In this document: piece after piece, positions 1 through 49,221 of the stretch
How the letters are laid out: each line of letters opens with the position of its first letter
How positions within the stretch are numbered: position 1 is the first letter of the stretch
NCBI RefSeq assembly: GCF_900499005.1
Contig: NZ_LS991317.1
Coordinates: forward strand, 4,101-53,321
Length of the DNA: 49,221 nt
Source of the DNA: Actinomyces culturomici
GTDB lineage: Bacteria > Actinomycetota > Actinomycetes > Actinomycetales > Actinomycetaceae
Reading direction: 5' to 3'
Program-made: the position numbers and the translations under genes
Notes under the pieces: generated by a model
The model's database searches: none
What the model was told of the DNA's origin: nothing
Seen by the model: the letters and a program-made list of their open reading frames with translations, nothing else

Positions 1-158
1 TGTACACGGCCCGGCCGCGCCGGGGGTGCGGCGGGGGCGCGGCGGGGGGCCCCCGCCGCCACCTCCCGCCCGCCCCACGCGGCGCGGCGGCCCCCCCCGC
101 CCGCCCCCCCCCCCCGGCGGGCCCGGGCGGCGGCCCCCGCCCCCCCCCCGCCCGCGCC
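1..158. other. Low-complexity G/C homopolymer contig end
   Basis: The first ~158 bases are almost only G and C, with runs of C up to a dozen long, and contain no plausible gene. This looks like low-quality read ends and not genomic sequence. purL, which normally follows purQ, would be expected beyond this end. Confidence 0.6.
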
Positions 159-180
159 GGACGAGGGCGGGGCGGTGCCG
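159..180 (+). repeat. Dispersed motif copy (GACGAGGGCGGGGCGGT) beside the purQ stop
   Basis: A copy of the ATCGACGAGGNCGGGGC family that recurs in this window. It lies directly 3' of the purQ stop codon. The first four bases of the consensus are changed. Confidence 0.5.
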
Positions 181-182
181 GG

Positions 183-893
183 TCAGCCGACGAGGCTCGC
201 CAGGACGGACTGGAAGATCTTCAGGCCCTGCGTGCCGCCGTGGCCGGCGAAGGCTCCGGCCTCGTCGACGCCGAGCGGTCCGAAGCCGGACTCGACCGCG
301 TGCTCGGGGTGGGGCATGAGGCCGACGACGTTGCCCGCGTCGTTGGCGACGCCGGCGATGTCGTTCGCCGAGCCGTTGGGGTTGACGTCGATGTAGCGGA
401 AGACGACGCGCCCCTCGCCCTCGAGCCTCTCGAGCTCGGCCGGGGAGGCCTGGAAGTTGCCCTCGCCGTTCTTCAGGGGGACGGTGAGGAGCTCGCCGGC
501 CTCGAAGGAGGAGGTCCACGCGGTCGAGGGGTTCTCGACGCGGAGGAGCTGGTCGCGGCAGAAGAACTTCTGGTGATCGTTGCGGATGAGCGCGCCGGGC
601 AGGAGGTGGGCCTCGCAGAGGACCTGGAAGCCGTTGCAGATGCCGAGGACGGGGAGTCCCCTGTTCGCGGCGGCGACGATCTCCCCCATCACGGGGGCGA
701 CGGCGGCGATGGCGCCGCAGCGAAGGTAGTCGCCGTAGGAGAATCCGCCGGGGATGACGACGGCGTCGACGCCGTGGAGGTCGGCGTCCTTGTGCCAGAG
801 GGCGACGGGCTCGGCGCCGGCGAGGCGCACCGCGCGGGCGGCGTCCCGGTCGTCGAGGGTGCCGGGGAAGGTGACGACTCCGATGCGCGTCAC
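183..893 (-). CDS. purQ: Phosphoribosylformylglycinamidine synthase subunit I (glutaminase)
   Basis: This is the class I glutamine amidotransferase subunit of FGAM synthase. It supplies ammonia to PurL in step four of cytosolic de novo purine synthesis. The protein has 236 residues, as is usual. The nucleophile lies in GICNGFQ (Cys86) and the His/Glu partners in the MPHPEH segment (about residues 195-197). I chose the GTG at 893 because the protein then begins [11 protein letters not shown], the normal PurQ N-terminus; the frame stays open upstream but encodes an Arg/Pro-rich shadow. The GTG overlaps the purS stop by four bases, which suggests translational coupling in a purS-purQ unit. PurL is not in the window. 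Confidence 0.96.
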
Positions 894-1156
894 TTCGCGG
901 TCTCCGTCTCGGGGAGGGCCTCGACGCGGACGACGTCCTCGATGATCGGGTTGGAGAGGACCTCCTCGGCGGCCTTGCGGGCGTCGGCGAGGAGCTCGTC
1001 GGTGACCGGGCCGTCGACGGTGAGGTGGAAGCACTTCCCCTGGCGGACCGAGGCGAAGCTCGCGATCCCGAGCCTCGGCAGGGCCGAGCCGACCGCCTTG
1101 CCCTGGGGATCCAGGATCTCCGGCTTCGGCATCACTTCCACGATGATTCGCCCCAC
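890..1156 (-). CDS. purS: Phosphoribosylformylglycinamidine synthase subunit PurS
   Basis: PurS is the small structural subunit of the three-part FGAM synthase (PurS-PurQ-PurL) used by Gram-positive bacteria and bridges the glutaminase and synthase. The 88-residue protein begins [19 protein letters not shown] and has the single PurS domain over its whole length; 80-90 residues is normal. It is preceded by an AAGGAGGAA-type ribosome site, and its stop overlaps the purQ start. It lies 52 bases downstream of purC, and the gap holds a perfect GC palindrome. Confidence 0.95.
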
Positions 1157-1174
1157 GGCGTTCCTCCTTCGTCG

Positions 1175-1196
1175 GTCGGGGCGGATCCGCCCCGAC
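1175..1196. terminator. Perfect GC palindrome between purC and purS
   Basis: A 22-base perfect palindrome centred on GGATCC with GTCGGGGC arms sits in the purC-purS gap. It could be an attenuator or RNA stability hairpin. No U-tract follows, so simple termination is doubtful. Confidence 0.35.
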
Positions 1197-1208
1197 GGTG
1201 GTGGTGCT

Positions 1209-2120
1209 TCACAACTGCGGTTCCGCGCCGGTGAGGCGGCGGAAGGCTTCGACGTAGCGGTCGGCGGTCGCGGCGACGACGTCCGCGGGGAGGGCGGGCG
1301 GCTGCTCCCCGGAGCCCCGGTCCCAGCCCGAGGCGGGCGAGGTGAGCCAGTCGCGGACGTACTGCTTGTCGAAGCTGGGGGTGACGCGCCCGGGGACCCA
1401 CTGGTCGGCGGGCCAGAAGCGCGAGGAGTCGGGCGTGAGGATCTCGTCGCCGAGGACGAGGGCGCCGGTCTCCCGGTCGAGCCCGAATTCGAACTTCGTG
1501 TCGGCGATGATGACGCCGCGCTCGGCGGCGATCTCGCGGGCGCGCTCGTAGAGGGCGATCGAGGTGTCGCGGAGCGTCGCGGCGAGTTCGGCGCCGACCA
1601 TGTCGGCGGCCCGCTCGAAGGAGATGTTCTCGTCGTGGTCGCCGAGCTCGGCCTTCGCGGCGGGCGTGAAGATCGCGGTCTCGAGGCGCGAGGCCTCCAC
1701 GAGGCCCTCGGGCAGGGGGATGTCGCAGACGGTGCGGCTCGCCGCGTACTCGACGAGGCCGGAGCCGGTGAGGTAGCCGCGGACGACGCACTCGATGGGG
1801 ACCATGTCGAGGGCCTTCGCGACGACGGCGCGGCCCTCGACCTCGGCGGGCACCGAGTACGGGTCGGCGGGGTCGTGGGCGGTCGAGAGCAGATGATTCG
1901 GCACGACGTCGGAGAGCCGGTCCATCCACCAGATCGCGAGCTGGTTGAGGACCTTCCCCTTGCCGGGGATCGGCGTCGGGAGGATGTAGTCGTAGGCGCT
2001 GATCCGGTCGGAGGTGACGAGGAGCAGCCGGTCGGGCGTCTCCTGGTCGGCCGGCGCGTAGATGTCGCGGACCTTTCCGGAGGACACGTGCGCCCATCCG
2101 GGCAGTGCGAGTTCGGTCAT
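1209..2120 (-). CDS. purC: SAICAR synthetase
   Basis: Phosphoribosylaminoimidazole-succinocarboxamide synthase joins aspartate to CAIR using ATP, step seven of purine synthesis. The 303-residue protein starts MTELALPGWAHVSSGKVRDIY, with the family's SGKVRDIY ATP-binding start, and carries the signature IECVVRGYLTGSG near residues 110-122. The length fits the longer actinobacterial and fungal-type PurC. It lies between purD and purS on the same strand, with only 24 bases from the purD stop, so one purDCSQ transcript is likely. An AGGAG-like ribosome site precedes the ATG. Confidence 0.96.
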   Translation of the reverse strand: MTELALPGWAHVSSGKVRDIYAPADQETPDRLLLVTSDRISAYDYILPTPIPGKGKVLNQLAIWWMDRLSDVVPNHLLSTAHDPADPYSVPAEVEGRAVVAKALDMVPIECVVRGYLTGSGLVEYAASRTVCDIPLPEGLVEASRLETAIFTPAAKAELGDHDENISFERAADMVGAELAATLRDTSIALYERAREIAAERGVIIADTKFEFGLDRETGALVLGDEILTPDSSRFWPADQWVPGRVTPSFDKQYVRDWLTSPASGWDRGSGEQPPALPADVVAATADRYVEAFRRLTGAEPQL

Positions 2121-2144
2121 GGCGTCCTCCGGCTCCTCTTCAGT

Positions 2145-3476
2145 TCAGTTCTTCGCGTCCAGCTCTGCGGGCCAGGTCGCGATGTCCGTTCGGTGATGCT
2201 CCCCGTAGAAGGAGATCTCGTCGACGCCCCGGTAGGCCCGCTCCCGCGCCTGCGCGACGTCCTCGCCGCGTCCGACGACGTCGAGGACGCGTCCGCCGGC
2301 GTTGACGAGGATCTCCGTCGGCTCGAAGCCGCAGCATCCGGCGGCGACGTCGGCCGGATCGTCGGTGATCCTCCAAGAGGTTCCGGCCTGGATGACGTGG
2401 ACGCCCTCGATCTCCTCGGCCTGCTCGATGCCGGTGATCTCGTGCCCGGTGTCGGTCGGCCCGGGGTATCCGCCCGAGGCCATGACGACGGTGACGGCCG
2501 CATCGCTCGACCACGTCGGCGCGGGAACGCGCGCGAGGTTCCCGGTCGCGGCGGCGAAGAGGAGGTCGGCGAGCGACGAGTCGAGGCGCTCGAGGACGAC
2601 CTGGGTCTCGGGGTCGCCGAAGCGGACGTTGAACTCGACGACGCGCACGCCCTTCGAGGTCATCGCGAGGCCGCAGTAGAGGAGCCCGACGAAGGGGGTG
2701 CCGCGTTCGGCCATCGCGTCGACGGTCGGCTGGGCGACGGTGCGGACGACCTCGTCGACGACCGCGTCGTCGAGCCGCGGGAGCGGCGAGTAGGCGCCCA
2801 TGCCGCCGGTGTTCGGCCCGGCGTTCCCGTTGCCGACGCGCTTGAAGTCCTGCGCGGGTACGAGCGGGACGACGGTCTGGCCGTCGGAGACGCAGAAGAG
2901 GGAGACCTCGGGGCCGTCGAGGTAGTCCTCGATGACGACGGCGCCGTTCTCGCGGGCGAGGCAGGCCTCGGCGTGCGCGCGGGCGGCGGCGCGATCCTCG
3001 GTGACGACGACTCCCTTTCCGGCGGCGAGCGCGTCGTCCTTGACGACGTGCGGGGCGCCGAGCTCGTCGAGCGCGGCGTCGACCTCGTCGAGCGTCCGGC
3101 AGGTGAAGGAGCGCGCGGTGGCGACGCCGGCCTGGGCCATGACCTCCTTGGCGAAGGACTTCGACGCCTCGAGCCGGGCGGCGGCGCGCGTCGGGCCGAA
3201 GCAGGGGATGCCCGCGGCGATGACGGCGTCGGCGACTCCGGCGACGAGGGGGGCCTCGGGGCCGACGACGACGAGGTCGACCTTCTGCGCCTTCGCGCGC
3301 AGGGCGATCGACTCGGGGTCGGTCGGATCGAGGACGAGGGAGTGCCCGAGGGGCTCGAGTCCGGGATTGCCCGCCTGCACGACGAGCTCGACCGGGTCGG
3401 CCGGGGAGGAGGTTCTGAGGAGTGCGCGGGCGAGCGCGTGCTCGCGCCCGCCGTTCCCGACGAGGAGGACCTTCAC
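2145..3476 (-). CDS. purD: Phosphoribosylamine-glycine ligase (GAR synthetase)
   Basis: PurD is an ATP-grasp ligase that joins phosphoribosylamine and glycine, step two of purine synthesis. The 443-residue protein begins MKVLLVGNGGREHALARALL, the standard N-terminal nucleotide fold, and has the central ATP-grasp segment including GPNTGGMGAYSP and the FNVRFGDPETQ metal-site motif. Length is normal. It is the first gene of the minus-strand purine cluster; the 166 bases upstream separate it from the ribokinase. Confidence 0.96.
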   Translation of the reverse strand: MKVLLVGNGGREHALARALLRTSSPADPVELVVQAGNPGLEPLGHSLVLDPTDPESIALRAKAQKVDLVVVGPEAPLVAGVADAVIAAGIPCFGPTRAAARLEASKSFAKEVMAQAGVATARSFTCRTLDEVDAALDELGAPHVVKDDALAAGKGVVVTEDRAAARAHAEACLARENGAVVIEDYLDGPEVSLFCVSDGQTVVPLVPAQDFKRVGNGNAGPNTGGMGAYSPLPRLDDAVVDEVVRTVAQPTVDAMAERGTPFVGLLYCGLAMTSKGVRVVEFNVRFGDPETQVVLERLDSSLADLLFAAATGNLARVPAPTWSSDAAVTVVMASGGYPGPTDTGHEITGIEQAEEIEGVHVIQAGTSWRITDDPADVAAGCCGFEPTEILVNAGGRVLDVVGRGEDVAQARERAYRGVDEISFYGEHHRTDIATWPAELDAKN

Positions 3477-3593
3477 GCGGCCAGCCTAGCCGTACCGGCG
3501 CGCGTCTCGAAACCGCGTCCACGTTCGCGGGCGCCTCCCGCTCATCCGTGCGCCCCGCGCGGTCGTCGTCGCGCCGCGAACAGGGCCCGAAGT

Positions 3594-3620
3594 CCCCGAC
3601 GAGGCCGGGGCGGTGCGCCG
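3594..3620 (+). repeat. Dispersed motif copy downstream of ribokinase
   Basis: Contains CCGACGAGGCCGGGGCGG, a variant of the ATCGACGAGGNCGGGGC family, placed 23 bases 3' of the ribokinase stop codon. Confidence 0.45.
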
Positions 3621-3642
3621 ATTCAGGGGCGGCGCACTGCCG

Positions 3643-4548
3643 TCAGCGCGGGACGACGGCCCCGATCCCCGTGTACGAGGCCGCGGCCCCCGGCGAGAGG
3701 ACGGCGATCGATCCGGCCCTCATGCCGGCCTCGACGGCCTCGTCGAAGGGGAGACCGGCCGCCAGGGCGGCGGCGAGGACGCCGACGGCGGCGTCGCCGG
3801 CTCCCGTCGTATCGACGACCGGGCCGAGATCGATCGCGGGGACGTGAGCCTCGGACTCGGCGTCGACGCGGACGGCGCCCGCCTTGCCGAGGGTGATGAC
3901 GACCGACCCGACCCCTTTCTCGCGAAGGGCGCGGGCGGCCTCGAGGGCCTCCTCGACGCTCGTCGGCGCCGGCCGGTCGAGCGCGAGCCCGGCCTCGTAC
4001 TCGTTGACGACGAGGACGTCGACGTCGGCGAGGACCTCGGGCGCGATCTCGTAGACGGGCGCGAGGTTGAGGACGACGCGGGCGCCGGAGGCGCGGGCGA
4101 GCCGGACGGTCGCGGCGTTCGAGGCGAAGGGGATCTCGCCCTGGAGGACGACGACGTCGCCCCGGCCGAGGCCCTCGACGGCCTCGAGGGCGTCCGCGGG
4201 GACGGTCCCGTTCGCCCCGGCGTCGAGGATGATGGTGTTCTCCCCGCTCGCGGCGACCTGGATGAACGCGACGCCGCTCGTCGCGTCCGCCGTTCGCAGG
4301 AGGGAGAGATCGACGCCGTGGGAGCCGAGTTCGGCGCGCAGCCCCTCCCCTGCGGCGTCGGAGCCGACGGCGCCGACGAAGAGCGTCTCGGCTCCGCCGT
4401 GGGCGGCGGCCGCCGCCTGGTTCGCGCCCTTTCCGCCGAGCCGGTAGGAGACGCCCCTCCCGTGGAGGGTCTCCCCCGGCAGCGGGTGGCGATCGACCTG
4501 CACGGTGACGTCCTGGTTGATCGAACCGACGACGATGACGCGTCCCAT
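3643..4548 (-). CDS. rbsK: Ribokinase (PfkB family)
   Basis: A PfkB-family sugar kinase, most likely ribokinase, which phosphorylates ribose to ribose 5-phosphate in the cytosol. The 301-residue protein has the N-terminal GSINQD start, the GGKGANQA motif near residues 37-44, and the C-terminal DTTGAGD signature with catalytic Asp252. I chose the ATG at 4548 because AAGGAG lies just before it; an in-frame ATG five codons upstream overlaps that site. It follows the TPR gene on the same strand after 186 bases, and no ribose transporter or Rbs regulator lies nearby. Deoxyribokinase or another PfkB sugar kinase cannot be excluded. Confidence 0.88.
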   Translation of the reverse strand: MGRVIVVGSINQDVTVQVDRHPLPGETLHGRGVSYRLGGKGANQAAAAAHGGAETLFVGAVGSDAAGEGLRAELGSHGVDLSLLRTADATSGVAFIQVAASGENTIILDAGANGTVPADALEAVEGLGRGDVVVLQGEIPFASNAATVRLARASGARVVLNLAPVYEIAPEVLADVDVLVVNEYEAGLALDRPAPTSVEEALEAARALREKGVGSVVITLGKAGAVRVDAESEAHVPAIDLGPVVDTTGAGDAAVGVLAAALAAGLPFDEAVEAGMRAGSIAVLSPGAAASYTGIGAVVPR

Positions 4549-4734
4549 CGCGCACTCCTTCATTCGTCCCGGCGGCGCCTTCGCCGCACCGGCCCCTTCC
4601 CCGCACCGACCCCCGCGGGTCGCTCTCCGGGGTCGTCGGCCCTCGCGGCCGATCCCGATGCCTCGGTTATCGCACGAGGACGCGGGCCGTGTCCAGCCTT
4701 CGCGCGAAGCGGTCGTCGGTCGCCCCGTCCGGAC

Positions 4735-5796
4735 TCACCACGCCCCGTTCGAATCCCCGGATCGCGTCCCCGGCGCCGCGCCCTCGTCCCCGGAGCCGCC
4801 CGAGCGCAAGCGCTGCTCGAGTTCGTTGCGCCGCCGGGCCTCGTCGGCGCTCTCGCCCTCGTAGGGCGTGCCCGGGTCCTCGGAGCTCCCCGTGTTCGGG
4901 GAGGCGTCGCCACCCTCGCCCGAATCCCCGGGCGCGCCGTCCGCGGAGTCCGACCCTCCGGCGCTCCCCGAATCGTCGTTCCCCGCCCCGTCGGGCGAGG
5001 AACCGCCCTGTTCCTGCGACCCGGACGAGTCGGAACCGGCCGCCCTGCGGCGCGCCTCGTCGGCCTTCTGCTCGGCGCGATTCGCGTTCTCCCCCGCCTG
5101 CTGCCCCTGGTCGGAGGATCCCTGAGAGCCCCGTCCGGACCCCGAGCCGGATCCGGAGGACTGGGAGTCGGAGGAGGACTGCGACTCGTCGGAGCCCGAC
5201 TGCTGAGGGTTCCCCGACTGCGACTGCGAGGGCGGCAGGCACGTCGAGACGGTTGCGGCCGATTCGTCGTAGAGGTCGGCGGCCCCCGTCCAATCGCCCG
5301 CGGCCCCGGCCTCGTCCCCCTGCATCTCGAGGCCGAGGGCGAGGTTGATCCGCACGCGGCACTCGTACGAGTAGGTCTCGATGCGCCCGTCGCCGATGTC
5401 GAGCGCCCTCGGCACGGTCTCGAGCGCCTCGCGGAGCCGGGCGACGCCCTCGTCGAGCGCGCCGCGGGCGAGCAGCGCGGTGCCGAAGTTGAACCGGGCG
5501 ACCCAGGTCTCGGGCCCCCGGGCCGTCCAATCGGCCTGCGTCGAGTACTCGGATTCCGCGACGGCCCTCTCGCCCGCGTCCCAGCGGCCGAGGGCGTGCG
5601 CCGACCACACGGGCAGCCCGATGAGGACGACCGCGACCGCGACGAGGAGCGCGAGGATCGGCGAGGAGTAGGCGAGGCGCTTGAGGGGCTTCGTCGAGCG
5701 CCGCCGGGGCCCGCGCGATCTCGGCTCGCCCGAGGGCGCGCCGAAGGGGAGGACGACGTCCTCGAACCTCGAGTCGTTGCGGCGGTCAGATCGCAC
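4735..5796 (-). CDS. TPR-type membrane protein of the MoxR/VWA operon
   Basis: The 353-residue protein has a short basic N-terminus, one transmembrane helix at about residues 43-65, a TPR-like stretch around 98-125 (GTALLARGALDEGVARLREAL), and then a long Ser/Gly/Asp/Gln-rich tail from about 195 to the end that is probably disordered. It starts with GTG at 5796, preceded by AGGAGG, and overlaps the VWA gene before it by 11 bases. In Bat-type operons a TPR protein (BatC/BatE-like) follows the VWA proteins and may scaffold the complex at the membrane. The exact function is unknown. Confidence 0.75.
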   Translation of the reverse strand: MRSDRRNDSRFEDVVLPFGAPSGEPRSRGPRRRSTKPLKRLAYSSPILALLVAVAVVLIGLPVWSAHALGRWDAGERAVAESEYSTQADWTARGPETWVARFNFGTALLARGALDEGVARLREALETVPRALDIGDGRIETYSYECRVRINLALGLEMQGDEAGAAGDWTGAADLYDESAATVSTCLPPSQSQSGNPQQSGSDESQSSSDSQSSGSGSGSGRGSQGSSDQGQQAGENANRAEQKADEARRRAAGSDSSGSQEQGGSSPDGAGNDDSGSAGGSDSADGAPGDSGEGGDASPNTGSSEDPGTPYEGESADEARRRNELEQRLRSGGSGDEGAAPGTRSGDSNGAW

Positions 5797-6814
5797 GGGA
5801 CCTCCTGAGGGCGCGGGCCCTGCCGGCGAGGACCGCCGACTCCCAGGCGAGCAGGGCGCCGAGGACGAGGGCGAAGGGCCAGAGGACGTAGCGGGCGGCG
5901 GCGACGGCCTCGCGCGCCTCGACGACGCGCTCCGCCGAATCGTCGATCGACGCCGCGATGGAGCGGATCCGCGAGTCCGCCGGCGAGTGGACGTACTCGA
6001 GTCCCGTGCGCGAGGCGATCCCCCTGAGCGCGTCCTCGTCGATCCGACTGATCGCGTCGGGCGCGTCGGGGCCGTAGCCGTCGGGGATGTACTCCTCGGG
6101 GGCGCCCGACTGGGCGTCGTTGAGGCGCCGCACGCGCATGCGCCCGCCCTCGGCCGTCCCGTAGCCGATGATCGCTCCCCCGTCGACGAGGGTCCCCACC
6201 CGGTTCCAGGCGCTCGGATCGTCGATCTCGTAGGGGCTCCACGCGCCCTCGTTCGAGGTCTCCCCGTCGGTGAGGACGAACAGCGCGCGCACCTCCTGCG
6301 GATCGGCCTCCTTCGATGCGGCGAGCGCCTCGGCCAGACCGGCTGCCGGGCGGTTCGGGCTCGAGCCCGCCGAGGAGGCGGAGAGCTCCTGGGCGAAGGT
6401 CTCGAGGAAGGAGTCGACGGCGCCCCGATCCGTCGTCAGCGGCAGGACGGTCCGCAGGTCGGAGTCCCACACGAGGATCGTCGCGCGGGCGCCGGGCATC
6501 TCGTCGAGGATCGCGGCGATGTCCTTCTTCACCCCGTCGATGCGCGGGGCCCCTCCCTCGTAATCCTCCGCGGCCATCGACCCCGTGCGGTCGACGACGA
6601 TCCACGCCTGAGCGGCGGTGCGGACCTCGGTGGCCTCCCCGGGGATCGAGGGGCCGGCGCACATGAGGGCGAGGACGACGACGAGGAGCGCGCGACGGGC
6701 GGCGTCGAGGCGCGCCGACCGGGTGCGCCGCCGCAGTCCGAGCGCGACGAGGCCGAGCCCGACGAGGAGGACGAGCACGATGCCGAAGACGGGGAGGATC
6801 GGGCGGAGGAACAC
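5786..6814 (-). CDS. VWA-domain membrane protein (BatA/BatB-like)
   Basis: This 342-residue protein has two N-terminal transmembrane helices (about 8-27 and 41-54), a von Willebrand A domain with a MIDAS metal motif DRTGS at 75-79, and a C-terminal helix near 305-325. VWA proteins coded beside MoxR ATPases are thought to work with them as chaperone-like complexes for metal insertion or envelope protein maturation. The GTG start at 6814 lies one base beyond the stop of the upstream VWA gene, so translation is coupled. It is a paralogue of the next gene with a different MIDAS sequence. Confidence 0.82.
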   Translation of the reverse strand: MFLRPILPVFGIVLVLLVGLGLVALGLRRRTRSARLDAARRALLVVVLALMCAGPSIPGEATEVRTAAQAWIVVDRTGSMAAEDYEGGAPRIDGVKKDIAAILDEMPGARATILVWDSDLRTVLPLTTDRGAVDSFLETFAQELSASSAGSSPNRPAAGLAEALAASKEADPQEVRALFVLTDGETSNEGAWSPYEIDDPSAWNRVGTLVDGGAIIGYGTAEGGRMRVRRLNDAQSGAPEEYIPDGYGPDAPDAISRIDEDALRGIASRTGLEYVHSPADSRIRSIAASIDDSAERVVEAREAVAAARYVLWPFALVLGALLAWESAVLAGRARALRRSRAI

Positions 6815-6815
6815 G

Positions 6816-7829
6816 TCAGAGCCTCCCGATCGCGAGGAGGCCGAGCAGGCCGAGGACTCCGACGACGGCCCATCCGAGCGCGCCCTTCGGGGTGTCGGTC
6901 TCGAGGACGCGCGCGTCCTTCGCGAGCTCGACGCGCTGGAGCGACTCGATCTTCTCGATGATCCCGTCGACGCTCGCAGGGTCGGAGGCGTCGTAGAAGT
7001 CGCCGCCCGCCCCTTCGACGAGCCGGCGGAGCTCGGAGCCCTCGGCGGTGAGGAGCTGCGAGTCCCCGGGGTAGAGGGCCGTCACCGCGACGTCCCGGGA
7101 GGTCGCGAAGTCGATCGCCTGGGCGAGGGTGTAGATCTGCGGGCCGTTCACCTCGTTGTCGGTCGCGTAGAGGACGAGCCGCGAGCGCTCGGAGTCCGCG
7201 TGGTCGAAGCCGAGGACGCAGGCGGCGAGGCCGTCGCCGACGAGGGAGGACGAGGCGTCCGACTCGTCGACGGTGCCCGCCGTGTAATCGAGGAGCTCCT
7301 GGGTGACGTAGACGCCGTCGGAGTCCTCACCGAGGTAGCCGCGGCTCATCACCGAGGCGGTCTCGTCGAGCATGCGCGTCGCGAGGGCGTAGTCGTCGGT
7401 GAGGGGGAACTTCACGTCGGTCCGGTTGTTCCACAGCTGGAGGCTGATGCGCTCGCCGGAGAAGTGCTCGACGATGCGGGAGAAGGCGTCGGCGATCCGC
7501 CCGTCGTAGGGGATCATCGAGCCGGAGGCGTCGAGGCAGAGGACGATGTCGCGCGACGCGGTCCGCTCGTTGGCGATCGTCCGATCGACGGGGGCGCCGG
7601 CGCTCACCGCGGTCGCGCCGACCGCGAGTCCGAGGAGCGCGAGCGCGGCGAGGAGGACCCTGCGGGTGCGGCGCACGAGGGCGCGGAACTGCGGGAGATC
7701 CTTGAGGTAGCCGGTGTTCGCGACCCATCCGCGGCTGCCGGGCGCGGTCCGTCCCCCGGCCCTCCATCCGAGGACGAGGGCGAGGGCGCAGGCGCCGACG
7801 ACGAGAGCGATGAGGAGCGGGAATCTCAT
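6816..7829 (-). CDS. VWA-domain membrane protein
   Basis: The 337-residue product has transmembrane segments at about 3-21 and 57-77, a VWA domain with MIDAS motif DASGS at 100-104, and a final hydrophobic helix (about 318-336). I chose the ATG at 7829 because it overlaps the upstream stop as ATGA and gives a proper membrane N-terminus; the longer frame runs into shadow sequence. It is the first of two tandem VWA genes in the MoxR operon. Role inferred from the operon: partner or substrate adaptor of the MoxR ATPase. Confidence 0.82.
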   Translation of the reverse strand: MRFPLLIALVVGACALALVLGWRAGGRTAPGSRGWVANTGYLKDLPQFRALVRRTRRVLLAALALLGLAVGATAVSAGAPVDRTIANERTASRDIVLCLDASGSMIPYDGRIADAFSRIVEHFSGERISLQLWNNRTDVKFPLTDDYALATRMLDETASVMSRGYLGEDSDGVYVTQELLDYTAGTVDESDASSSLVGDGLAACVLGFDHADSERSRLVLYATDNEVNGPQIYTLAQAIDFATSRDVAVTALYPGDSQLLTAEGSELRRLVEGAGGDFYDASDPASVDGIIEKIESLQRVELAKDARVLETDTPKGALGWAVVGVLGLLGLLAIGRL

Positions 7830-8353
7830 GCGTCGATCAGCTCCTTCGCGGCGGCGAGGAGCCGATCCGTGGAGGAGGGACCGGGCGCCCGGTCGGAGGA
7901 GGGCGCCCGAGAACCAACCGGCGCCTGACGATCGGCGGGGGCCTGAGGGTCGAAGGACGGAGCCTCGCAGGCCGCGAGGAGGGCCGCGAGTTCGGGCCAC
8001 ATGGGGGCGAGGCGCGCCGCCTCCGCGGCGGTCGCCGACTCGAGGTCGCGGCCGGTCCGCTCGGTGCCGAGGGAGCGCATGAGCGCCGCGATCGCGAGGT
8101 GGGCCTCCCGATCCCCCCACTCGCCAGACGCGCGGCGCGCGCCGATCGCGTCGAGGTGGGAGCGGTAGCGGCCTCGCAACTCCTCGTTCATCGTCCGCAG
8201 GCCCTCGGGGGCGTCGGCGTCGGACGTCCGCCAGCGCCACAGGGACGCCGCGATCCACGAGGCGACGACGATGAGGAGAACCGCGCCGACGATCCACATC
8301 CAGTGCGGGTAGAGGACGGGGTCGGCGAGTTCGCCCGTGAGATCACCGGACAC
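7826..8353 (-). CDS. Small single-pass membrane protein of the MoxR operon
   Basis: The 175-residue protein has one transmembrane helix at about 17-38, an Arg-rich cytoplasmic segment and a Pro/Ala-rich stretch before a short C-terminal helix. I recognise no specific family beyond its position, which is that of the DUF4381/DUF4129-like proteins seen between DUF58 and VWA genes in such operons. The GTG at 8353 was chosen because it begins just inside the DUF58 stop (11-base overlap) and gives the membrane helix near the N-terminus. It overlaps the next gene by four bases. Confidence 0.7.
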   Translation of the reverse strand: MSGDLTGELADPVLYPHWMWIVGAVLLIVVASWIAASLWRWRTSDADAPEGLRTMNEELRGRYRSHLDAIGARRASGEWGDREAHLAIAALMRSLGTERTGRDLESATAAEAARLAPMWPELAALLAACEAPSFDPQAPADRQAPVGSRAPSSDRAPGPSSTDRLLAAAKELIDA

Positions 8354-9236
8354 GGCTCCCCCTCTCGAGCGCGGCGAGGAGGGCCCGGGGGACCTCTGCG
8401 GACGAGGCGACGCGCACCGGGATGAGTCCCGGACGGTCGAGGAGCGCGGCGACGCGGGCGCGCCGTCCTTCGGCGACGGCCCTCGCCTGGTCGGCGAGGC
8501 GCGCGTCGGTGAGGAGGAAGTCGGGCAGCGGCCCCTCGTCGACGTCGACGACGCGCGTGCCCGGGGGCAGATCGGTCGGCGCCATGTCGTCGACGGCGAC
8601 GACGATCGCCCGATGCTGCGCGAGGAGGCGCTTGAGGAGTCGCTCGGACCGCGAACCCGGCTCGGGCTGGGCCGAGTCGGTGACGAGGACGAGGAGCGAG
8701 CGCCGACGCGTCGCGACGAGCGCCCGGTCGAGGAGGCGCGCCACATCGGAGCGCGGCGAATCGAGGGAGATCTCCTGGCGGATCCGCCGCAGGAGCGTCT
8801 CCGCATGCGCCTTCCCCGTCCGCGCCGGCGAGGTCGTGAGCCGCTCGGCGTCCCCGGCGACCGCCCCCACGCGGTCGCCGCGGGCGACCCCGAGCCAGGC
8901 GATCGCCTCGCACGCGGCGAGGGCGACCTCCGCCTTCGTCTCCCCGCTCGGCGCGAGGGCGCCCATCGAGCGGCCGGTGTCGACGACGAGGACGATCCCG
9001 AGGTTCGCGGTCGACTCGAAGCGCCGGACGATCGGGTCGCCCGTCTTCGCGGTCGCCGCCCAGTCGATGTCGTGGACGTCGTCGCCGGGCCGGTACTCGG
9101 CGAGGTCGAGGAACTCCCACCCGCGGCCCGCACGCACGCCGGAGTGCTGCCCCTCCATGACGGAGAGCAGCCTCCTCATGACGGGCAGTCGCGCCTTCGC
9201 GGAGAGGGCGCCGAGCTCGCGCGGACGGACGGGCAC
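8343..9236 (-). CDS. DUF58-domain protein
   Basis: DUF58 proteins are encoded beside MoxR ATPases and probably act with them. The 297-residue protein has the family hallmark YRPGDDVHDIDW at 48-59, followed by a VWA-like fold whose metal motif is DTGRSMG. No membrane helix is seen, unlike many DUF58 proteins that carry two N-terminal helices. The GTG at 9236 lies just before the MoxR stop (9239-9241), which suggests coupling; a clear Shine-Dalgarno is not visible, so the start is moderately sure. Confidence 0.85.
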   Translation of the reverse strand: MPVRPRELGALSAKARLPVMRRLLSVMEGQHSGVRAGRGWEFLDLAEYRPGDDVHDIDWAATAKTGDPIVRRFESTANLGIVLVVDTGRSMGALAPSGETKAEVALAACEAIAWLGVARGDRVGAVAGDAERLTTSPARTGKAHAETLLRRIRQEISLDSPRSDVARLLDRALVATRRRSLLVLVTDSAQPEPGSRSERLLKRLLAQHRAIVVAVDDMAPTDLPPGTRVVDVDEGPLPDFLLTDARLADQARAVAEGRRARVAALLDRPGLIPVRVASSAEVPRALLAALERGSRVR

Positions 9237-9238
9237 GA

Positions 9239-10228
9239 TCAGGGCACCGGGACCGCGGAGAAGACGGCGTCGACGAGGCCCTCGACGGAGACGTCGTCGG
9301 CGAGGGCGTCGAAGGTCCGCAGGATCCTGTGGCGCAGGACCGCGTGACGGAGGGCCTTGATGTCCTCGGGGACGACGTAGTGGCGGCCCTCGAGGAGGGC
9401 GACCGCCTGGGAGACCCGCATGAGCGCGATGCCGCCGCGCGGGGAGGCGCCGATGCGGACGTGCGAGGACCAGCCCGGGAGGGGCTGGGGGCCGGCGCCC
9501 CTCGTCGTGTTGATGAGATCGACGATGTACGCCTTGAGGGTTTCGTGGACGAAGACGCGCGAGGCGAGCCCCTGGAGCTCGAAGAGCTCGTCGAGGGAGA
9601 TCGGCTCGCCCTCGAGGGGGGCGTCCATCCGCCCCGAATCGATCCGATCGAGGATCTCGAGCTCGTCGTGGGGGCGCGGGTAGGTGATCGTCTCCTTGAG
9701 GAGGAAGCGGTCCATCTGCGCCTCGGGAAGGACGTAGGTGCCCTCCTCCTCGATCGGGTTCTGCGTCGCCATCACCATGAAGGGCCGCGGCAGGGGGTGG
9801 TCGACGCCGCCGATCGTCGTCTGCGACTCCGCCATCGCCTCGAGCATCGCGGACTGGGTCTTCGCCGAGGAGCGGTTGATCTCGTCGAGGAGGACGAAGT
9901 TCGCGTGGACCGGGCCGAGCTGGGTCGTCATCTCGCCGGTCGCCTGGTTCCAGATCTCCATGCCGACGATGTCGTTCGGCATGAGGTCCGGGGTGCACTG
10001 GATGCGACGGAACGAACCGGAGACCGCCGAGGCGAGGGTCCGGGCGGCGGTCGTCTTCGCAAGGCCCGGCACCGACTCGATGAGGACGTGCCCCTTCGCG
10101 AGGAGGGAGGCGAGGAGGGCCCGCTTGAGGGCCTCCTGTCCGACGATCTTCGAATCGAGGATCCCCTTGACGCGGGCGAGGAGCGCCGAGGCCCTCGTGA
10201 GCTCGGCGTCGGTGAGGTAGGCGGCCAT
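9239..10228 (-). CDS. MoxR-family AAA+ ATPase
   Basis: A 329-residue AAA+ ATPase of the MoxR group, which acts as a chaperone with VWA-domain partners. The Walker A motif is ESVPGLAKTT at 51-60 and Walker B is FVLLDEIN at 111-118; sensor 1 (ATQNP) and the arginine-containing MDRF segment follow. It is the first gene of a six-gene overlapping operon (MoxR, DUF58, small membrane protein, VWA, VWA, TPR). AGGAG lies before the ATG. In other bacteria similar (Bat) operons affect oxygen tolerance or envelope stress; the role here is not shown by the sequence. Confidence 0.92.
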   Translation of the reverse strand: MAAYLTDAELTRASALLARVKGILDSKIVGQEALKRALLASLLAKGHVLIESVPGLAKTTAARTLASAVSGSFRRIQCTPDLMPNDIVGMEIWNQATGEMTTQLGPVHANFVLLDEINRSSAKTQSAMLEAMAESQTTIGGVDHPLPRPFMVMATQNPIEEEGTYVLPEAQMDRFLLKETITYPRPHDELEILDRIDSGRMDAPLEGEPISLDELFELQGLASRVFVHETLKAYIVDLINTTRGAGPQPLPGWSSHVRIGASPRGGIALMRVSQAVALLEGRHYVVPEDIKALRHAVLRHRILRTFDALADDVSVEGLVDAVFSAVPVP

Positions 10229-10400
10229 GCGGTTCTCCTGACGGGACGACGGTTCCCCGCCATCCTATCGGCGACTCCGGGCGTTTCCGGCCGTCGGGCG
10301 GCTTCTCCTCGTCGGGGCGCCTCCGCGGTCGCGGTCCGGCGGCCGGGGGCGAAACCGAGCATCGGCTCCGGGCGGCACCGGAGCGGGCGCCCGACAACGG

Positions 10401-10434
10401 CCGGAGGCCGGACCCCTCGGGGTCCGGCCTCCGG
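10401..10434 (-). terminator. Stem-loop after pckG
   Basis: A 16-bp perfect stem (CCGGAGGCCGGACCCC arm, two-base loop) lies 28 bases 3' of the pckG stop. No U-tract is clear, as is usual in high-GC actinobacteria. It separates pckG from the moxR operon. Confidence 0.75.
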
Positions 10435-10461
10435 TTGAGCGATGCGCCTGGGCGCCTGGAA

Positions 10462-12297
10462 TCAGGCGCGGGCGGCGGCGATGCGCTCGCGGAACTTCGC
10501 GAGCTGCTCGGTGATCGCGGCGGGGAGCTTGTCGCCGAACTTGGAGAAGTACTCCTCGGTGTCGTCCATCTCCGCGGCCCAGGCCTCGGGATCGATCGCG
10601 AAGAGCTTGCCCCACACGGTCTCGTCGATGTCGAGGCCGTCGAGGTTGAAGTCCTCGAACTTCGGGTAGCGGCCGGTGACGCCGTCGATCGCCTCGACCT
10701 CGCCCGCGGCGCGGCGGACGATCCAGTCGAGGACGCGCGAGTTGTCGCCGTAGCCCGGCCACATGAACTTGCCGTTCTCGTCCTTGCGGAACCAGTTGAC
10801 CTGGTAGACCTTCGGGAACTTGTCGCCGAGCTCGGCCTGCATCTCGAGCCAGTGGCCCCAGTAGTCGGCCATGTTGTAGCCGCAGAAGGGCAGCATGGCG
10901 AAGGGATCGTGGCGGAGCGAACCGGCCTTGACGTCGGTCGCGGCCGCGGTGACCTCGGAGGCGACGGAGGCGCCGATGAACACGCCGTGGGCGGGCTCGT
11001 ACTGCTCGGCGACGAGCGGCACGTTGGTGGCGCGGCGGCCGCCGAAGAGGATCGCGTCGACCGGGACGCCCTGGGGGGCCTCCCAATCGGGGCAGATGAT
11101 CGGGCACTGCGAGGCCGGAACGGTGAAGCGGCTGTTCGGGTGGGCGGCCTTCTCACCGGACTCGGGGGTCCAGTCGTTGCCGTGCCAGTCGATGAGGTGA
11201 GCCGGGACCTCGCCGTCGATGCCCTCCCACCACACGTCGCCGTCGTCCGTGAGGGCGACGTTCGTGAAGATGGAGTTGGACTTCATGGTCTCCATGGCCA
11301 TCGGGTTCGTCGTGTACGCGGTGCCGGGGGCGACGCCGAAGAAGCCGGCCTCCGGGTTGATCGCGTACAGGCGGCCGTCCGGGCCCGGGCGCATCCACGC
11401 GATGTCGTCGCCGACGGTCTCGACCTTGTAGCCGGGGATCGTGGGCTGGAGCATGGCGAGGTTGGTCTTGCCGCAGGCCGACGGGAAGGCGGCGGTGACG
11501 TGGAACTGCTGGCCGGTCTCCTCGCGGGTGAGGCGGAGGATGAGCATGTGCTCGGCCATCCAGCCGTCGCGGCGGGCCATCGTCGAGGCGATGCGGAGCG
11601 CGAAGCACTTCTTGCCGAGGAGGGCGTTGCCGCCGTAGCCCGAGCCGAAGGACCAGATCTCGTTGGTCTCCGGGAAGTGGGTGATGTACTTCTCCTCGTT
11701 GCACGGCCACGCGGTGTCGGCCTGGCCCTCGGCGAGCGGGGCGCCGACGGAGTGGACGGCGGGAACCCACGGCTTGCCCTCGGCGATGAGGTCCATCGCC
11801 TTGGAGCCCATGCGGGTCATGATGCGCATGTTGCAGACGACGTAGGGCGAGTCGGTGATCTCGATGCCGAGCTGCGAGATCGGGCCGCCCAGCGGGCCCA
11901 TGGAGAAGGGGATGACGTACATCGTGCGGCCGGCCATGGCGCCGGTGAACTTCTCCTTGAGGGTCGCCTTCATCTCGGCGGGATCGGCCCAGTGGTTCGT
12001 CGGGCCGGCGTCCTCCTCCTTCTCAGAGCAGATGAAGGTGCGGGACTCGACGCGCGCGACGTCGGAGGGGAGCGAGCGGGCGAGGAAGCAGTTCGGGCGC
12101 TTCTCCTCGTTGAGCTTGGTGAACATGCCGCTCTCGACCATGAGGGAGGTGAGGCGGTCCCATTCCTCCTGCGAGCCATCGGAGAATTCGATGGCGTCCG
12201 GAGTCGTCAGCGCCGCGATCTCGGCGACCCACGCGAGGACGTCTTCGGGAGCGTTGGACGGAGCGGCAGCGCGCACGTCCTGTTCAGTCACGGACAT
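10462..12297 (-). CDS. pckG: Phosphoenolpyruvate carboxykinase (GTP)
   Basis: Converts oxaloacetate and GTP to PEP, CO2 and GDP in gluconeogenesis or anaplerosis; cytosolic. The 611-residue protein matches the GTP-dependent family in length, with the P-loop [12 protein letters not shown] near residue 274 and the kinase-2 motif GDDIAWM about 20 residues on. N-terminal NCFLARS and the FGGRR segment are also family features. It is monocistronic, bounded by a strong stem-loop downstream and a 240-base divergent region shared with the DUF47-pit operon. That region holds a CRP/GlxR-like site and a 16-base palindrome, so catabolite control is possible. Confidence 0.97.
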
Positions 12298-12392
12298 TTT
12301 GCCTCCTGAGGCACTCGGTATTTCGGGACGAGGTCACGCCCCTGATCTACGTGATCCATCATCCCCGATCATGTGACGCATCGCGCGGGCGA

Positions 12393-12408
12393 ATGGTCCC
12401 GTGACCAT
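12393..12408. promoter_or_regulatory. Palindromic operator candidate between pckG and DUF47-pit
   Basis: ATGGTCCCGTGACCAT has perfect six-base arms around CCGT. It lies in the divergent promoter region next to a CRP-like site. The binding protein is unknown. Confidence 0.4.
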
Positions 12409-12409
12409 C

Positions 12410-12425
12410 TGTGCAACAGTTCACA
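12410..12425. promoter_or_regulatory. CRP/GlxR-like binding site
   Basis: TGTGCAACAGTTCACA matches the TGTG-N8-CACA layout of actinobacterial GlxR/CRP sites, with outer tetrads exact. Placed about 110 bases upstream of both pckG and the DUF47 gene, it could govern either. Confidence 0.45.
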
Positions 12426-12537
12426 CGGGGGGCGGTGGTGGCGATCCGGTGGCCGTAGGGTGACGAATAGGTGTCGGGTGTGCCCTACTCTGTAGACGCG
12501 CCCAGTCCGCGCACCTCATCATCCAGGAGGAAAAACC

Positions 12538-13170
12538 GTGGGATTCCGCAAGGCCGCTGAAGGCCCGTCCTTCTTCGAACTGTTCTCTCAGCAGGCCGCG
12601 AACCTCGTCTCCGGCACGACTCTCCTCGCCTCGATCCTCGGCGCCTCGCCGCAGGAGCGCATCGCGATCCGCGACCAGCTCCACGAGGTCGAGCACGCGA
12701 GCGACGAGATCAACCACCGCATCGCCCGCCTCATCAACCAGACCTTCGTCACCCCCTTCGACCGCGAGGACCTCGGTCTGCTCGCGTCGAACCTCGACGA
12801 CTGCATGGACCTCATCGACGAGGCCGGGGACCTCTTCGTCATGTACGGGATCGGCGTCGTCCCGGAGCCGACCGCGTCGCTCCTCGCCGAGCAGGTCGAC
12901 ATCCTCGCGCGCTGCTCCGACCAGACGAACCAGTCGATCCCGGGTCTCAAGTCCCCGCTCGACCTGCGCGACTACTGGGTCGAGATCAACCGCCTCGAGA
13001 ACGAGGGCGACCTCACGTACCGCCGCGCACTCACCGCCCTCTTCGAATCGGGCCTCGACCCGATCACGATCATCAAGCTCAAGGATCTCGTCGAGGTGCT
13101 GGAGAAGGCCTCCGACGCGTTCGAGGACCTCGCCAACGCCATCGAGACGATCGCGGTGAAGGAGTCCTGA
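12538..13170 (+). CDS. DUF47 family protein (Pit accessory, PhoU-like)
   Basis: DUF47 proteins are helical, PhoU-like and usually sit directly before Pit phosphate transporters, where they affect uptake. The 210-residue product is all-helical with no membrane segment; repeated E/D-rich helices (HEVEHASDEINHR, LDDCMDLIDEAGD, NRLENEGD) resemble PhoU metal-binding motifs. The GTG at 12538 follows AGGAGG. Only four bases separate it from the pit start, so the two form an operon with the lipoprotein gene after it. A single GTTCACACGG sequence at 12419-12428 is too weak to call a PHO box. Confidence 0.9.
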   Translation: MGFRKAAEGPSFFELFSQQAANLVSGTTLLASILGASPQERIAIRDQLHEVEHASDEINHRIARLINQTFVTPFDREDLGLLASNLDDCMDLIDEAGDLFVMYGIGVVPEPTASLLAEQVDILARCSDQTNQSIPGLKSPLDLRDYWVEINRLENEGDLTYRRALTALFESGLDPITIIKLKDLVEVLEKASDAFEDLANAIETIAVKES

Positions 13171-13174
13171 GACC

Positions 13175-14239
13175 GTGGATCTCAATCTGATCCTCGTCAG
13201 CCTCGTCATCGTCATCGCCCTCGGCTTCGACTTCACGAACGGCTTCCACGACGCGGCGAACGCCATCGCGACCTCCGTGTCGACGCGCGCCCTCACGCCG
13301 AGGGTCGCCCTCCTCATGGCCGCCGTGATGAACATCGTCGGCGCCCTCCTCGGCACCGAGGTCGCGAAGACCATCGGCAAGGGGATCATCGACATCTCCC
13401 ACTACACGAGTTCCACCGACGTCTCGATGCAGCGCGAGGGGCTCGTCATCGTGCTCTCCGCCCTCGTCGGCGCCGTGTGCTGGAACCTCATCACGTGGTG
13501 GTTCGGGCTCCCGTCCTCGTCCTCGCACGCCCTCATCGGCGGACTCGTCGGCGCGGGCCTCGCCTCGGCGACGGCGGTGAAGTGGACGGGGATCCTCGAC
13601 CACGTCATCATCCCGATGTTCGCGTCCCCGGTCGTCGGCTTCGTCCTCGGCTACGTCATCATGAGGCTCCTCATGATGGTCCTCGAAAACCTCCCCTATC
13701 ACCGGACGATGCGCAGATTCCGGATCCTCCAGACGATCTCGGCGGCGGCCATGGCCCTCGGCCACGGACTCCAGGACGCGCAGAAGACGATGGGCGTCAT
13801 CGTCATGGCGCTCGTCGCGGGCGGCTACGGCGAGACCCACCACGTCTTCGACGCCGCGACCGGCGACATGACGATCCCCCTGTGGGTGAAGCTCGCCGCC
13901 GCGTCCGCAATCTCGCTCGGCACCTACTCGGGCGGCTGGCGGATCATGCGGACGCTCGGCCGCAAGATCATCGACCTCGATCCCGCCCGCGGCTTCGTCG
14001 CCGAGTCGGTCTCCGCGGTCGTCCTCTACCTCTCGGCGTTCGTCCTCCACGCGCCGATCTCGACGACGCACACGATCACCTCGGCGATCCTCGGCGTCGG
14101 CGCGACGAAGCGATTCTCCGCGGTCCGCTGGGGCGTCGCCGGCAACATCGTCGGCGGCTGGTTCCTCACGCTCCCCGCGGCGGCGGGCGTCGCGGCCCTC
14201 GTCTTCTGGGTCGTCAACTTCCTCGTCTCCCTCGCATGA
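13175..14239 (+). CDS. pit: Low-affinity inorganic phosphate transporter (Pit family)
   Basis: A proton-coupled inner-membrane phosphate permease of the PiT/PHO-4 family. The 354-residue protein starts with the signature DFTNGFHDAANAIATSVST near residues 18-36, has SSSHALIGGLVGAG in the first half, and the second-half repeat GLQDAQKTMGVI and PISTTHTITSAILG. About ten hydrophobic helices are visible. It starts with GTG four bases after the DUF47 stop, preceded by AAGGAG inside that gene. It overlaps the lipoprotein ATG by four bases. It gives the cell a second phosphate route besides PstSCAB nearby. Confidence 0.94.
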   Translation: MDLNLILVSLVIVIALGFDFTNGFHDAANAIATSVSTRALTPRVALLMAAVMNIVGALLGTEVAKTIGKGIIDISHYTSSTDVSMQREGLVIVLSALVGAVCWNLITWWFGLPSSSSHALIGGLVGAGLASATAVKWTGILDHVIIPMFASPVVGFVLGYVIMRLLMMVLENLPYHRTMRRFRILQTISAAAMALGHGLQDAQKTMGVIVMALVAGGYGETHHVFDAATGDMTIPLWVKLAAASAISLGTYSGGWRIMRTLGRKIIDLDPARGFVAESVSAVVLYLSAFVLHAPISTTHTITSAILGVGATKRFSAVRWGVAGNIVGGWFLTLPAAAGVAALVFWVVNFLVSLA

Positions 14240-14703
14240 GCCAACCCGTTCGGTCCCCGCGGCGCCCAGGCGCCCGCGTCCTCGGCGCGGCCGCCCTCGT
14301 CCTCGTCCCCCTCGCCCTGGCGGGCTGCACGAGCACCTCAGTCCTCGACTTGAAGGTCGGCGACTGCCTGCAGCTCCCCTCGGAGTCCTCGGCGGCGACG
14401 ATCGAGCGCGCGAAGTGTACCGACTCGCACGAGGCGGAGGTCTCCGCCCTCGTGACGACGGATCCGAAGGACGCGAAGGCCTCCTACCCCGGCGCCGATG
14501 CGCTCTCCCAGCAGGCGGAAACCGGGTGCGTCGACTCCTTCGAGGGCTACGTCGGGACCCCGTACGTGTCCTCCGGCCTCGACGTCACGTGGCTGACGCC
14601 GACGGAGCAGTCGTGGTCGGAGGGCGACCGGACGATCGTCTGCCTCGTCCACGCGATGGACGCCCAGGAGCTCACCGCCTCGGTGAAGGACTCGAAGCTC
14701 TAG
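14236..14703 (+). CDS. Putative lipoprotein, septum-formation-like domain
   Basis: The 155-residue protein has a basic N-terminus, a hydrophobic signal and a lipobox ending LALAGC (Cys31). The mature part has the pattern VGDCL ... AKCTDSHEAEV ... C ... C, which resembles the Septum_form domain of actinobacterial cell-envelope proteins; four Cys could form two disulphides. The ATG overlaps the pit stop (ATGA). Its link to phosphate uptake is by operon only and its function is not known. Confidence 0.75.
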   Translation: MSQPVRSPRRPGARVLGAAALVLVPLALAGCTSTSVLDLKVGDCLQLPSESSAATIERAKCTDSHEAEVSALVTTDPKDAKASYPGADALSQQAETGCVDSFEGYVGTPYVSSGLDVTWLTPTEQSWSEGDRTIVCLVHAMDAQELTASVKDSKL

Positions 14704-14723
14704 GCCCGGGCGCGCGGGCGCAA

Positions 14724-14763
14724 GAGGGGGGGCCGGACCCGCGATGGCGGGCCGGCCCCCTCC
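14724..14763. terminator. Bidirectional terminator between the pit operon and pstB
   Basis: A near-perfect stem with arms of about 13 bases (GGGGGGGCCGG / CCGGCCCCCTC) plus an inner CCGC/GCGG pair lies between two convergent genes. Confidence 0.75.
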
Positions 14764-14794
14764 TTCGTCCCGCCCCCCCGGGACGTCTGGGGTG

Positions 14795-15573
<779 letters not shown>

Positions 15574-15605
15574 GGGGATCGGGTCCTTGAGTCGAGGGGG
15601 CGGGG

Positions 15606-16562
15606 TCAGCGGCCCTTGGGGGCGAACGCCTTGGCGATGACGCGGGCGATGACGTTGAGGATCATGACGAGGAGGATGAGGACGAGGGCGGCCGCCCAGG
15701 CCCGTTCCTCGTTGATCGTCGTCACGCAGTTCGTCGCGCTGGCGCGGCACGTGGCCGCGCCCTGGGAGTACTGGCGGTAGACGTAGACCGGGAGGGTCGT
15801 CATGCGCCCGTTGAGGGCGTTGGCGTTCATCTTCTCGATGAAGCCGACCGTGATGAAGAGGGGGGCGGTCTCGCCGATGACGCGGGCGATCGCGAGCATG
15901 ATCGGGGTCGTGAGGCCCGCGGCGGAGGTCCGCAGGACAACCTTGACGATCGTCTTCCACTTCGGGACGCCGAGGGCGTAGGAGGCCTCGCGCAGTTCGT
16001 TGGGGACGAGGCGAAGCATCTCCTCCGAGGAGCGGACCACGGTCGGGACCATGAGGACGGACAGGGCGATCGCGCCCATGATCCCCGCCCGGTAGCCCGA
16101 TCCGACGGCGATCGTGAAGAGGGCCGCGGAGAAGAGGCCGGCGACGATCGAGGGGATGCCGGTCATGACGTCGACGAAGAACGTCGTCGCCTTCGCGAGC
16201 CTCCCTCCCTGTCCGTACTCGACGAGGTAGATCGCGGTGAAGACGCCGATCGGGGCGGAGATGAGGGTCGCGAGGCCCGTGATGAGGAGGGTGCCGACGA
16301 TCGCGTGGGCAATGCCGCCCTTCACGAGGCCGCCGAAGACTCCGACCATGTCGGTCGTGAGGAAGGCGGGCGTGAGGCGGAGGTAGCCCTTCGCGATGAC
16401 CGTCCAGATGAGGGAGATGAGGGGGATCATCGCGAGGAGGAACGCGAAGGAGACTCCGATCCAGGCGATCTTGTCCTTGAGGGCGCGGATGCGGTCCCAG
16501 CCGGGGTCGGCGGAGGCGAAGAGGTCGCGGGAGGGGGTCTGGCGCGCGGAGGGGGTGGTCAT
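15606..16562 (-). CDS. pstA: Phosphate ABC transporter permease PstA
   Basis: An inner-membrane permease of the high-affinity PstSCAB system. The 318-residue protein has a first helix near residues 31-55, five more helices, and the EAA-type cytoplasmic loop [16 protein letters not shown] that docks on PstB. The ATG overlaps the pstC stop by one base (ATGA). [13 protein letters not shown] segment between the last two helices is an unusual Cys-containing extracytoplasmic insert. It is downstream of the PHO box at pstS and the pstS-pstC hairpin. Confidence 0.94.
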
Positions 16563-17491
16563 CAGTTGGCTCCTGAGAACTCGGCCCTGCGCGACACGAT
16601 CCAGCGGGCGATCGAGTTGACGACGAGGGTGATGGCGAAGAGGGCGAGGCCGGTCGCGATGAGCGCGGACCGGTTGATGCCGGTCGCCTCGGGGAACTGG
16701 AGGGCGATGTTCGCGGCGATCGTCGAGTGCTTGCCCGCCTCGAGGATGTGGAACGAGTAGGAGGAGCCGACGGAGAGGACCATGACGACCGCCATGGTCT
16801 CGCCGAGCGCGCGCCCGAGTCCGAGCATCGAGGCAGAGACGACGCCCGAGCGGCCGAAGGGGAGGACGGCCATGCGGACCATCTCCCAGCGCGTGGCGCC
16901 GAGGGCGAGGGCCGCCTCCTCATGGAGGCCCGGGGTCTGGAGGAAGACCTCGCGGGACACCGAGGTGGTGATGGGGAGGATCATCACCGCGAGGATGAGC
17001 GACGCCGAGGCGATGACGCGCCCGGTCGGAGAGGCGGCGCCGCCGAAGAGCGGGAACCAGCCCATGTACTTCCCGAGCCACAGCCAGATCGGCTTGAGGA
17101 GGGGGATCAGCCACATCGCGCCCCAGAGGCCGTAGACGACCGAGGGGATCGCGGCGAGGAGGTCGACGAGGTAGCCGAGGACCTGCGCGAGCTTGCGCGG
17201 CGCGTAGTGGCTGATGAAGAGGGCGATGCCGACGGACACCGGGACGGCGATCACCATGGCGATCGCGGCGGCGAGGACGGTGCCGAAGATCTGCGGGAGG
17301 GTGAACGCCCAGATCGAGACCGGCTTCGCGGCGCCCTGGACCTTGAAGGTCGCGGAGGCGTCCGAGAGCGCGGGCCAGGCCTCGAGGATGAGGAAGGCGG
17401 CGACGGCGGCGAGCGTCGCGAGGATGATCACCGCCGCGGCGGTGGACACGGACTTGAAGACCAGGTTGCCGGTCTTGCCGGTGCTCTGCAT
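16562..17491 (-). CDS. pstC: Phosphate ABC transporter permease PstC
   Basis: The partner permease of PstA. The 309-residue protein has six hydrophobic helices, the [11 protein letters not shown] segment and the EAA loop [15 protein letters not shown] chose the ATG at 17491, preceded by AAGGGAAT; the longer frame overlaps pstS in another frame. It lies 77 bases after pstS, with a strong hairpin in the gap that likely lowers its expression relative to the binding protein. Confidence 0.94.
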
Positions 17492-17530
17492 GTGCGAATT
17501 CCCTTGGGGGCGGAAGGAAGGAAGCGGTGC

Positions 17531-17562
17531 GGTCCCGCCGGGCCCTGCGGCCCGGCGGGACC
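17531..17562 (-). terminator. Intercistronic hairpin between pstS and pstC
   Basis: A perfect 14-bp stem (GGTCCCGCCGGGCC arm, loop CTGC) lies seven bases after the pstS stop. Such hairpins act as partial terminators or mRNA stabilisers so that the binding protein is made in excess over the permease. Confidence 0.75.
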
Positions 17563-17568
17563 GGGGGA

Positions 17569-18693
17569 TCACTTGATCGCGTCGAGCGCGGCCTGGACCT
17601 TGGCGGTCATGTCGGCCGAGAGCGGGGCCGAGCCGGCGTTGTCGGCGGCCATCTGCTGGCCCTCCTGCGAGACCTGGTAGCCGACGAAGGCCTTGACGAG
17701 GGCGGCCTCGTTGGCGTCGGCGTAGGTCGAGCAGACGATCGAGTAGGAGACGAGGACGAGCGGGTAGGCGTTGTTCGTCTCGGGGACGCGGTTGACCTTG
17801 AGGGCGATGTCGTTCGCCTCGCGCCCCTCGACGGCGGTCGCGTTGTCGGCGGCGGCCGCGGCGGTCTCGTTGGAGAAGGAGACGAAGGTGCCGTCGGCGG
17901 CGGCGAGGGCCGCGGTGCCGAGCGAGCCCGCCTGGGAGGCGTCGGCGTAGCCGATCGCGCCCTTGCCGTCGGTGACGGCCTGGACGACGCCGGCGGTCTT
18001 GTCGCCGGACTCGCCGCCCTCGATCGGCCATTCCTTGCCTGCGTCGTAGGTCCAGACGTCACCGGCGGCCTCGTGGAGGTAGTCGGTGAAGTTCTCGGTC
18101 GTGCCGGACTTGTCGGAGCGGTGGACGGGCGTGATCGCGAGGTCGGGGAGGGTGACGCCCGGGTTGGACGCGGCGATCTCCGCGTCGTTCCAGTTGGTGA
18201 TCGCGCCGGAGAAGATCTTCGCGATCGTCGAGGCGGTGAGGTTGAGCGAGGAGATGCCGTCGAGGTTGAAGATGACGGCGACCGGGGAGATGTAGACCGG
18301 GAGGTCCCAGGCGGGGGCGCCGCAGCGGGCCTCGGCGGCCGTCATCTCGTCGCCCTCGAGCGGGGCGTCGGAGCCGGCCCAGAGGACCTGGCCGTCGTTG
18401 AACTGAGTGATGCCCGCGCCGGAGCCGACCGCGTCGTAGGAGACGGCGACGTCGGGCTGGACGGCGGAGAAGCCGGCCTTCCAGGCCTCCATGGCGGCCT
18501 CCTGCGAGGAGGCGCCGGCGCCGGCGAGGTTGCCGGAGAGGGCCTCGGCGGAGGAGGACGACTCGGTCGAGCTCGACATCGCGGCGGAGGACTCGGTGGA
18601 GTCGGAGGAGCCGTTGGAGCCGCACGCGGCGAGGGTGGTCATGAGGGCGGCGGCGCCGGCGAGGGCGCCGAAGCGGACGAGGCGGGTCGACAT
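17569..18693 (-). CDS. pstS: Phosphate-binding lipoprotein PstS
   Basis: The extracytoplasmic, lipid-anchored phosphate-binding protein of PstSCAB. The 374-residue protein has a lipobox ending LAAC (Cys24), a Ser-rich linker (about 27-52), then the PBP-like domain with the phosphate-contact sequences GAGASSQ, GSGAGITQF and RSDKSGTTENF. Upstream, PHO-box repeats lie about 90-130 bases before the ATG, so control by the PhoR-PhoP system is likely. It is first in the pst operon. Confidence 0.96.
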   Translation of the reverse strand: MSTRLVRFGALAGAAALMTTLAACGSNGSSDSTESSAAMSSSTESSSSAEALSGNLAGAGASSQEAAMEAWKAGFSAVQPDVAVSYDAVGSGAGITQFNDGQVLWAGSDAPLEGDEMTAAEARCGAPAWDLPVYISPVAVIFNLDGISSLNLTASTIAKIFSGAITNWNDAEIAASNPGVTLPDLAITPVHRSDKSGTTENFTDYLHEAAGDVWTYDAGKEWPIEGGESGDKTAGVVQAVTDGKGAIGYADASQAGSLGTAALAAADGTFVSFSNETAAAAADNATAVEGREANDIALKVNRVPETNNAYPLVLVSYSIVCSTYADANEAALVKAFVGYQVSQEGQQMAADNAGSAPLSADMTAKVQAALDAIK

Positions 18694-18780
18694 GATGGGT
18701 TTCTTCCGTTCTGCCGCCCGTATCGGCGGCGAATCATCGTGGCCGGAACGACCCCGGCTGCCGCTGAAACTAGGGATCTC

Positions 18781-18822
18781 AGGTGACGGCCTTCCCCGCC
18801 GATGGTGAACGGACGGTGAACA
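18781..18822 (-). promoter_or_regulatory. PHO box of the pstSCAB operon
   Basis: On the minus strand two GTTCACC units are spaced 11 bases apart (18821 and 18810), and a third GTCACC follows 22 bases later at 18787, all in one helical phase. This matches the 11-base direct-repeat layout of Streptomyces PhoP boxes. A TAGTTT -10 candidate lies nine bases beyond the last unit (18772-18767). Confidence 0.85.
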
Positions 18823-18942
18823 GGTACGTGATTCCGCTCACCGAAACCACAGATTCCGCCTATTCGCGCAGGTCAACGACATTGTTTCGACCCGATAACA
18901 ACTTTCCGGAAAGTTCACCGCCGCCCCTCTCCTCCGGTCGCC

Positions 18943-18970
18943 GGATCGACGAGGTCGGGGCGGCGCGCCG
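18943..18970 (+). repeat. Dispersed motif copy 3' of the Nudix gene
   Basis: Contains GATCGACGAGGTCGGGGCGG, a near-consensus copy, 27 bases 3' of the Nudix stop. The rest of the 303-base gap between pstS and this gene holds the pstS promoter region and nothing else I can support. Confidence 0.55.
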
Positions 18971-18996
18971 GCGCGACCGCGGCCGAAGGCGTCCGA

Positions 18997-20058
18997 TCAG
19001 ACGCCGAGGACGTCCTTCGTCCGCGTCCCGTGGCGCTCGAGGGAGAGGAGCGATACGCCGCCCTCGCCCCTCGCGACGTGCGCGATGAGGAGTTCGGCGG
19101 TTCCCAGCCACGGGGACTGCTGGGGGAAGGAGCGCGAGAGCGACGAGGGCGCGACGGCCCGCAGCGGCTCGAGGAGGGCCGGGATCGTCGGCCGGTGGAC
19201 GCACACCGCGAGGGGCGGGGCGGGGCGCTCGACGAGGTCGGCGATGAGTCGGGCGGCGGCCGCGGGGTCCTGTTCGACGGCCCATTCGGTGAGTTCGGGG
19301 CGGTCGGTCACCGATCCGCCGCCGATGCCCGCCCAGGGGGCGAGGGTCTCGCGGCAGCGGGTCCAGGGGGAGGTGAGGGCCTCCTCGACTCCGAAGGCCG
19401 AGAGGAGGTCGATGACGTCGATCGCCTGGCGCGCGCCGATCCGGGTGAGGGGGCGCGTCTCCTCGCCGCCGGTCCACGTCGAGCGGGAGACGGCCTTCGC
19501 ATGGCGGACCAGTGAGATCGTCGAGGTGACGAGGGTGCCCGAACGAGCGCGTCCGACGACCTCGGAGAGGAGCCGGCGGTCGCCGCGGCGCGTGAGCATC
19601 TGGTCGGCGCGATCGGGCGAGAGCCAGCGCTTCTGGTCGATCTCGGACTGGGGGGCGGGGAGGACGGGGCGGCGCGAGCGCTCGGCGGCGGCGCCGGGGG
19701 CCTGTGGGTCCGCGGGCGTCGGGGTCCCGACCCAGTAGCGGACCTCCTTCGTCTGGCCGGAGCCGAGGCGGTAGCGCTGCGTCGTCAGGGGCGCGCCGAG
19801 GACGACGGCGACGCCGGTCTCCTCTTCCACTTCGCGGACGGCGGCGGCGACGATCGGCTCGTTCGCCTCGGCCTTGCCCTTCGGCCACGACCAGTCCCGG
19901 TAGCGGGGGCGGTGGACGACGAGGACTTCGATGCCCTTCGGATCGATCGGCTCGCCGGGGACGGCGACGCGATCGGGATCCGTGAATCGCCAGACCAGGG
20001 CCCCCGCCGCGCGGACGAGGCGCGAGGGGATGGGAGCTGGGCGGATGAGACGGGGCAC
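18997..20058 (-). CDS. Nudix hydrolase fused to histidine phosphatase (MutT1-like)
   Basis: The 353-residue protein has an N-terminal Nudix domain (Nudix box GKAEANEPIVAAAVREVEEETGV, residues about 61-83, all catalytic Glu present) and a C-terminal SixA-like phosphohistidine phosphatase domain starting ISLVRHAKAV near 181, with the RHxK catalytic motif. The same fusion is mycobacterial MutT1, which hydrolyses 8-oxo-dGTP/GTP and diadenosine polyphosphates. Unusually for this operon-rich window it stands alone, with a 987-base repeat-rich region upstream. The actual substrate is not shown by sequence. Confidence 0.9.
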   Translation of the reverse strand: MPRLIRPAPIPSRLVRAAGALVWRFTDPDRVAVPGEPIDPKGIEVLVVHRPRYRDWSWPKGKAEANEPIVAAAVREVEEETGVAVVLGAPLTTQRYRLGSGQTKEVRYWVGTPTPADPQAPGAAAERSRRPVLPAPQSEIDQKRWLSPDRADQMLTRRGDRRLLSEVVGRARSGTLVTSTISLVRHAKAVSRSTWTGGEETRPLTRIGARQAIDVIDLLSAFGVEEALTSPWTRCRETLAPWAGIGGGSVTDRPELTEWAVEQDPAAAARLIADLVERPAPPLAVCVHRPTIPALLEPLRAVAPSSLSRSFPQQSPWLGTAELLIAHVARGEGGVSLLSLERHGTRTKDVLGV

Positions 20059-20107
20059 CCCTCAAGGGTACCGGTCGCGCGGCGAACGCGCCGTCCCCTC
20101 TCCCCAC

Positions 20108-20173
20108 CGAGAGCATTACTTTCGCGCGCCGAGAGCATCACCTTGCTCCGTCGAGGGGATGCGGGCGCGTGAC
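20108..20173 (+). repeat. 22-bp phased array, two units plus a terminal unit
   Basis: CGAGAGCATTACTTT starts at 20108, CGAGAGCATCACCTT at 20130 and the variant CGAGGGGAT at 20152, each exactly 22 bases apart. The same order, ending in CGAGGGGAT, recurs at 30126-30182 and 37843-37880. Single CGAGAGCATYAC copies also lie at 20217 and 20364. Confidence 0.75.
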
Positions 20174-20256
20174 CTCGCAGCCGACGATGCATGACTTCGC
20201 CGCCCCTTCTTCCCGCCGAGAGCATCACGTTGACGCGGCGATGTGAGAACTCGGCA

Positions 20257-20304
20257 CATCGTGGACACCGAAACTCACAACTTCGTGGACACCGAATCTC
20301 ACGA
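20257..20304 (+). repeat. 24-bp tandem duplication
   Basis: Two adjacent 24-base copies share TTCGTGGACACCGAA and CTCAC with four differences. No open frame of merit covers them. They lie among the CGAGAGCAT motifs upstream of the Nudix gene. Confidence 0.6.
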
Positions 20305-20340
20305 CTTCGCCGCCCGAGTCGCACGGCTGCGTGGGGCGTG

Positions 20341-20361
20341 TCGCCCCGCCCTCGTCGATCC
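20341..20361 (-). repeat. Dispersed motif copy in the repeat-rich gap
   Basis: Reads GATCGACGAGGGCGGGGCG on the minus strand, adjacent to a CGAGAGCATTAC single unit at 20364. Confidence 0.5.
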
Positions 20362-20408
20362 GCCGAGAGCATTACCGACTCTTCGCAGTTAGGTTGCCGA
20401 CGCCCCAC

Positions 20409-20727
20409 ATGACCTGCATCGCCGTCTCGGCGTGGTTGGTGGGTGGGGAGGGGCGTCGAATGTGCGATCCAAGTCGCCCGGCCTCCGGAATCGGCGGCCC
20501 GCATGACCTGCATCGCCGTCTCGGCGTGGTTGGTGGGTGGGGAGGGGCGTCGAATGTGCGATCCAAGTCGCCCCGCCTCCGGAATCGGCGGCCCGCATGA
20601 CCTGCATCGCCGTCTCGGCGCGCGCCCGTGGGCGGGAGGGGCGTCGAATGTGCGATCCAAGTCGCCCCGCGCCCGGAATCGGCGGCCCGCACAACCTGCA
20701 TCGCCGCCTCGGCGCGCGCCCGTGGGC
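20409..20727. repeat. 94-bp tandem repeat, about 3.4 copies
   Basis: Copies begin at 20409, 20503, 20597 and 20691 (exact 94-base period). The first two are almost identical; the third and the partial fourth share a GCGCGCCCGTGGGC variant. Because 94 is not a multiple of three, the repeat shifts frame each time, and it is not coding. It sits in the 987-base gene-free gap (20059-21045), whose remainder contains the 22-bp units and a degenerate GTTTGGCG-family copy near 20745-20836. Confidence 0.85.
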
Positions 20728-21045
20728 TTCTTTCGGAGCGTTCGGCGACTTTCGCGACGTTTGGCGCCGTTTGCGACAGAATCCCTGCGCCTCGTATCGC
20801 TGCGGAACATAAGGAAAGCCGTCACACGCGCCTAGAAGTGCCCTGGCACCGGGAGGCTCCAGGCCGCCACCTCCCCCGACTCCCCCCCACCGCGAAGAGC
20901 CGCATTACCCGGCCCCCGCCGAGAGCATGACTCGGCCCCCGCCGACGGCGGATCCGGGGTTCCACCGATTGAAGGAGGAGCGGGCCGCGATTAGCGTGGA
21001 GTCGCTCGCCCCCGTTGGGAGGGCGATGACAGGAAGGAGCCGACG

Positions 21046-21420
21046 ATGGCCGATGCCAGCGAGTACACCGAGAAGTTGAAGGTCACGGGCTCCGAGCTCG
21101 TCGACGTCGTGAAGAAGCTCGTCAAGGATGGTTCGGTGCGCCGCATCGTCCTGCGCGACGAGCGCGGGCGCAAGCTCGCGTCGATCCCCGTCAACCTCGG
21201 CGCCGCGGTCGGCGCCGTCGCGGTGATCGCGAATCCTGTGGCCGCCGTCGTGCTCGCCGCGGCCGGAGCCGTCGGCGCGCCGCTCGCGAAGATCACGGTC
21301 GAGATCGAACGGACCGATCTGCGCCCCGACTCGGCCGTCGACGCGACGGCGACCGAGGTTCCGACAGCTCCGTCCGCCGAACCCCAGGACCCCGCGAACC
21401 CGGGCTCCCCGTCGAACTGA
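21046..21420 (+). CDS. DUF4342 domain protein
   Basis: The 124-residue protein has an N-terminal KLKVTGSELVDVVKKLVKDGSVRRIVLRDERGR region that fits DUF4342, then a hydrophobic stretch (about 50-86) and an acidic/Ala-rich tail. The domain occurs in Gram-positives and its function is unknown; a membrane-associated small protein is likely. AAGGAG precedes the ATG. It faces ppk across a strong terminator. Confidence 0.8.
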   Translation: MADASEYTEKLKVTGSELVDVVKKLVKDGSVRRIVLRDERGRKLASIPVNLGAAVGAVAVIANPVAAVVLAAAGAVGAPLAKITVEIERTDLRPDSAVDATATEVPTAPSAEPQDPANPGSPSN

Positions 21421-21449
21421 CGACGGAGCGGACGAGCAGACGGACGAAA

Positions 21450-21484
21450 GGGAGGGCCCCGGCGGACATCGCCGGGGCCCTCCC
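21450..21484. terminator. Bidirectional terminator between DUF4342 gene and ppk
   Basis: A perfect 15-bp stem (GGGAGGGCCCCGGCG arm) with a five-base loop, followed on the plus strand by CCATTT, lies between convergent genes. Confidence 0.85.
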
Positions 21485-21526
21485 CCATTTGACGCTCGAG
21501 CGGGCGTCGACGACTTTCAACGACCG

Positions 21527-23908
21527 TCAGCGGCCGATGACCCTCGAGGAGGCCTCCTCCATGAGCTCGGTCTGGACGTCGCGCAGGAGCGACCCGTCCT
21601 TCGCGTACTGCTGGCGCTTCCAGTCGCCGTTCTTCTTCATCGCCCACGACGCCGTCTTCGGGGAGACGCCGCGGCGGACGAGGTCGGCGAGGTAGGCGAT
21701 CTGCTCGGGGTCGGCGATGCGGACGAGGGCCTCGACGCGGCGATCGAGGTTGCGGTGCATGAGGTCGGCCGAGCCGATCCACACCTCCTCCTCGCCCTTC
21801 GGGCCGAAGGCGTAGATCCGCGAGTGCTCGAGGTAGCGGCCGAGGATCGACCGGACGCGGATGTTCTCCGACAGACCGGGCACGCCCCCGCGCAGAGCGC
21901 AGATGCCGCGGACGAGGACGTCGACCTGGACGCCCGCCTGCGAAGCGCGGTAGAGGGCGTCGATGACGGCCTCGTCGACGGCGGAGTTCACCTTGATGCC
22001 GATCCACGCGTCCTCGCCCGCCTTCTTCCGGGCGATCTGGCCGTTGATCCGCTCGATGAGGCCGTCGCGGATCGAGAGCGGCGCGACGAGGAGGCGGTGG
22101 AAGGTCGAGCGGGGCGCGTAGCCGGAGAGCTGGTTGAAGAGGCGCGTGAGGTCCTGGGCGACCTCGCGGTCGCAGGTGAGGAGGCCGAGGTCCTCGTAGC
22201 CGCGCGCCGTCTTCGGGTGGTAGTTTCCGGTGCCGACATGGCAGTAGCGCCGCAGCCCGTCGGCCTCCTGGCGGACGACGAGGGAGAGCTTGCAGTGGGT
22301 CTTGAGGCCGACCATGCCGTAGACGACGTGGACGCCGGCGCGCTCGAGCTTGCGGGCCCAGCCGATGTTGGCCTCTTCGTCGAAACGGGCCTTGATCTCG
22401 ACGATCGCGACGACCTGCTTGCCGGACTGGGCGGCCTCGATGAGGGCCGAGACGATCGGCGAGTCGCCGGAGGTCCGGTAGAGGGTCTGCTTCATCGCGA
22501 GGACGTGCGGGTCGCGCGCCGCCTGCGTGATGAACGCCTGGACCGAGGTCGCGAAGGAGTCGTAGGGGTGGTGGAGGAGGACGTCGTGGCTGCGGATCTG
22601 GGCGAAGATGTCGCCGGCGCGCGCCGACTCGAACTCCGCGAGGCCCGCCGCGGTCACCGGCACGTACTTCGGGTACTTGAGGTCGGCGAGGTCGAGGTCG
22701 TGGAGCTCGTTGCACAGCGTGAGGTCGAGCGGCGCGGGGACGGAGATGACGTCGGCCTCGGAGATCTCGAGCTTCTCGATGAGGAAGTCGAGGACGAACT
22801 TCGAGATGGTCTCCTCGACTTCGAGCCGGACGACGGGTCCGAACTTGCGGCGGAGGAGCTCCTCTTCCATCGCGGTGAGGAGGTTCTCCGCGTCGTCCTC
22901 CTCGACCTCGAGGTCCTCGTTGCGGGTGACGCGGAAGCCGTGGGCCTCGACGATCTCGACCCCGGGGAAGAGGTGCTCGAGGTGGGCGCGGACGACGTCC
23001 TCGAGGGTGATGAAGGTGGCGCCGGATTCTGAGGCGACGTAGTCCTCGGGCGCACCGCCACGGCCCGCGGTGTCGACGTTGATGAGGCGCGGGAGCGACT
23101 GGGGGACCTTGACGCGCGCGAAGTGGAGCTTGCCCGACAGGGGGTTGCGGACGACGACCGCGAGGTTGAGGGAGAGGCCCGAGATGTAGGGGAAGGGGTG
23201 CGAGGGGTCGACGGCGAGGGGCGTGAGGACCGGGAAGATCTGGCGGCGGAAGTACCGGGTGAGTTCGGTGCGCGCCCGATCGTCGAGGTCGTCCCATCGC
23301 CGCAGGTGGATGCCGGAGGCGTCGAGCGCCGGGAGGATCTCCGTCTGGAAGTCCTCGGCCTGGCGGGCGGTGAGTTCGCGTGTGCGCGCCTGGATCCCCT
23401 CGAGGACCTGGCGCGGCTCGAGGCCGGACGCGGTCTTCCGGGCGATGCCGGCGGCGATGCGGCGCTTGAGGCCGGCGACGCGGACCATGTAGAACTCGTC
23501 GAGGTTCGAGGAGAAGATCGCGGAGAACCACGCGCGCTCGAGGAGCGGCAGCTCGACGTCCTCGGACTGCTCGAGGACGCGCTGGTTGAAGGCCATCCAC
23601 GAGATCTCGCGGTCCGCGAAGCGGCCCTTCGGGAGGGGCTCGTCCTCGCCGAGCGGAGCGGAGAGGTCGACCTCGGTCTGCAGCGCCGGGACGGTCGGGC
23701 GCACGGTCGCGGCCTCGTCCTCGTACTCGGAGTCCTCGTGCTCGACGCCGACGAGCGCGGCGTCGTCGGCGCGGACGAACATCTCGTCGGCGCGCGCCCC
23801 TTCGACGGCGGCGGCTTCGGGCGCGTCGGCGTACGCCTCCTCGGGGATCTCCGGCGCGGGGCCGGGCCAGGAGGCGTCGGGGGCGGAGAACTGCTGACGG
23901 TCGGACAT
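21527..23908 (-). CDS. ppk: Polyphosphate kinase 1
   Basis: Ppk1 polymerises the ATP gamma-phosphate into polyphosphate and can run in reverse. The 793-residue protein has an acidic ~75-residue N-terminal extension, then the family start [19 protein letters not shown], and the C-terminal phospholipase D-like domains with the autophosphorylated His in [19 protein letters not shown] and the [15 protein letters not shown] segment. I chose the ATG at 23908 with AAAGGGA upstream; the longer frame is Arg-rich shadow. Phosphate-linked neighbours (pst, pit) are within 10 kb, but no PHO box is visible upstream. Confidence 0.95.
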
Positions 23909-24052
23909 GCGGGGTCCCTTTCCGGTCGTGAACGGGGTCCCAGGGGGCGGGGTCCTCAGGCGCGCGGGGGCGCCGCGCGCGTACCCGCTAATGGTGTCAC
24001 CTCGGCGAATTCTTCGCACGGTTCCCGGCCGCGGTCCGTCGCCACCGGGTTC

Positions 24053-24080
24053 GCGATCGACGAGGGCGCGGCGGGGCGCC
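24053..24080 (+). repeat. Dispersed motif copy upstream of ppk
   Basis: ATCGACGAGGGCGCGGCGGG, the same GCGCGGC variant as in the mscS coding tail. The 267 bases between ppk and the interrupted gene hold nothing else I can support. Confidence 0.5.
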
Positions 24081-24175
24081 GACTCGAGGGGATTCTCGAG
24101 GGTGGGGCAGCCCATCGAGGGGGAGCAGCGACGGGACTCCGCCCACTCTTCGCCCCGGGCGCGCGAACTCGGCGC

Positions 24176-24808
24176 CTACTCGAGCCCTCCGACCGCGGCC
24201 TCGCGGGCCGCGAGGTCGAGCTCCTCGGCGGTGCGCAGGAGCGCCCTCGCCCGCGTCGTCACCGCGTGGGCGAGCGGGTCGCGCGGGTCGGTGATCCACG
24301 AGCCGTCGCCGCCCTCCCCCGCCGCGAGCAGGCGCATCGCGATCGAGGCCTGCGCGAGGACGTGCTCGAGGTCGTCGTCCGTGAGGTCCCCGCGGAGCAG
24401 CGCCTCGACCTCGTCGAGGATCGACTCGAGCGGCCGTACCTCGAGGGGGTGCTCGAGGCCGGGGACGATCGGCGCCCGTGCCCCGGCCTCGTACCGTCGA
24501 TCGACGAGGGCGGGGTCGCGCCGGCACCATTCGACGAGGAGATGGAGGCGCCAGAGGGCGCCCGGCAGCGTGAATTAGGGGCTGCGCGACCAGAGGTGGG
24601 CGACGACGTCCGGGCCCTGCGCGCGCACGAGCTCGCGGAGGCGGGCGATCGCGGCGGCGTCGAACTCCTCGTCGCCGACCCCCATGAGCGCCCAGGCGCT
24701 CGAGTGGGCGATGCCGGAGGCGGCCGCAGGGTCCTCGTCGCCGACGATCGACTCGGCCAGCGCGGGCGAGAGGATCGCGGGGCGTCGGGGGGTGCGCGGT
24801 TCGGCCAT
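24176..24808 (-). pseudogene. Conserved actinobacterial protein of unknown function, interrupted by in-frame TAA
   Basis: One frame of 211 codons begins MAEPRTPRRPAILSPALAESI and continues through codon 78, which is TAA (24577-24575), to TAG at 24176. The part after the stop, FTLPGALWRLHLLVEWCRRDP and beyond, is well formed, Leu/Ala/Asp/Glu-rich and codon-biased like its neighbours, so both halves belong to one gene. I recall similar small actinobacterial proteins with a TLPGALWRLY segment but cannot name a family. A single GAA-to-TAA change, or a base-calling error, would explain the interruption. An unbroken product would be 210 residues, soluble and helical. Confidence 0.75.
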
Positions 24809-24824
24809 GGGGGCGCCGTCCTTC

Positions 24825-24830
24825 TACAAT
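24825..24830 (+). promoter_or_regulatory. -10 box candidate for tRNA-Lys
   Basis: TACAAT lies about 70 bases before tRNA-Lys and stands out in the GC-rich surroundings. No good -35 is seen. Confidence 0.35.
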
Positions 24831-24897
24831 GACGAGTGTTCGGTTGATCCGGCCGGTCGATCCGGCGGGTCCATCGCCGATGCGCGGGGAACCGCGC

Positions 24898-24972
24898 GGG
24901 CCTATAGCTCAATGGTAGAGCAGCGGACTTTTAATCCGTGGGTTGAGGGTTCGAGTCCCTCTGGGCCTACCA
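24898..24972 (+). tRNA. tRNA-Lys (anticodon TTT)
   Basis: A full cloverleaf: acceptor GGGCCTA with TGGGCCT (two G-U pairs), D-stem GCTC/GAGC, anticodon loop CTTTTAA giving TTT, T-arm GAGGG-TTCGAGT-CCCTC, discriminator A and encoded CCA. Confidence 0.96.
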
Positions 24973-25034
24973 CCTGCATCGATGCGGCTGCGCGCGCCCA
25001 CCCCCCACCCGCCATCCGCCCCCTCTCAACACTC

Positions 25035-25113
25035 GTTTGGCGGCTGTCCTGACGTTTGGCGGGTCAAAACGCCGGGATTATCGCCGCCACACACCCGGAA
25101 AGCCGCCACACAC
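25035..25113. repeat. GTTTGGCGG palindromic repeat, copy 1
   Basis: Two direct GTTTGGCGG units (25035, 25054) are followed by reverse copies (GCCGCCACAC at 25083, GGAAAGCCGCCACA at 25097), making nested inverted repeats. A related copy lies at 27314-27375 and a degenerate one at 20745-20836. Could be a REP/MITE-like element. Confidence 0.6.
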
Positions 25114-25130
25114 TGGCGGCCGCCGCGCCG

Positions 25131-25736
25131 TCACTGCAGCGGGTAGGACTGGCGTCCGATCTCCGTCATCCCGAAGTCCGCCGAGGCAACGAGGTCGACG
25201 GGCGTCGTCTCGTCGGTGAGGACGTAGGCCATGGCATTCGAGACCGTCCCTCCCTGCTTGATCTTCTCCAGCTGAGTATCGAGGAATGCCTGATCTGGAA
25301 GCATTCCAACTTCCAGCTTGTTCTCCGCGTTCGGGTTGTTGTCCTGGTACGCGGTGATGGAGAAGAGCCACTGTGACGACGGGTCCATGTCCTTGCCCGA
25401 CTTGTTCGTCACGTCGTACCAGAACGCGATGACGGGCGCGTCGCCGTACTCGTTGCCGGGCTCGCCGACGGCGATCTTCTTCACCTGCGTGATTGTGATC
25501 GTCGCGTCCGGCGTGTCGAGAACGCCGTTGGCGAAACTCGAGTTGCTGGCGGCCGTCGTCGTTCCGGAGTCCGAGCTCGATTCCACTGCGGGCGCCGAGC
25601 TCGTCGACTGCGCGGGGTCCGAGGTCGATACGTCCTGGCTCGACGAGGACGAGGCCGTCCCCGAACCGCATGCGGCCAGGGTGGACGCAAGGATCGTGGA
25701 CGCCGCCAGGAGCGCGATGGAACGTGAGATCGTCAT
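25131..25736 (-). CDS. DUF5067 lipoprotein
   Basis: The 201-residue protein has a signal peptide with lipobox TLAAC (Cys23), a Ser/Thr-rich low-complexity linker (about 26-68), and a C-terminal beta-rich domain with the DUF5067-like pattern VIAFWYDVTNKSGKDMDPSSQW and MLPDQ. Such domains (telomeric-repeat-factor-unrelated, Ig-like) occur in secreted proteins of Actinomyces and Firmicutes; function is unknown. AGGTTTCCTC with GGAGG precedes the ATG. It sits between a palindromic repeat and the IS110 left end. Confidence 0.8.
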   Translation of the reverse strand: MTISRSIALLAASTILASTLAACGSGTASSSSSQDVSTSDPAQSTSSAPAVESSSDSGTTTAASNSSFANGVLDTPDATITITQVKKIAVGEPGNEYGDAPVIAFWYDVTNKSGKDMDPSSQWLFSITAYQDNNPNAENKLEVGMLPDQAFLDTQLEKIKQGGTVSNAMAYVLTDETTPVDLVASADFGMTEIGRQSYPLQ

Positions 25737-25796
25737 GAGGAAACCTCCATTGTGATAGGAATCACCGGGAGGTTACCCGTTACCTTGTTGGTGGTC

Positions 25797-26020
25797 GCTG
25801 GCGGGGAAGTGTTGGCGGCTGGGCCAGCGGTGGTCGGCATGATGTCTTGCCCCTGTCTACTCAATGATCCGGGGGTGTTGTCACCGACCATCCGCGCGGC
25901 TGGTGGTGACCGCTGATCAGGGGAACGCCCCGAAGACGTGACTGTCGAGGTCTTTCGTAACGTGGGTGCGGGGCGACCAGCTCAAGGGGCGCTGGCCGTC
26001 CACCCCTACGACGGACGGGA
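25797..26020 (+). ncRNA. Candidate IS110 bridge RNA region
   Basis: In IS110-group elements the non-coding left end before the transposase encodes a bridge RNA whose loops pair with target and donor DNA. This region can fold into several hairpins: GCTGGC (25797) with GCCAGC (about 25823); GTCACCGACCA (25880-25890) with TGGTGGTGAC (25901-25910); and CCGTCC (25996-26001) with GGACGG (26013-26018). The RNA boundaries and the guide loops are not defined from sequence alone. Confidence 0.45.
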
Positions 26021-26027
26021 TGACGAC

Positions 26028-27236
26028 ATGGTCACCGACGACATCGACGTGTTCATCGGCATCGACGTGGGCAAGTCCGACCACTGGGCGACCGCCTTGA
26101 CCCGAGACGGGAAGAAGCTCTTTGATCGGGCTCTCCCTAACGACGAGGCCCGCCTGCGTGATCTTTACGACCGTCTCGGCTCCCATGGGCGGGTGCTGGT
26201 GGTGGTGGACCAGCCCGCCACCATCGGCGCCCTGGCCGTCGCTGTCGCCCAGGACGAGGGCTTGGCGGTGGGCTACCTGCCGGGCCTGTCCATGCGCAGG
26301 ATCGCCGACCTGACTCCGGGCAATGCCAAGACCGACGCGAGGGACGCCGCGGTCATCGCCGAGGCGGCCCGCACCATGCCCCATACCTTGCGAGCGATCA
26401 GCTCCTCGGACGAGGACGCCGCGGCCTTGGGTATGCTCACGGGCTTCGACCTGGACCTGGCCCGTCAGGTCAACCAGATCTCTAACCGGATCCGGGGCCT
26501 GTACACCCAGATCCACCCCGCCCTGGAGAAGGTCCTGGGGCCCTGGCTCGAGCACGACGCCGTCCTGGAGGTCATCGCCTCCTGGCCCACCCCCGCCGCC
26601 CTGCGCAAGGCCGGACGAGGCAGCGTGGACGCCAAGCTCGAGGCCCACGGCGCCAGACGCCACACCACCTGGGCGAACGCCATCATCGACGCCCTGGACT
26701 CCCAGAGCGTGGTGGTCGTCGGCACCGACGCCGCTGGCGTGGTGCTCCCGCACCTGGCGCGCCAGCTCGCAGCCCTGCACGCCCAGAGAGCGGACGTCGC
26801 CGCGAAGGTCGAGGCCCTGGTGGAGGCCCACCCTCTTTACGAGGTCCTGACCTCCATGCCCGGCATCGGGGTCAGGACCGCCGCCGTCTTCATCGCCGAG
26901 ACCCTCGGGCGCACCTTCGAAACCGGAGCCCACCTGGCCTCCTACGCAGGCCTCACACCAGTCACCCGCAGATCAGGATCCTCCATCCGAGGCGAATACG
27001 TTTCCCACGCAGGCAACAAACGACTCAAACGAGCAATGTTCCTGTCCGCCTTCGCATCCCTACGCTCAGACCCCACCTCAAGGGCCTACTACGACCGCAA
27101 GATCACCCAAGGCAAACGCCACAACCAAGCCCTCATCGCCCTCGCCCACCGACGCATCCTCACACTCCACGCCATGATCCGAGACGGAGCCCTCTACAAC
27201 CCCAACCCGACAACACACCTGCCAACAGCCGCTTGA
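26028..27236 (+). CDS. IS110-family transposase (DEDD recombinase)
   Basis: The 402-residue protein starts MVTDDIDVFIGIDVGKSDHW and has the RuvC-like DEDD residues D13, D61, D103 and D106 (the last two in KTDARDAA), a coiled central region, then the Tnp_IS116/110/902 domain with the helix-hairpin-helix MPGIGVRTAAVF and the Ser-containing TPVTRRSGSSIRGE segment (about 310-320). Both domains look intact, so the protein may be active. I chose the ATG at 26028; the frame opens from a GTG at 25938, which would cover part of the candidate RNA region. Confidence 0.92.
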   Translation: MVTDDIDVFIGIDVGKSDHWATALTRDGKKLFDRALPNDEARLRDLYDRLGSHGRVLVVVDQPATIGALAVAVAQDEGLAVGYLPGLSMRRIADLTPGNAKTDARDAAVIAEAARTMPHTLRAISSSDEDAAALGMLTGFDLDLARQVNQISNRIRGLYTQIHPALEKVLGPWLEHDAVLEVIASWPTPAALRKAGRGSVDAKLEAHGARRHTTWANAIIDALDSQSVVVVGTDAAGVVLPHLARQLAALHAQRADVAAKVEALVEAHPLYEVLTSMPGIGVRTAAVFIAETLGRTFETGAHLASYAGLTPVTRRSGSSIRGEYVSHAGNKRLKRAMFLSAFASLRSDPTSRAYYDRKITQGKRHNQALIALAHRRILTLHAMIRDGALYNPNPTTHLPTAA

Positions 27237-27313
27237 CACACCACATAGGGGCACCCCCCGCCCTTTCAGGTCAATGCGCAGCGAGCTCGCGCGGGCACTC
27301 CCCCTCAACACGC

Positions 27314-27375
27314 GTTTGGCGGCTTTCCTGACGTTTGGCGGCGGAAATCCCGCCGAATATCCCCGCCAAACACGC
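27314..27375. repeat. GTTTGGCGG palindromic repeat, copy 2
   Basis: GTTTGGCGG units at 27314 and 27333, then the reverse copy CCCCGCCAAACACG (27361-27374). It is in the same orientation as copy 1 at 25035 and lies just upstream of the PHO box. Confidence 0.6.
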
Positions 27376-27400
27376 AAGACTCCGGTGGGGAGAGAGGAGC

Positions 27401-27422
27401 ATTCACCGCCCGTTCACCTTGC
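27401..27422 (+). promoter_or_regulatory. PHO box upstream of an unknown membrane protein
   Basis: TTCACC units at 27402 and 27413 are 11 bases apart (ATTCACCGCCC then GTTCACCTTGC), the same layout as at pstS. TAATGG (27430-27435) is a -10 candidate 11 bases downstream, and the gene starts at 27466. Confidence 0.75.
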
Positions 27423-27465
27423 GGGCCTCTAATGGAGCGACAGCGCGCTCTTGGGAGGCGAGAGA

Positions 27466-28065
27466 ATGTACGTTCCACCGGACGAGGCGGATCGTGCGTA
27501 TGTTCGACGGGCCCTGCACAACCCGCACTCGTTGAGGATCCCCTTCATCATCTTCTGCGTCCTGTCGAGCGCGACCCTCCTCGTCCTCGCCTTCACCAAT
27601 GAGAACGGACCTGTGGCGTATCTGCGAGAGTCGTTCACCGCTAGCGGCTTCATAGTCAACATCTTCTTCATCGCCGCCTGGGCCCTCTGGGTCTTCGGCA
27701 ATCACTACGCGCTCGTCATGGCGCGGGCGGCCTGGAAGACGACGAAGGTCGTCCCACTCATCGTCGGGGGCCTCTACGCCTGGGTGTTCGGACGCCTGCT
27801 GATCGCCGCTCTCCTCGGCCTCGCCCACACGAATCTCGGACACTTCATCGTGTCCAGCAGCGACATCATCCTCGCGACAATCAGCGGCGTCGCGGGGCCC
27901 GTCGCGATGGAGGTGGGGATGTTCATCCACGGTATCGTCCACGGCTTCTCCGATGGGGACGCTGAACTCGCGCGCTCGATCGACGAGCTCGACGGACCCC
28001 AGCGCGGAACTGACGACGCCGACCCGGGCGGGCCGCCGCCCCGCCCTCGTCCCCCTCGATCGTGA
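27466..28065 (+). CDS. Membrane protein of unknown function, likely Pho-regulated
   Basis: The 199-residue protein has four predicted membrane segments (about 25-43, 61-78, 95-118 and 130-155) and a charged, Pro/Arg-rich C-terminus whose DNA overlaps the dispersed GACGAGG motif. I recognise no family. The ATG at 27466 is preceded by GGGAGG; a TTG five codons upstream is possible. The upstream PHO box suggests induction under phosphate limitation, so the role may be in envelope or lipid change in low phosphate, which is inference. Confidence 0.72.
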   Translation: MYVPPDEADRAYVRRALHNPHSLRIPFIIFCVLSSATLLVLAFTNENGPVAYLRESFTASGFIVNIFFIAAWALWVFGNHYALVMARAAWKTTKVVPLIVGGLYAWVFGRLLIAALLGLAHTNLGHFIVSSSDIILATISGVAGPVAMEVGMFIHGIVHGFSDGDAELARSIDELDGPQRGTDDADPGGPPPRPRPPRS

Positions 28066-28150
28066 CGGATCGCGCAACGTGAAAGATCTCCCGCCCTCAC
28101 ATCGCGGACCGCGGCGGGCGAGCGGCGCGGCGCCGCCCGACAATGAGGGC

Positions 28151-29407
28151 ATGGCCCATCCCGAATCCGAGCATCCCCGCGAGCACCGCATCCTCTCGGA
28201 CGCCGTCACCGCGACGCTCCTCCTGACGATCGCCCTTCAGAACGCGGTCCCGCCCTTCGCGACGGACATGTACTCGCCGTCGTTCCCGGAGATCACGAAG
28301 GACCTCGCGACGACGGCGACCTTCGTCGGCTTCACGCTCACCGCGTTCTTCATCGGCTTCGGCACCGGGCAGATCGCCGGCGGCGCGATCTCCGACCAGC
28401 GCGGACGCCGCGTCCCGATGATCGTCGGCGGCGTCCTCGCGATTCTCGGATCGATCGTCTGCGCGTTCTCGCCCTCGATCTGGGTGCTCTTCCTCGGCCG
28501 CGTCCTCCAGGGCCTCGGCGGCGGCGCCGCGGCGGCGGTAGCGCGCGCGATCCTCGTCGACGTCGCCCACGGCCACGTCCTCGCCCGCACGATGTCGCTC
28601 CTCCAGGCGATCGGCGGGCTCGCGCCGATGCTCGCGCCCGTGCTCGGCGGCCTCATCGTCACCTACTGGCCGTGGCGCTCGGTCTTCTGGTTCCTCACCG
28701 GTTTCACGGCCGTCATGACGGCGGCGGCGTGGGCGTGGGCGCCGGAGTCGCTCCCGCCCGAGAAGCGCCACGGCGGCGGCATCTCGCGCTTCGTCCACGG
28801 AATCGGCCAGGTCCTGCGGATCCGCCCCTTCGTCGGCTTCATGCTCACCTCCGCGTTCTCCGGGTTCTGCATGTTCGCCTACGTCTCGGACTCGTCCTAC
28901 GTCCTTCAGGAGCACCTCGGCCTTTCCCCGATCGCGTTCTCCGTCGTCTTCGCCGGCAACGCGCTGCTCTCCGCGCTCCTCGCCCTCGTCAACGTGCGCC
29001 TCATCGGGCGCTTCGAGCCGCGCGCGCTCATCAGCTTCGGCCTGCTCGTCTCGCTCAGCGGCGTCGTCCTCCTCGCGCTCTCGGTGTTCGTCTTCGGGCT
29101 CCCGCTGATCCTCACCTGCGTCGGCTTCGCGGTCCTCATGAGCGCGAACGCGTTCATCTTCGGCAACGCCGGCGCCCTCGCCCTCTCCGAGGCGCGCGAG
29201 CACGCGGGCACGGCCTCCGCCGTCCAGGGCCTCGTCCAGGCGCTCGCGATGGCGACCTCGTCCCCGCTCGCGACCTCGGGCGGCGGCGAGTCCGCGCTCC
29301 CGATGATCCTCGTGATGATCGTCGGCGTCGTCATGGCCTGGGTCTCGTTCTACGTCATCGCCCGAGGCGGCTCGCCCCGGAAGAAGGCGACGCTCCCCCT
29401 CGATTGA
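28151..29407 (+). CDS. MFS exporter, Bcr/CflA drug-resistance family
   Basis: A 418-residue, 12-helix major facilitator. The N-terminal AVPPFATDMYSPSFPEI and the motif A sequence GAISDQRGRRVPMIVGG after helix 2, plus motif C-like GLAPMLAPVLGG in helix 5, fit the DHA1 Bcr/CflA (multidrug or bicyclomycin) exporters. I chose the ATG at 28151, because the frame opens well before the end of the upstream membrane-protein gene. A short spacer of 85 bases to that gene leaves co-transcription possible. Substrate unknown. Confidence 0.9.
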   Translation: MAHPESEHPREHRILSDAVTATLLLTIALQNAVPPFATDMYSPSFPEITKDLATTATFVGFTLTAFFIGFGTGQIAGGAISDQRGRRVPMIVGGVLAILGSIVCAFSPSIWVLFLGRVLQGLGGGAAAAVARAILVDVAHGHVLARTMSLLQAIGGLAPMLAPVLGGLIVTYWPWRSVFWFLTGFTAVMTAAAWAWAPESLPPEKRHGGGISRFVHGIGQVLRIRPFVGFMLTSAFSGFCMFAYVSDSSYVLQEHLGLSPIAFSVVFAGNALLSALLALVNVRLIGRFEPRALISFGLLVSLSGVVLLALSVFVFGLPLILTCVGFAVLMSANAFIFGNAGALALSEAREHAGTASAVQGLVQALAMATSSPLATSGGGESALPMILVMIVGVVMAWVSFYVIARGGSPRKKATLPLD

Positions 29408-29557
29408 CGCCCGATCGGCCCACGGTTCCGGACTCCCTCGCGTCGGCGCACCGCCCCGGCCTCGTCCCCCTTTCATAAGCGATTCACAGGCCGCACTCGG
29501 CATTCGCGCAAGGAGGGCGAGCACCCTGGGGAGGTTCACCGAAGCAAAGGAGTCCTC

Positions 29558-30010
29558 ATGGACAACGTCCCCCCGAACTCGGACTACTCGTCGAATTCGG
29601 TCGATTTCGGCCACGGCGTCGCGATGGGCGGCGACGGCACCGAGATCGCCTGGATCGTCCTCGCGGCCGCGGCGCTCATCGCCGCGATCGTCCTCGTGGT
29701 CTGGATCGTCAAGCGCGTCCTGCCGGTCGCGCGCAATCCGCTCACCGTCCTCGACATGCGCCTCGCGTCCGGCGAGATCGACGAGCAGACCTACGCCCGC
29801 ACCCGCGCCGCCCTCATGGCCGGCCAGCCGGGCGCGGTCGCTCAGGCCCCGGCGGCCCAGGCATCGGTCGCCCAGCCGCCCGTCGCGACTCCCGCGCCCG
29901 CCGGCTTCCCGCAGCAGGCGGGATCCGCCCCCACCGCCGTCCTCCCGACGTACGAGGCCGGGGCGCAGGCGCCGACCGAGTCGGCCACCCAGGAGTCGCA
30001 GAACCAGTGA
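29558..30010 (+). CDS. SHOCT-domain membrane protein
   Basis: The 150-residue product has one membrane helix at about residues 30-52 and the short SHOCT motif NPLTVLDMRLASGEIDEQTYARTRAAL (about 68-94), followed by an Ala/Pro/Gln-rich disordered tail. SHOCT segments are common C-terminal modules in small actinobacterial membrane proteins and their role is unknown, perhaps oligomerisation. AAAGGAG precedes the ATG. Monocistronic, ended by a strong stem-loop. Confidence 0.8.
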   Translation: MDNVPPNSDYSSNSVDFGHGVAMGGDGTEIAWIVLAAAALIAAIVLVVWIVKRVLPVARNPLTVLDMRLASGEIDEQTYARTRAALMAGQPGAVAQAPAAQASVAQPPVATPAPAGFPQQAGSAPTAVLPTYEAGAQAPTESATQESQNQ

Positions 30011-30016
30011 AGCCCC

Positions 30017-30051
30017 CCGGCGCCCCGACTCGTGAGGATCGGGGCGCCGGG
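30017..30051 (+). terminator. Terminator after the SHOCT gene
   Basis: A perfect 13-bp stem (CCCGGCGCCCCGA arm) with a nine-base loop lies seven bases after the stop. No clear U-tract. Confidence 0.75.
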
Positions 30052-30058
30052 CGCTCGG

Positions 30059-30182
30059 GTAATGCTCTCGGCGGCCCAACGTGATGCTCTCGGCGGCCCA
30101 ACGTGATGCTCTCGGCGAGTCCCGCCGAGAGCATCACCTTTCCTCGTCGAGAGCATTACCTTCGCGCGTCGAGGGGATCTCC
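30059..30182. repeat. 22-bp phased array with internal inversion, six units
   Basis: Three units on the minus strand (GTRATGCTCTCGGCG starting at 30059, 30081 and 30103) meet three on the plus strand (CGAGAGCATYACC at 30126 and 30148, then the terminal CGAGGGGATCTCC at 30170). Spacing within each half is exactly 22. The centre forms a long hairpin. It lies between convergent SHOCT and TetR genes. Confidence 0.8.
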
Positions 30183-30197
30183 GCTCCCCTTCAGCGG

Positions 30198-30222
30198 GCG
30201 CTCCGCCCCGTCCTCGTCGATC
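30198..30222 (-). repeat. Dispersed motif copy near the TetR stop
   Basis: Reads CGATCGACGAGGACGGGGCG on the minus strand, 36 bases 3' of the TetR gene, and follows the 22-bp array directly. Confidence 0.55.
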
Positions 30223-30257
30223 GTTTCCAGGAGCGGAAAGAGCACGTCGTGGGAGAG

Positions 30258-30884
30258 TCAGGCGTCCCCGGACTCCCCGCGCCCGAGCGCGAGGTAGCGG
30301 TCGAGCGTCGGGCCGACGAGCCGGGCGAGCTCATCGGGATCGGCGTCGGCGATGGGGCCGAGGGCGACGATCTTCCTGAGGAAGACGAGACCGAGGATCT
30401 GGGAGCCGAAGAGTGGCAGACCCAGCCCCGCGACACCCGCCTCCCTGAGGTCGCCGCCCGCGCGGGCGATGAGCCCGCCGATCGCGGATACGACGACCTC
30501 GCGCGTCTCCTCATCGGCTCCGACCGCGCGCATGAGTGAGATGAGCGCGGGGCCTCTCCTGGGGTCCTCGGCGATCCCGAGGACCGCGCGGACGTACTCC
30601 TCGCCGACGGAGCGCCCCTCGCTCGACGCGCTGAGGAGCATCTCCGGGAGGCGCGACTCCTCGAAGACCCGCGTCATCGCCTCGCGCGCGAGGCCCGCCT
30701 TCGAGCCGAAGTAGTAGTGGATGAGCCGGGGGGCGACATCCGCCCTCTCGGCGATGCGCCGCACCGTCGCGGCGCGGAATCCCCGCTCGGCGAACTCCTC
30801 GAGCGCGGCGTCGAGGATCGCGCCGCGCAGATCCTCCGCATCGGCGCGGGGTCCGCGCTTCGACGCGCCGGACGGTTCGGTCAT
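30258..30884 (-). CDS. TetR-family transcriptional regulator
   Basis: The 208-residue protein has an N-terminal TetR helix-turn-helix (about 26-62, ending DVAPRLIHYYFGSKAGL, the family signature) and a TetR_C ligand-binding helical domain. It is divergent from the ABC permease gene with an 18-base palindrome between, so it most likely represses the ABC efflux operon and itself. I chose the ATG at 30884 with AGGAGGAA before it; an upstream in-frame start (30914) lacks a site. Confidence 0.92.
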   Translation of the reverse strand: MTEPSGASKRGPRADAEDLRGAILDAALEEFAERGFRAATVRRIAERADVAPRLIHYYFGSKAGLAREAMTRVFEESRLPEMLLSASSEGRSVGEEYVRAVLGIAEDPRRGPALISLMRAVGADEETREVVVSAIGGLIARAGGDLREAGVAGLGLPLFGSQILGLVFLRKIVALGPIADADPDELARLVGPTLDRYLALGRGESGDA

Positions 30885-30924
30885 CGTTCCTCCTCGACTC
30901 GGGTCGTTCCCCATGCTATCTTCA

Positions 30925-30942
30925 TTTCGTCAATTGGCGAAA
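30925..30942. promoter_or_regulatory. TetR operator candidate
   Basis: TTTCGTCAATTGGCGAAA is an 18-base palindrome with one mismatched pair, in the 76-base divergent region. It lies 19 bases before the GTG of the ABC gene and would block both directions. Confidence 0.75.
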
Positions 30943-30960
30943 CCCTTCGGAGGAGATCCC

Positions 30961-32327
30961 GTGAAGGCCATGATCATCAAGGAGTTCCGCGAACTCGCGC
31001 GCGATCGGCGCACCGTCGCGCTCCTCGTCGCACTCCCCATCGTCCTCCTCACGATCTTCGGCTACGCCGCGAACTTCACGGTCCAGACGACGAAGGCCCT
31101 CGCGTCGGACCGGCCGCGACCGCCGTCATCGCGGAGCTCAAGGACAACTCGGTCGCGGTCGACGACCTCGAGCTCACCGCCTCGACGGAGGATCTCACCG
31201 ACGACCAGATCGAATCCCTCCTCAAGGAGGGCGACTACTCGACGATCATCCGCGCGACGAGCGACGACGACTCGACGCCCCTCGTCTCGCGCACCCACCT
31301 GTGGACCGACGGCTCGAAGCTCTTCGAGGCCCAGTCCGCCTCCGGCACGTGGATGAAGGTGCTGAGCGAGGACGTGAAGACCCGCGTCGCCGACCTGCGC
31401 TCCCAGATCGAGGACACGAAGGCGCAGGCGGAGACCGCCCAGGAGAACCTCGCCGATGCGAAGGCCTCCCTCTCAGACCTCAAGGAGAAGCTCGCCGCCC
31501 TTCAGCAGGTCGTCGCCCAGGTGAAGTCCGGCACCGTCGCGCCCCAGCAGGCGCTCGCGAATCTCCCCGACCTGTCGAGCCTCGACTCCCTCCCGAACCT
31601 CGACGCCCTCGATTCCGCGCAGTCGCTCGCCATCCCCGATACGAACGCCATCGACCTCGACGCCCTCGACGCCGACCAGGCGATCACGATCGCCTTCAAC
31701 CCGGACCTCACGACCTCCTGGGTGACGGTGCCCGGCCTCATCGGCCTCATCCTCACCTTCATCGGCACGATCGTCACCGCGATCGGCCTGGTCCGCGAGC
31801 GCGAGGCCGGCACCCTCGAGCAGCTCGCCGTCATGCCCCTCTCCCCGGCGTCGATCATCCTCGGGAAGATCGTCCCCTACCTCATCCTCGCGCTCCTCGA
31901 CGCGGGGATCATCACCGGGCTCGGCATCGCGATGTTCCACGTGCCGTTCCGCGGGCAGTGGTGGCTCTTCGCCCTCGTCGCCTTCGTCTTCGTCTTCGTC
32001 GTCCTCGGCTTCGGGATCCTCATCTCGACCGTCTCGGAGACGACCGGCCAGGCGATCCAGCTCGCAATGATGGTGATGATGCCGCAGATCCTCCTGTCCG
32101 GCTTCATCTTCCCCCTCGACTCGATGGCGCCCGGCGTCCGATGGATCGGCTACTGCCTCCCGCTCACGTGGTTCTTCAAGGCGGCGATCGGGATCTTCCT
32201 CAAGGCCGCGACCCTCTCCCAGGTCGCCGTCCCGTTCCTCATCCTCTGCGGATTCGCGGTCCTCATCTTCGGCGCCGCCACGGCCCGCATGGCGATCAGC
32301 CTCCGTTCGGGCGGTGCGACCCGATGA
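30961..32327 (+). pseudogene. ABC-2 type efflux permease with a one-base frameshift
   Basis: The two frames together give a 455-residue permease. The first (from GTG 30961, after GGAGGAG) reads MKAMIIKEFRELARDRRTVALLVALPIVLLTIFGYAANF (first helix). After LASD the frame shifts near 31104: one G missing from a GCGGTC run would restore AVGPAATAVIAEL. The second frame holds a coiled-coil Asp/Leu-rich extracellular domain (about 120-240) and five or six C-terminal helices with LVREREAGTLEQLAVMPLS, the YadH/YhhJ-like drug-efflux ABC-2 signature. Likely sequencing error; product probably functional. Confidence 0.85.
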
Positions 32328-33817
32328 GCGAGGCGACCGGGATCCGCATCGATCTGCGCGACGTCTCCCTCGACGTCGGCGGCGAGCCCGCGCTCCGCGG
32401 CTTCACCGCCTCCTTCGAGCCGGGAACCTTCACCGCCCTCGTCGGCGGCGACGGCGCGGGGAAGACGACCCTGCTCTCGACCCTCGCCCACCGGCGGGGC
32501 CGCGCCCTCCTCGGCATCGAGGGCCTCACCCCGCGCGATGTCGGCTTCCAGCCCGCGACCTCCGGCGTCTGGCCGAACCTCTCGGTCGAGGAGAACCTCC
32601 GCTTCGTCGCCGACGCGCAGGGCCTTCGCGGCCCCGAGACGAGCGCCCGCATCGACGAGCTCATCGGCCTCGCCGACCTCGACCGCGCCCGCAAGCGGAT
32701 CGGCGCGCGCCTGTCGGGCGGCATGCGTCAGAAGCTCGGCGCGGCGATGGCGATGCTCCATCGGCCCGCCCTGCTCCTCCTCGACGAGCCGACGACCGGC
32801 GTCGACCCGGACTCGCGCGAGATCCTCGGGCGCCTCATCCGCGGCGCCGCCGACGAGGGCGCGACCGTCCTCGTCGCGACGACCTACCTCGACGAGGCCG
32901 AGGCCGCCGACCGGGCCCCCCTCCTCGACGGGGGCCGGATCCTCGCCCAGGGCGAGCCCGCCGAGGTCGTCGCCCTCGCGCCCGGCTCCCTCTGGTCCGC
33001 CCCCGCCGGCGCCGTCAACCTCACCGCGCCCGACTCCCTCGAGATCGGCGAGGCCGCCCCCGCCACCCCGGATCTCGAACTCGCGACGATCGAGTTCCTC
33101 CTCGACTCGAGGACGCCGGACGTCCCTTCCGGGGAGGCCGCTCGGTCGCTCCCCTCCCCGGGCACCGGCCCCGCCCTCGTACGCCCGAAGCACCGCGCCG
33201 AGCCCGAGGCGCTCATCGCATGCCGCGAGATCGTCAAGACCTTCGGGGACTTCCGCGCGCTCGACGGCGTCGATCTCGACGTGCGACCGGGCGAGGTCGT
33301 CGGGCTCGTCGGCGGAAACGGCGCGGGCAAGTCGACGCTCATCCGTCTGATCCTCGGCGTCGACGCTCCCGATACCGGCGAGATCGCGCTCTTCGGGGCG
33401 CGCCCCTCGCGCCGGTCGCGCGCCCGCCTCGGATACGTGTCGCAGGCGCTCGGCCTCTACCCGACGCTCGCGACGCAGGAGAACCTCGATTTCACGCAGG
33501 ACGTGTTCGGGGTGCCCGCGGAGGAGAGGATCCGGCTCGACGCCGGCCGCGCTCCCGTCGGCGACCTCCCGCTCGGGGCGCGGCGAACGCTCGCGGTCGA
33601 CTGCGCGCTCAGCCACTCGCCCGAGCTGCTCGTCCTCGACGAGCCGACGTCCGGCATGGACTCGCTGGGTCGGGCGCGCCTGTGGAAGCGGATCCGGCGG
33701 GCGTCGAGCGCGGGCACGGGCGTCCTCGTGACGACGCACTACCAGCAGGAGGCGGCCCAGTGCGACGTCCTCGTCCGCCTCGAGGCGGGCCGGGTCGTCG
33801 AGACGCGGAGGAACTGA
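32324..33817 (+). CDS. ABC transporter ATPase with two nucleotide-binding domains
   Basis: The 497-residue protein has two ATPase domains and pairs with the upstream permease (overlap ATGA), like YhiH/RbbA. Domain 1 has Walker A GGDGAGKTT (41-49), signature LSGGM (130-134) and Walker B LLLLDEP, but Tyr replaces the H-loop His in TTYLDE (about 188). Domain 2 has Walker A GGNGAGKST (about 327), Walker B LLVLDEPTSG and His in TTHYQQEA, but its signature is LPLGA and the helical subdomain before it is shorter. The two halves therefore look complementary, with one good site expected. Drug or lipid export is likely; the substrate is unknown. Confidence 0.88.
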   Translation: MSEATGIRIDLRDVSLDVGGEPALRGFTASFEPGTFTALVGGDGAGKTTLLSTLAHRRGRALLGIEGLTPRDVGFQPATSGVWPNLSVEENLRFVADAQGLRGPETSARIDELIGLADLDRARKRIGARLSGGMRQKLGAAMAMLHRPALLLLDEPTTGVDPDSREILGRLIRGAADEGATVLVATTYLDEAEAADRAPLLDGGRILAQGEPAEVVALAPGSLWSAPAGAVNLTAPDSLEIGEAAPATPDLELATIEFLLDSRTPDVPSGEAARSLPSPGTGPALVRPKHRAEPEALIACREIVKTFGDFRALDGVDLDVRPGEVVGLVGGNGAGKSTLIRLILGVDAPDTGEIALFGARPSRRSRARLGYVSQALGLYPTLATQENLDFTQDVFGVPAEERIRLDAGRAPVGDLPLGARRTLAVDCALSHSPELLVLDEPTSGMDSLGRARLWKRIRRASSAGTGVLVTTHYQQEAAQCDVLVRLEAGRVVETRRN

Positions 33818-33853
33818 GACCGGACGAGACGATTCCGGCCCTCTCTTTCGGCG

Positions 33854-33978
33854 ACCTGCAAGAACGCACACAGTTTCGCCGTCTCCGACGCCCGGAGTTT
33901 TACAGGAATCAGTGAATGCGCAGGTCACGGGCCGGCGCCCCCAGCACCCCCGAAAAAACTGTGTGCGTTTCTGCAGGT
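33854..33978. repeat. 23-bp inverted repeat flanking an A/T-containing core
   Basis: ACCTGCAAGAACGCACACAG (33854-33876 region) and its reverse complement with one mismatch at about 33956-33978 enclose about 80 bases. It looks like a small MITE or an inverted-repeat remnant, since the arms are AT-richer than their surroundings. No ORF lies inside. Confidence 0.65.
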
Positions 33979-34018
33979 TCGGGCGCGGTCGAGGCATGGG
34001 GCCGTACGGCCGCTTCCC

Positions 34019-34882
34019 TCAGGCGCGGTTGAAGACCGGCGACGAGGCGATCCACACGGCGATCGAGATGAGGACGAGGCCGGCGAGCTCGCCGAAGGTC
34101 GGGATCTGGCGCAGGAGCACCGCCCCGACGACCGCCGAGGTCGCGGGCATGAGCGCGGCGAACAGGGCGTAGGTCGCGGCCGACAGGCGCGACATCGCGA
34201 CCGCCTCGATGCTGAAGGGGATCGCCGTCGAGAGGACGCCGACCGCGACGAGCGCTCCGACGAGCCCCCACGAGTGGATGGGCGCGATGCCGCCGTGGGC
34301 GAGGAGCGGCGCGGACAGCAGGGCGGCGAAGGCGAGGGCGACCGAGAGGTTCGTGACGCCCGAGCGCTTCGAGGCGATCGACTGGCCGACGATGATGTAG
34401 CCCGCCCACGCTCCCGCCGCCGCGAGGATCCACACGACGCCGACCCGGACCTCCGGGTCCGAAAGATCGATGCCGAGCCCCGAGATCGAGGCGACGCCCG
34501 CGAAGGCGAGGACCGCCGCCACGCGCGGCGCCCACCCGCGGCCCCGCAGCACCGCGACGAGGACGGGGCCGAGGAATTCGAGGGACACGGCGGCGCCGAG
34601 CGGCAGACGCGAGATCGCCTCGTAGAACGTCGCGTTCATGAGGATGATGAACGCGCCGAAGACGGCGGCGGCTCCGAGCTCGCGGGCGGTCCAGCGGTGG
34701 CGCCACGGGCGTCGCCAAGCGAGGAGGACGAGCGCGCCCACGAGGACGCGCCACCACGCGACGGAGGCGGGTTCGACGAGGGAGAAGATCCCGATGGCGA
34801 CCGCAGCGCCGACGTACTGGATGAGGGCGTCGACGACGATGAGCGCCTGGGCCGGGACGCGATCGAGCGCCCGCGGGCTCAT
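34019..34882 (-). CDS. EamA-family DMT transporter
   Basis: The 287-residue protein has ten membrane helices and two EamA repeats, like RhaT/YdcZ/RarD-type exporters of amino acids or metabolites. Features include [18 protein letters not shown] and the second-half [28 protein letters not shown] chose the ATG at 34882, which overlaps the msrB stop by four bases (ATGA), so msrB and this gene are co-translated. Substrate unknown. Confidence 0.88.
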
Positions 34883-35298
34883 TCGCCGGTGGGGACGAAG
34901 ACGAGCGCGGCGGAGTTCATGCAGTAGCGGCGCCCCGTCGGCTGGTCGGGGGCGTCGGGGAAGACGTGGCCGAGGTGCGACCCGCAGTTCGTGCAGCGGA
35001 CCTCGGTGCGGACCATGCCGTGCGAGGTGTCGGTGAGCTCGGTCGTCGACGAGTCCTTCGCCTGGTAGAAGCTCGGCCACCCGCAGTGGGACTCGAACTT
35101 CGTCGTCGCGTCGAAGAGTTCGGCGCCGCAGGCCGCGCAGCGGTACTTCCCCTCGCGGTGCTCGTCGAGGAGCTCCCCGGTGAAGGGGCGCTCGGTCCCG
35201 GCCTCGCGGAGGACGTGGTACTGCATCGGGGTGAGGATGCGCCGCCAGTCCGCGTCGGTGAGCGAGGAGGCGTCGGCGAGGCTCGGGAATTCAGTCAT
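34879..35298 (-). CDS. msrB: Peptide methionine-(R)-S-oxide reductase
   Basis: MsrB reduces methionine-R-sulfoxide in proteins and repairs oxidative damage in the cytosol. The 139-residue protein is one SelR domain: zinc Cys pairs CAAC (54/57) and CTNC (102/105), substrate-site HCGWPSF (71-77), and the catalytic Cys126 in RYCMNSAAL. The start is uncertain: ATG at 35298 or a GTG five codons upstream, neither with a clear Shine-Dalgarno. It heads a two-gene unit with the EamA transporter. Confidence 0.95.
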
Positions 35299-35405
35299 GC
35301 TGCAATCGTCCACCGTAGGGGTGCAGAGGCGCTACTCGAGCACTCCATTCGGACGGGGCCGACGGCCGGCGCACGACCTCGCCGGCCACGACGCATGACT
35401 CCGCA

Positions 35406-35487
35406 CGAGAGCATCACCTTGCGGCGTCGAGAGCATCACGTTCGCGCATCGAGAGCATCACCTTTCCCCCGCCGACGGCATTACCGG
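35406..35487 (+). repeat. 22-bp phased array, three units plus a degenerate one
   Basis: CGAGAGCATCACSTT starts at 35406, 35428 and 35450 (22 bases apart); a degenerate CGACGGCATTACC follows at 35473. It lies upstream of msrB and 3' of mscS, in a 210-base gap with nothing else I can support. Confidence 0.8.
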
Positions 35488-35508
35488 CGGCCGGCAACCG
35501 GTCGTCGC

Positions 35509-37287
35509 TCAGTCCTCCTGGCGGCCCTTCGCCTCGGCCTCGCGGCGCTTGGCGACGGCCTCGCGCTCGGCGAGCGCCTCCTCGCCCGGGCCCGCGAAGA
35601 TCTCGGAGCGCTCCTCGGCGTCCGGCGACCCCGAGTACAGCCGCTCGCCCCGCCCGCCGCTCGTCACGGTCGGCAGCACGGCGGTCGCCGAAGAGCTCGG
35701 CGCGCCTTCCGCGGACGACGAGGCCGGGGCCGCCGGCCCGTTCGCTCCCCCGGAGGAAGCGCCCGCCGCGCCCTCGTCGATCGAGGAGGCGGCGCCGCCG
35801 AAGGAGGGGATTCCCGAAGCTCCCGCAACGATCCTCTCGAGCGTGCCGCGCGTCATCACCTGGGTGGGGGCGCCGGGCGCCTCGGGGGCGTGCGCGTCGG
35901 CGAGGTCGCGCATGCGGTCGGCCATCGCCCGCCTGCGAGCCCGCTTCGCCTTGCGGCGCGCGGCGACCATGCGGGCGGCGTGGACGGCCTCGGAGTCGGC
36001 GGAGTCGCCGGAGAGAACCTCTGCGGCGGCCTCGAGCGCGCTCGCCTCGCCCTCGTGGGAGACCGAAGAGGACGTGTCCCCGGCGATGCGGGTGAGCTCC
36101 GCGGCGAGGGCCGCGACCTCGGCGCGCGAGGTGTCCTTCGGGACCGAGACCGGCTCCTGCGGCTGGATCCGCGAGGCGGGGCGGACCCACGGCTCCTCGG
36201 CGACGATCCACGCGATGAGGTGCTCGCGAATGTAGCAGCGCAGATCCCATAGCGAGCCGGAGTTCTTCGCGGACACGAGGATGCGGACGGTGACCGTCGA
36301 GGTGTCCGAGGCGGTCATCTGGACGTTCCACGTGCGCCCGTCCCACAGGTCGGTCGTCGCGAGGATCTGCTCGACCTTCTGCCGGATGAGCGCCATGGGG
36401 GCGGCCCAGTCGAGCTGGACCTCGACCGTGCCGAGCTGGGCGGCGGCGCGGCGCGTCCAGTTCTCGAAGCTCGTCGACGTGAAGTAGGTGGAGGGGACGA
36501 TGAGGCGGCGCTCGTCCCAGAGGCGGACGACGATGTAGGAGAGCGTGATCTCCTCGATCGCGCCGGATTCGCCCTTCTGGTTCGCGACGACGACGTCGCC
36601 GACGCGGATCGCGTCCGTGAATGCGAGCTGGATCCCCGCGAAGACATTGCCCAGCGTCTGCTGGGCGGCGAGGCCGGCGATGACGGAGATGAGACCCGCG
36701 GACGCGAGGAGGGTCGCCATCGCCTGACGGGCCGCCGCGAAGGTCGAGAGGATCGCGACGATCCCGACGATGACGACGATCACCTGGATGAGGCGGCGGA
36801 TCACCTGCGCCTGCGTCTCGAAGCGACGGGCGCGGCCGTGGTCGGCGCTCTGCCTGAGCCGCGCGGCGTCCTCGAACACCCAGGCCGCGGCGTAGGCGAT
36901 CCCCGTCATCGCGCCGATCGCGAGGATGAGGATGAGGTGCGTCACGGACGACACGAGCGCGCCGTTCGACCACTGGGAGAGGTCGGCGCCCTGGAGCATC
37001 CACTCGAGTCCGAACCACGCGCCCCACGACATGAGCGTGATGTAGAGGGGCGTGCGGATCCGCTTGACGAGGGCGGAGCCCACGGGCCAGCGCCGCAGAA
37101 GCCTCTTGAACACGGCGGACAGGACCGCCGCGCCGACGAATCCGACGACGACCCCGACGACGGAGCCGAGGAGGAGGGAGAAGATGTCGAAGGCGTCGCT
37201 CACTGCGGCATCGGCGGCGGATTGCGGCGAATCCGCGGTTGCGGACGCGAATCCGAGCGCCTTCAGGGCGGAGTCGATCGGTGTCAT
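35509..37287 (-). CDS. Mechanosensitive channel of small conductance (MscS family)
   Basis: A 592-residue membrane channel that opens on osmotic downshock. It has an N-terminal helix (about 37-60), two more (about 80-130), then the MscS pore and beta domain: LLASAGLISVIAGLAAQQTLGNVFAGIQ (about 207-234) and GDVVVANQKGESGAIEEITL. It is longer than classic MscS (~286) because a long charged/low-complexity C-terminal tail of about 220 residues follows, which contains an in-frame dispersed-motif copy at 35761-35785. Start at ATG 37287. Confidence 0.9.
   Translation of the reverse strand: MTPIDSALKALGFASATADSPQSAADAAVSDAFDIFSLLLGSVVGVVVGFVGAAVLSAVFKRLLRRWPVGSALVKRIRTPLYITLMSWGAWFGLEWMLQGADLSQWSNGALVSSVTHLILILAIGAMTGIAYAAAWVFEDAARLRQSADHGRARRFETQAQVIRRLIQVIVVIVGIVAILSTFAAARQAMATLLASAGLISVIAGLAAQQTLGNVFAGIQLAFTDAIRVGDVVVANQKGESGAIEEITLSYIVVRLWDERRLIVPSTYFTSTSFENWTRRAAAQLGTVEVQLDWAAPMALIRQKVEQILATTDLWDGRTWNVQMTASDTSTVTVRILVSAKNSGSLWDLRCYIREHLIAWIVAEEPWVRPASRIQPQEPVSVPKDTSRAEVAALAAELTRIAGDTSSSVSHEGEASALEAAAEVLSGDSADSEAVHAARMVAARRKAKRARRRAMADRMRDLADAHAPEAPGAPTQVMTRGTLERIVAGASGIPSFGGAASSIDEGAAGASSGGANGPAAPASSSAEGAPSSSATAVLPTVTSGGRGERLYSGSPDAEERSEIFAGPGEEALAEREAVAKRREAEAKGRQED
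35761..35785 (-). repeat. Dispersed motif copy inside the mscS coding tail
   Basis: On the minus strand ATCGACGAGGGCGCGGCGGG reads in frame as IDEGAAG in the disordered MscS tail. The same variant occurs upstream of ppk at 24053. Confidence 0.55.
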
Positions 37288-37388
37288 GGCCCCAGCCTAG
37301 AGGCGCCCCCTTCGGGTTTCCTGTGGGCCGCGCGGGGTCCTCCGATGCACGAGGGCGGGGCCTGTGAGAGGGCTCACCGGGAACCGTT

Positions 37389-37418
37389 TTGCGTTCCAGT
37401 CGACTTATTGCATATGCT
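37389..37418 (+). promoter_or_regulatory. Promoter candidate for the tRNA cluster
   Basis: TTGCGT (37389-37394) and TATGCT (37413-37418) are 18 bases apart, and the window is AT-rich compared with neighbours. Weak -35; start of transcription would fall about 30 bases before tRNA-Glu. Confidence 0.45.
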
Positions 37419-37457
37419 CTTCCTCGTCTTCGGACGCCACTGCGGTGGCCGGAACGG

Positions 37458-37530
<73 letters not shown>

Positions 37531-37595
37531 CACTCCCAGCGCGATGCGAGACGAGTCGCAAGCGGAGATAACTCAATAGGTCTTACCTGTTGTAA

Positions 37596-37669
37596 GGCCC
37601 CGTAGCGCAGTTGGTTAGCGCGCCGCCCTGTCACGGCGGAGGTCGCGGGTTCAAGTCCCGTCGGGGTCG
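37596..37669 (+). tRNA. tRNA-Asp (anticodon GTC)
   Basis: Acceptor GGCCCCG with CGGGGTC (one G-U), anticodon loop CTGTCAC (GTC), T-arm GCGGG-TTCAAGT-CCCGT, discriminator G. No encoded CCA. Confidence 0.95.
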
Positions 37670-37696
37670 CCGACCAGACCGGTTGGTCCGGGTCAT

Positions 37697-37772
37697 GGCT
37701 CTGTAGCTCAGTTGGTAGAGCGTTCGACTGAAAATCGAAAGGTCACCGGATCGACGCCGGTCGGAGCCACCA
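37697..37772 (+). tRNA. tRNA-Phe (anticodon GAA)
   Basis: Acceptor GGCTCTG with CGGAGCC, anticodon loop CTGAAAA (GAA), discriminator A, encoded CCA. It is last of the Glu-Asp-Phe cluster, ahead of a strong terminator. Confidence 0.95.
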
Positions 37773-37774
37773 GC

Positions 37775-37804
37775 AAGCCCCCGAAGCTTTCGCTTCGGGG
37801 GCTT
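37775..37804 (+). terminator. Terminator of the tRNA cluster
   Basis: A perfect 13-bp stem (AAGCCCCCGAAGC arm, TTTC loop) follows tRNA-Phe; TTCCTCG comes after. Confidence 0.88.
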
Positions 37805-37842
37805 CCTCGTTCCCAACCGCCCACTCCCACTCCCGCTCCCGT

Positions 37843-37880
37843 CGAGAGCATCACCTTCGGCCATCGAGGGGATCTCCGAC
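37843..37880 (+). repeat. 22-bp phased array, one unit plus a terminal unit
   Basis: CGAGAGCATCACCTT starts at 37843 and CGAGGGGATCTCC at 37865 (22 bases). Same two-part structure as 20130-20173 and 30148-30182. Confidence 0.75.
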
Positions 37881-37949
37881 AGCCCGGATCACTCCCGAGT
37901 GCATGACCTCGCAGCCCGGGACGCGCGACGTCGACGGGGGAGGGAGCCC

Positions 37950-37971
37950 CGTCACCGCCCGTTCACCTCGG
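37950..37971 (+). promoter_or_regulatory. PHO box upstream of the ChrA-like gene
   Basis: TCACC at 37952 and 37963 are 11 bases apart (CGTCACCGCCC, GTTCACCTCGG). TAGCGA (37977-37982) lies nine bases downstream and the ATG is at 37989, so the mRNA could be leaderless. Confidence 0.75.
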
Positions 37972-37988
37972 TCCCGTAGCGAGCGAGG

Positions 37989-39305
37989 ATGCCCAGCCCG
38001 ACACCCTCCGCCGAGCCCATCGATCCCGTGCCCGACGGAACCGCGAGCGCCGCCTCCTCCGTCCCCGCCCGCCCCGACTCCGCGTGGACGGTCCTCCTCG
38101 TCTTCCTCCGTCTCGGACTCACGTCCTTCGGCGGCCCCGTCGCTCACCTCTCGTTCTTCCGCGACGAATGCGTCGAGCGGCGCCGCTGGTTGAGCGAGCG
38201 CGACTATCTCGACACGGTCGCCCTCTGCCAGTTCCTCCCGGGCCCGGCGTCGAGCCAGGTGGGGATCGCCCTCGGATATCGACGGGCCGGCATCCCCGGA
38301 TCGATCGCCGCCTGGCTCGGCTTCACCGCCCCCTCGGCGATCGCGCTCGCCCTCGTCGGAACGGGCCTCGCGTCGGGCGCGCTCCCGGTCCCCGAGACCG
38401 CGATCCACGGCGTTCTCGTCGTCGCGGTCGCGGTCGTCGCCCACGCCGTCGCGCAGATGGCCCGCTCGGCCTGCCCGGACGTCCCGCGCCTCACGCTGAT
38501 GATCGTCTCCGCGGCCCTCGTCCTCCTCGTTCCCGCCGCGTGGATCCAGTTCCTCGCCATCGGGGCGTCCGCGGTCATCGGGCTGCTCCTCCCCCGGCCG
38601 ATCGACGAGGGCGGGGCGGTCGCCCCATCGGAGGCGAACGGAGAGCGGGGGTGCCGCATGAACACCCTGAGCGAGACCCGGCGCCGGATCCCGCTCGTCA
38701 GCGCCGTGAGCCTCGGCCTCTTCGGCGCGCTCCTCATCGGTCTGCCGCTGGCGCGCCTCGCGATCGGCGGCCAGCCCCTCGCGATGGCCGACACGTTCTT
38801 CCGGACGGGCTCGCTCGTCTTCGGCGGCGGGCACGTCGTCCTCCCGCTCCTCCAGCACGAGGTCGTCCCCGCCGGCTGGGTCGACGACGCGACCTTCCTC
38901 GCCGGCTACGGCGCCGCGCAGGCTGTGCCCGGGCCCCTGTTCACGCTCGCGTCCTTCCTCGGCGCCGCCTCCTCGGGGAGCCCTTCGGGAGCGGCCGGAG
39001 CCCTGCTCGCGACGGTCGCGATCTTCCTTCCGAGCTTCCTCCTCGTCCTCGGCTCCCTCCCCCTGTGGGACCGGCTCGCGGCGCTGCCCCGCGCTCGCCT
39101 GGCGCTCGCCGGGATCAATGCGGGCGTCGTCGGGATCCTCCTCGCCGCTCTCTACCATCCGGTGTGGACGGCGGCGATCCTGACGCCCGCGGACGTCGCC
39201 CTCGCCCTCCTCGCCTTCGCCGCACTGCGCTTCTACAAGGCGCCGGCTTGGGCGGTCGTCTTCGCGGGCGGCCTTCTCGCGTGGGCGGCCGACCCGCTCC
39301 TGTGA
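37989..39305 (+). CDS. Chromate-transporter family (CHR/ChrA-like) protein
   Basis: A 438-residue membrane protein with two CHR domains (about 34-205 and 230-435). N-half: FLRLGLTSFGGPVAHLSFFRDECVERRRWL and CQFLPGPASSQVGIALGYRRAG; C-half: DTFFRTGSLVFGGGHVVLPLLQ and AAQAVPGPLFTLASFLG. CHR proteins export chromate or take up sulfate-like oxyanions. The linker carries an in-frame copy of the dispersed motif at 38598. A PHO box precedes it, so phosphate limitation likely controls it, unusual for the family; transport of a phosphate-related oxyanion is inference. Confidence 0.88.
   Translation: MPSPTPSAEPIDPVPDGTASAASSVPARPDSAWTVLLVFLRLGLTSFGGPVAHLSFFRDECVERRRWLSERDYLDTVALCQFLPGPASSQVGIALGYRRAGIPGSIAAWLGFTAPSAIALALVGTGLASGALPVPETAIHGVLVVAVAVVAHAVAQMARSACPDVPRLTLMIVSAALVLLVPAAWIQFLAIGASAVIGLLLPRPIDEGGAVAPSEANGERGCRMNTLSETRRRIPLVSAVSLGLFGALLIGLPLARLAIGGQPLAMADTFFRTGSLVFGGGHVVLPLLQHEVVPAGWVDDATFLAGYGAAQAVPGPLFTLASFLGAASSGSPSGAAGALLATVAIFLPSFLLVLGSLPLWDRLAALPRARLALAGINAGVVGILLAALYHPVWTAAILTPADVALALLAFAALRFYKAPAWAVVFAGGLLAWAADPLL
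38598..38626 (+). repeat. Dispersed motif copy in the chrA linker
   Basis: GATCGACGAGGGCGGGGCGG, the best consensus copy, reads in frame as IDEGGAV between the two CHR halves. Confidence 0.6.
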
Positions 39306-39393
39306 ACGAGGCGGGCCCTCCCCGTCCTCGCGACCCTGCCCCGCCCGGCCGCGTTCGCGTGAGTCCTCGGCGGCGACCTGGAACAATGCGGGC

Positions 39394-40905
39394 ATGACCT
39401 CATCGATGGGAAGCCTCGACCCGAAGCCCTGGTGGCGGTCCCGCAGGGCCCACGCGGCCGCGGGTCCCGGCGGCTCCGTGAGCGTCTACTGCGAGGGCGT
39501 CTCCGCCGAAGCCCCGGAGACCGGCGCCCGAGTCCTCGACCGCGTCGATCTCGGTTTCCGCGCCGGGTCCGTCACCGCGATCGTCGATCCGACCGGCGTG
39601 CGCTCCCGCGCGCTCTTCCGCCTCGTCGCCGGCCTCGAGGTCCCGATCAGGGGGCGCGTCGACGCCCGTTCGAGGGGTCCTCGCCGCGGCGACCGGATCG
39701 GCACCGTCGCCCTCGTCCACGAGACCTCCCCCCTCGACTCGACCCTTACCGTCCAGGAGAATCTGGTCCTTCCGCTCGCCCTCACGGGCGTCCTCGCGGG
39801 CGCCGGCCAGTTCGCCTCCGCGATCGCGACCGCCGGCCTTACGGCCCTCGTCGATGAGCCCGTGACGGGCCTTTCGGCTGCGGACCGCTTCCGCCTCCTG
39901 CTCGCGCGCGCGATCGTGTGCGGCGGCGACGTCGTCCTCGTCGAGGATCCCGTGCACCTGCCCGCACCCGACCGCCGCGCCTCGGTCGATCTCCTGCGCG
40001 TCCTCGCCTCGCACGGTTCGACGATCCTCATCTCGACCGCCGATCCGGAGTTCGCCGCGCACGCCGACCGGGCGATCCTCCTGCGCGACGGCCGCGTGAG
40101 CGCCGACCTCGTCGCCCCGACCGAGGCCGCGGTCCGCGAGGCGCTCGGCACCGGCGCGGAGGACCCCGCGACGATCCTCGGACCCGTCCCCTCCGCTCTG
40201 CCCTCCGCGATCGACGAGGACGGGGCCGTGAACGCGGGCACGGAGGCGGACGAGCCGGTCGCCGATCGCGGCGCAGTCTCCCTCGCCGAGACGCAGACGC
40301 CGCGCCTCGCCGGGACTCCGACCGACGAGTCGGCCGGAACCGAATCGTCCGTCGAGCCGGCCGTCCCGGACGCGCTCGGCGAGAAACCCCTGGATGCGGA
40401 GGATCGGAGCACTGAGGGGGCGGCGGAGGACCGCCCGCGCCGCCCCGTCTTCCATCCCGTGACTCCGACGCCGGCCGAGCAGGCGCGGGAGCAGGAGGTC
40501 GCGCACGAAGCGGCACCGGAGTCGGAGGAGGCGCAGCCGGCCCGGCCCGGCCCCGACGTCCCTGACGCCCCCGCTGCGACCGACGCGGGCGACGCGAACG
40601 AGACAGGTCGATCGTCCGCGGGCGGGGCGGCCGCCTCGACCGGCCCCTCCGCCGAGCGCCCCCTTCCCCGGCGCGGCGATGATCCGGACCCGATCACGCA
40701 GGCGATCCGCCTCCTCGCCCGCTCGGGGCCCGCCCATCCGGCGCACGATCCCGACGCGGTCTTCACGGCGTCGGACGCGCGCACCGCTCCCCTGCCGGAG
40801 GAGTCGTCGCCTCCTGCGTCCCCGACGCCCGAGCAGGCCGAGGTCATCGATCGCGCCCGGAGGATCCTCGAGGATCTCCCCGGCCCGATCGTCCCCGAGG
40901 ACTAG
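39394..40905 (+). CDS. Degenerate ABC-ATPase-like protein with a long acidic tail
   Basis: Residues about 30-250 have an ABC ATPase fold, but key motifs have decayed: Walker A is DPTGVRSRA (65-73) with no glycine-rich GKS/T; the signature is LSAAD (160-164); Walker B is VVLVED (180-185), with the D/E order reversed; the H-loop is STAD. The remaining half is low-complexity, Asp/Glu/Ala/Pro-rich (250-490). It may not hydrolyse ATP and may act as a scaffold or regulator. An in-frame dispersed motif copy lies at 40207. It has no paired permease nearby; Holin-X and DUF3618 genes follow. Confidence 0.7.
   Translation: MTSSMGSLDPKPWWRSRRAHAAAGPGGSVSVYCEGVSAEAPETGARVLDRVDLGFRAGSVTAIVDPTGVRSRALFRLVAGLEVPIRGRVDARSRGPRRGDRIGTVALVHETSPLDSTLTVQENLVLPLALTGVLAGAGQFASAIATAGLTALVDEPVTGLSAADRFRLLLARAIVCGGDVVLVEDPVHLPAPDRRASVDLLRVLASHGSTILISTADPEFAAHADRAILLRDGRVSADLVAPTEAAVREALGTGAEDPATILGPVPSALPSAIDEDGAVNAGTEADEPVADRGAVSLAETQTPRLAGTPTDESAGTESSVEPAVPDALGEKPLDAEDRSTEGAAEDRPRRPVFHPVTPTPAEQAREQEVAHEAAPESEEAQPARPGPDVPDAPAATDAGDANETGRSSAGGAAASTGPSAERPLPRRGDDPDPITQAIRLLARSGPAHPAHDPDAVFTASDARTAPLPEESSPPASPTPEQAEVIDRARRILEDLPGPIVPED
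40207..40230 (+). repeat. Dispersed motif copy in the ABC-like coding region
   Basis: ATCGACGAGGACGGGGCCGT reads in frame as IDEDGAV, at the edge of the folded domain and the acidic tail. Confidence 0.6.
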
Positions 40906-40997
40906 GGGCCGATCCCCGGGGACTGCGGAAACCCCGCGATCGTGAGAAACTGGAGACCCCATCGCGGCCGGGCCGCGACCGTCGATTCAGGAAGCGA

Positions 40998-41465
40998 GTG
41001 CCTGCGATGACGACACCGATCGAGCCGCTCGGGCCCGCCGAGACCGCCGCGCAGGCGACGGCGCGCGCCTTCGACGAACCGAAGCGCCCCGCGACCATGG
41101 GCGAGCTGTTCGCGACCCTCTCCTCGCAGGTGACGACCCTCGTCAACGGCGAGATCGAGCTCAACAAGGTGAAGGCGAAGAACTTCTTCAAAAAGGCCGG
41201 CGTCGGGGGCGCGCTCCTCGCGGTCGCCGGCGTCCTCGCGCTCTACCTTGTCGGCTGGGTCTTTCACACCATCGAGGTCGCGATCGCCGCGGCGCTGCCC
41301 GCCTGGGCCGCCGCCCTCATCACGACGGGCATCCTCCTCCTCATCGTCGCGATCCTCGCCGCAGTCGGCGCCGCGCTGCTGAAGAAGAGCCAGGCCCACA
41401 AGCCCGACCCGAAGGAAGGGCTCACCCGAGATATCAACGCGCTGAAGAAAGGCCTGGGCAAGTGA
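40998..41465 (+). CDS. Putative actinobacterial Holin-X / phage holin-like protein
   Basis: The 155-residue protein has an amphipathic N-terminal part (LFATLSSQVTTLVNGEIELNKVKAK), two membrane helices (about 72-92 and 98-122) and a basic tail. This fits the DUF1469/Holin-X family of actinobacterial small envelope proteins, which are not phage holins in most genomes. Start GTG 40998 has AGGA five bases before; ATG 41007 is another option. It overlaps the DUF3618 gene by four bases. Confidence 0.82.
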   Translation: MPAMTTPIEPLGPAETAAQATARAFDEPKRPATMGELFATLSSQVTTLVNGEIELNKVKAKNFFKKAGVGGALLAVAGVLALYLVGWVFHTIEVAIAAALPAWAAALITTGILLLIVAILAAVGAALLKKSQAHKPDPKEGLTRDINALKKGLGK

Positions 41466-41770
41466 GCGAGCAGAGCACGCCGAGCGACCGCACCGAGGAG
41501 CAGATCCTCGCCGAACTCGCCGAGACCCGCGCCCGGATGACGGCCACCGTCGACGAGCTCTTCGGGCGCGTTCAGCCCGACTACCTCGTCGGGCAGGCGA
41601 AGGAGTCCGCGAAGACGAAGGCGACCGAGTTCAAGGCCCTCGCCGCGCAGACCGTCCAGGACGCGAAAGACGGGGACTCCGAGGCCCTCAAGAGGGTCGG
41701 CTACGTCGCCGCCGGAGTCGCGGCCGTCGCCGCGCTCGTCGTCCTGAGGATCGTCCGCGGCCGCCGCTGA
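41462..41770 (+). CDS. DUF3618 domain protein
   Basis: The 102-residue protein begins MSEQSTPSDRTEEQILAELAETRARMTATVDEL, the DUF3618 hallmark, and ends in one membrane helix (about 77-98) with a basic tail. It starts with GTG in the upstream stop (GTGA). DUF3618 genes usually pair with Holin-X genes; the function is unknown, likely envelope-associated. Confidence 0.88.
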   Translation: MSEQSTPSDRTEEQILAELAETRARMTATVDELFGRVQPDYLVGQAKESAKTKATEFKALAAQTVQDAKDGDSEALKRVGYVAAGVAAVAALVVLRIVRGRR

Positions 41771-41821
41771 ACGTTCCTGATCCCGCCGATCCGGCGCCTC
41801 CGGATCGTGCATGACGCCGGG

Positions 41822-41862
41822 CACACGGGCCCTTCCGCGTATGAGGAGGGCCCCGTCGTGTG
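41822..41862. terminator. Hairpin after the DUF3618 gene
   Basis: CACACGGGCCCTTCC pairs imperfectly with GGAGGGCCCCGTCGTGTG around an eight-base loop, 52 bases past the stop. Confidence 0.6.
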
Positions 41863-41944
41863 GCTATGATGGTCCCACGACACATTCTGATCATCCAGGG
41901 AACCGCCTTGCGCGGACCCGAACTACGCGGAGGGGGTCGACGCC

Positions 41945-42208
41945 ATGGGGCGCGGCCGTCAAAAGGCCAAGCAGACGAAAGTCGCTCGCAAGCTGAAGTA
42001 CTTCAGTCCTGATACCGATCTCGATGCCCTGCAGCGCGAGCTCGCATCCTCTGAGCACTCCTACGAGGAGTACGAGGACGACGCCGAGGAGCAGGACGAA
42101 GAGGACGACGACCTCTACTCCAAGTACGCGGACTACGCGGACGACGACGAGGACGACGACTCCCCCGAGATGGACGAGGACTACTGGATCGATCCTCCGA
42201 AGAAGTGA
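41945..42208 (+). CDS. DUF3073 family protein
   Basis: The 87-residue protein starts MGRGRQKAKQTKVARKLKYFSP, the signature of DUF3073, a family restricted to actinobacteria, and continues with a very acidic tail (about 40-80, rich in D/E/Y) ending WIDPPKK. The basic head and acidic tail could suggest nucleic-acid or ribosome interaction, but the function is unknown. A CTATGAT-type -10 at 41864-41870 may serve it. Confidence 0.92.
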   Translation: MGRGRQKAKQTKVARKLKYFSPDTDLDALQRELASSEHSYEEYEDDAEEQDEEDDDLYSKYADYADDDEDDDSPEMDEDYWIDPPKK

Positions 42209-42317
42209 CGCCGGGACCTCCCGGTTTCGCGTCTTCCTTCTGACCTTCGGCGAGGGCCGGGGTGCGCCCGCGGGCGCGCTCCGGCCCTTCGTCGCATTCG
42301 GTCCCTCTTCGCGGGTT

Positions 42318-42363
42318 CACCGCCCCGGCCTCGTGCGCGGTCCTCATCGACGAGGCCGGGAAC
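42318..42363. repeat. Hairpin made of two inverted dispersed-motif halves
   Basis: CCCCGGCCTCGT and ACGAGGCCGGG, which are halves of the dispersed motif, face each other across about 15 bases downstream of the DUF3073 gene. It may act as its terminator. Confidence 0.5.
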
Positions 42364-42439
42364 TCCCCCATCGGATCCCCGGGGGAATTCGGGCCGATCC
42401 CCGATGGTTCGCGCCCGCGTCCGTCGATACGGTCGTAAC

Positions 42440-43435
42440 ATGCGCAGATCCCTCAAGGTCCTCCTCTCCTCAGCCGCCGCCCTCGTCCTCGTCGCCGGAC
42501 TGACGGGCGCGTGGGCGCTCGGGCCGACGCTCGGGATCGCGCTCGCGCAGCGGCCGCTCTTCCTCCTGCCGCCCTCCCCGGAGCGCTACGCGTCGACCGT
42601 CCTCGAGATGGCCGATCGCAGCGCGCTCCACGCGGATTCCCCGGAGTACGCCGCGGCCCGCGCGAAGGCCCTCGAGGTCGCCCGCACTGCGGGCTCGACC
42701 GCGGAGGTCCACGCCGCCCTCGACGCCGCTCTCAAGGCCGCGGGCGGGAAGCACTCGGGGATCGTCGACGCCGAGAAGCGCGCCCGGTACTCGAAGCTCA
42801 CACCCGCGCAGGACCCCTCGGTCAAGGTCGCCGGCGGCGTCGTCACCGCGACCGTTCCCGAGTTCGACGGCTTCACGGGGAACGTCCAGAAGTACGCGGA
42901 CGCCCTCGGCAAGGGGCTCGACACGGCGCTGAGGGCCGGTGCGTGCGGCGCGATCGTCGATCTGCGCGGCAATGGCGGCGGCGACATGGGGCCGATGGTC
43001 GCCGGGCTCTCGCCGCTTCTGCCCGACGGGACGGCCCTCGAGTTCGCGACGCGCACCCATTCGACGCCGGTCACCGTGTCCGGCGGGGCGGTCTCCGGCG
43101 GAGGGACTCCGACGAAGGTCGAGGGCGTCGGCACGTACATCGTTCCGACGGCCGTCCTCGTCGACGCGGGCACGGCCTCGTCCGGCGAGGCGGCGGCGAT
43201 CGCCTTCAAGGGTCTGCCGAACACCCGCTTCTTCGGGCGGTCGACGGCCGGCTACGCCTCGGCGAACCTCGCCTTCGAGATGCCGGACAAGGCGCTCGTG
43301 ATGATCACGGTCGCGAACGACCGGGACCGCGCGGGCGAGGAATACGGCGATTCGCCGCTCGTTCCCGATGAGGAGTCCGACGACGCGCTGCCCGCCGCCC
43401 GGGCCTGGCTCGCCTCAGAGCACTCCTGCCACTGA
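42440..43435 (+). CDS. S41-family peptidase, secreted or membrane-anchored
   Basis: The 331-residue protein has an N-terminal signal or anchor (about 5-28), no PDZ domain, and a C-terminal S41 tail-specific-protease fold: VDLRGNGGGDMGPM (about 174-187) and the nucleophile in TASSGEAAAIAF (Ser248). C-terminal processing-type proteases of this group cleave exported substrates. I chose the ATG at 42440 because the frame before it gives only Arg-rich residues. Stand-alone gene; substrate unknown. Confidence 0.85.
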   Translation: MRRSLKVLLSSAAALVLVAGLTGAWALGPTLGIALAQRPLFLLPPSPERYASTVLEMADRSALHADSPEYAAARAKALEVARTAGSTAEVHAALDAALKAAGGKHSGIVDAEKRARYSKLTPAQDPSVKVAGGVVTATVPEFDGFTGNVQKYADALGKGLDTALRAGACGAIVDLRGNGGGDMGPMVAGLSPLLPDGTALEFATRTHSTPVTVSGGAVSGGGTPTKVEGVGTYIVPTAVLVDAGTASSGEAAAIAFKGLPNTRFFGRSTAGYASANLAFEMPDKALVMITVANDRDRAGEEYGDSPLVPDEESDDALPAARAWLASEHSCH

Positions 43436-43513
43436 GGCGAGCGCCGCGGGCCGCGACGCGGACGCTCGGAGTCGGCGCCCCGAAGGGAGCGCCGCTCTTC
43501 CGGCGGCGACGCT

Positions 43514-44182
43514 TCAGGAGATCCGCCGCGCGCACTCCCCGAACATCGCGACCGTCGCGTCGGTGAGCTCGTCGTCGAAGAGCTCGTCGAGCGTCGCGGG
43601 CGACACCGTGAAGGCGCGGACGCCGACGCCCGCGAGGTCGACGAGTTCGCGCGGAGAGCGGAACGAGGCCGCGAGGATCATCGGCCCGGACCCGTCCTGG
43701 GGGATGACGTCGACCATGCGGGCGACCTCGGCGAGGGCGTCGCGGCCCTGTGCCTGCATCTGATGGAAGTAGGGCGCGAGGTAGGTGACGCCGAGCGAGG
43801 ATGCGATGAGCGCCTGCTTCGCCGAGAAGACGGCGGTGAGCAGGGTCCGGACTCCGGATTCGTGGAGCTCGGGGATGAGGCGGATCGCCTCGCGCGTGCA
43901 GGGGACCTTGATCGTCGCGCCGGGCGCGACCTCGAGGATCCGCTTCGCCGAGGCGCGCATCTCCTCGGCGGTGTCGCCCCACACCTGGAAGAAGACCTCG
44001 CGGGCGCCCGCGGCCCTCGCCCACCTCCAGATCTCGGGGATGTCGGCGAGGCGCCGCCCGCCCTTCTCGAGGATCTTCGGATTCGTCGTGAGGCCGGCGA
44101 ACATGCCGGTGGCCAACCAGGATTCGGCGGCCTCCCTCTCGGCGGTGTCGACGAACAGGCGGATCGGAGGACGGGCACTCAT
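43514..44182 (-). CDS. Transaldolase-family protein (short, FSA/TalC type)
   Basis: The 222-residue protein is a compact class I aldolase: LFVDTA start, LTTNPKIL (31-38), Lys92 in ATIKVPCT as Schiff-base lysine, and GVTYLAPYFHQM. The length matches the FSA/TalC subfamily of transaldolases and not the ~370-residue actinobacterial Tal. It may work as fructose-6-phosphate aldolase or transaldolase in the pentose phosphate pathway. Stand-alone, minus strand, divergent from the fic gene. Confidence 0.85.
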   Translation of the reverse strand: MSARPPIRLFVDTAEREAAESWLATGMFAGLTTNPKILEKGGRRLADIPEIWRWARAAGAREVFFQVWGDTAEEMRASAKRILEVAPGATIKVPCTREAIRLIPELHESGVRTLLTAVFSAKQALIASSLGVTYLAPYFHQMQAQGRDALAEVARMVDVIPQDGSGPMILAASFRSPRELVDLAGVGVRAFTVSPATLDELFDDELTDATVAMFGECARRIS

Positions 44183-44261
44183 GGTCCTCAGGGTAGTCCG
44201 GGCGATGTGTCGAAAGTTCGAAGGAGGGTAGTTCCTACCCTTGGCCCGACCTATCGGACTC

Positions 44262-44326
44262 TCAAGTTTAAGACCTTATCCTTGATCAGATAGGAGAGAT
44301 GATCAAGGATAAGACTCTAGAGTTGA
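44262..44326. promoter_or_regulatory. Large imperfect palindrome before fic
   Basis: A perfect 13-bp inverted repeat (TTATCCTTGATCA at 44276-44288 and its complement at 44300-44312) extends imperfectly outward with CTCAA and TTGAG. It is AT-rich, unlike its neighbours, ends 20 bases before the fic start and covers probable -10 sequences. Likely operator of the Fic winged helix. Confidence 0.65.
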
Positions 44327-44345
44327 GCCATCGGGAGGTGGGGGC

Positions 44346-45638
44346 ATGGCGGGATGGGACGACCAGTACTGGGAGTCGACGATCACCGGAGGACTGCCGC
44401 GCCGCGAGAGACGATCGGGCGAGTACCGCTCCTACGTCCCCGACAGCCTCATGGAAACGTCGTTGCGCCTCCCTCCGAACATCGACGCCCTCGTTTCCGA
44501 GGCCGAGCGCGCTGTGAGGAATTCGACGGACAGCCGCGACCTCGCGGGCATCGCCCGATTCCTGCTCCGGTCGGAGGCGATCGCCTCCTCGCGCATCGAA
44601 GGCGTCGCCCCCGCCACGAAACAGGTGGCCTTCGCCGAACTCGAAACGACGGAAGGAGAGGGAGCACTCGGCGCGAGCGACCAGGCGCACCTCGTCGCAC
44701 GCAACATGACCGTCGTCGAACGCGCCCGCTCCGAACTCGCCACGGCGGATACGATCGCGCTCAACCAGATCGTCTCCCTCCAGGAAGCCCTGGTCGCTGG
44801 AGATCCGATCGTGAAGGGAGTGCGCACCGTCCAGAACTGGATCGGAGGATCAACACGCCACCCGCTCGAGGCGGACTTCGTCCCGCCGGCGCCTGATCGA
44901 CTCGGGCCACTGCTCGACGACCTCGTCGCCTACGCGAACGGTGCCGCCCATTCGCCGATCGTCCAGGCCGCCCTCGTCCACGCCCAGTTCGAGACGATCC
45001 ACCCCTTCGCCGACGGCAACGGCCGAGTCGGCCGCGCCCTCATCCACACCATCCTCATGAGGCGCGGGCTCGCCACCCGAGCAATCCTTCCGATCAGCCA
45101 GGTGCTCTCGACGCTCCGCGACGACTACGTGCGCGCCCTCGAGGCCTACCGCTACACCGGTGCACCGAACGGTGAGGCATTCCATGCGGCCCGTGCCGAA
45201 TGGATCGCATTCTTCGCCAGGGCCATCGTCGTCGCCGCCGAGCAGGCCGAGCGTACGAGCGAGGACCTTGACGCAGTGCGCGCGAAGTGGAACGAGCAGC
45301 TCGCGCAGTGGCGCGCCTCGACGGGTCATCAACGCGCTCTTCGCTCGACATCGGCGACGGCCCGGATCCTCGAGGACCTCCCCTCCACGCCGGTCCTCAC
45401 GACGGGATCGGCGAGCCGGATCCACAACGTCACCTCGCAGGCCGCCCATCAGGGATTGCAGATGCTCGAAAGCGCGGGGGTCCTCTTATCAACCTCCCGG
45501 AAGGGCCAGAGGATCTACTTCGCCCCTCTCGTCCTCGAACTCGTCGATCTCTCCGTCAGACGACTCGCGAGCACGCGCTTCGACACGCGGATCAGCCCGC
45601 CGGCGGCGGGCGTCCCCGCCAAGCCGCAGGCTCACTGA
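44346..45638 (+). CDS. Fic-family protein with C-terminal winged helix
   Basis: Fic enzymes AMPylate target proteins. The 430-residue protein has the inhibitory motif SSRIEG (81-86, S/T-xxx-E-G type, class II N-terminal), an N-terminal Fic_N-like domain, the catalytic HPFADGNGRVGR (219-230) and a C-terminal winged-helix (about 345-415). Start ATG 44346 has GGAGGTG before it. The AT-rich operator palindrome and lower-GC upstream region, plus a lone position between housekeeping genes on the other strand, suggest transfer. With its own inhibitor it needs no separate antitoxin; target unknown. Confidence 0.92.
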   Translation: MAGWDDQYWESTITGGLPRRERRSGEYRSYVPDSLMETSLRLPPNIDALVSEAERAVRNSTDSRDLAGIARFLLRSEAIASSRIEGVAPATKQVAFAELETTEGEGALGASDQAHLVARNMTVVERARSELATADTIALNQIVSLQEALVAGDPIVKGVRTVQNWIGGSTRHPLEADFVPPAPDRLGPLLDDLVAYANGAAHSPIVQAALVHAQFETIHPFADGNGRVGRALIHTILMRRGLATRAILPISQVLSTLRDDYVRALEAYRYTGAPNGEAFHAARAEWIAFFARAIVVAAEQAERTSEDLDAVRAKWNEQLAQWRASTGHQRALRSTSATARILEDLPSTPVLTTGSASRIHNVTSQAAHQGLQMLESAGVLLSTSRKGQRIYFAPLVLELVDLSVRRLASTRFDTRISPPAAGVPAKPQAH

Positions 45639-45654
45639 CCCCTGAGATCGAGCG

Positions 45655-45680
45655 ACCCGCCCCGGCCTCGTCGATCCCGC
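45655..45680 (-). repeat. Dispersed motif copy between fic and purM stops
   Basis: Reads GATCGACGAGGCCGGGGCGG on the minus strand, just before the purM stop codon (45682), in the 43-base gap of two convergent genes. Confidence 0.6.
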
Positions 45681-45681
45681 G

Positions 45682-46824
45682 TCAGCCGACGCGATACTGT
45701 CCGCGCAGGCGGACCGCGCCCGCGTTCACGCCCTTCGTGCCCGAGATCGTGCGGCCCTCGAAGTCGGCGCACGGCTGAACCGGCTCGGCGCCCTTCGCGA
45801 CGGTTCCGAGCACCCATGCGTCGACGCCCGCGGCCCTCACGAGGCGCAGGGCCTCGTCGGCGGAGTCCGCGCCGACGACGCCGACCATGCCGACGCCGAG
45901 GTTGAGCGAGTCCTCCATGCCCTCCCAGGTCACCGAGCCGCCGCGGCGCACCCAGTCGAACACCGGCGGGACAGCCCAGGACGACCGATCGACGTCGGCG
46001 ACCGCGCCGAGGGGGAGGACGCGCGAGAGGTTCGCGCCGAGCCCGCCGCCCGTGACGTGCGAGAACGCGTGGACGCCGCTCGCGCCCTCGCCGGCCCCGA
46101 GAGCATCGACGAGGTCGAGGCACAGGCGCGTGTACAGGCGGGTCGGTTCGAGGAGCTCCTCGCCGAGCGTCCGCCCGAACTCCTCGATCCGCGCGTCGAG
46201 GGCGAGGCCCGTGCGGGCGACGACCGAACGGACGAGCGAATATCCGTTCGAGTGGAGGCCGGAGGACGCCATCGCGATGAGGACGTCGCCGTCCGCGACG
46301 CGCTCGGGCCCGAGGACCTTCGACGCGTCGACGACGCCCGTCGCCGCGCCCGCGATGTCGTAGTCGTCGGGGGCCATGACGCCGGGGTGCTCGGCGGTCT
46401 CGCCGCCGATGAGGGGCGTGCCCGTCGCCTCGCAGGCGCGCGCGATGCCGGTGACGATCGCGGCGATCCGCTCCGGGACGACGTGCCCGCAGGCGATGTA
46501 GTCGGTCATGAGGACGGGGCGCGCACCGATGACGACGATGTCGTCGACGACCATGCCGACGAGGTCCTGCCCGATCGTGTCGTGGACGTCCATCGCCTGC
46601 GCGATCGCGATCTTCGTGCCGACGCCGTCGGTCGAGGTCGCGAGCAGGGGCCGCTCCATGCCGAGGAGCGCGGACGCGTCGACCATGCCGGCGAAGCCGC
46701 CCGTCGCGCCGAGGACCGTCGCGTCGTGGGTGCGCGACACGGCCTCCTTCATGAGTTCGACGGCGCGGTCGCCCGCGGCGGTGTCGACTCCGGCGGAGGC
46801 GTAATCGAGGGGGGTGTCGCTCAT
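45682..46824 (-). CDS. purM: AIR synthetase
   Basis: Phosphoribosylformylglycinamidine cyclo-ligase converts FGAM to AIR with ATP, step five of purine synthesis. The 380-residue protein has the N-terminal SAGVDTAAGD, STDGVGTKI and MVVDDIVVIGA motifs and the C-terminal HVTGGGLGANL. ATG at 46824 follows an AGGAG-like site. It follows purF by 80 bases on the same strand; they form a purF-purM operon, 45 kb from purDCSQ. Confidence 0.96.
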   Translation of the reverse strand: MSDTPLDYASAGVDTAAGDRAVELMKEAVSRTHDATVLGATGGFAGMVDASALLGMERPLLATSTDGVGTKIAIAQAMDVHDTIGQDLVGMVVDDIVVIGARPVLMTDYIACGHVVPERIAAIVTGIARACEATGTPLIGGETAEHPGVMAPDDYDIAGAATGVVDASKVLGPERVADGDVLIAMASSGLHSNGYSLVRSVVARTGLALDARIEEFGRTLGEELLEPTRLYTRLCLDLVDALGAGEGASGVHAFSHVTGGGLGANLSRVLPLGAVADVDRSSWAVPPVFDWVRRGGSVTWEGMEDSLNLGVGMVGVVGADSADEALRLVRAAGVDAWVLGTVAKGAEPVQPCADFEGRTISGTKGVNAGAVRLRGQYRVG

Positions 46825-46904
46825 GGCTGCTCCTGATTCGGCGGGAGGGGTGAGGATGTCGCGAAGGGGAAGAGAGCGGGTGTCGCGGGAGGACGGGTGC
46901 GGGC

Positions 46905-48482
46905 TCAGCATGTCGTCGCGCCAGGAGTACCGGGGATCGGCGTGCCCTTGGGGATCGATTCGGGGTAGTCGCCCGTGAAGCAGCCGAGGCACAGGCTCGA
47001 GCCCTGCCGGGTCGCCCGGATCATCCCCTCCATCGAAAGGTAGGAGAGGGAATCGGCGCCGATCGAGGCGCGGACCCCCTCGACGTCCATCGAGGAGGCG
47101 ATGAGCTCCGCCCTCGTCGGGAAGTCGATCCCGAAGAAGCAGGGCCACGCGACGGGTGGCGAGGAGATCTTCACGTGGACCTCGGCGGCGCCCGCCTCGC
47201 GGAGCATCCGCACGAGGGCGCGCTGCGTGTTCCCCCGGACGATCGAGTCGTCGATGACGATGAGGCGCTTCCCCTCGATGACCTCGCGCAGCGGATTGAG
47301 CTTGAGGCGGATGCCGAGCTGGCGCAGCGACTGCGTCGGCTGGATGAAGGTGCGCCCGACGTAGGCGTTCTTCACGAGGCCCTGGGCGAAGGGGATGCCC
47401 GAGGCCTCGGCGTAGCCGATCGCGGCGGGCGTGCCCGACTCGGGGGTCGGGATGACGAGGTCCGCGTCGACCGGGGACTCGGCCGCGAGGATCGCGCCCA
47501 TCTCCCGACGCGCCGCGACGATCTGACGGTCGCCGATCACCGTGTCCGGGCGGGCGAGGTAGACGTACTCGAAGACGCAGGTGTTCGAGCGGCGCACCGC
47601 GAAGTGGCGGGAGTGGACGCCGCTCGAGTCGATGGCGACGAGCTCGCCCGGCTCGATCTCGCGGACGAAGGTCGCGCCGCACAGGTCGAGGGCCGCGGTC
47701 TCGGAGGCGAGGACCCATCCCGAGTAGAGGCGCCCGAGGACGAGCGGCCGGTAGCCGTGGGGGTCGCGCGCCGCGTAGAGCGTGTTCTCGTCCATGAAGA
47801 CGAGGGAGAACGCGCCCTTGAGGCGCGGGAGGACCTTGAGCGCGGGCCCGATGAGCGGCGCCGGCTGCTCCTCCGTCGTCGTCTGGGGCTCCGCGGATGC
47901 GGAATCGCCCTCGGCGATGGGATCGGCGAGGGCGACGGCGGGCGGGATGAAGGGGACGGGGCCGGGGATCCGGTCGGCGAGCCCGAGGAGGGCCGTGACG
48001 ACCGCGGTGTCGGTGGAGGCGCCCCGCTCGACGTCGTCGCCCTCATCGGCGATCGAGGTGGCGAGCTCGCGCAGCTCCGCCGTGTTCGTGAGATTCCCGT
48101 TGTGGCAGAGGGCGAGCGTGCCCGTCTTCGTCGGCCCGAGCGTCGGCTGGGCGTTGAGCCACGTGTCCGCGCCGGTCGTCGCGTAGCGGACGTGCCCGAG
48201 CGCGACGTGCCCCTTGAGCCCGCGGAGCGTCTGCTCGGAGAAGACCTGATTGACGAGCCCCTGGTCCTTGTAGACGAGGATCTGCTCCCCGTTCGAGGTC
48301 GCGATCCCCGCCGACTGCTGGCCGCGGTGCTGGAGCGCGTAGAGGGAGAAGTAGGTGAGGCGCGAGACGTCCTCGCCGGGCGCCCATACGCCGAAGACGC
48401 CGCAGTGGTCGTGCGGGCGGTCGTCCTCGAAGATCTCGCGGTCCGACAGTGTCTGATCCATTTTCACGGAGTCTGAGAGCAC
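46905..48482 (-). CDS. purF: Amidophosphoribosyltransferase
   Basis: Catalyses PRPP plus glutamine to phosphoribosylamine, the first committed step of purine synthesis. The 525-residue protein has the short propeptide ending before catalytic Cys in DHCGVFGVW (about 27), the PRTase signature LIVIDDSIVRGNT and Cys-rich PCFFGID and SSLCLGCF segments that fit the [4Fe-4S] PurF type. Start is GTG 48482 or ATG 48461; neither has a clear ribosome site. A Thr/Gln/Glu-rich insert (PTTTEEQPAP region) between glutaminase blocks is less conserved. Confidence 0.95.
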   Translation of the reverse strand: MLSDSVKMDQTLSDREIFEDDRPHDHCGVFGVWAPGEDVSRLTYFSLYALQHRGQQSAGIATSNGEQILVYKDQGLVNQVFSEQTLRGLKGHVALGHVRYATTGADTWLNAQPTLGPTKTGTLALCHNGNLTNTAELRELATSIADEGDDVERGASTDTAVVTALLGLADRIPGPVPFIPPAVALADPIAEGDSASAEPQTTTEEQPAPLIGPALKVLPRLKGAFSLVFMDENTLYAARDPHGYRPLVLGRLYSGWVLASETAALDLCGATFVREIEPGELVAIDSSGVHSRHFAVRRSNTCVFEYVYLARPDTVIGDRQIVAARREMGAILAAESPVDADLVIPTPESGTPAAIGYAEASGIPFAQGLVKNAYVGRTFIQPTQSLRQLGIRLKLNPLREVIEGKRLIVIDDSIVRGNTQRALVRMLREAGAAEVHVKISSPPVAWPCFFGIDFPTRAELIASSMDVEGVRASIGADSLSYLSMEGMIRATRQGSSLCLGCFTGDYPESIPKGTPIPGTPGATTC

Positions 48483-48534
48483 GGGGTCACTCTCTCATAC
48501 CCGGGCGCGCGCGTGCCACGACCGCCCGTTCCAC

Positions 48535-48562
48535 GGAGATCGACGAGGACGGGTCAGGCGGT
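48535..48562 (+). repeat. Dispersed motif copy at the RNB gene 3' end
   Basis: GATCGACGAGGACGGGTC followed by AGGCGGT, overlapping the stop of the partial RNB gene. Confidence 0.5.
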
Positions 48563-49067
48563 CGGACCGTTCCACTTGAATCGGACCTTTCGCCGGGCGA
48601 CGTCCGCGGAGGCGAGGACGACCGCGGTCTGCTCGCCCAGCGGCAGGGTCTCGCCCTTGTCCGACGCGAAGACGGATCCCTGGACGGCGGGCTCGTCGAT
48701 GACGACGTGACCGCGGTCGGCGTCGCCGCGCGCGTCGTTCCGTTCGACGATGACGCCGTGGAAGGCCTCGCCCTCGTGCCCGAGGAGGAGCTTCGCGCTC
48801 ACCGCTCCGATGGCGTTGCGCTCGGCGGCGGCCGCCTTGCGCCCACCCTCCGCCATGAGCGAGGGGACCGAGAGGAGGGAGTCGAGAAGCCACTCGGGGG
48901 CCGGCTCGCCCGCCTCGTGGGCGAGGCAGATCTCCGAGGACCAGCGGTCGACGAGCCTGCGCAGCGGCGCGGTCGCGTGAGCGTACTCGGCGGCGATCGC
49001 CGCGTGCTCGGTCGACGGGTCGCCGAGCGGCGGGAACGGGACGGGCGCGGCGCCGGCCGCGGGGCGG
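48554..49067 (-). CDS. RNB-domain ribonuclease (RNase II/R-like), 5' part missing
   Basis: Only the C-terminal ~170 residues are present. The segment YAHATAPLRRLVDRWSSEICLAHEAG is a strong match to the end of the RNB catalytic domain of RNase II/R exoribonucleases, which degrade RNA from the 3' end. A weak S1-like beta region follows. The upstream part is replaced by adapter and unrelated sequence, so the true start is not in this window. Minus strand, directly upstream (in transcription order) of purF. Confidence 0.85.
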
Positions 49068-49068
49068 G

Positions 49069-49147
49069 CTCTTATACACATCTGACGCGGCCGGCGAATA
49101 GAGAGGGGGGGGGCTTCGTGGGGGCCGGCGCGATGATCAAAAAAAAA
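49069..49147. other. Illumina Nextera adapter read-through
   Basis: CTCTTATACACATCT (49069-49083) is the Tn5 mosaic end, followed by GACGCGGCCGGCGA (adapter GACGCTGCCGACGA with errors), ATAGAGAG (matches the reverse complement of a standard i5 index), a degraded flow-cell primer stretch and an A run (49139-49147). Confidence 0.9.
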
Positions 49148-49221
49148 CGAACACACTAGGTGACGCTGGTGACTGCAGCTCTCGACGAAGTTACTGATGG
49201 ACTAAGAAGTGTCATGGAGAG
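49148..49221. other. Unplaced tail of about 50% GC
   Basis: The 74 bases after the A run are much lower in GC than the rest and contain no recognised feature. Likely chimeric or contaminating sequence. Confidence 0.6.

Follow-up and report, generated by a model that had tools for sequence, protein, structure and literature searches.

Why do short repeats lie between genes of Actinomyces culturomici at a step of exactly 22 bases, and what reads this step? The locus that raises the question lies near 30 kb of the window, by which we mean the whole stretch of 49,221 nucleotides analysed here. The preliminary description of this DNA took such phased arrays either for iteron-like binding sites of a chromosome-organising or regulatory protein, or for a structured RNA or terminator family.

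Arrays in the window

The 22-base steps on both strands and all the window coordinates in the preliminary description were borne out on re-check (Table 1). For the minus array, the three units 22 bases apart stood, but the start given as 30059 is the first base of the 12-base core, and the array covers 30056-30114. The same closing variant, CGAGGGGAT, ends three of the arrays (at 20152, 30170 and 37865), as had been noted. The CGACGG variant that follows the 35-kb array stands 23 bases beyond the unit at 35450. With up to three mismatches allowed, the window holds 16 motif matches, against a mean of 1.59 and a largest count of 7 in 100 shuffles; three of the 16 (1618, 7441 and 37896, with 2-3 mismatches) resemble chance. 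A chance origin of the window arrays was ruled out by these shuffles together with the genome-wide copies, counted against a reversed-pattern control.

Table 1. Motif units and arrays located in the window
Feature	Position	Strand	Basis
Array: two units (20108, 20130) + closing unit CGAGGGGATGCGG (20152)	20108..20164	+	motif match
Lone unit	20217..20231	+	motif match
Lone unit, then another recurrent module (CTCTTCGCAGTT...)	20364..20378	+	motif match
Three-unit array, 22-bp step, faces 30126 array	30056..30114	-	motif match
Array: two units (30126, 30148) + closing unit CGAGGGGATCTCC (30170-30182)	30126..30182	+	motif match
Array: three units (35406, 35428, 35450) + CGACGGCATTACC variant at 35473	35406..35485	+	motif match
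Minimal array: one unit + closing unit CGAGGGGATCTCC (37865-37877)	37843..37877	+	motif match

No replication initiator gene adjoins the window arrays, and replication iterons were therefore ruled out for them. The 20-kb array is flanked by a NUDIX gene (NUDIX/histidine phosphatase) and a DUF4342 gene, the 30-kb locus by a gene whose SHOCT match is sub-threshold and a convergent TetR gene, and the 35-kb array by a SelR-domain gene and an MscS-like gene; the minimal array stands after a tRNA-Phe gene (37697-37772) and before a chromate transporter gene. Genes were called with a simple gene caller, whose gene at window 30084-30539 was replaced by hand with the TetR gene at 30258-30914.

Other repeats occur close to these arrays. 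A 24-bp tandem repeat at window 20259-20309 (TCGTGGACACCGAAACTCACAACT) has a core reminiscent of the array unit, and a 94-bp tandem repeat (20404-20714, 3.3 copies) shares its long intergenic stretch with an array; copies resembling this 94-bp repeat are present at another locus of this genome (L079, C17:221300-224300). After tRNA-Phe in genome G145 (L190), the position that the minimal array holds in the window is taken by a different tandem repeat containing CCGAAAACATAATCAGGG, again reminiscent of the unit core.

Unit and array anatomy

The preference for a 22-base spacing, on which the preliminary description had staked its reading, is present across the genome. The exact 12-mer CGAGAGCATYAC occurs 175 times (98 + 77) in the 2.56-Mb genome and its reversed-pattern control 0 times. 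On C18, the 624,529-base contig that carries the window, 24 same-strand spacings among those up to 150 bp (at most two mismatches in the 12-mer) measure 22 bp and 10 measure 23 bp. A further 11 fall at 44-46 bp, 2 are of 67 bp, and each of 11 other distances occurs once. In 166 unique units from the stretches examined, C, G and A stand at +22, +23 and +24 in 95%, 86% and 85%, indicating that nearly every unit is followed by another in-phase unit or by a closing unit. Across the same units, the four positions 15-18 are nearly free and the rest is conserved.

An array is polar: a pyrimidine-rich lead comes first, then one to three 22-bp units (CGARAGCATYACSTTNNNNCGY), and in most cases a closing unit ends it. 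By eye, the first unit mostly reads CGAGAGC and later, optional units often read CGAAAGC; downstream of the closing unit, CTCC follows in 27 of 67 elements and GCGG in 13. Counted by first unit, the 95 arrays comprise 35 two-unit closed, 27 one-unit closed, 5 running into an insertion sequence (IS), 10 three-unit arrays whose short context, as examined, shows no closing unit, and 17 + 1 in which no closing unit was recognised. Head-to-head pairs occur at four loci with a step of 22-23 bp, namely the 30-kb locus of the window and three places on C17 (193055/193078, 207369/207392 and 617487/617509).

Such an anatomy could belong to iteron-like sites of a host chromosome-organising or regulatory protein, in which case an IS would exploit a putative protein-marked site. 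The 22-bp phase, the tight unit with its four nearly free bases, and the head-to-head pairs that likewise keep 22-23 bp all speak for this explanation, which is weighed below against the placement of the arrays.

Distribution among genomes

With a looser pattern, phased pairs number 71 in this genome (G000) and 38 in its relative G150, with a control of 0, and they are absent from the other 33 of 35 genus genomes; one of the 38 pairs is perhaps double-counted, as two contig ends of G150 share one stretch (C1:8680 and C1:2608958). The strict two-unit pattern matches 2 of 213 family genomes (33 matches in G000, 1 in G150), and the looser phased pattern 1 of 396 genomes sampled from the order, a sample that did not include G150. 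A wider contig collection, in which the genome itself and its near kin were perhaps left out, gave no match to the strict pattern. The single 12-mer has 13 copies in G150 and 0-7 in the other genus genomes.

G150 is apparently the closest relative among the genomes searched, being the best match for one window stretch and ranking second in score for the other. AGGTC and AAGTC variants occur in its arrays, in which the 22-bp step and the closing unit are preserved. In 60-100 kb sampled from each of five other genus members, the phased family was not seen; tandems of 22-23 bp with unrelated sequence numbered 4 in G145, 1 in G171, 1 in G152 and 0 in G169. The literature searched, mostly papers outside subscription, holds no description of the unit or of an IS30 element whose insertions are restricted to phased direct arrays.

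Further repeats came to light in these genomes. Two of the most frequent 12-mers in the C18 and G150 stretches, CGCCCTCGTCGA and GCCCCGCCCTCG, lie near some arrays and possibly form a second intergenic motif family. In G150 (L032, C1:2400878-2403911), a 22-bp array has beside it another tandem array, whose unit is 28 bp long (CCGGCAATCACCGCCAAACCAGCCAACT). In stretches of G146 (L251-L254), repeats of the CTCACGCGGGGAAAAC type number about 120 and probably form a large CRISPR array.

An IS30-family insertion sequence in the arrays

The insertion sequence found in the arrays is 1.25 kb long, has the ends GGCGGTTTCAGGYGGTGAGTGCAAC and codes for a 412-residue transposase, which scores 252.7 bits against NF033563 (cut-off 80) and has an integrase core domain, as expected of the IS30 type. 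Ten full copies are 98-100% identical to each other, and the evidence comes from one genome and near-identical copies. The 20 ends of these copies and five lone ends, 25 in all, were recognised by a pattern that allowed two mismatches; all matches were exact, and ends with altered sequence would escape it. At 25 of 25 ends, an array unit adjoins at one identical base, AGCAT^. The recognised ends of this IS were thus found in arrays only. As AGCAT stands on one side of the IS and CAT on the other, the 3-bp CAT is duplicated.

Thirteen ends show the upstream side, and 12 of them have a full unit at -22, while the remaining one abuts an N. Twelve ends show the downstream side: a closing unit stands at +22 in nine, and one has a unit and then a closing unit; in another, a one-base variant unit is followed by a one-base variant closing unit (by eye), and the last one, L292 near a contig end, has half a unit and nothing recognisable at +22. 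None of the 12 readable insertions of the IS is in a first unit. Among the 166 intact units, 71 are non-first in their array, and on that basis such an outcome would arise by chance about 4 times in 100,000 (rough arithmetic). That the 27 free arrays of one unit plus closing unit are never hit is not a valid argument to the same end, because a hit would break the sole unit and hide the array.

Given that the readable insertions lie in a unit with another unit upstream, the transposase most likely recognises two neighbouring units. At the readable insertions, the IS has entered after the AGCAT of a unit that is preceded by another unit and has duplicated CAT; the transposase would contact both units, which the 22-bp phase, equal to two helical turns, would set on one face of the DNA. 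The earlier proposal that a DNA-binding protein reads the 22-base phase has thereby gained indirect support, as all readable IS insertions have a unit one phase upstream.

Relatives of the transposase share at most 51% identity, and 45% for the best-scoring one, among the best 80 of 142 matches. By eye, no common flank repeat was seen around related IS30 elements in G168 (3 of 3 copies, 45% identity), in Pseudonocardia kunmingensis (5 of 5 copies examined) or in Peptoniphilus asaccharolyticus (15 copies among many); in the last species, the flanks are T-rich and A-rich, indicating some target preference of its own. The IS itself had no match in G150 at E <= 1e-60. At one G150 locus (L217), a short IS-end-like stretch lies between array halves with the same CAT (one case, by eye); if this stretch is an IS relic, the link between IS and arrays would be older than the split of both species.

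Two of the lone IS30 ends, C18:222612 and C18:416674, carry one an upstream and the other a downstream array half, and these halves look as if parted by rearrangement or by an assembly join.

Placement relative to genes and turnover of positions

The phased family is real and mostly intergenic, as first described: 63 of 69 units on C18 lie outside called genes, with both orientations represented, and a coding repeat was rejected for C18 on this count. The six units inside called genes may be errors of the simple gene caller, and some 12-mer matches on C17 that look coding (L011, L013) are probably due to chance. On C18, arrays are present in 12 of the 58 convergent gaps, in 16 of the 156 tandem ones and in 5 of the 67 divergent ones. 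The lean towards convergent gaps (12/58 vs 21/223, Fisher p = 0.023, uncorrected) would be expected of any tolerated insert. Array orientation in tandem gaps is 9 sense and 7 antisense, and the 38 intergenic clusters that have a neighbour include 24 with a sense and 14 with an antisense upstream gene; a sense 3'-UTR element is, by these counts, not a rule. Array-bearing gaps on C18 number 0 to 7 per 50 kb, and a gyrB motif at C18:321826 suggests that the origin is nearby.

For the comparison of positions, C18 genes were matched to 800 kb of G150 (287 matches above 50% identity, median 79%), which gave 170 syntenic gaps that measure 60 bp or more in either genome, some of them skipping a gene. 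Arrays were found in 17 gaps of this genome only, in 5 of G150 only and in 0 of both. Among the five gaps with an array in G150 only, two depend on one motif match each, and one of these two (G150 C1 near 109 kb) resembles chance coding sequence. Few gaps being occupied, independent placement would itself lead us to expect about 0.5 shared gaps, and the flanks are too diverged for exact array junctions. Strong conservation of the array sites between both species is excluded by this comparison, which indicates that the arrays have moved or turned over after the split.

That none of the 22 occupied gaps is common to both species argues against a conserved control of neighbouring genes. Accordingly, the initial idea of conserved regulatory or chromosome-organising sites lost ground here, as it did on the mixed orientation to genes and on the lack of phased pairs in the other 33 genus genomes. 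The same three observations weigh against the sites of a host protein, in spite of the phase and the tight unit, and we consider that explanation unlikely.

A possible origin from mobile cassettes

The arrays could also be ends or products of mobile cassettes; a segment that moves would then be framed by inverted arrays, and lone arrays would be remnants. At three C17 sites (L410, L411 and L412, near 687, 736 and 760 kb), homologous pieces carry a gene pair, lipoprotein-like and PKD-like by ORF reading, with inward-facing arrays on both sides; one of these copies is inverted and carries the IS30 element. Some edges of the homology are only a few bases away from an array's outer edge. However, the homology extends 28-36 bp beyond the outermost unit on two sides, many arrays are solitary with unrelated flanks, and we found no transposase whose true ends are formed by bracketing arrays; IS30 and IS110 elements lie in or beside arrays. 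On balance, a cassette origin seems quite unlikely.

At locus L079, ORF 1024-2322 is an IS110-family transposase gene with a plus array on one side and a minus array on the other, and it also has a below-cut-off match to a TIGR-Tas endonuclease model.

Folding of the arrays

On the one hand, some observations would suit a structured RNA or a transcription terminator. Among 60 elements that end in a closing unit, the sense strand has a slight folding advantage over shuffles (mean z -1.30; antisense -0.48), and single loci fold well, such as the 20-kb (z -3.51) and 37.8-kb (z -1.95) loci of the window. The closing GAGGGG pairs with an upstream tract in 35 of 60 single-sequence folds, and CCCCTC stands upstream of 24 of 95 first units, compared with 10.9 in shuffles (largest 20, 500 shuffles).

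On the other hand, the 30-kb plus array (z -0.85) and the 35-kb array (z -0.22) fold poorly, and the consensus folds are weak, at -1.82 kcal/mol for 33 two-unit elements and -4.21 for 26 one-unit elements, and their sense-strand covariation terms are 0.00 and 0.14. Pairing between matched flanks is no stronger than between mismatched ones, either here (-23.89 vs -24.22, 67 elements) or in G150 (-21.08 vs -21.84, 13 elements). The Rfam search of the window matched four tRNAs only, a terminator-like site was absent from the stretch searched at 29900-30400, and antisense placement is common. We therefore regard an RNA or terminator function, which had been offered as an alternative, as highly improbable. 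The hairpin described at the 30-kb locus is real (z -6.05 as DNA), but it arises because two arrays face each other, and we see no support for RNA structure as a trait of the family. The terminal inverted repeat CCCCTC/GAGGGG stays a weak lead, being enriched but without element-specific flank pairing.

Comparison with known repeat systems

Mycobacterial MIRU-type repeats are, like the arrays here, polar direct tandem units between genes, with units several times longer, and we know of no IS link for them. In the broad sense, the arrays are REP-like: they are high in copy number, extragenic by the C18 count and not conserved in position. They also resemble IS-targeted repeats, as all recognised IS copies sit at one fixed repeat position (25/25 ends). 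None of the 8 genomes searched for the REP-associated Y1 tyrosine transposase (PF01797), G000 and G150 among them, gave a match, with the search control positive in 5 of 14.

The IS-targeted REPs surveyed by Tobes and Pareja (2006, PMC1525189) are likewise intergenic repeats that house all copies of certain IS, for example 7/7 for ISPpu9 and ISPpu10 and 10/10 for ISRm22, and the targeting IS named in that survey belong to the IS3, IS110, IS4, IS256 and IS5 families. The sole entry of its REP table that we tie to IS30 is IS1655 (2/13 and 2/6; family from PMC3898611). REPs as described there are palindromic, whereas the arrays here are non-palindromic and direct with a 22-bp phase. Similarity to REPIN/RAYT systems lies in a short motif that spreads as a higher-order extragenic unit with a fixed internal arrangement (PMC3116915). 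According to the same source, REPINs are inverted doublets, hairpin-forming and RAYT-linked; in contrast, the units here are direct and polar, and their consensus folds are weak. Head-to-head pairs are present at four loci. Judged by these features, the present family is a case that works like an IS-targeted REP but fails as one on palindromy and on the RAYT.

With the IS30 of E. coli, the element shares the family and a marked target preference, but E. coli IS30 is described as using nearly palindromic hot spots or its own ends with 2-bp duplications (PMC9333248). The element here has a non-palindromic phased array as target and a 3-bp duplication, and thus does not use hot spots of the classical kind. 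Neisserial dRS3/NIME repeats are also intergenic arrays that serve as integration sites of a mobile element, the prophage Nf1; the dRS3 given there is an inverted repeat, ATTCCC(N8)GGGAAT, used by a phage, unlike the arrays here (PMC3898611).

Discussion

As the recognised IS ends all lie within arrays, the arrays resemble a spreading landing-strip repeat, not a known regulatory switch. Our preferred reading, to which we assign a probability of about 0.62, is a dispersed, REP-like, non-palindromic intergenic repeat family that is the target of an IS30-family element and probably neutral or selfish for the host. Insertion in the arrays would keep the IS out of genes, at a harmless site. Against this reading stand the 18 of 95 arrays without a recognised closing unit and the L292 end, which abuts half a unit only; neither a donor element nor a target duplication of an array itself was found, and a host protein could equally maintain the strict grammar of the arrays.

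The arrays and the IS30-type transposase might go further and form one co-evolved system, with paired-unit recognition, with the arrays as the sole target, and with arrays or bracketed cassettes moved in trans. We think such a system rather improbable. If true, the arrays would be miniature elements that replicate as a phased direct array and not as an inverted-repeat element.

In summary, the dispersed repeat family targeted by the IS30-family element presents a case in which the helical phase between direct repeats apparently guides a transposase to its target, seen from 25 natural insertion ends. Our study bears on the spread of short bacterial repeats without a RAYT and on how insertion sequences find safe sites. 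Additionally, a phased array together with its dedicated IS might act as a defined integration site in high-GC actinobacteria.
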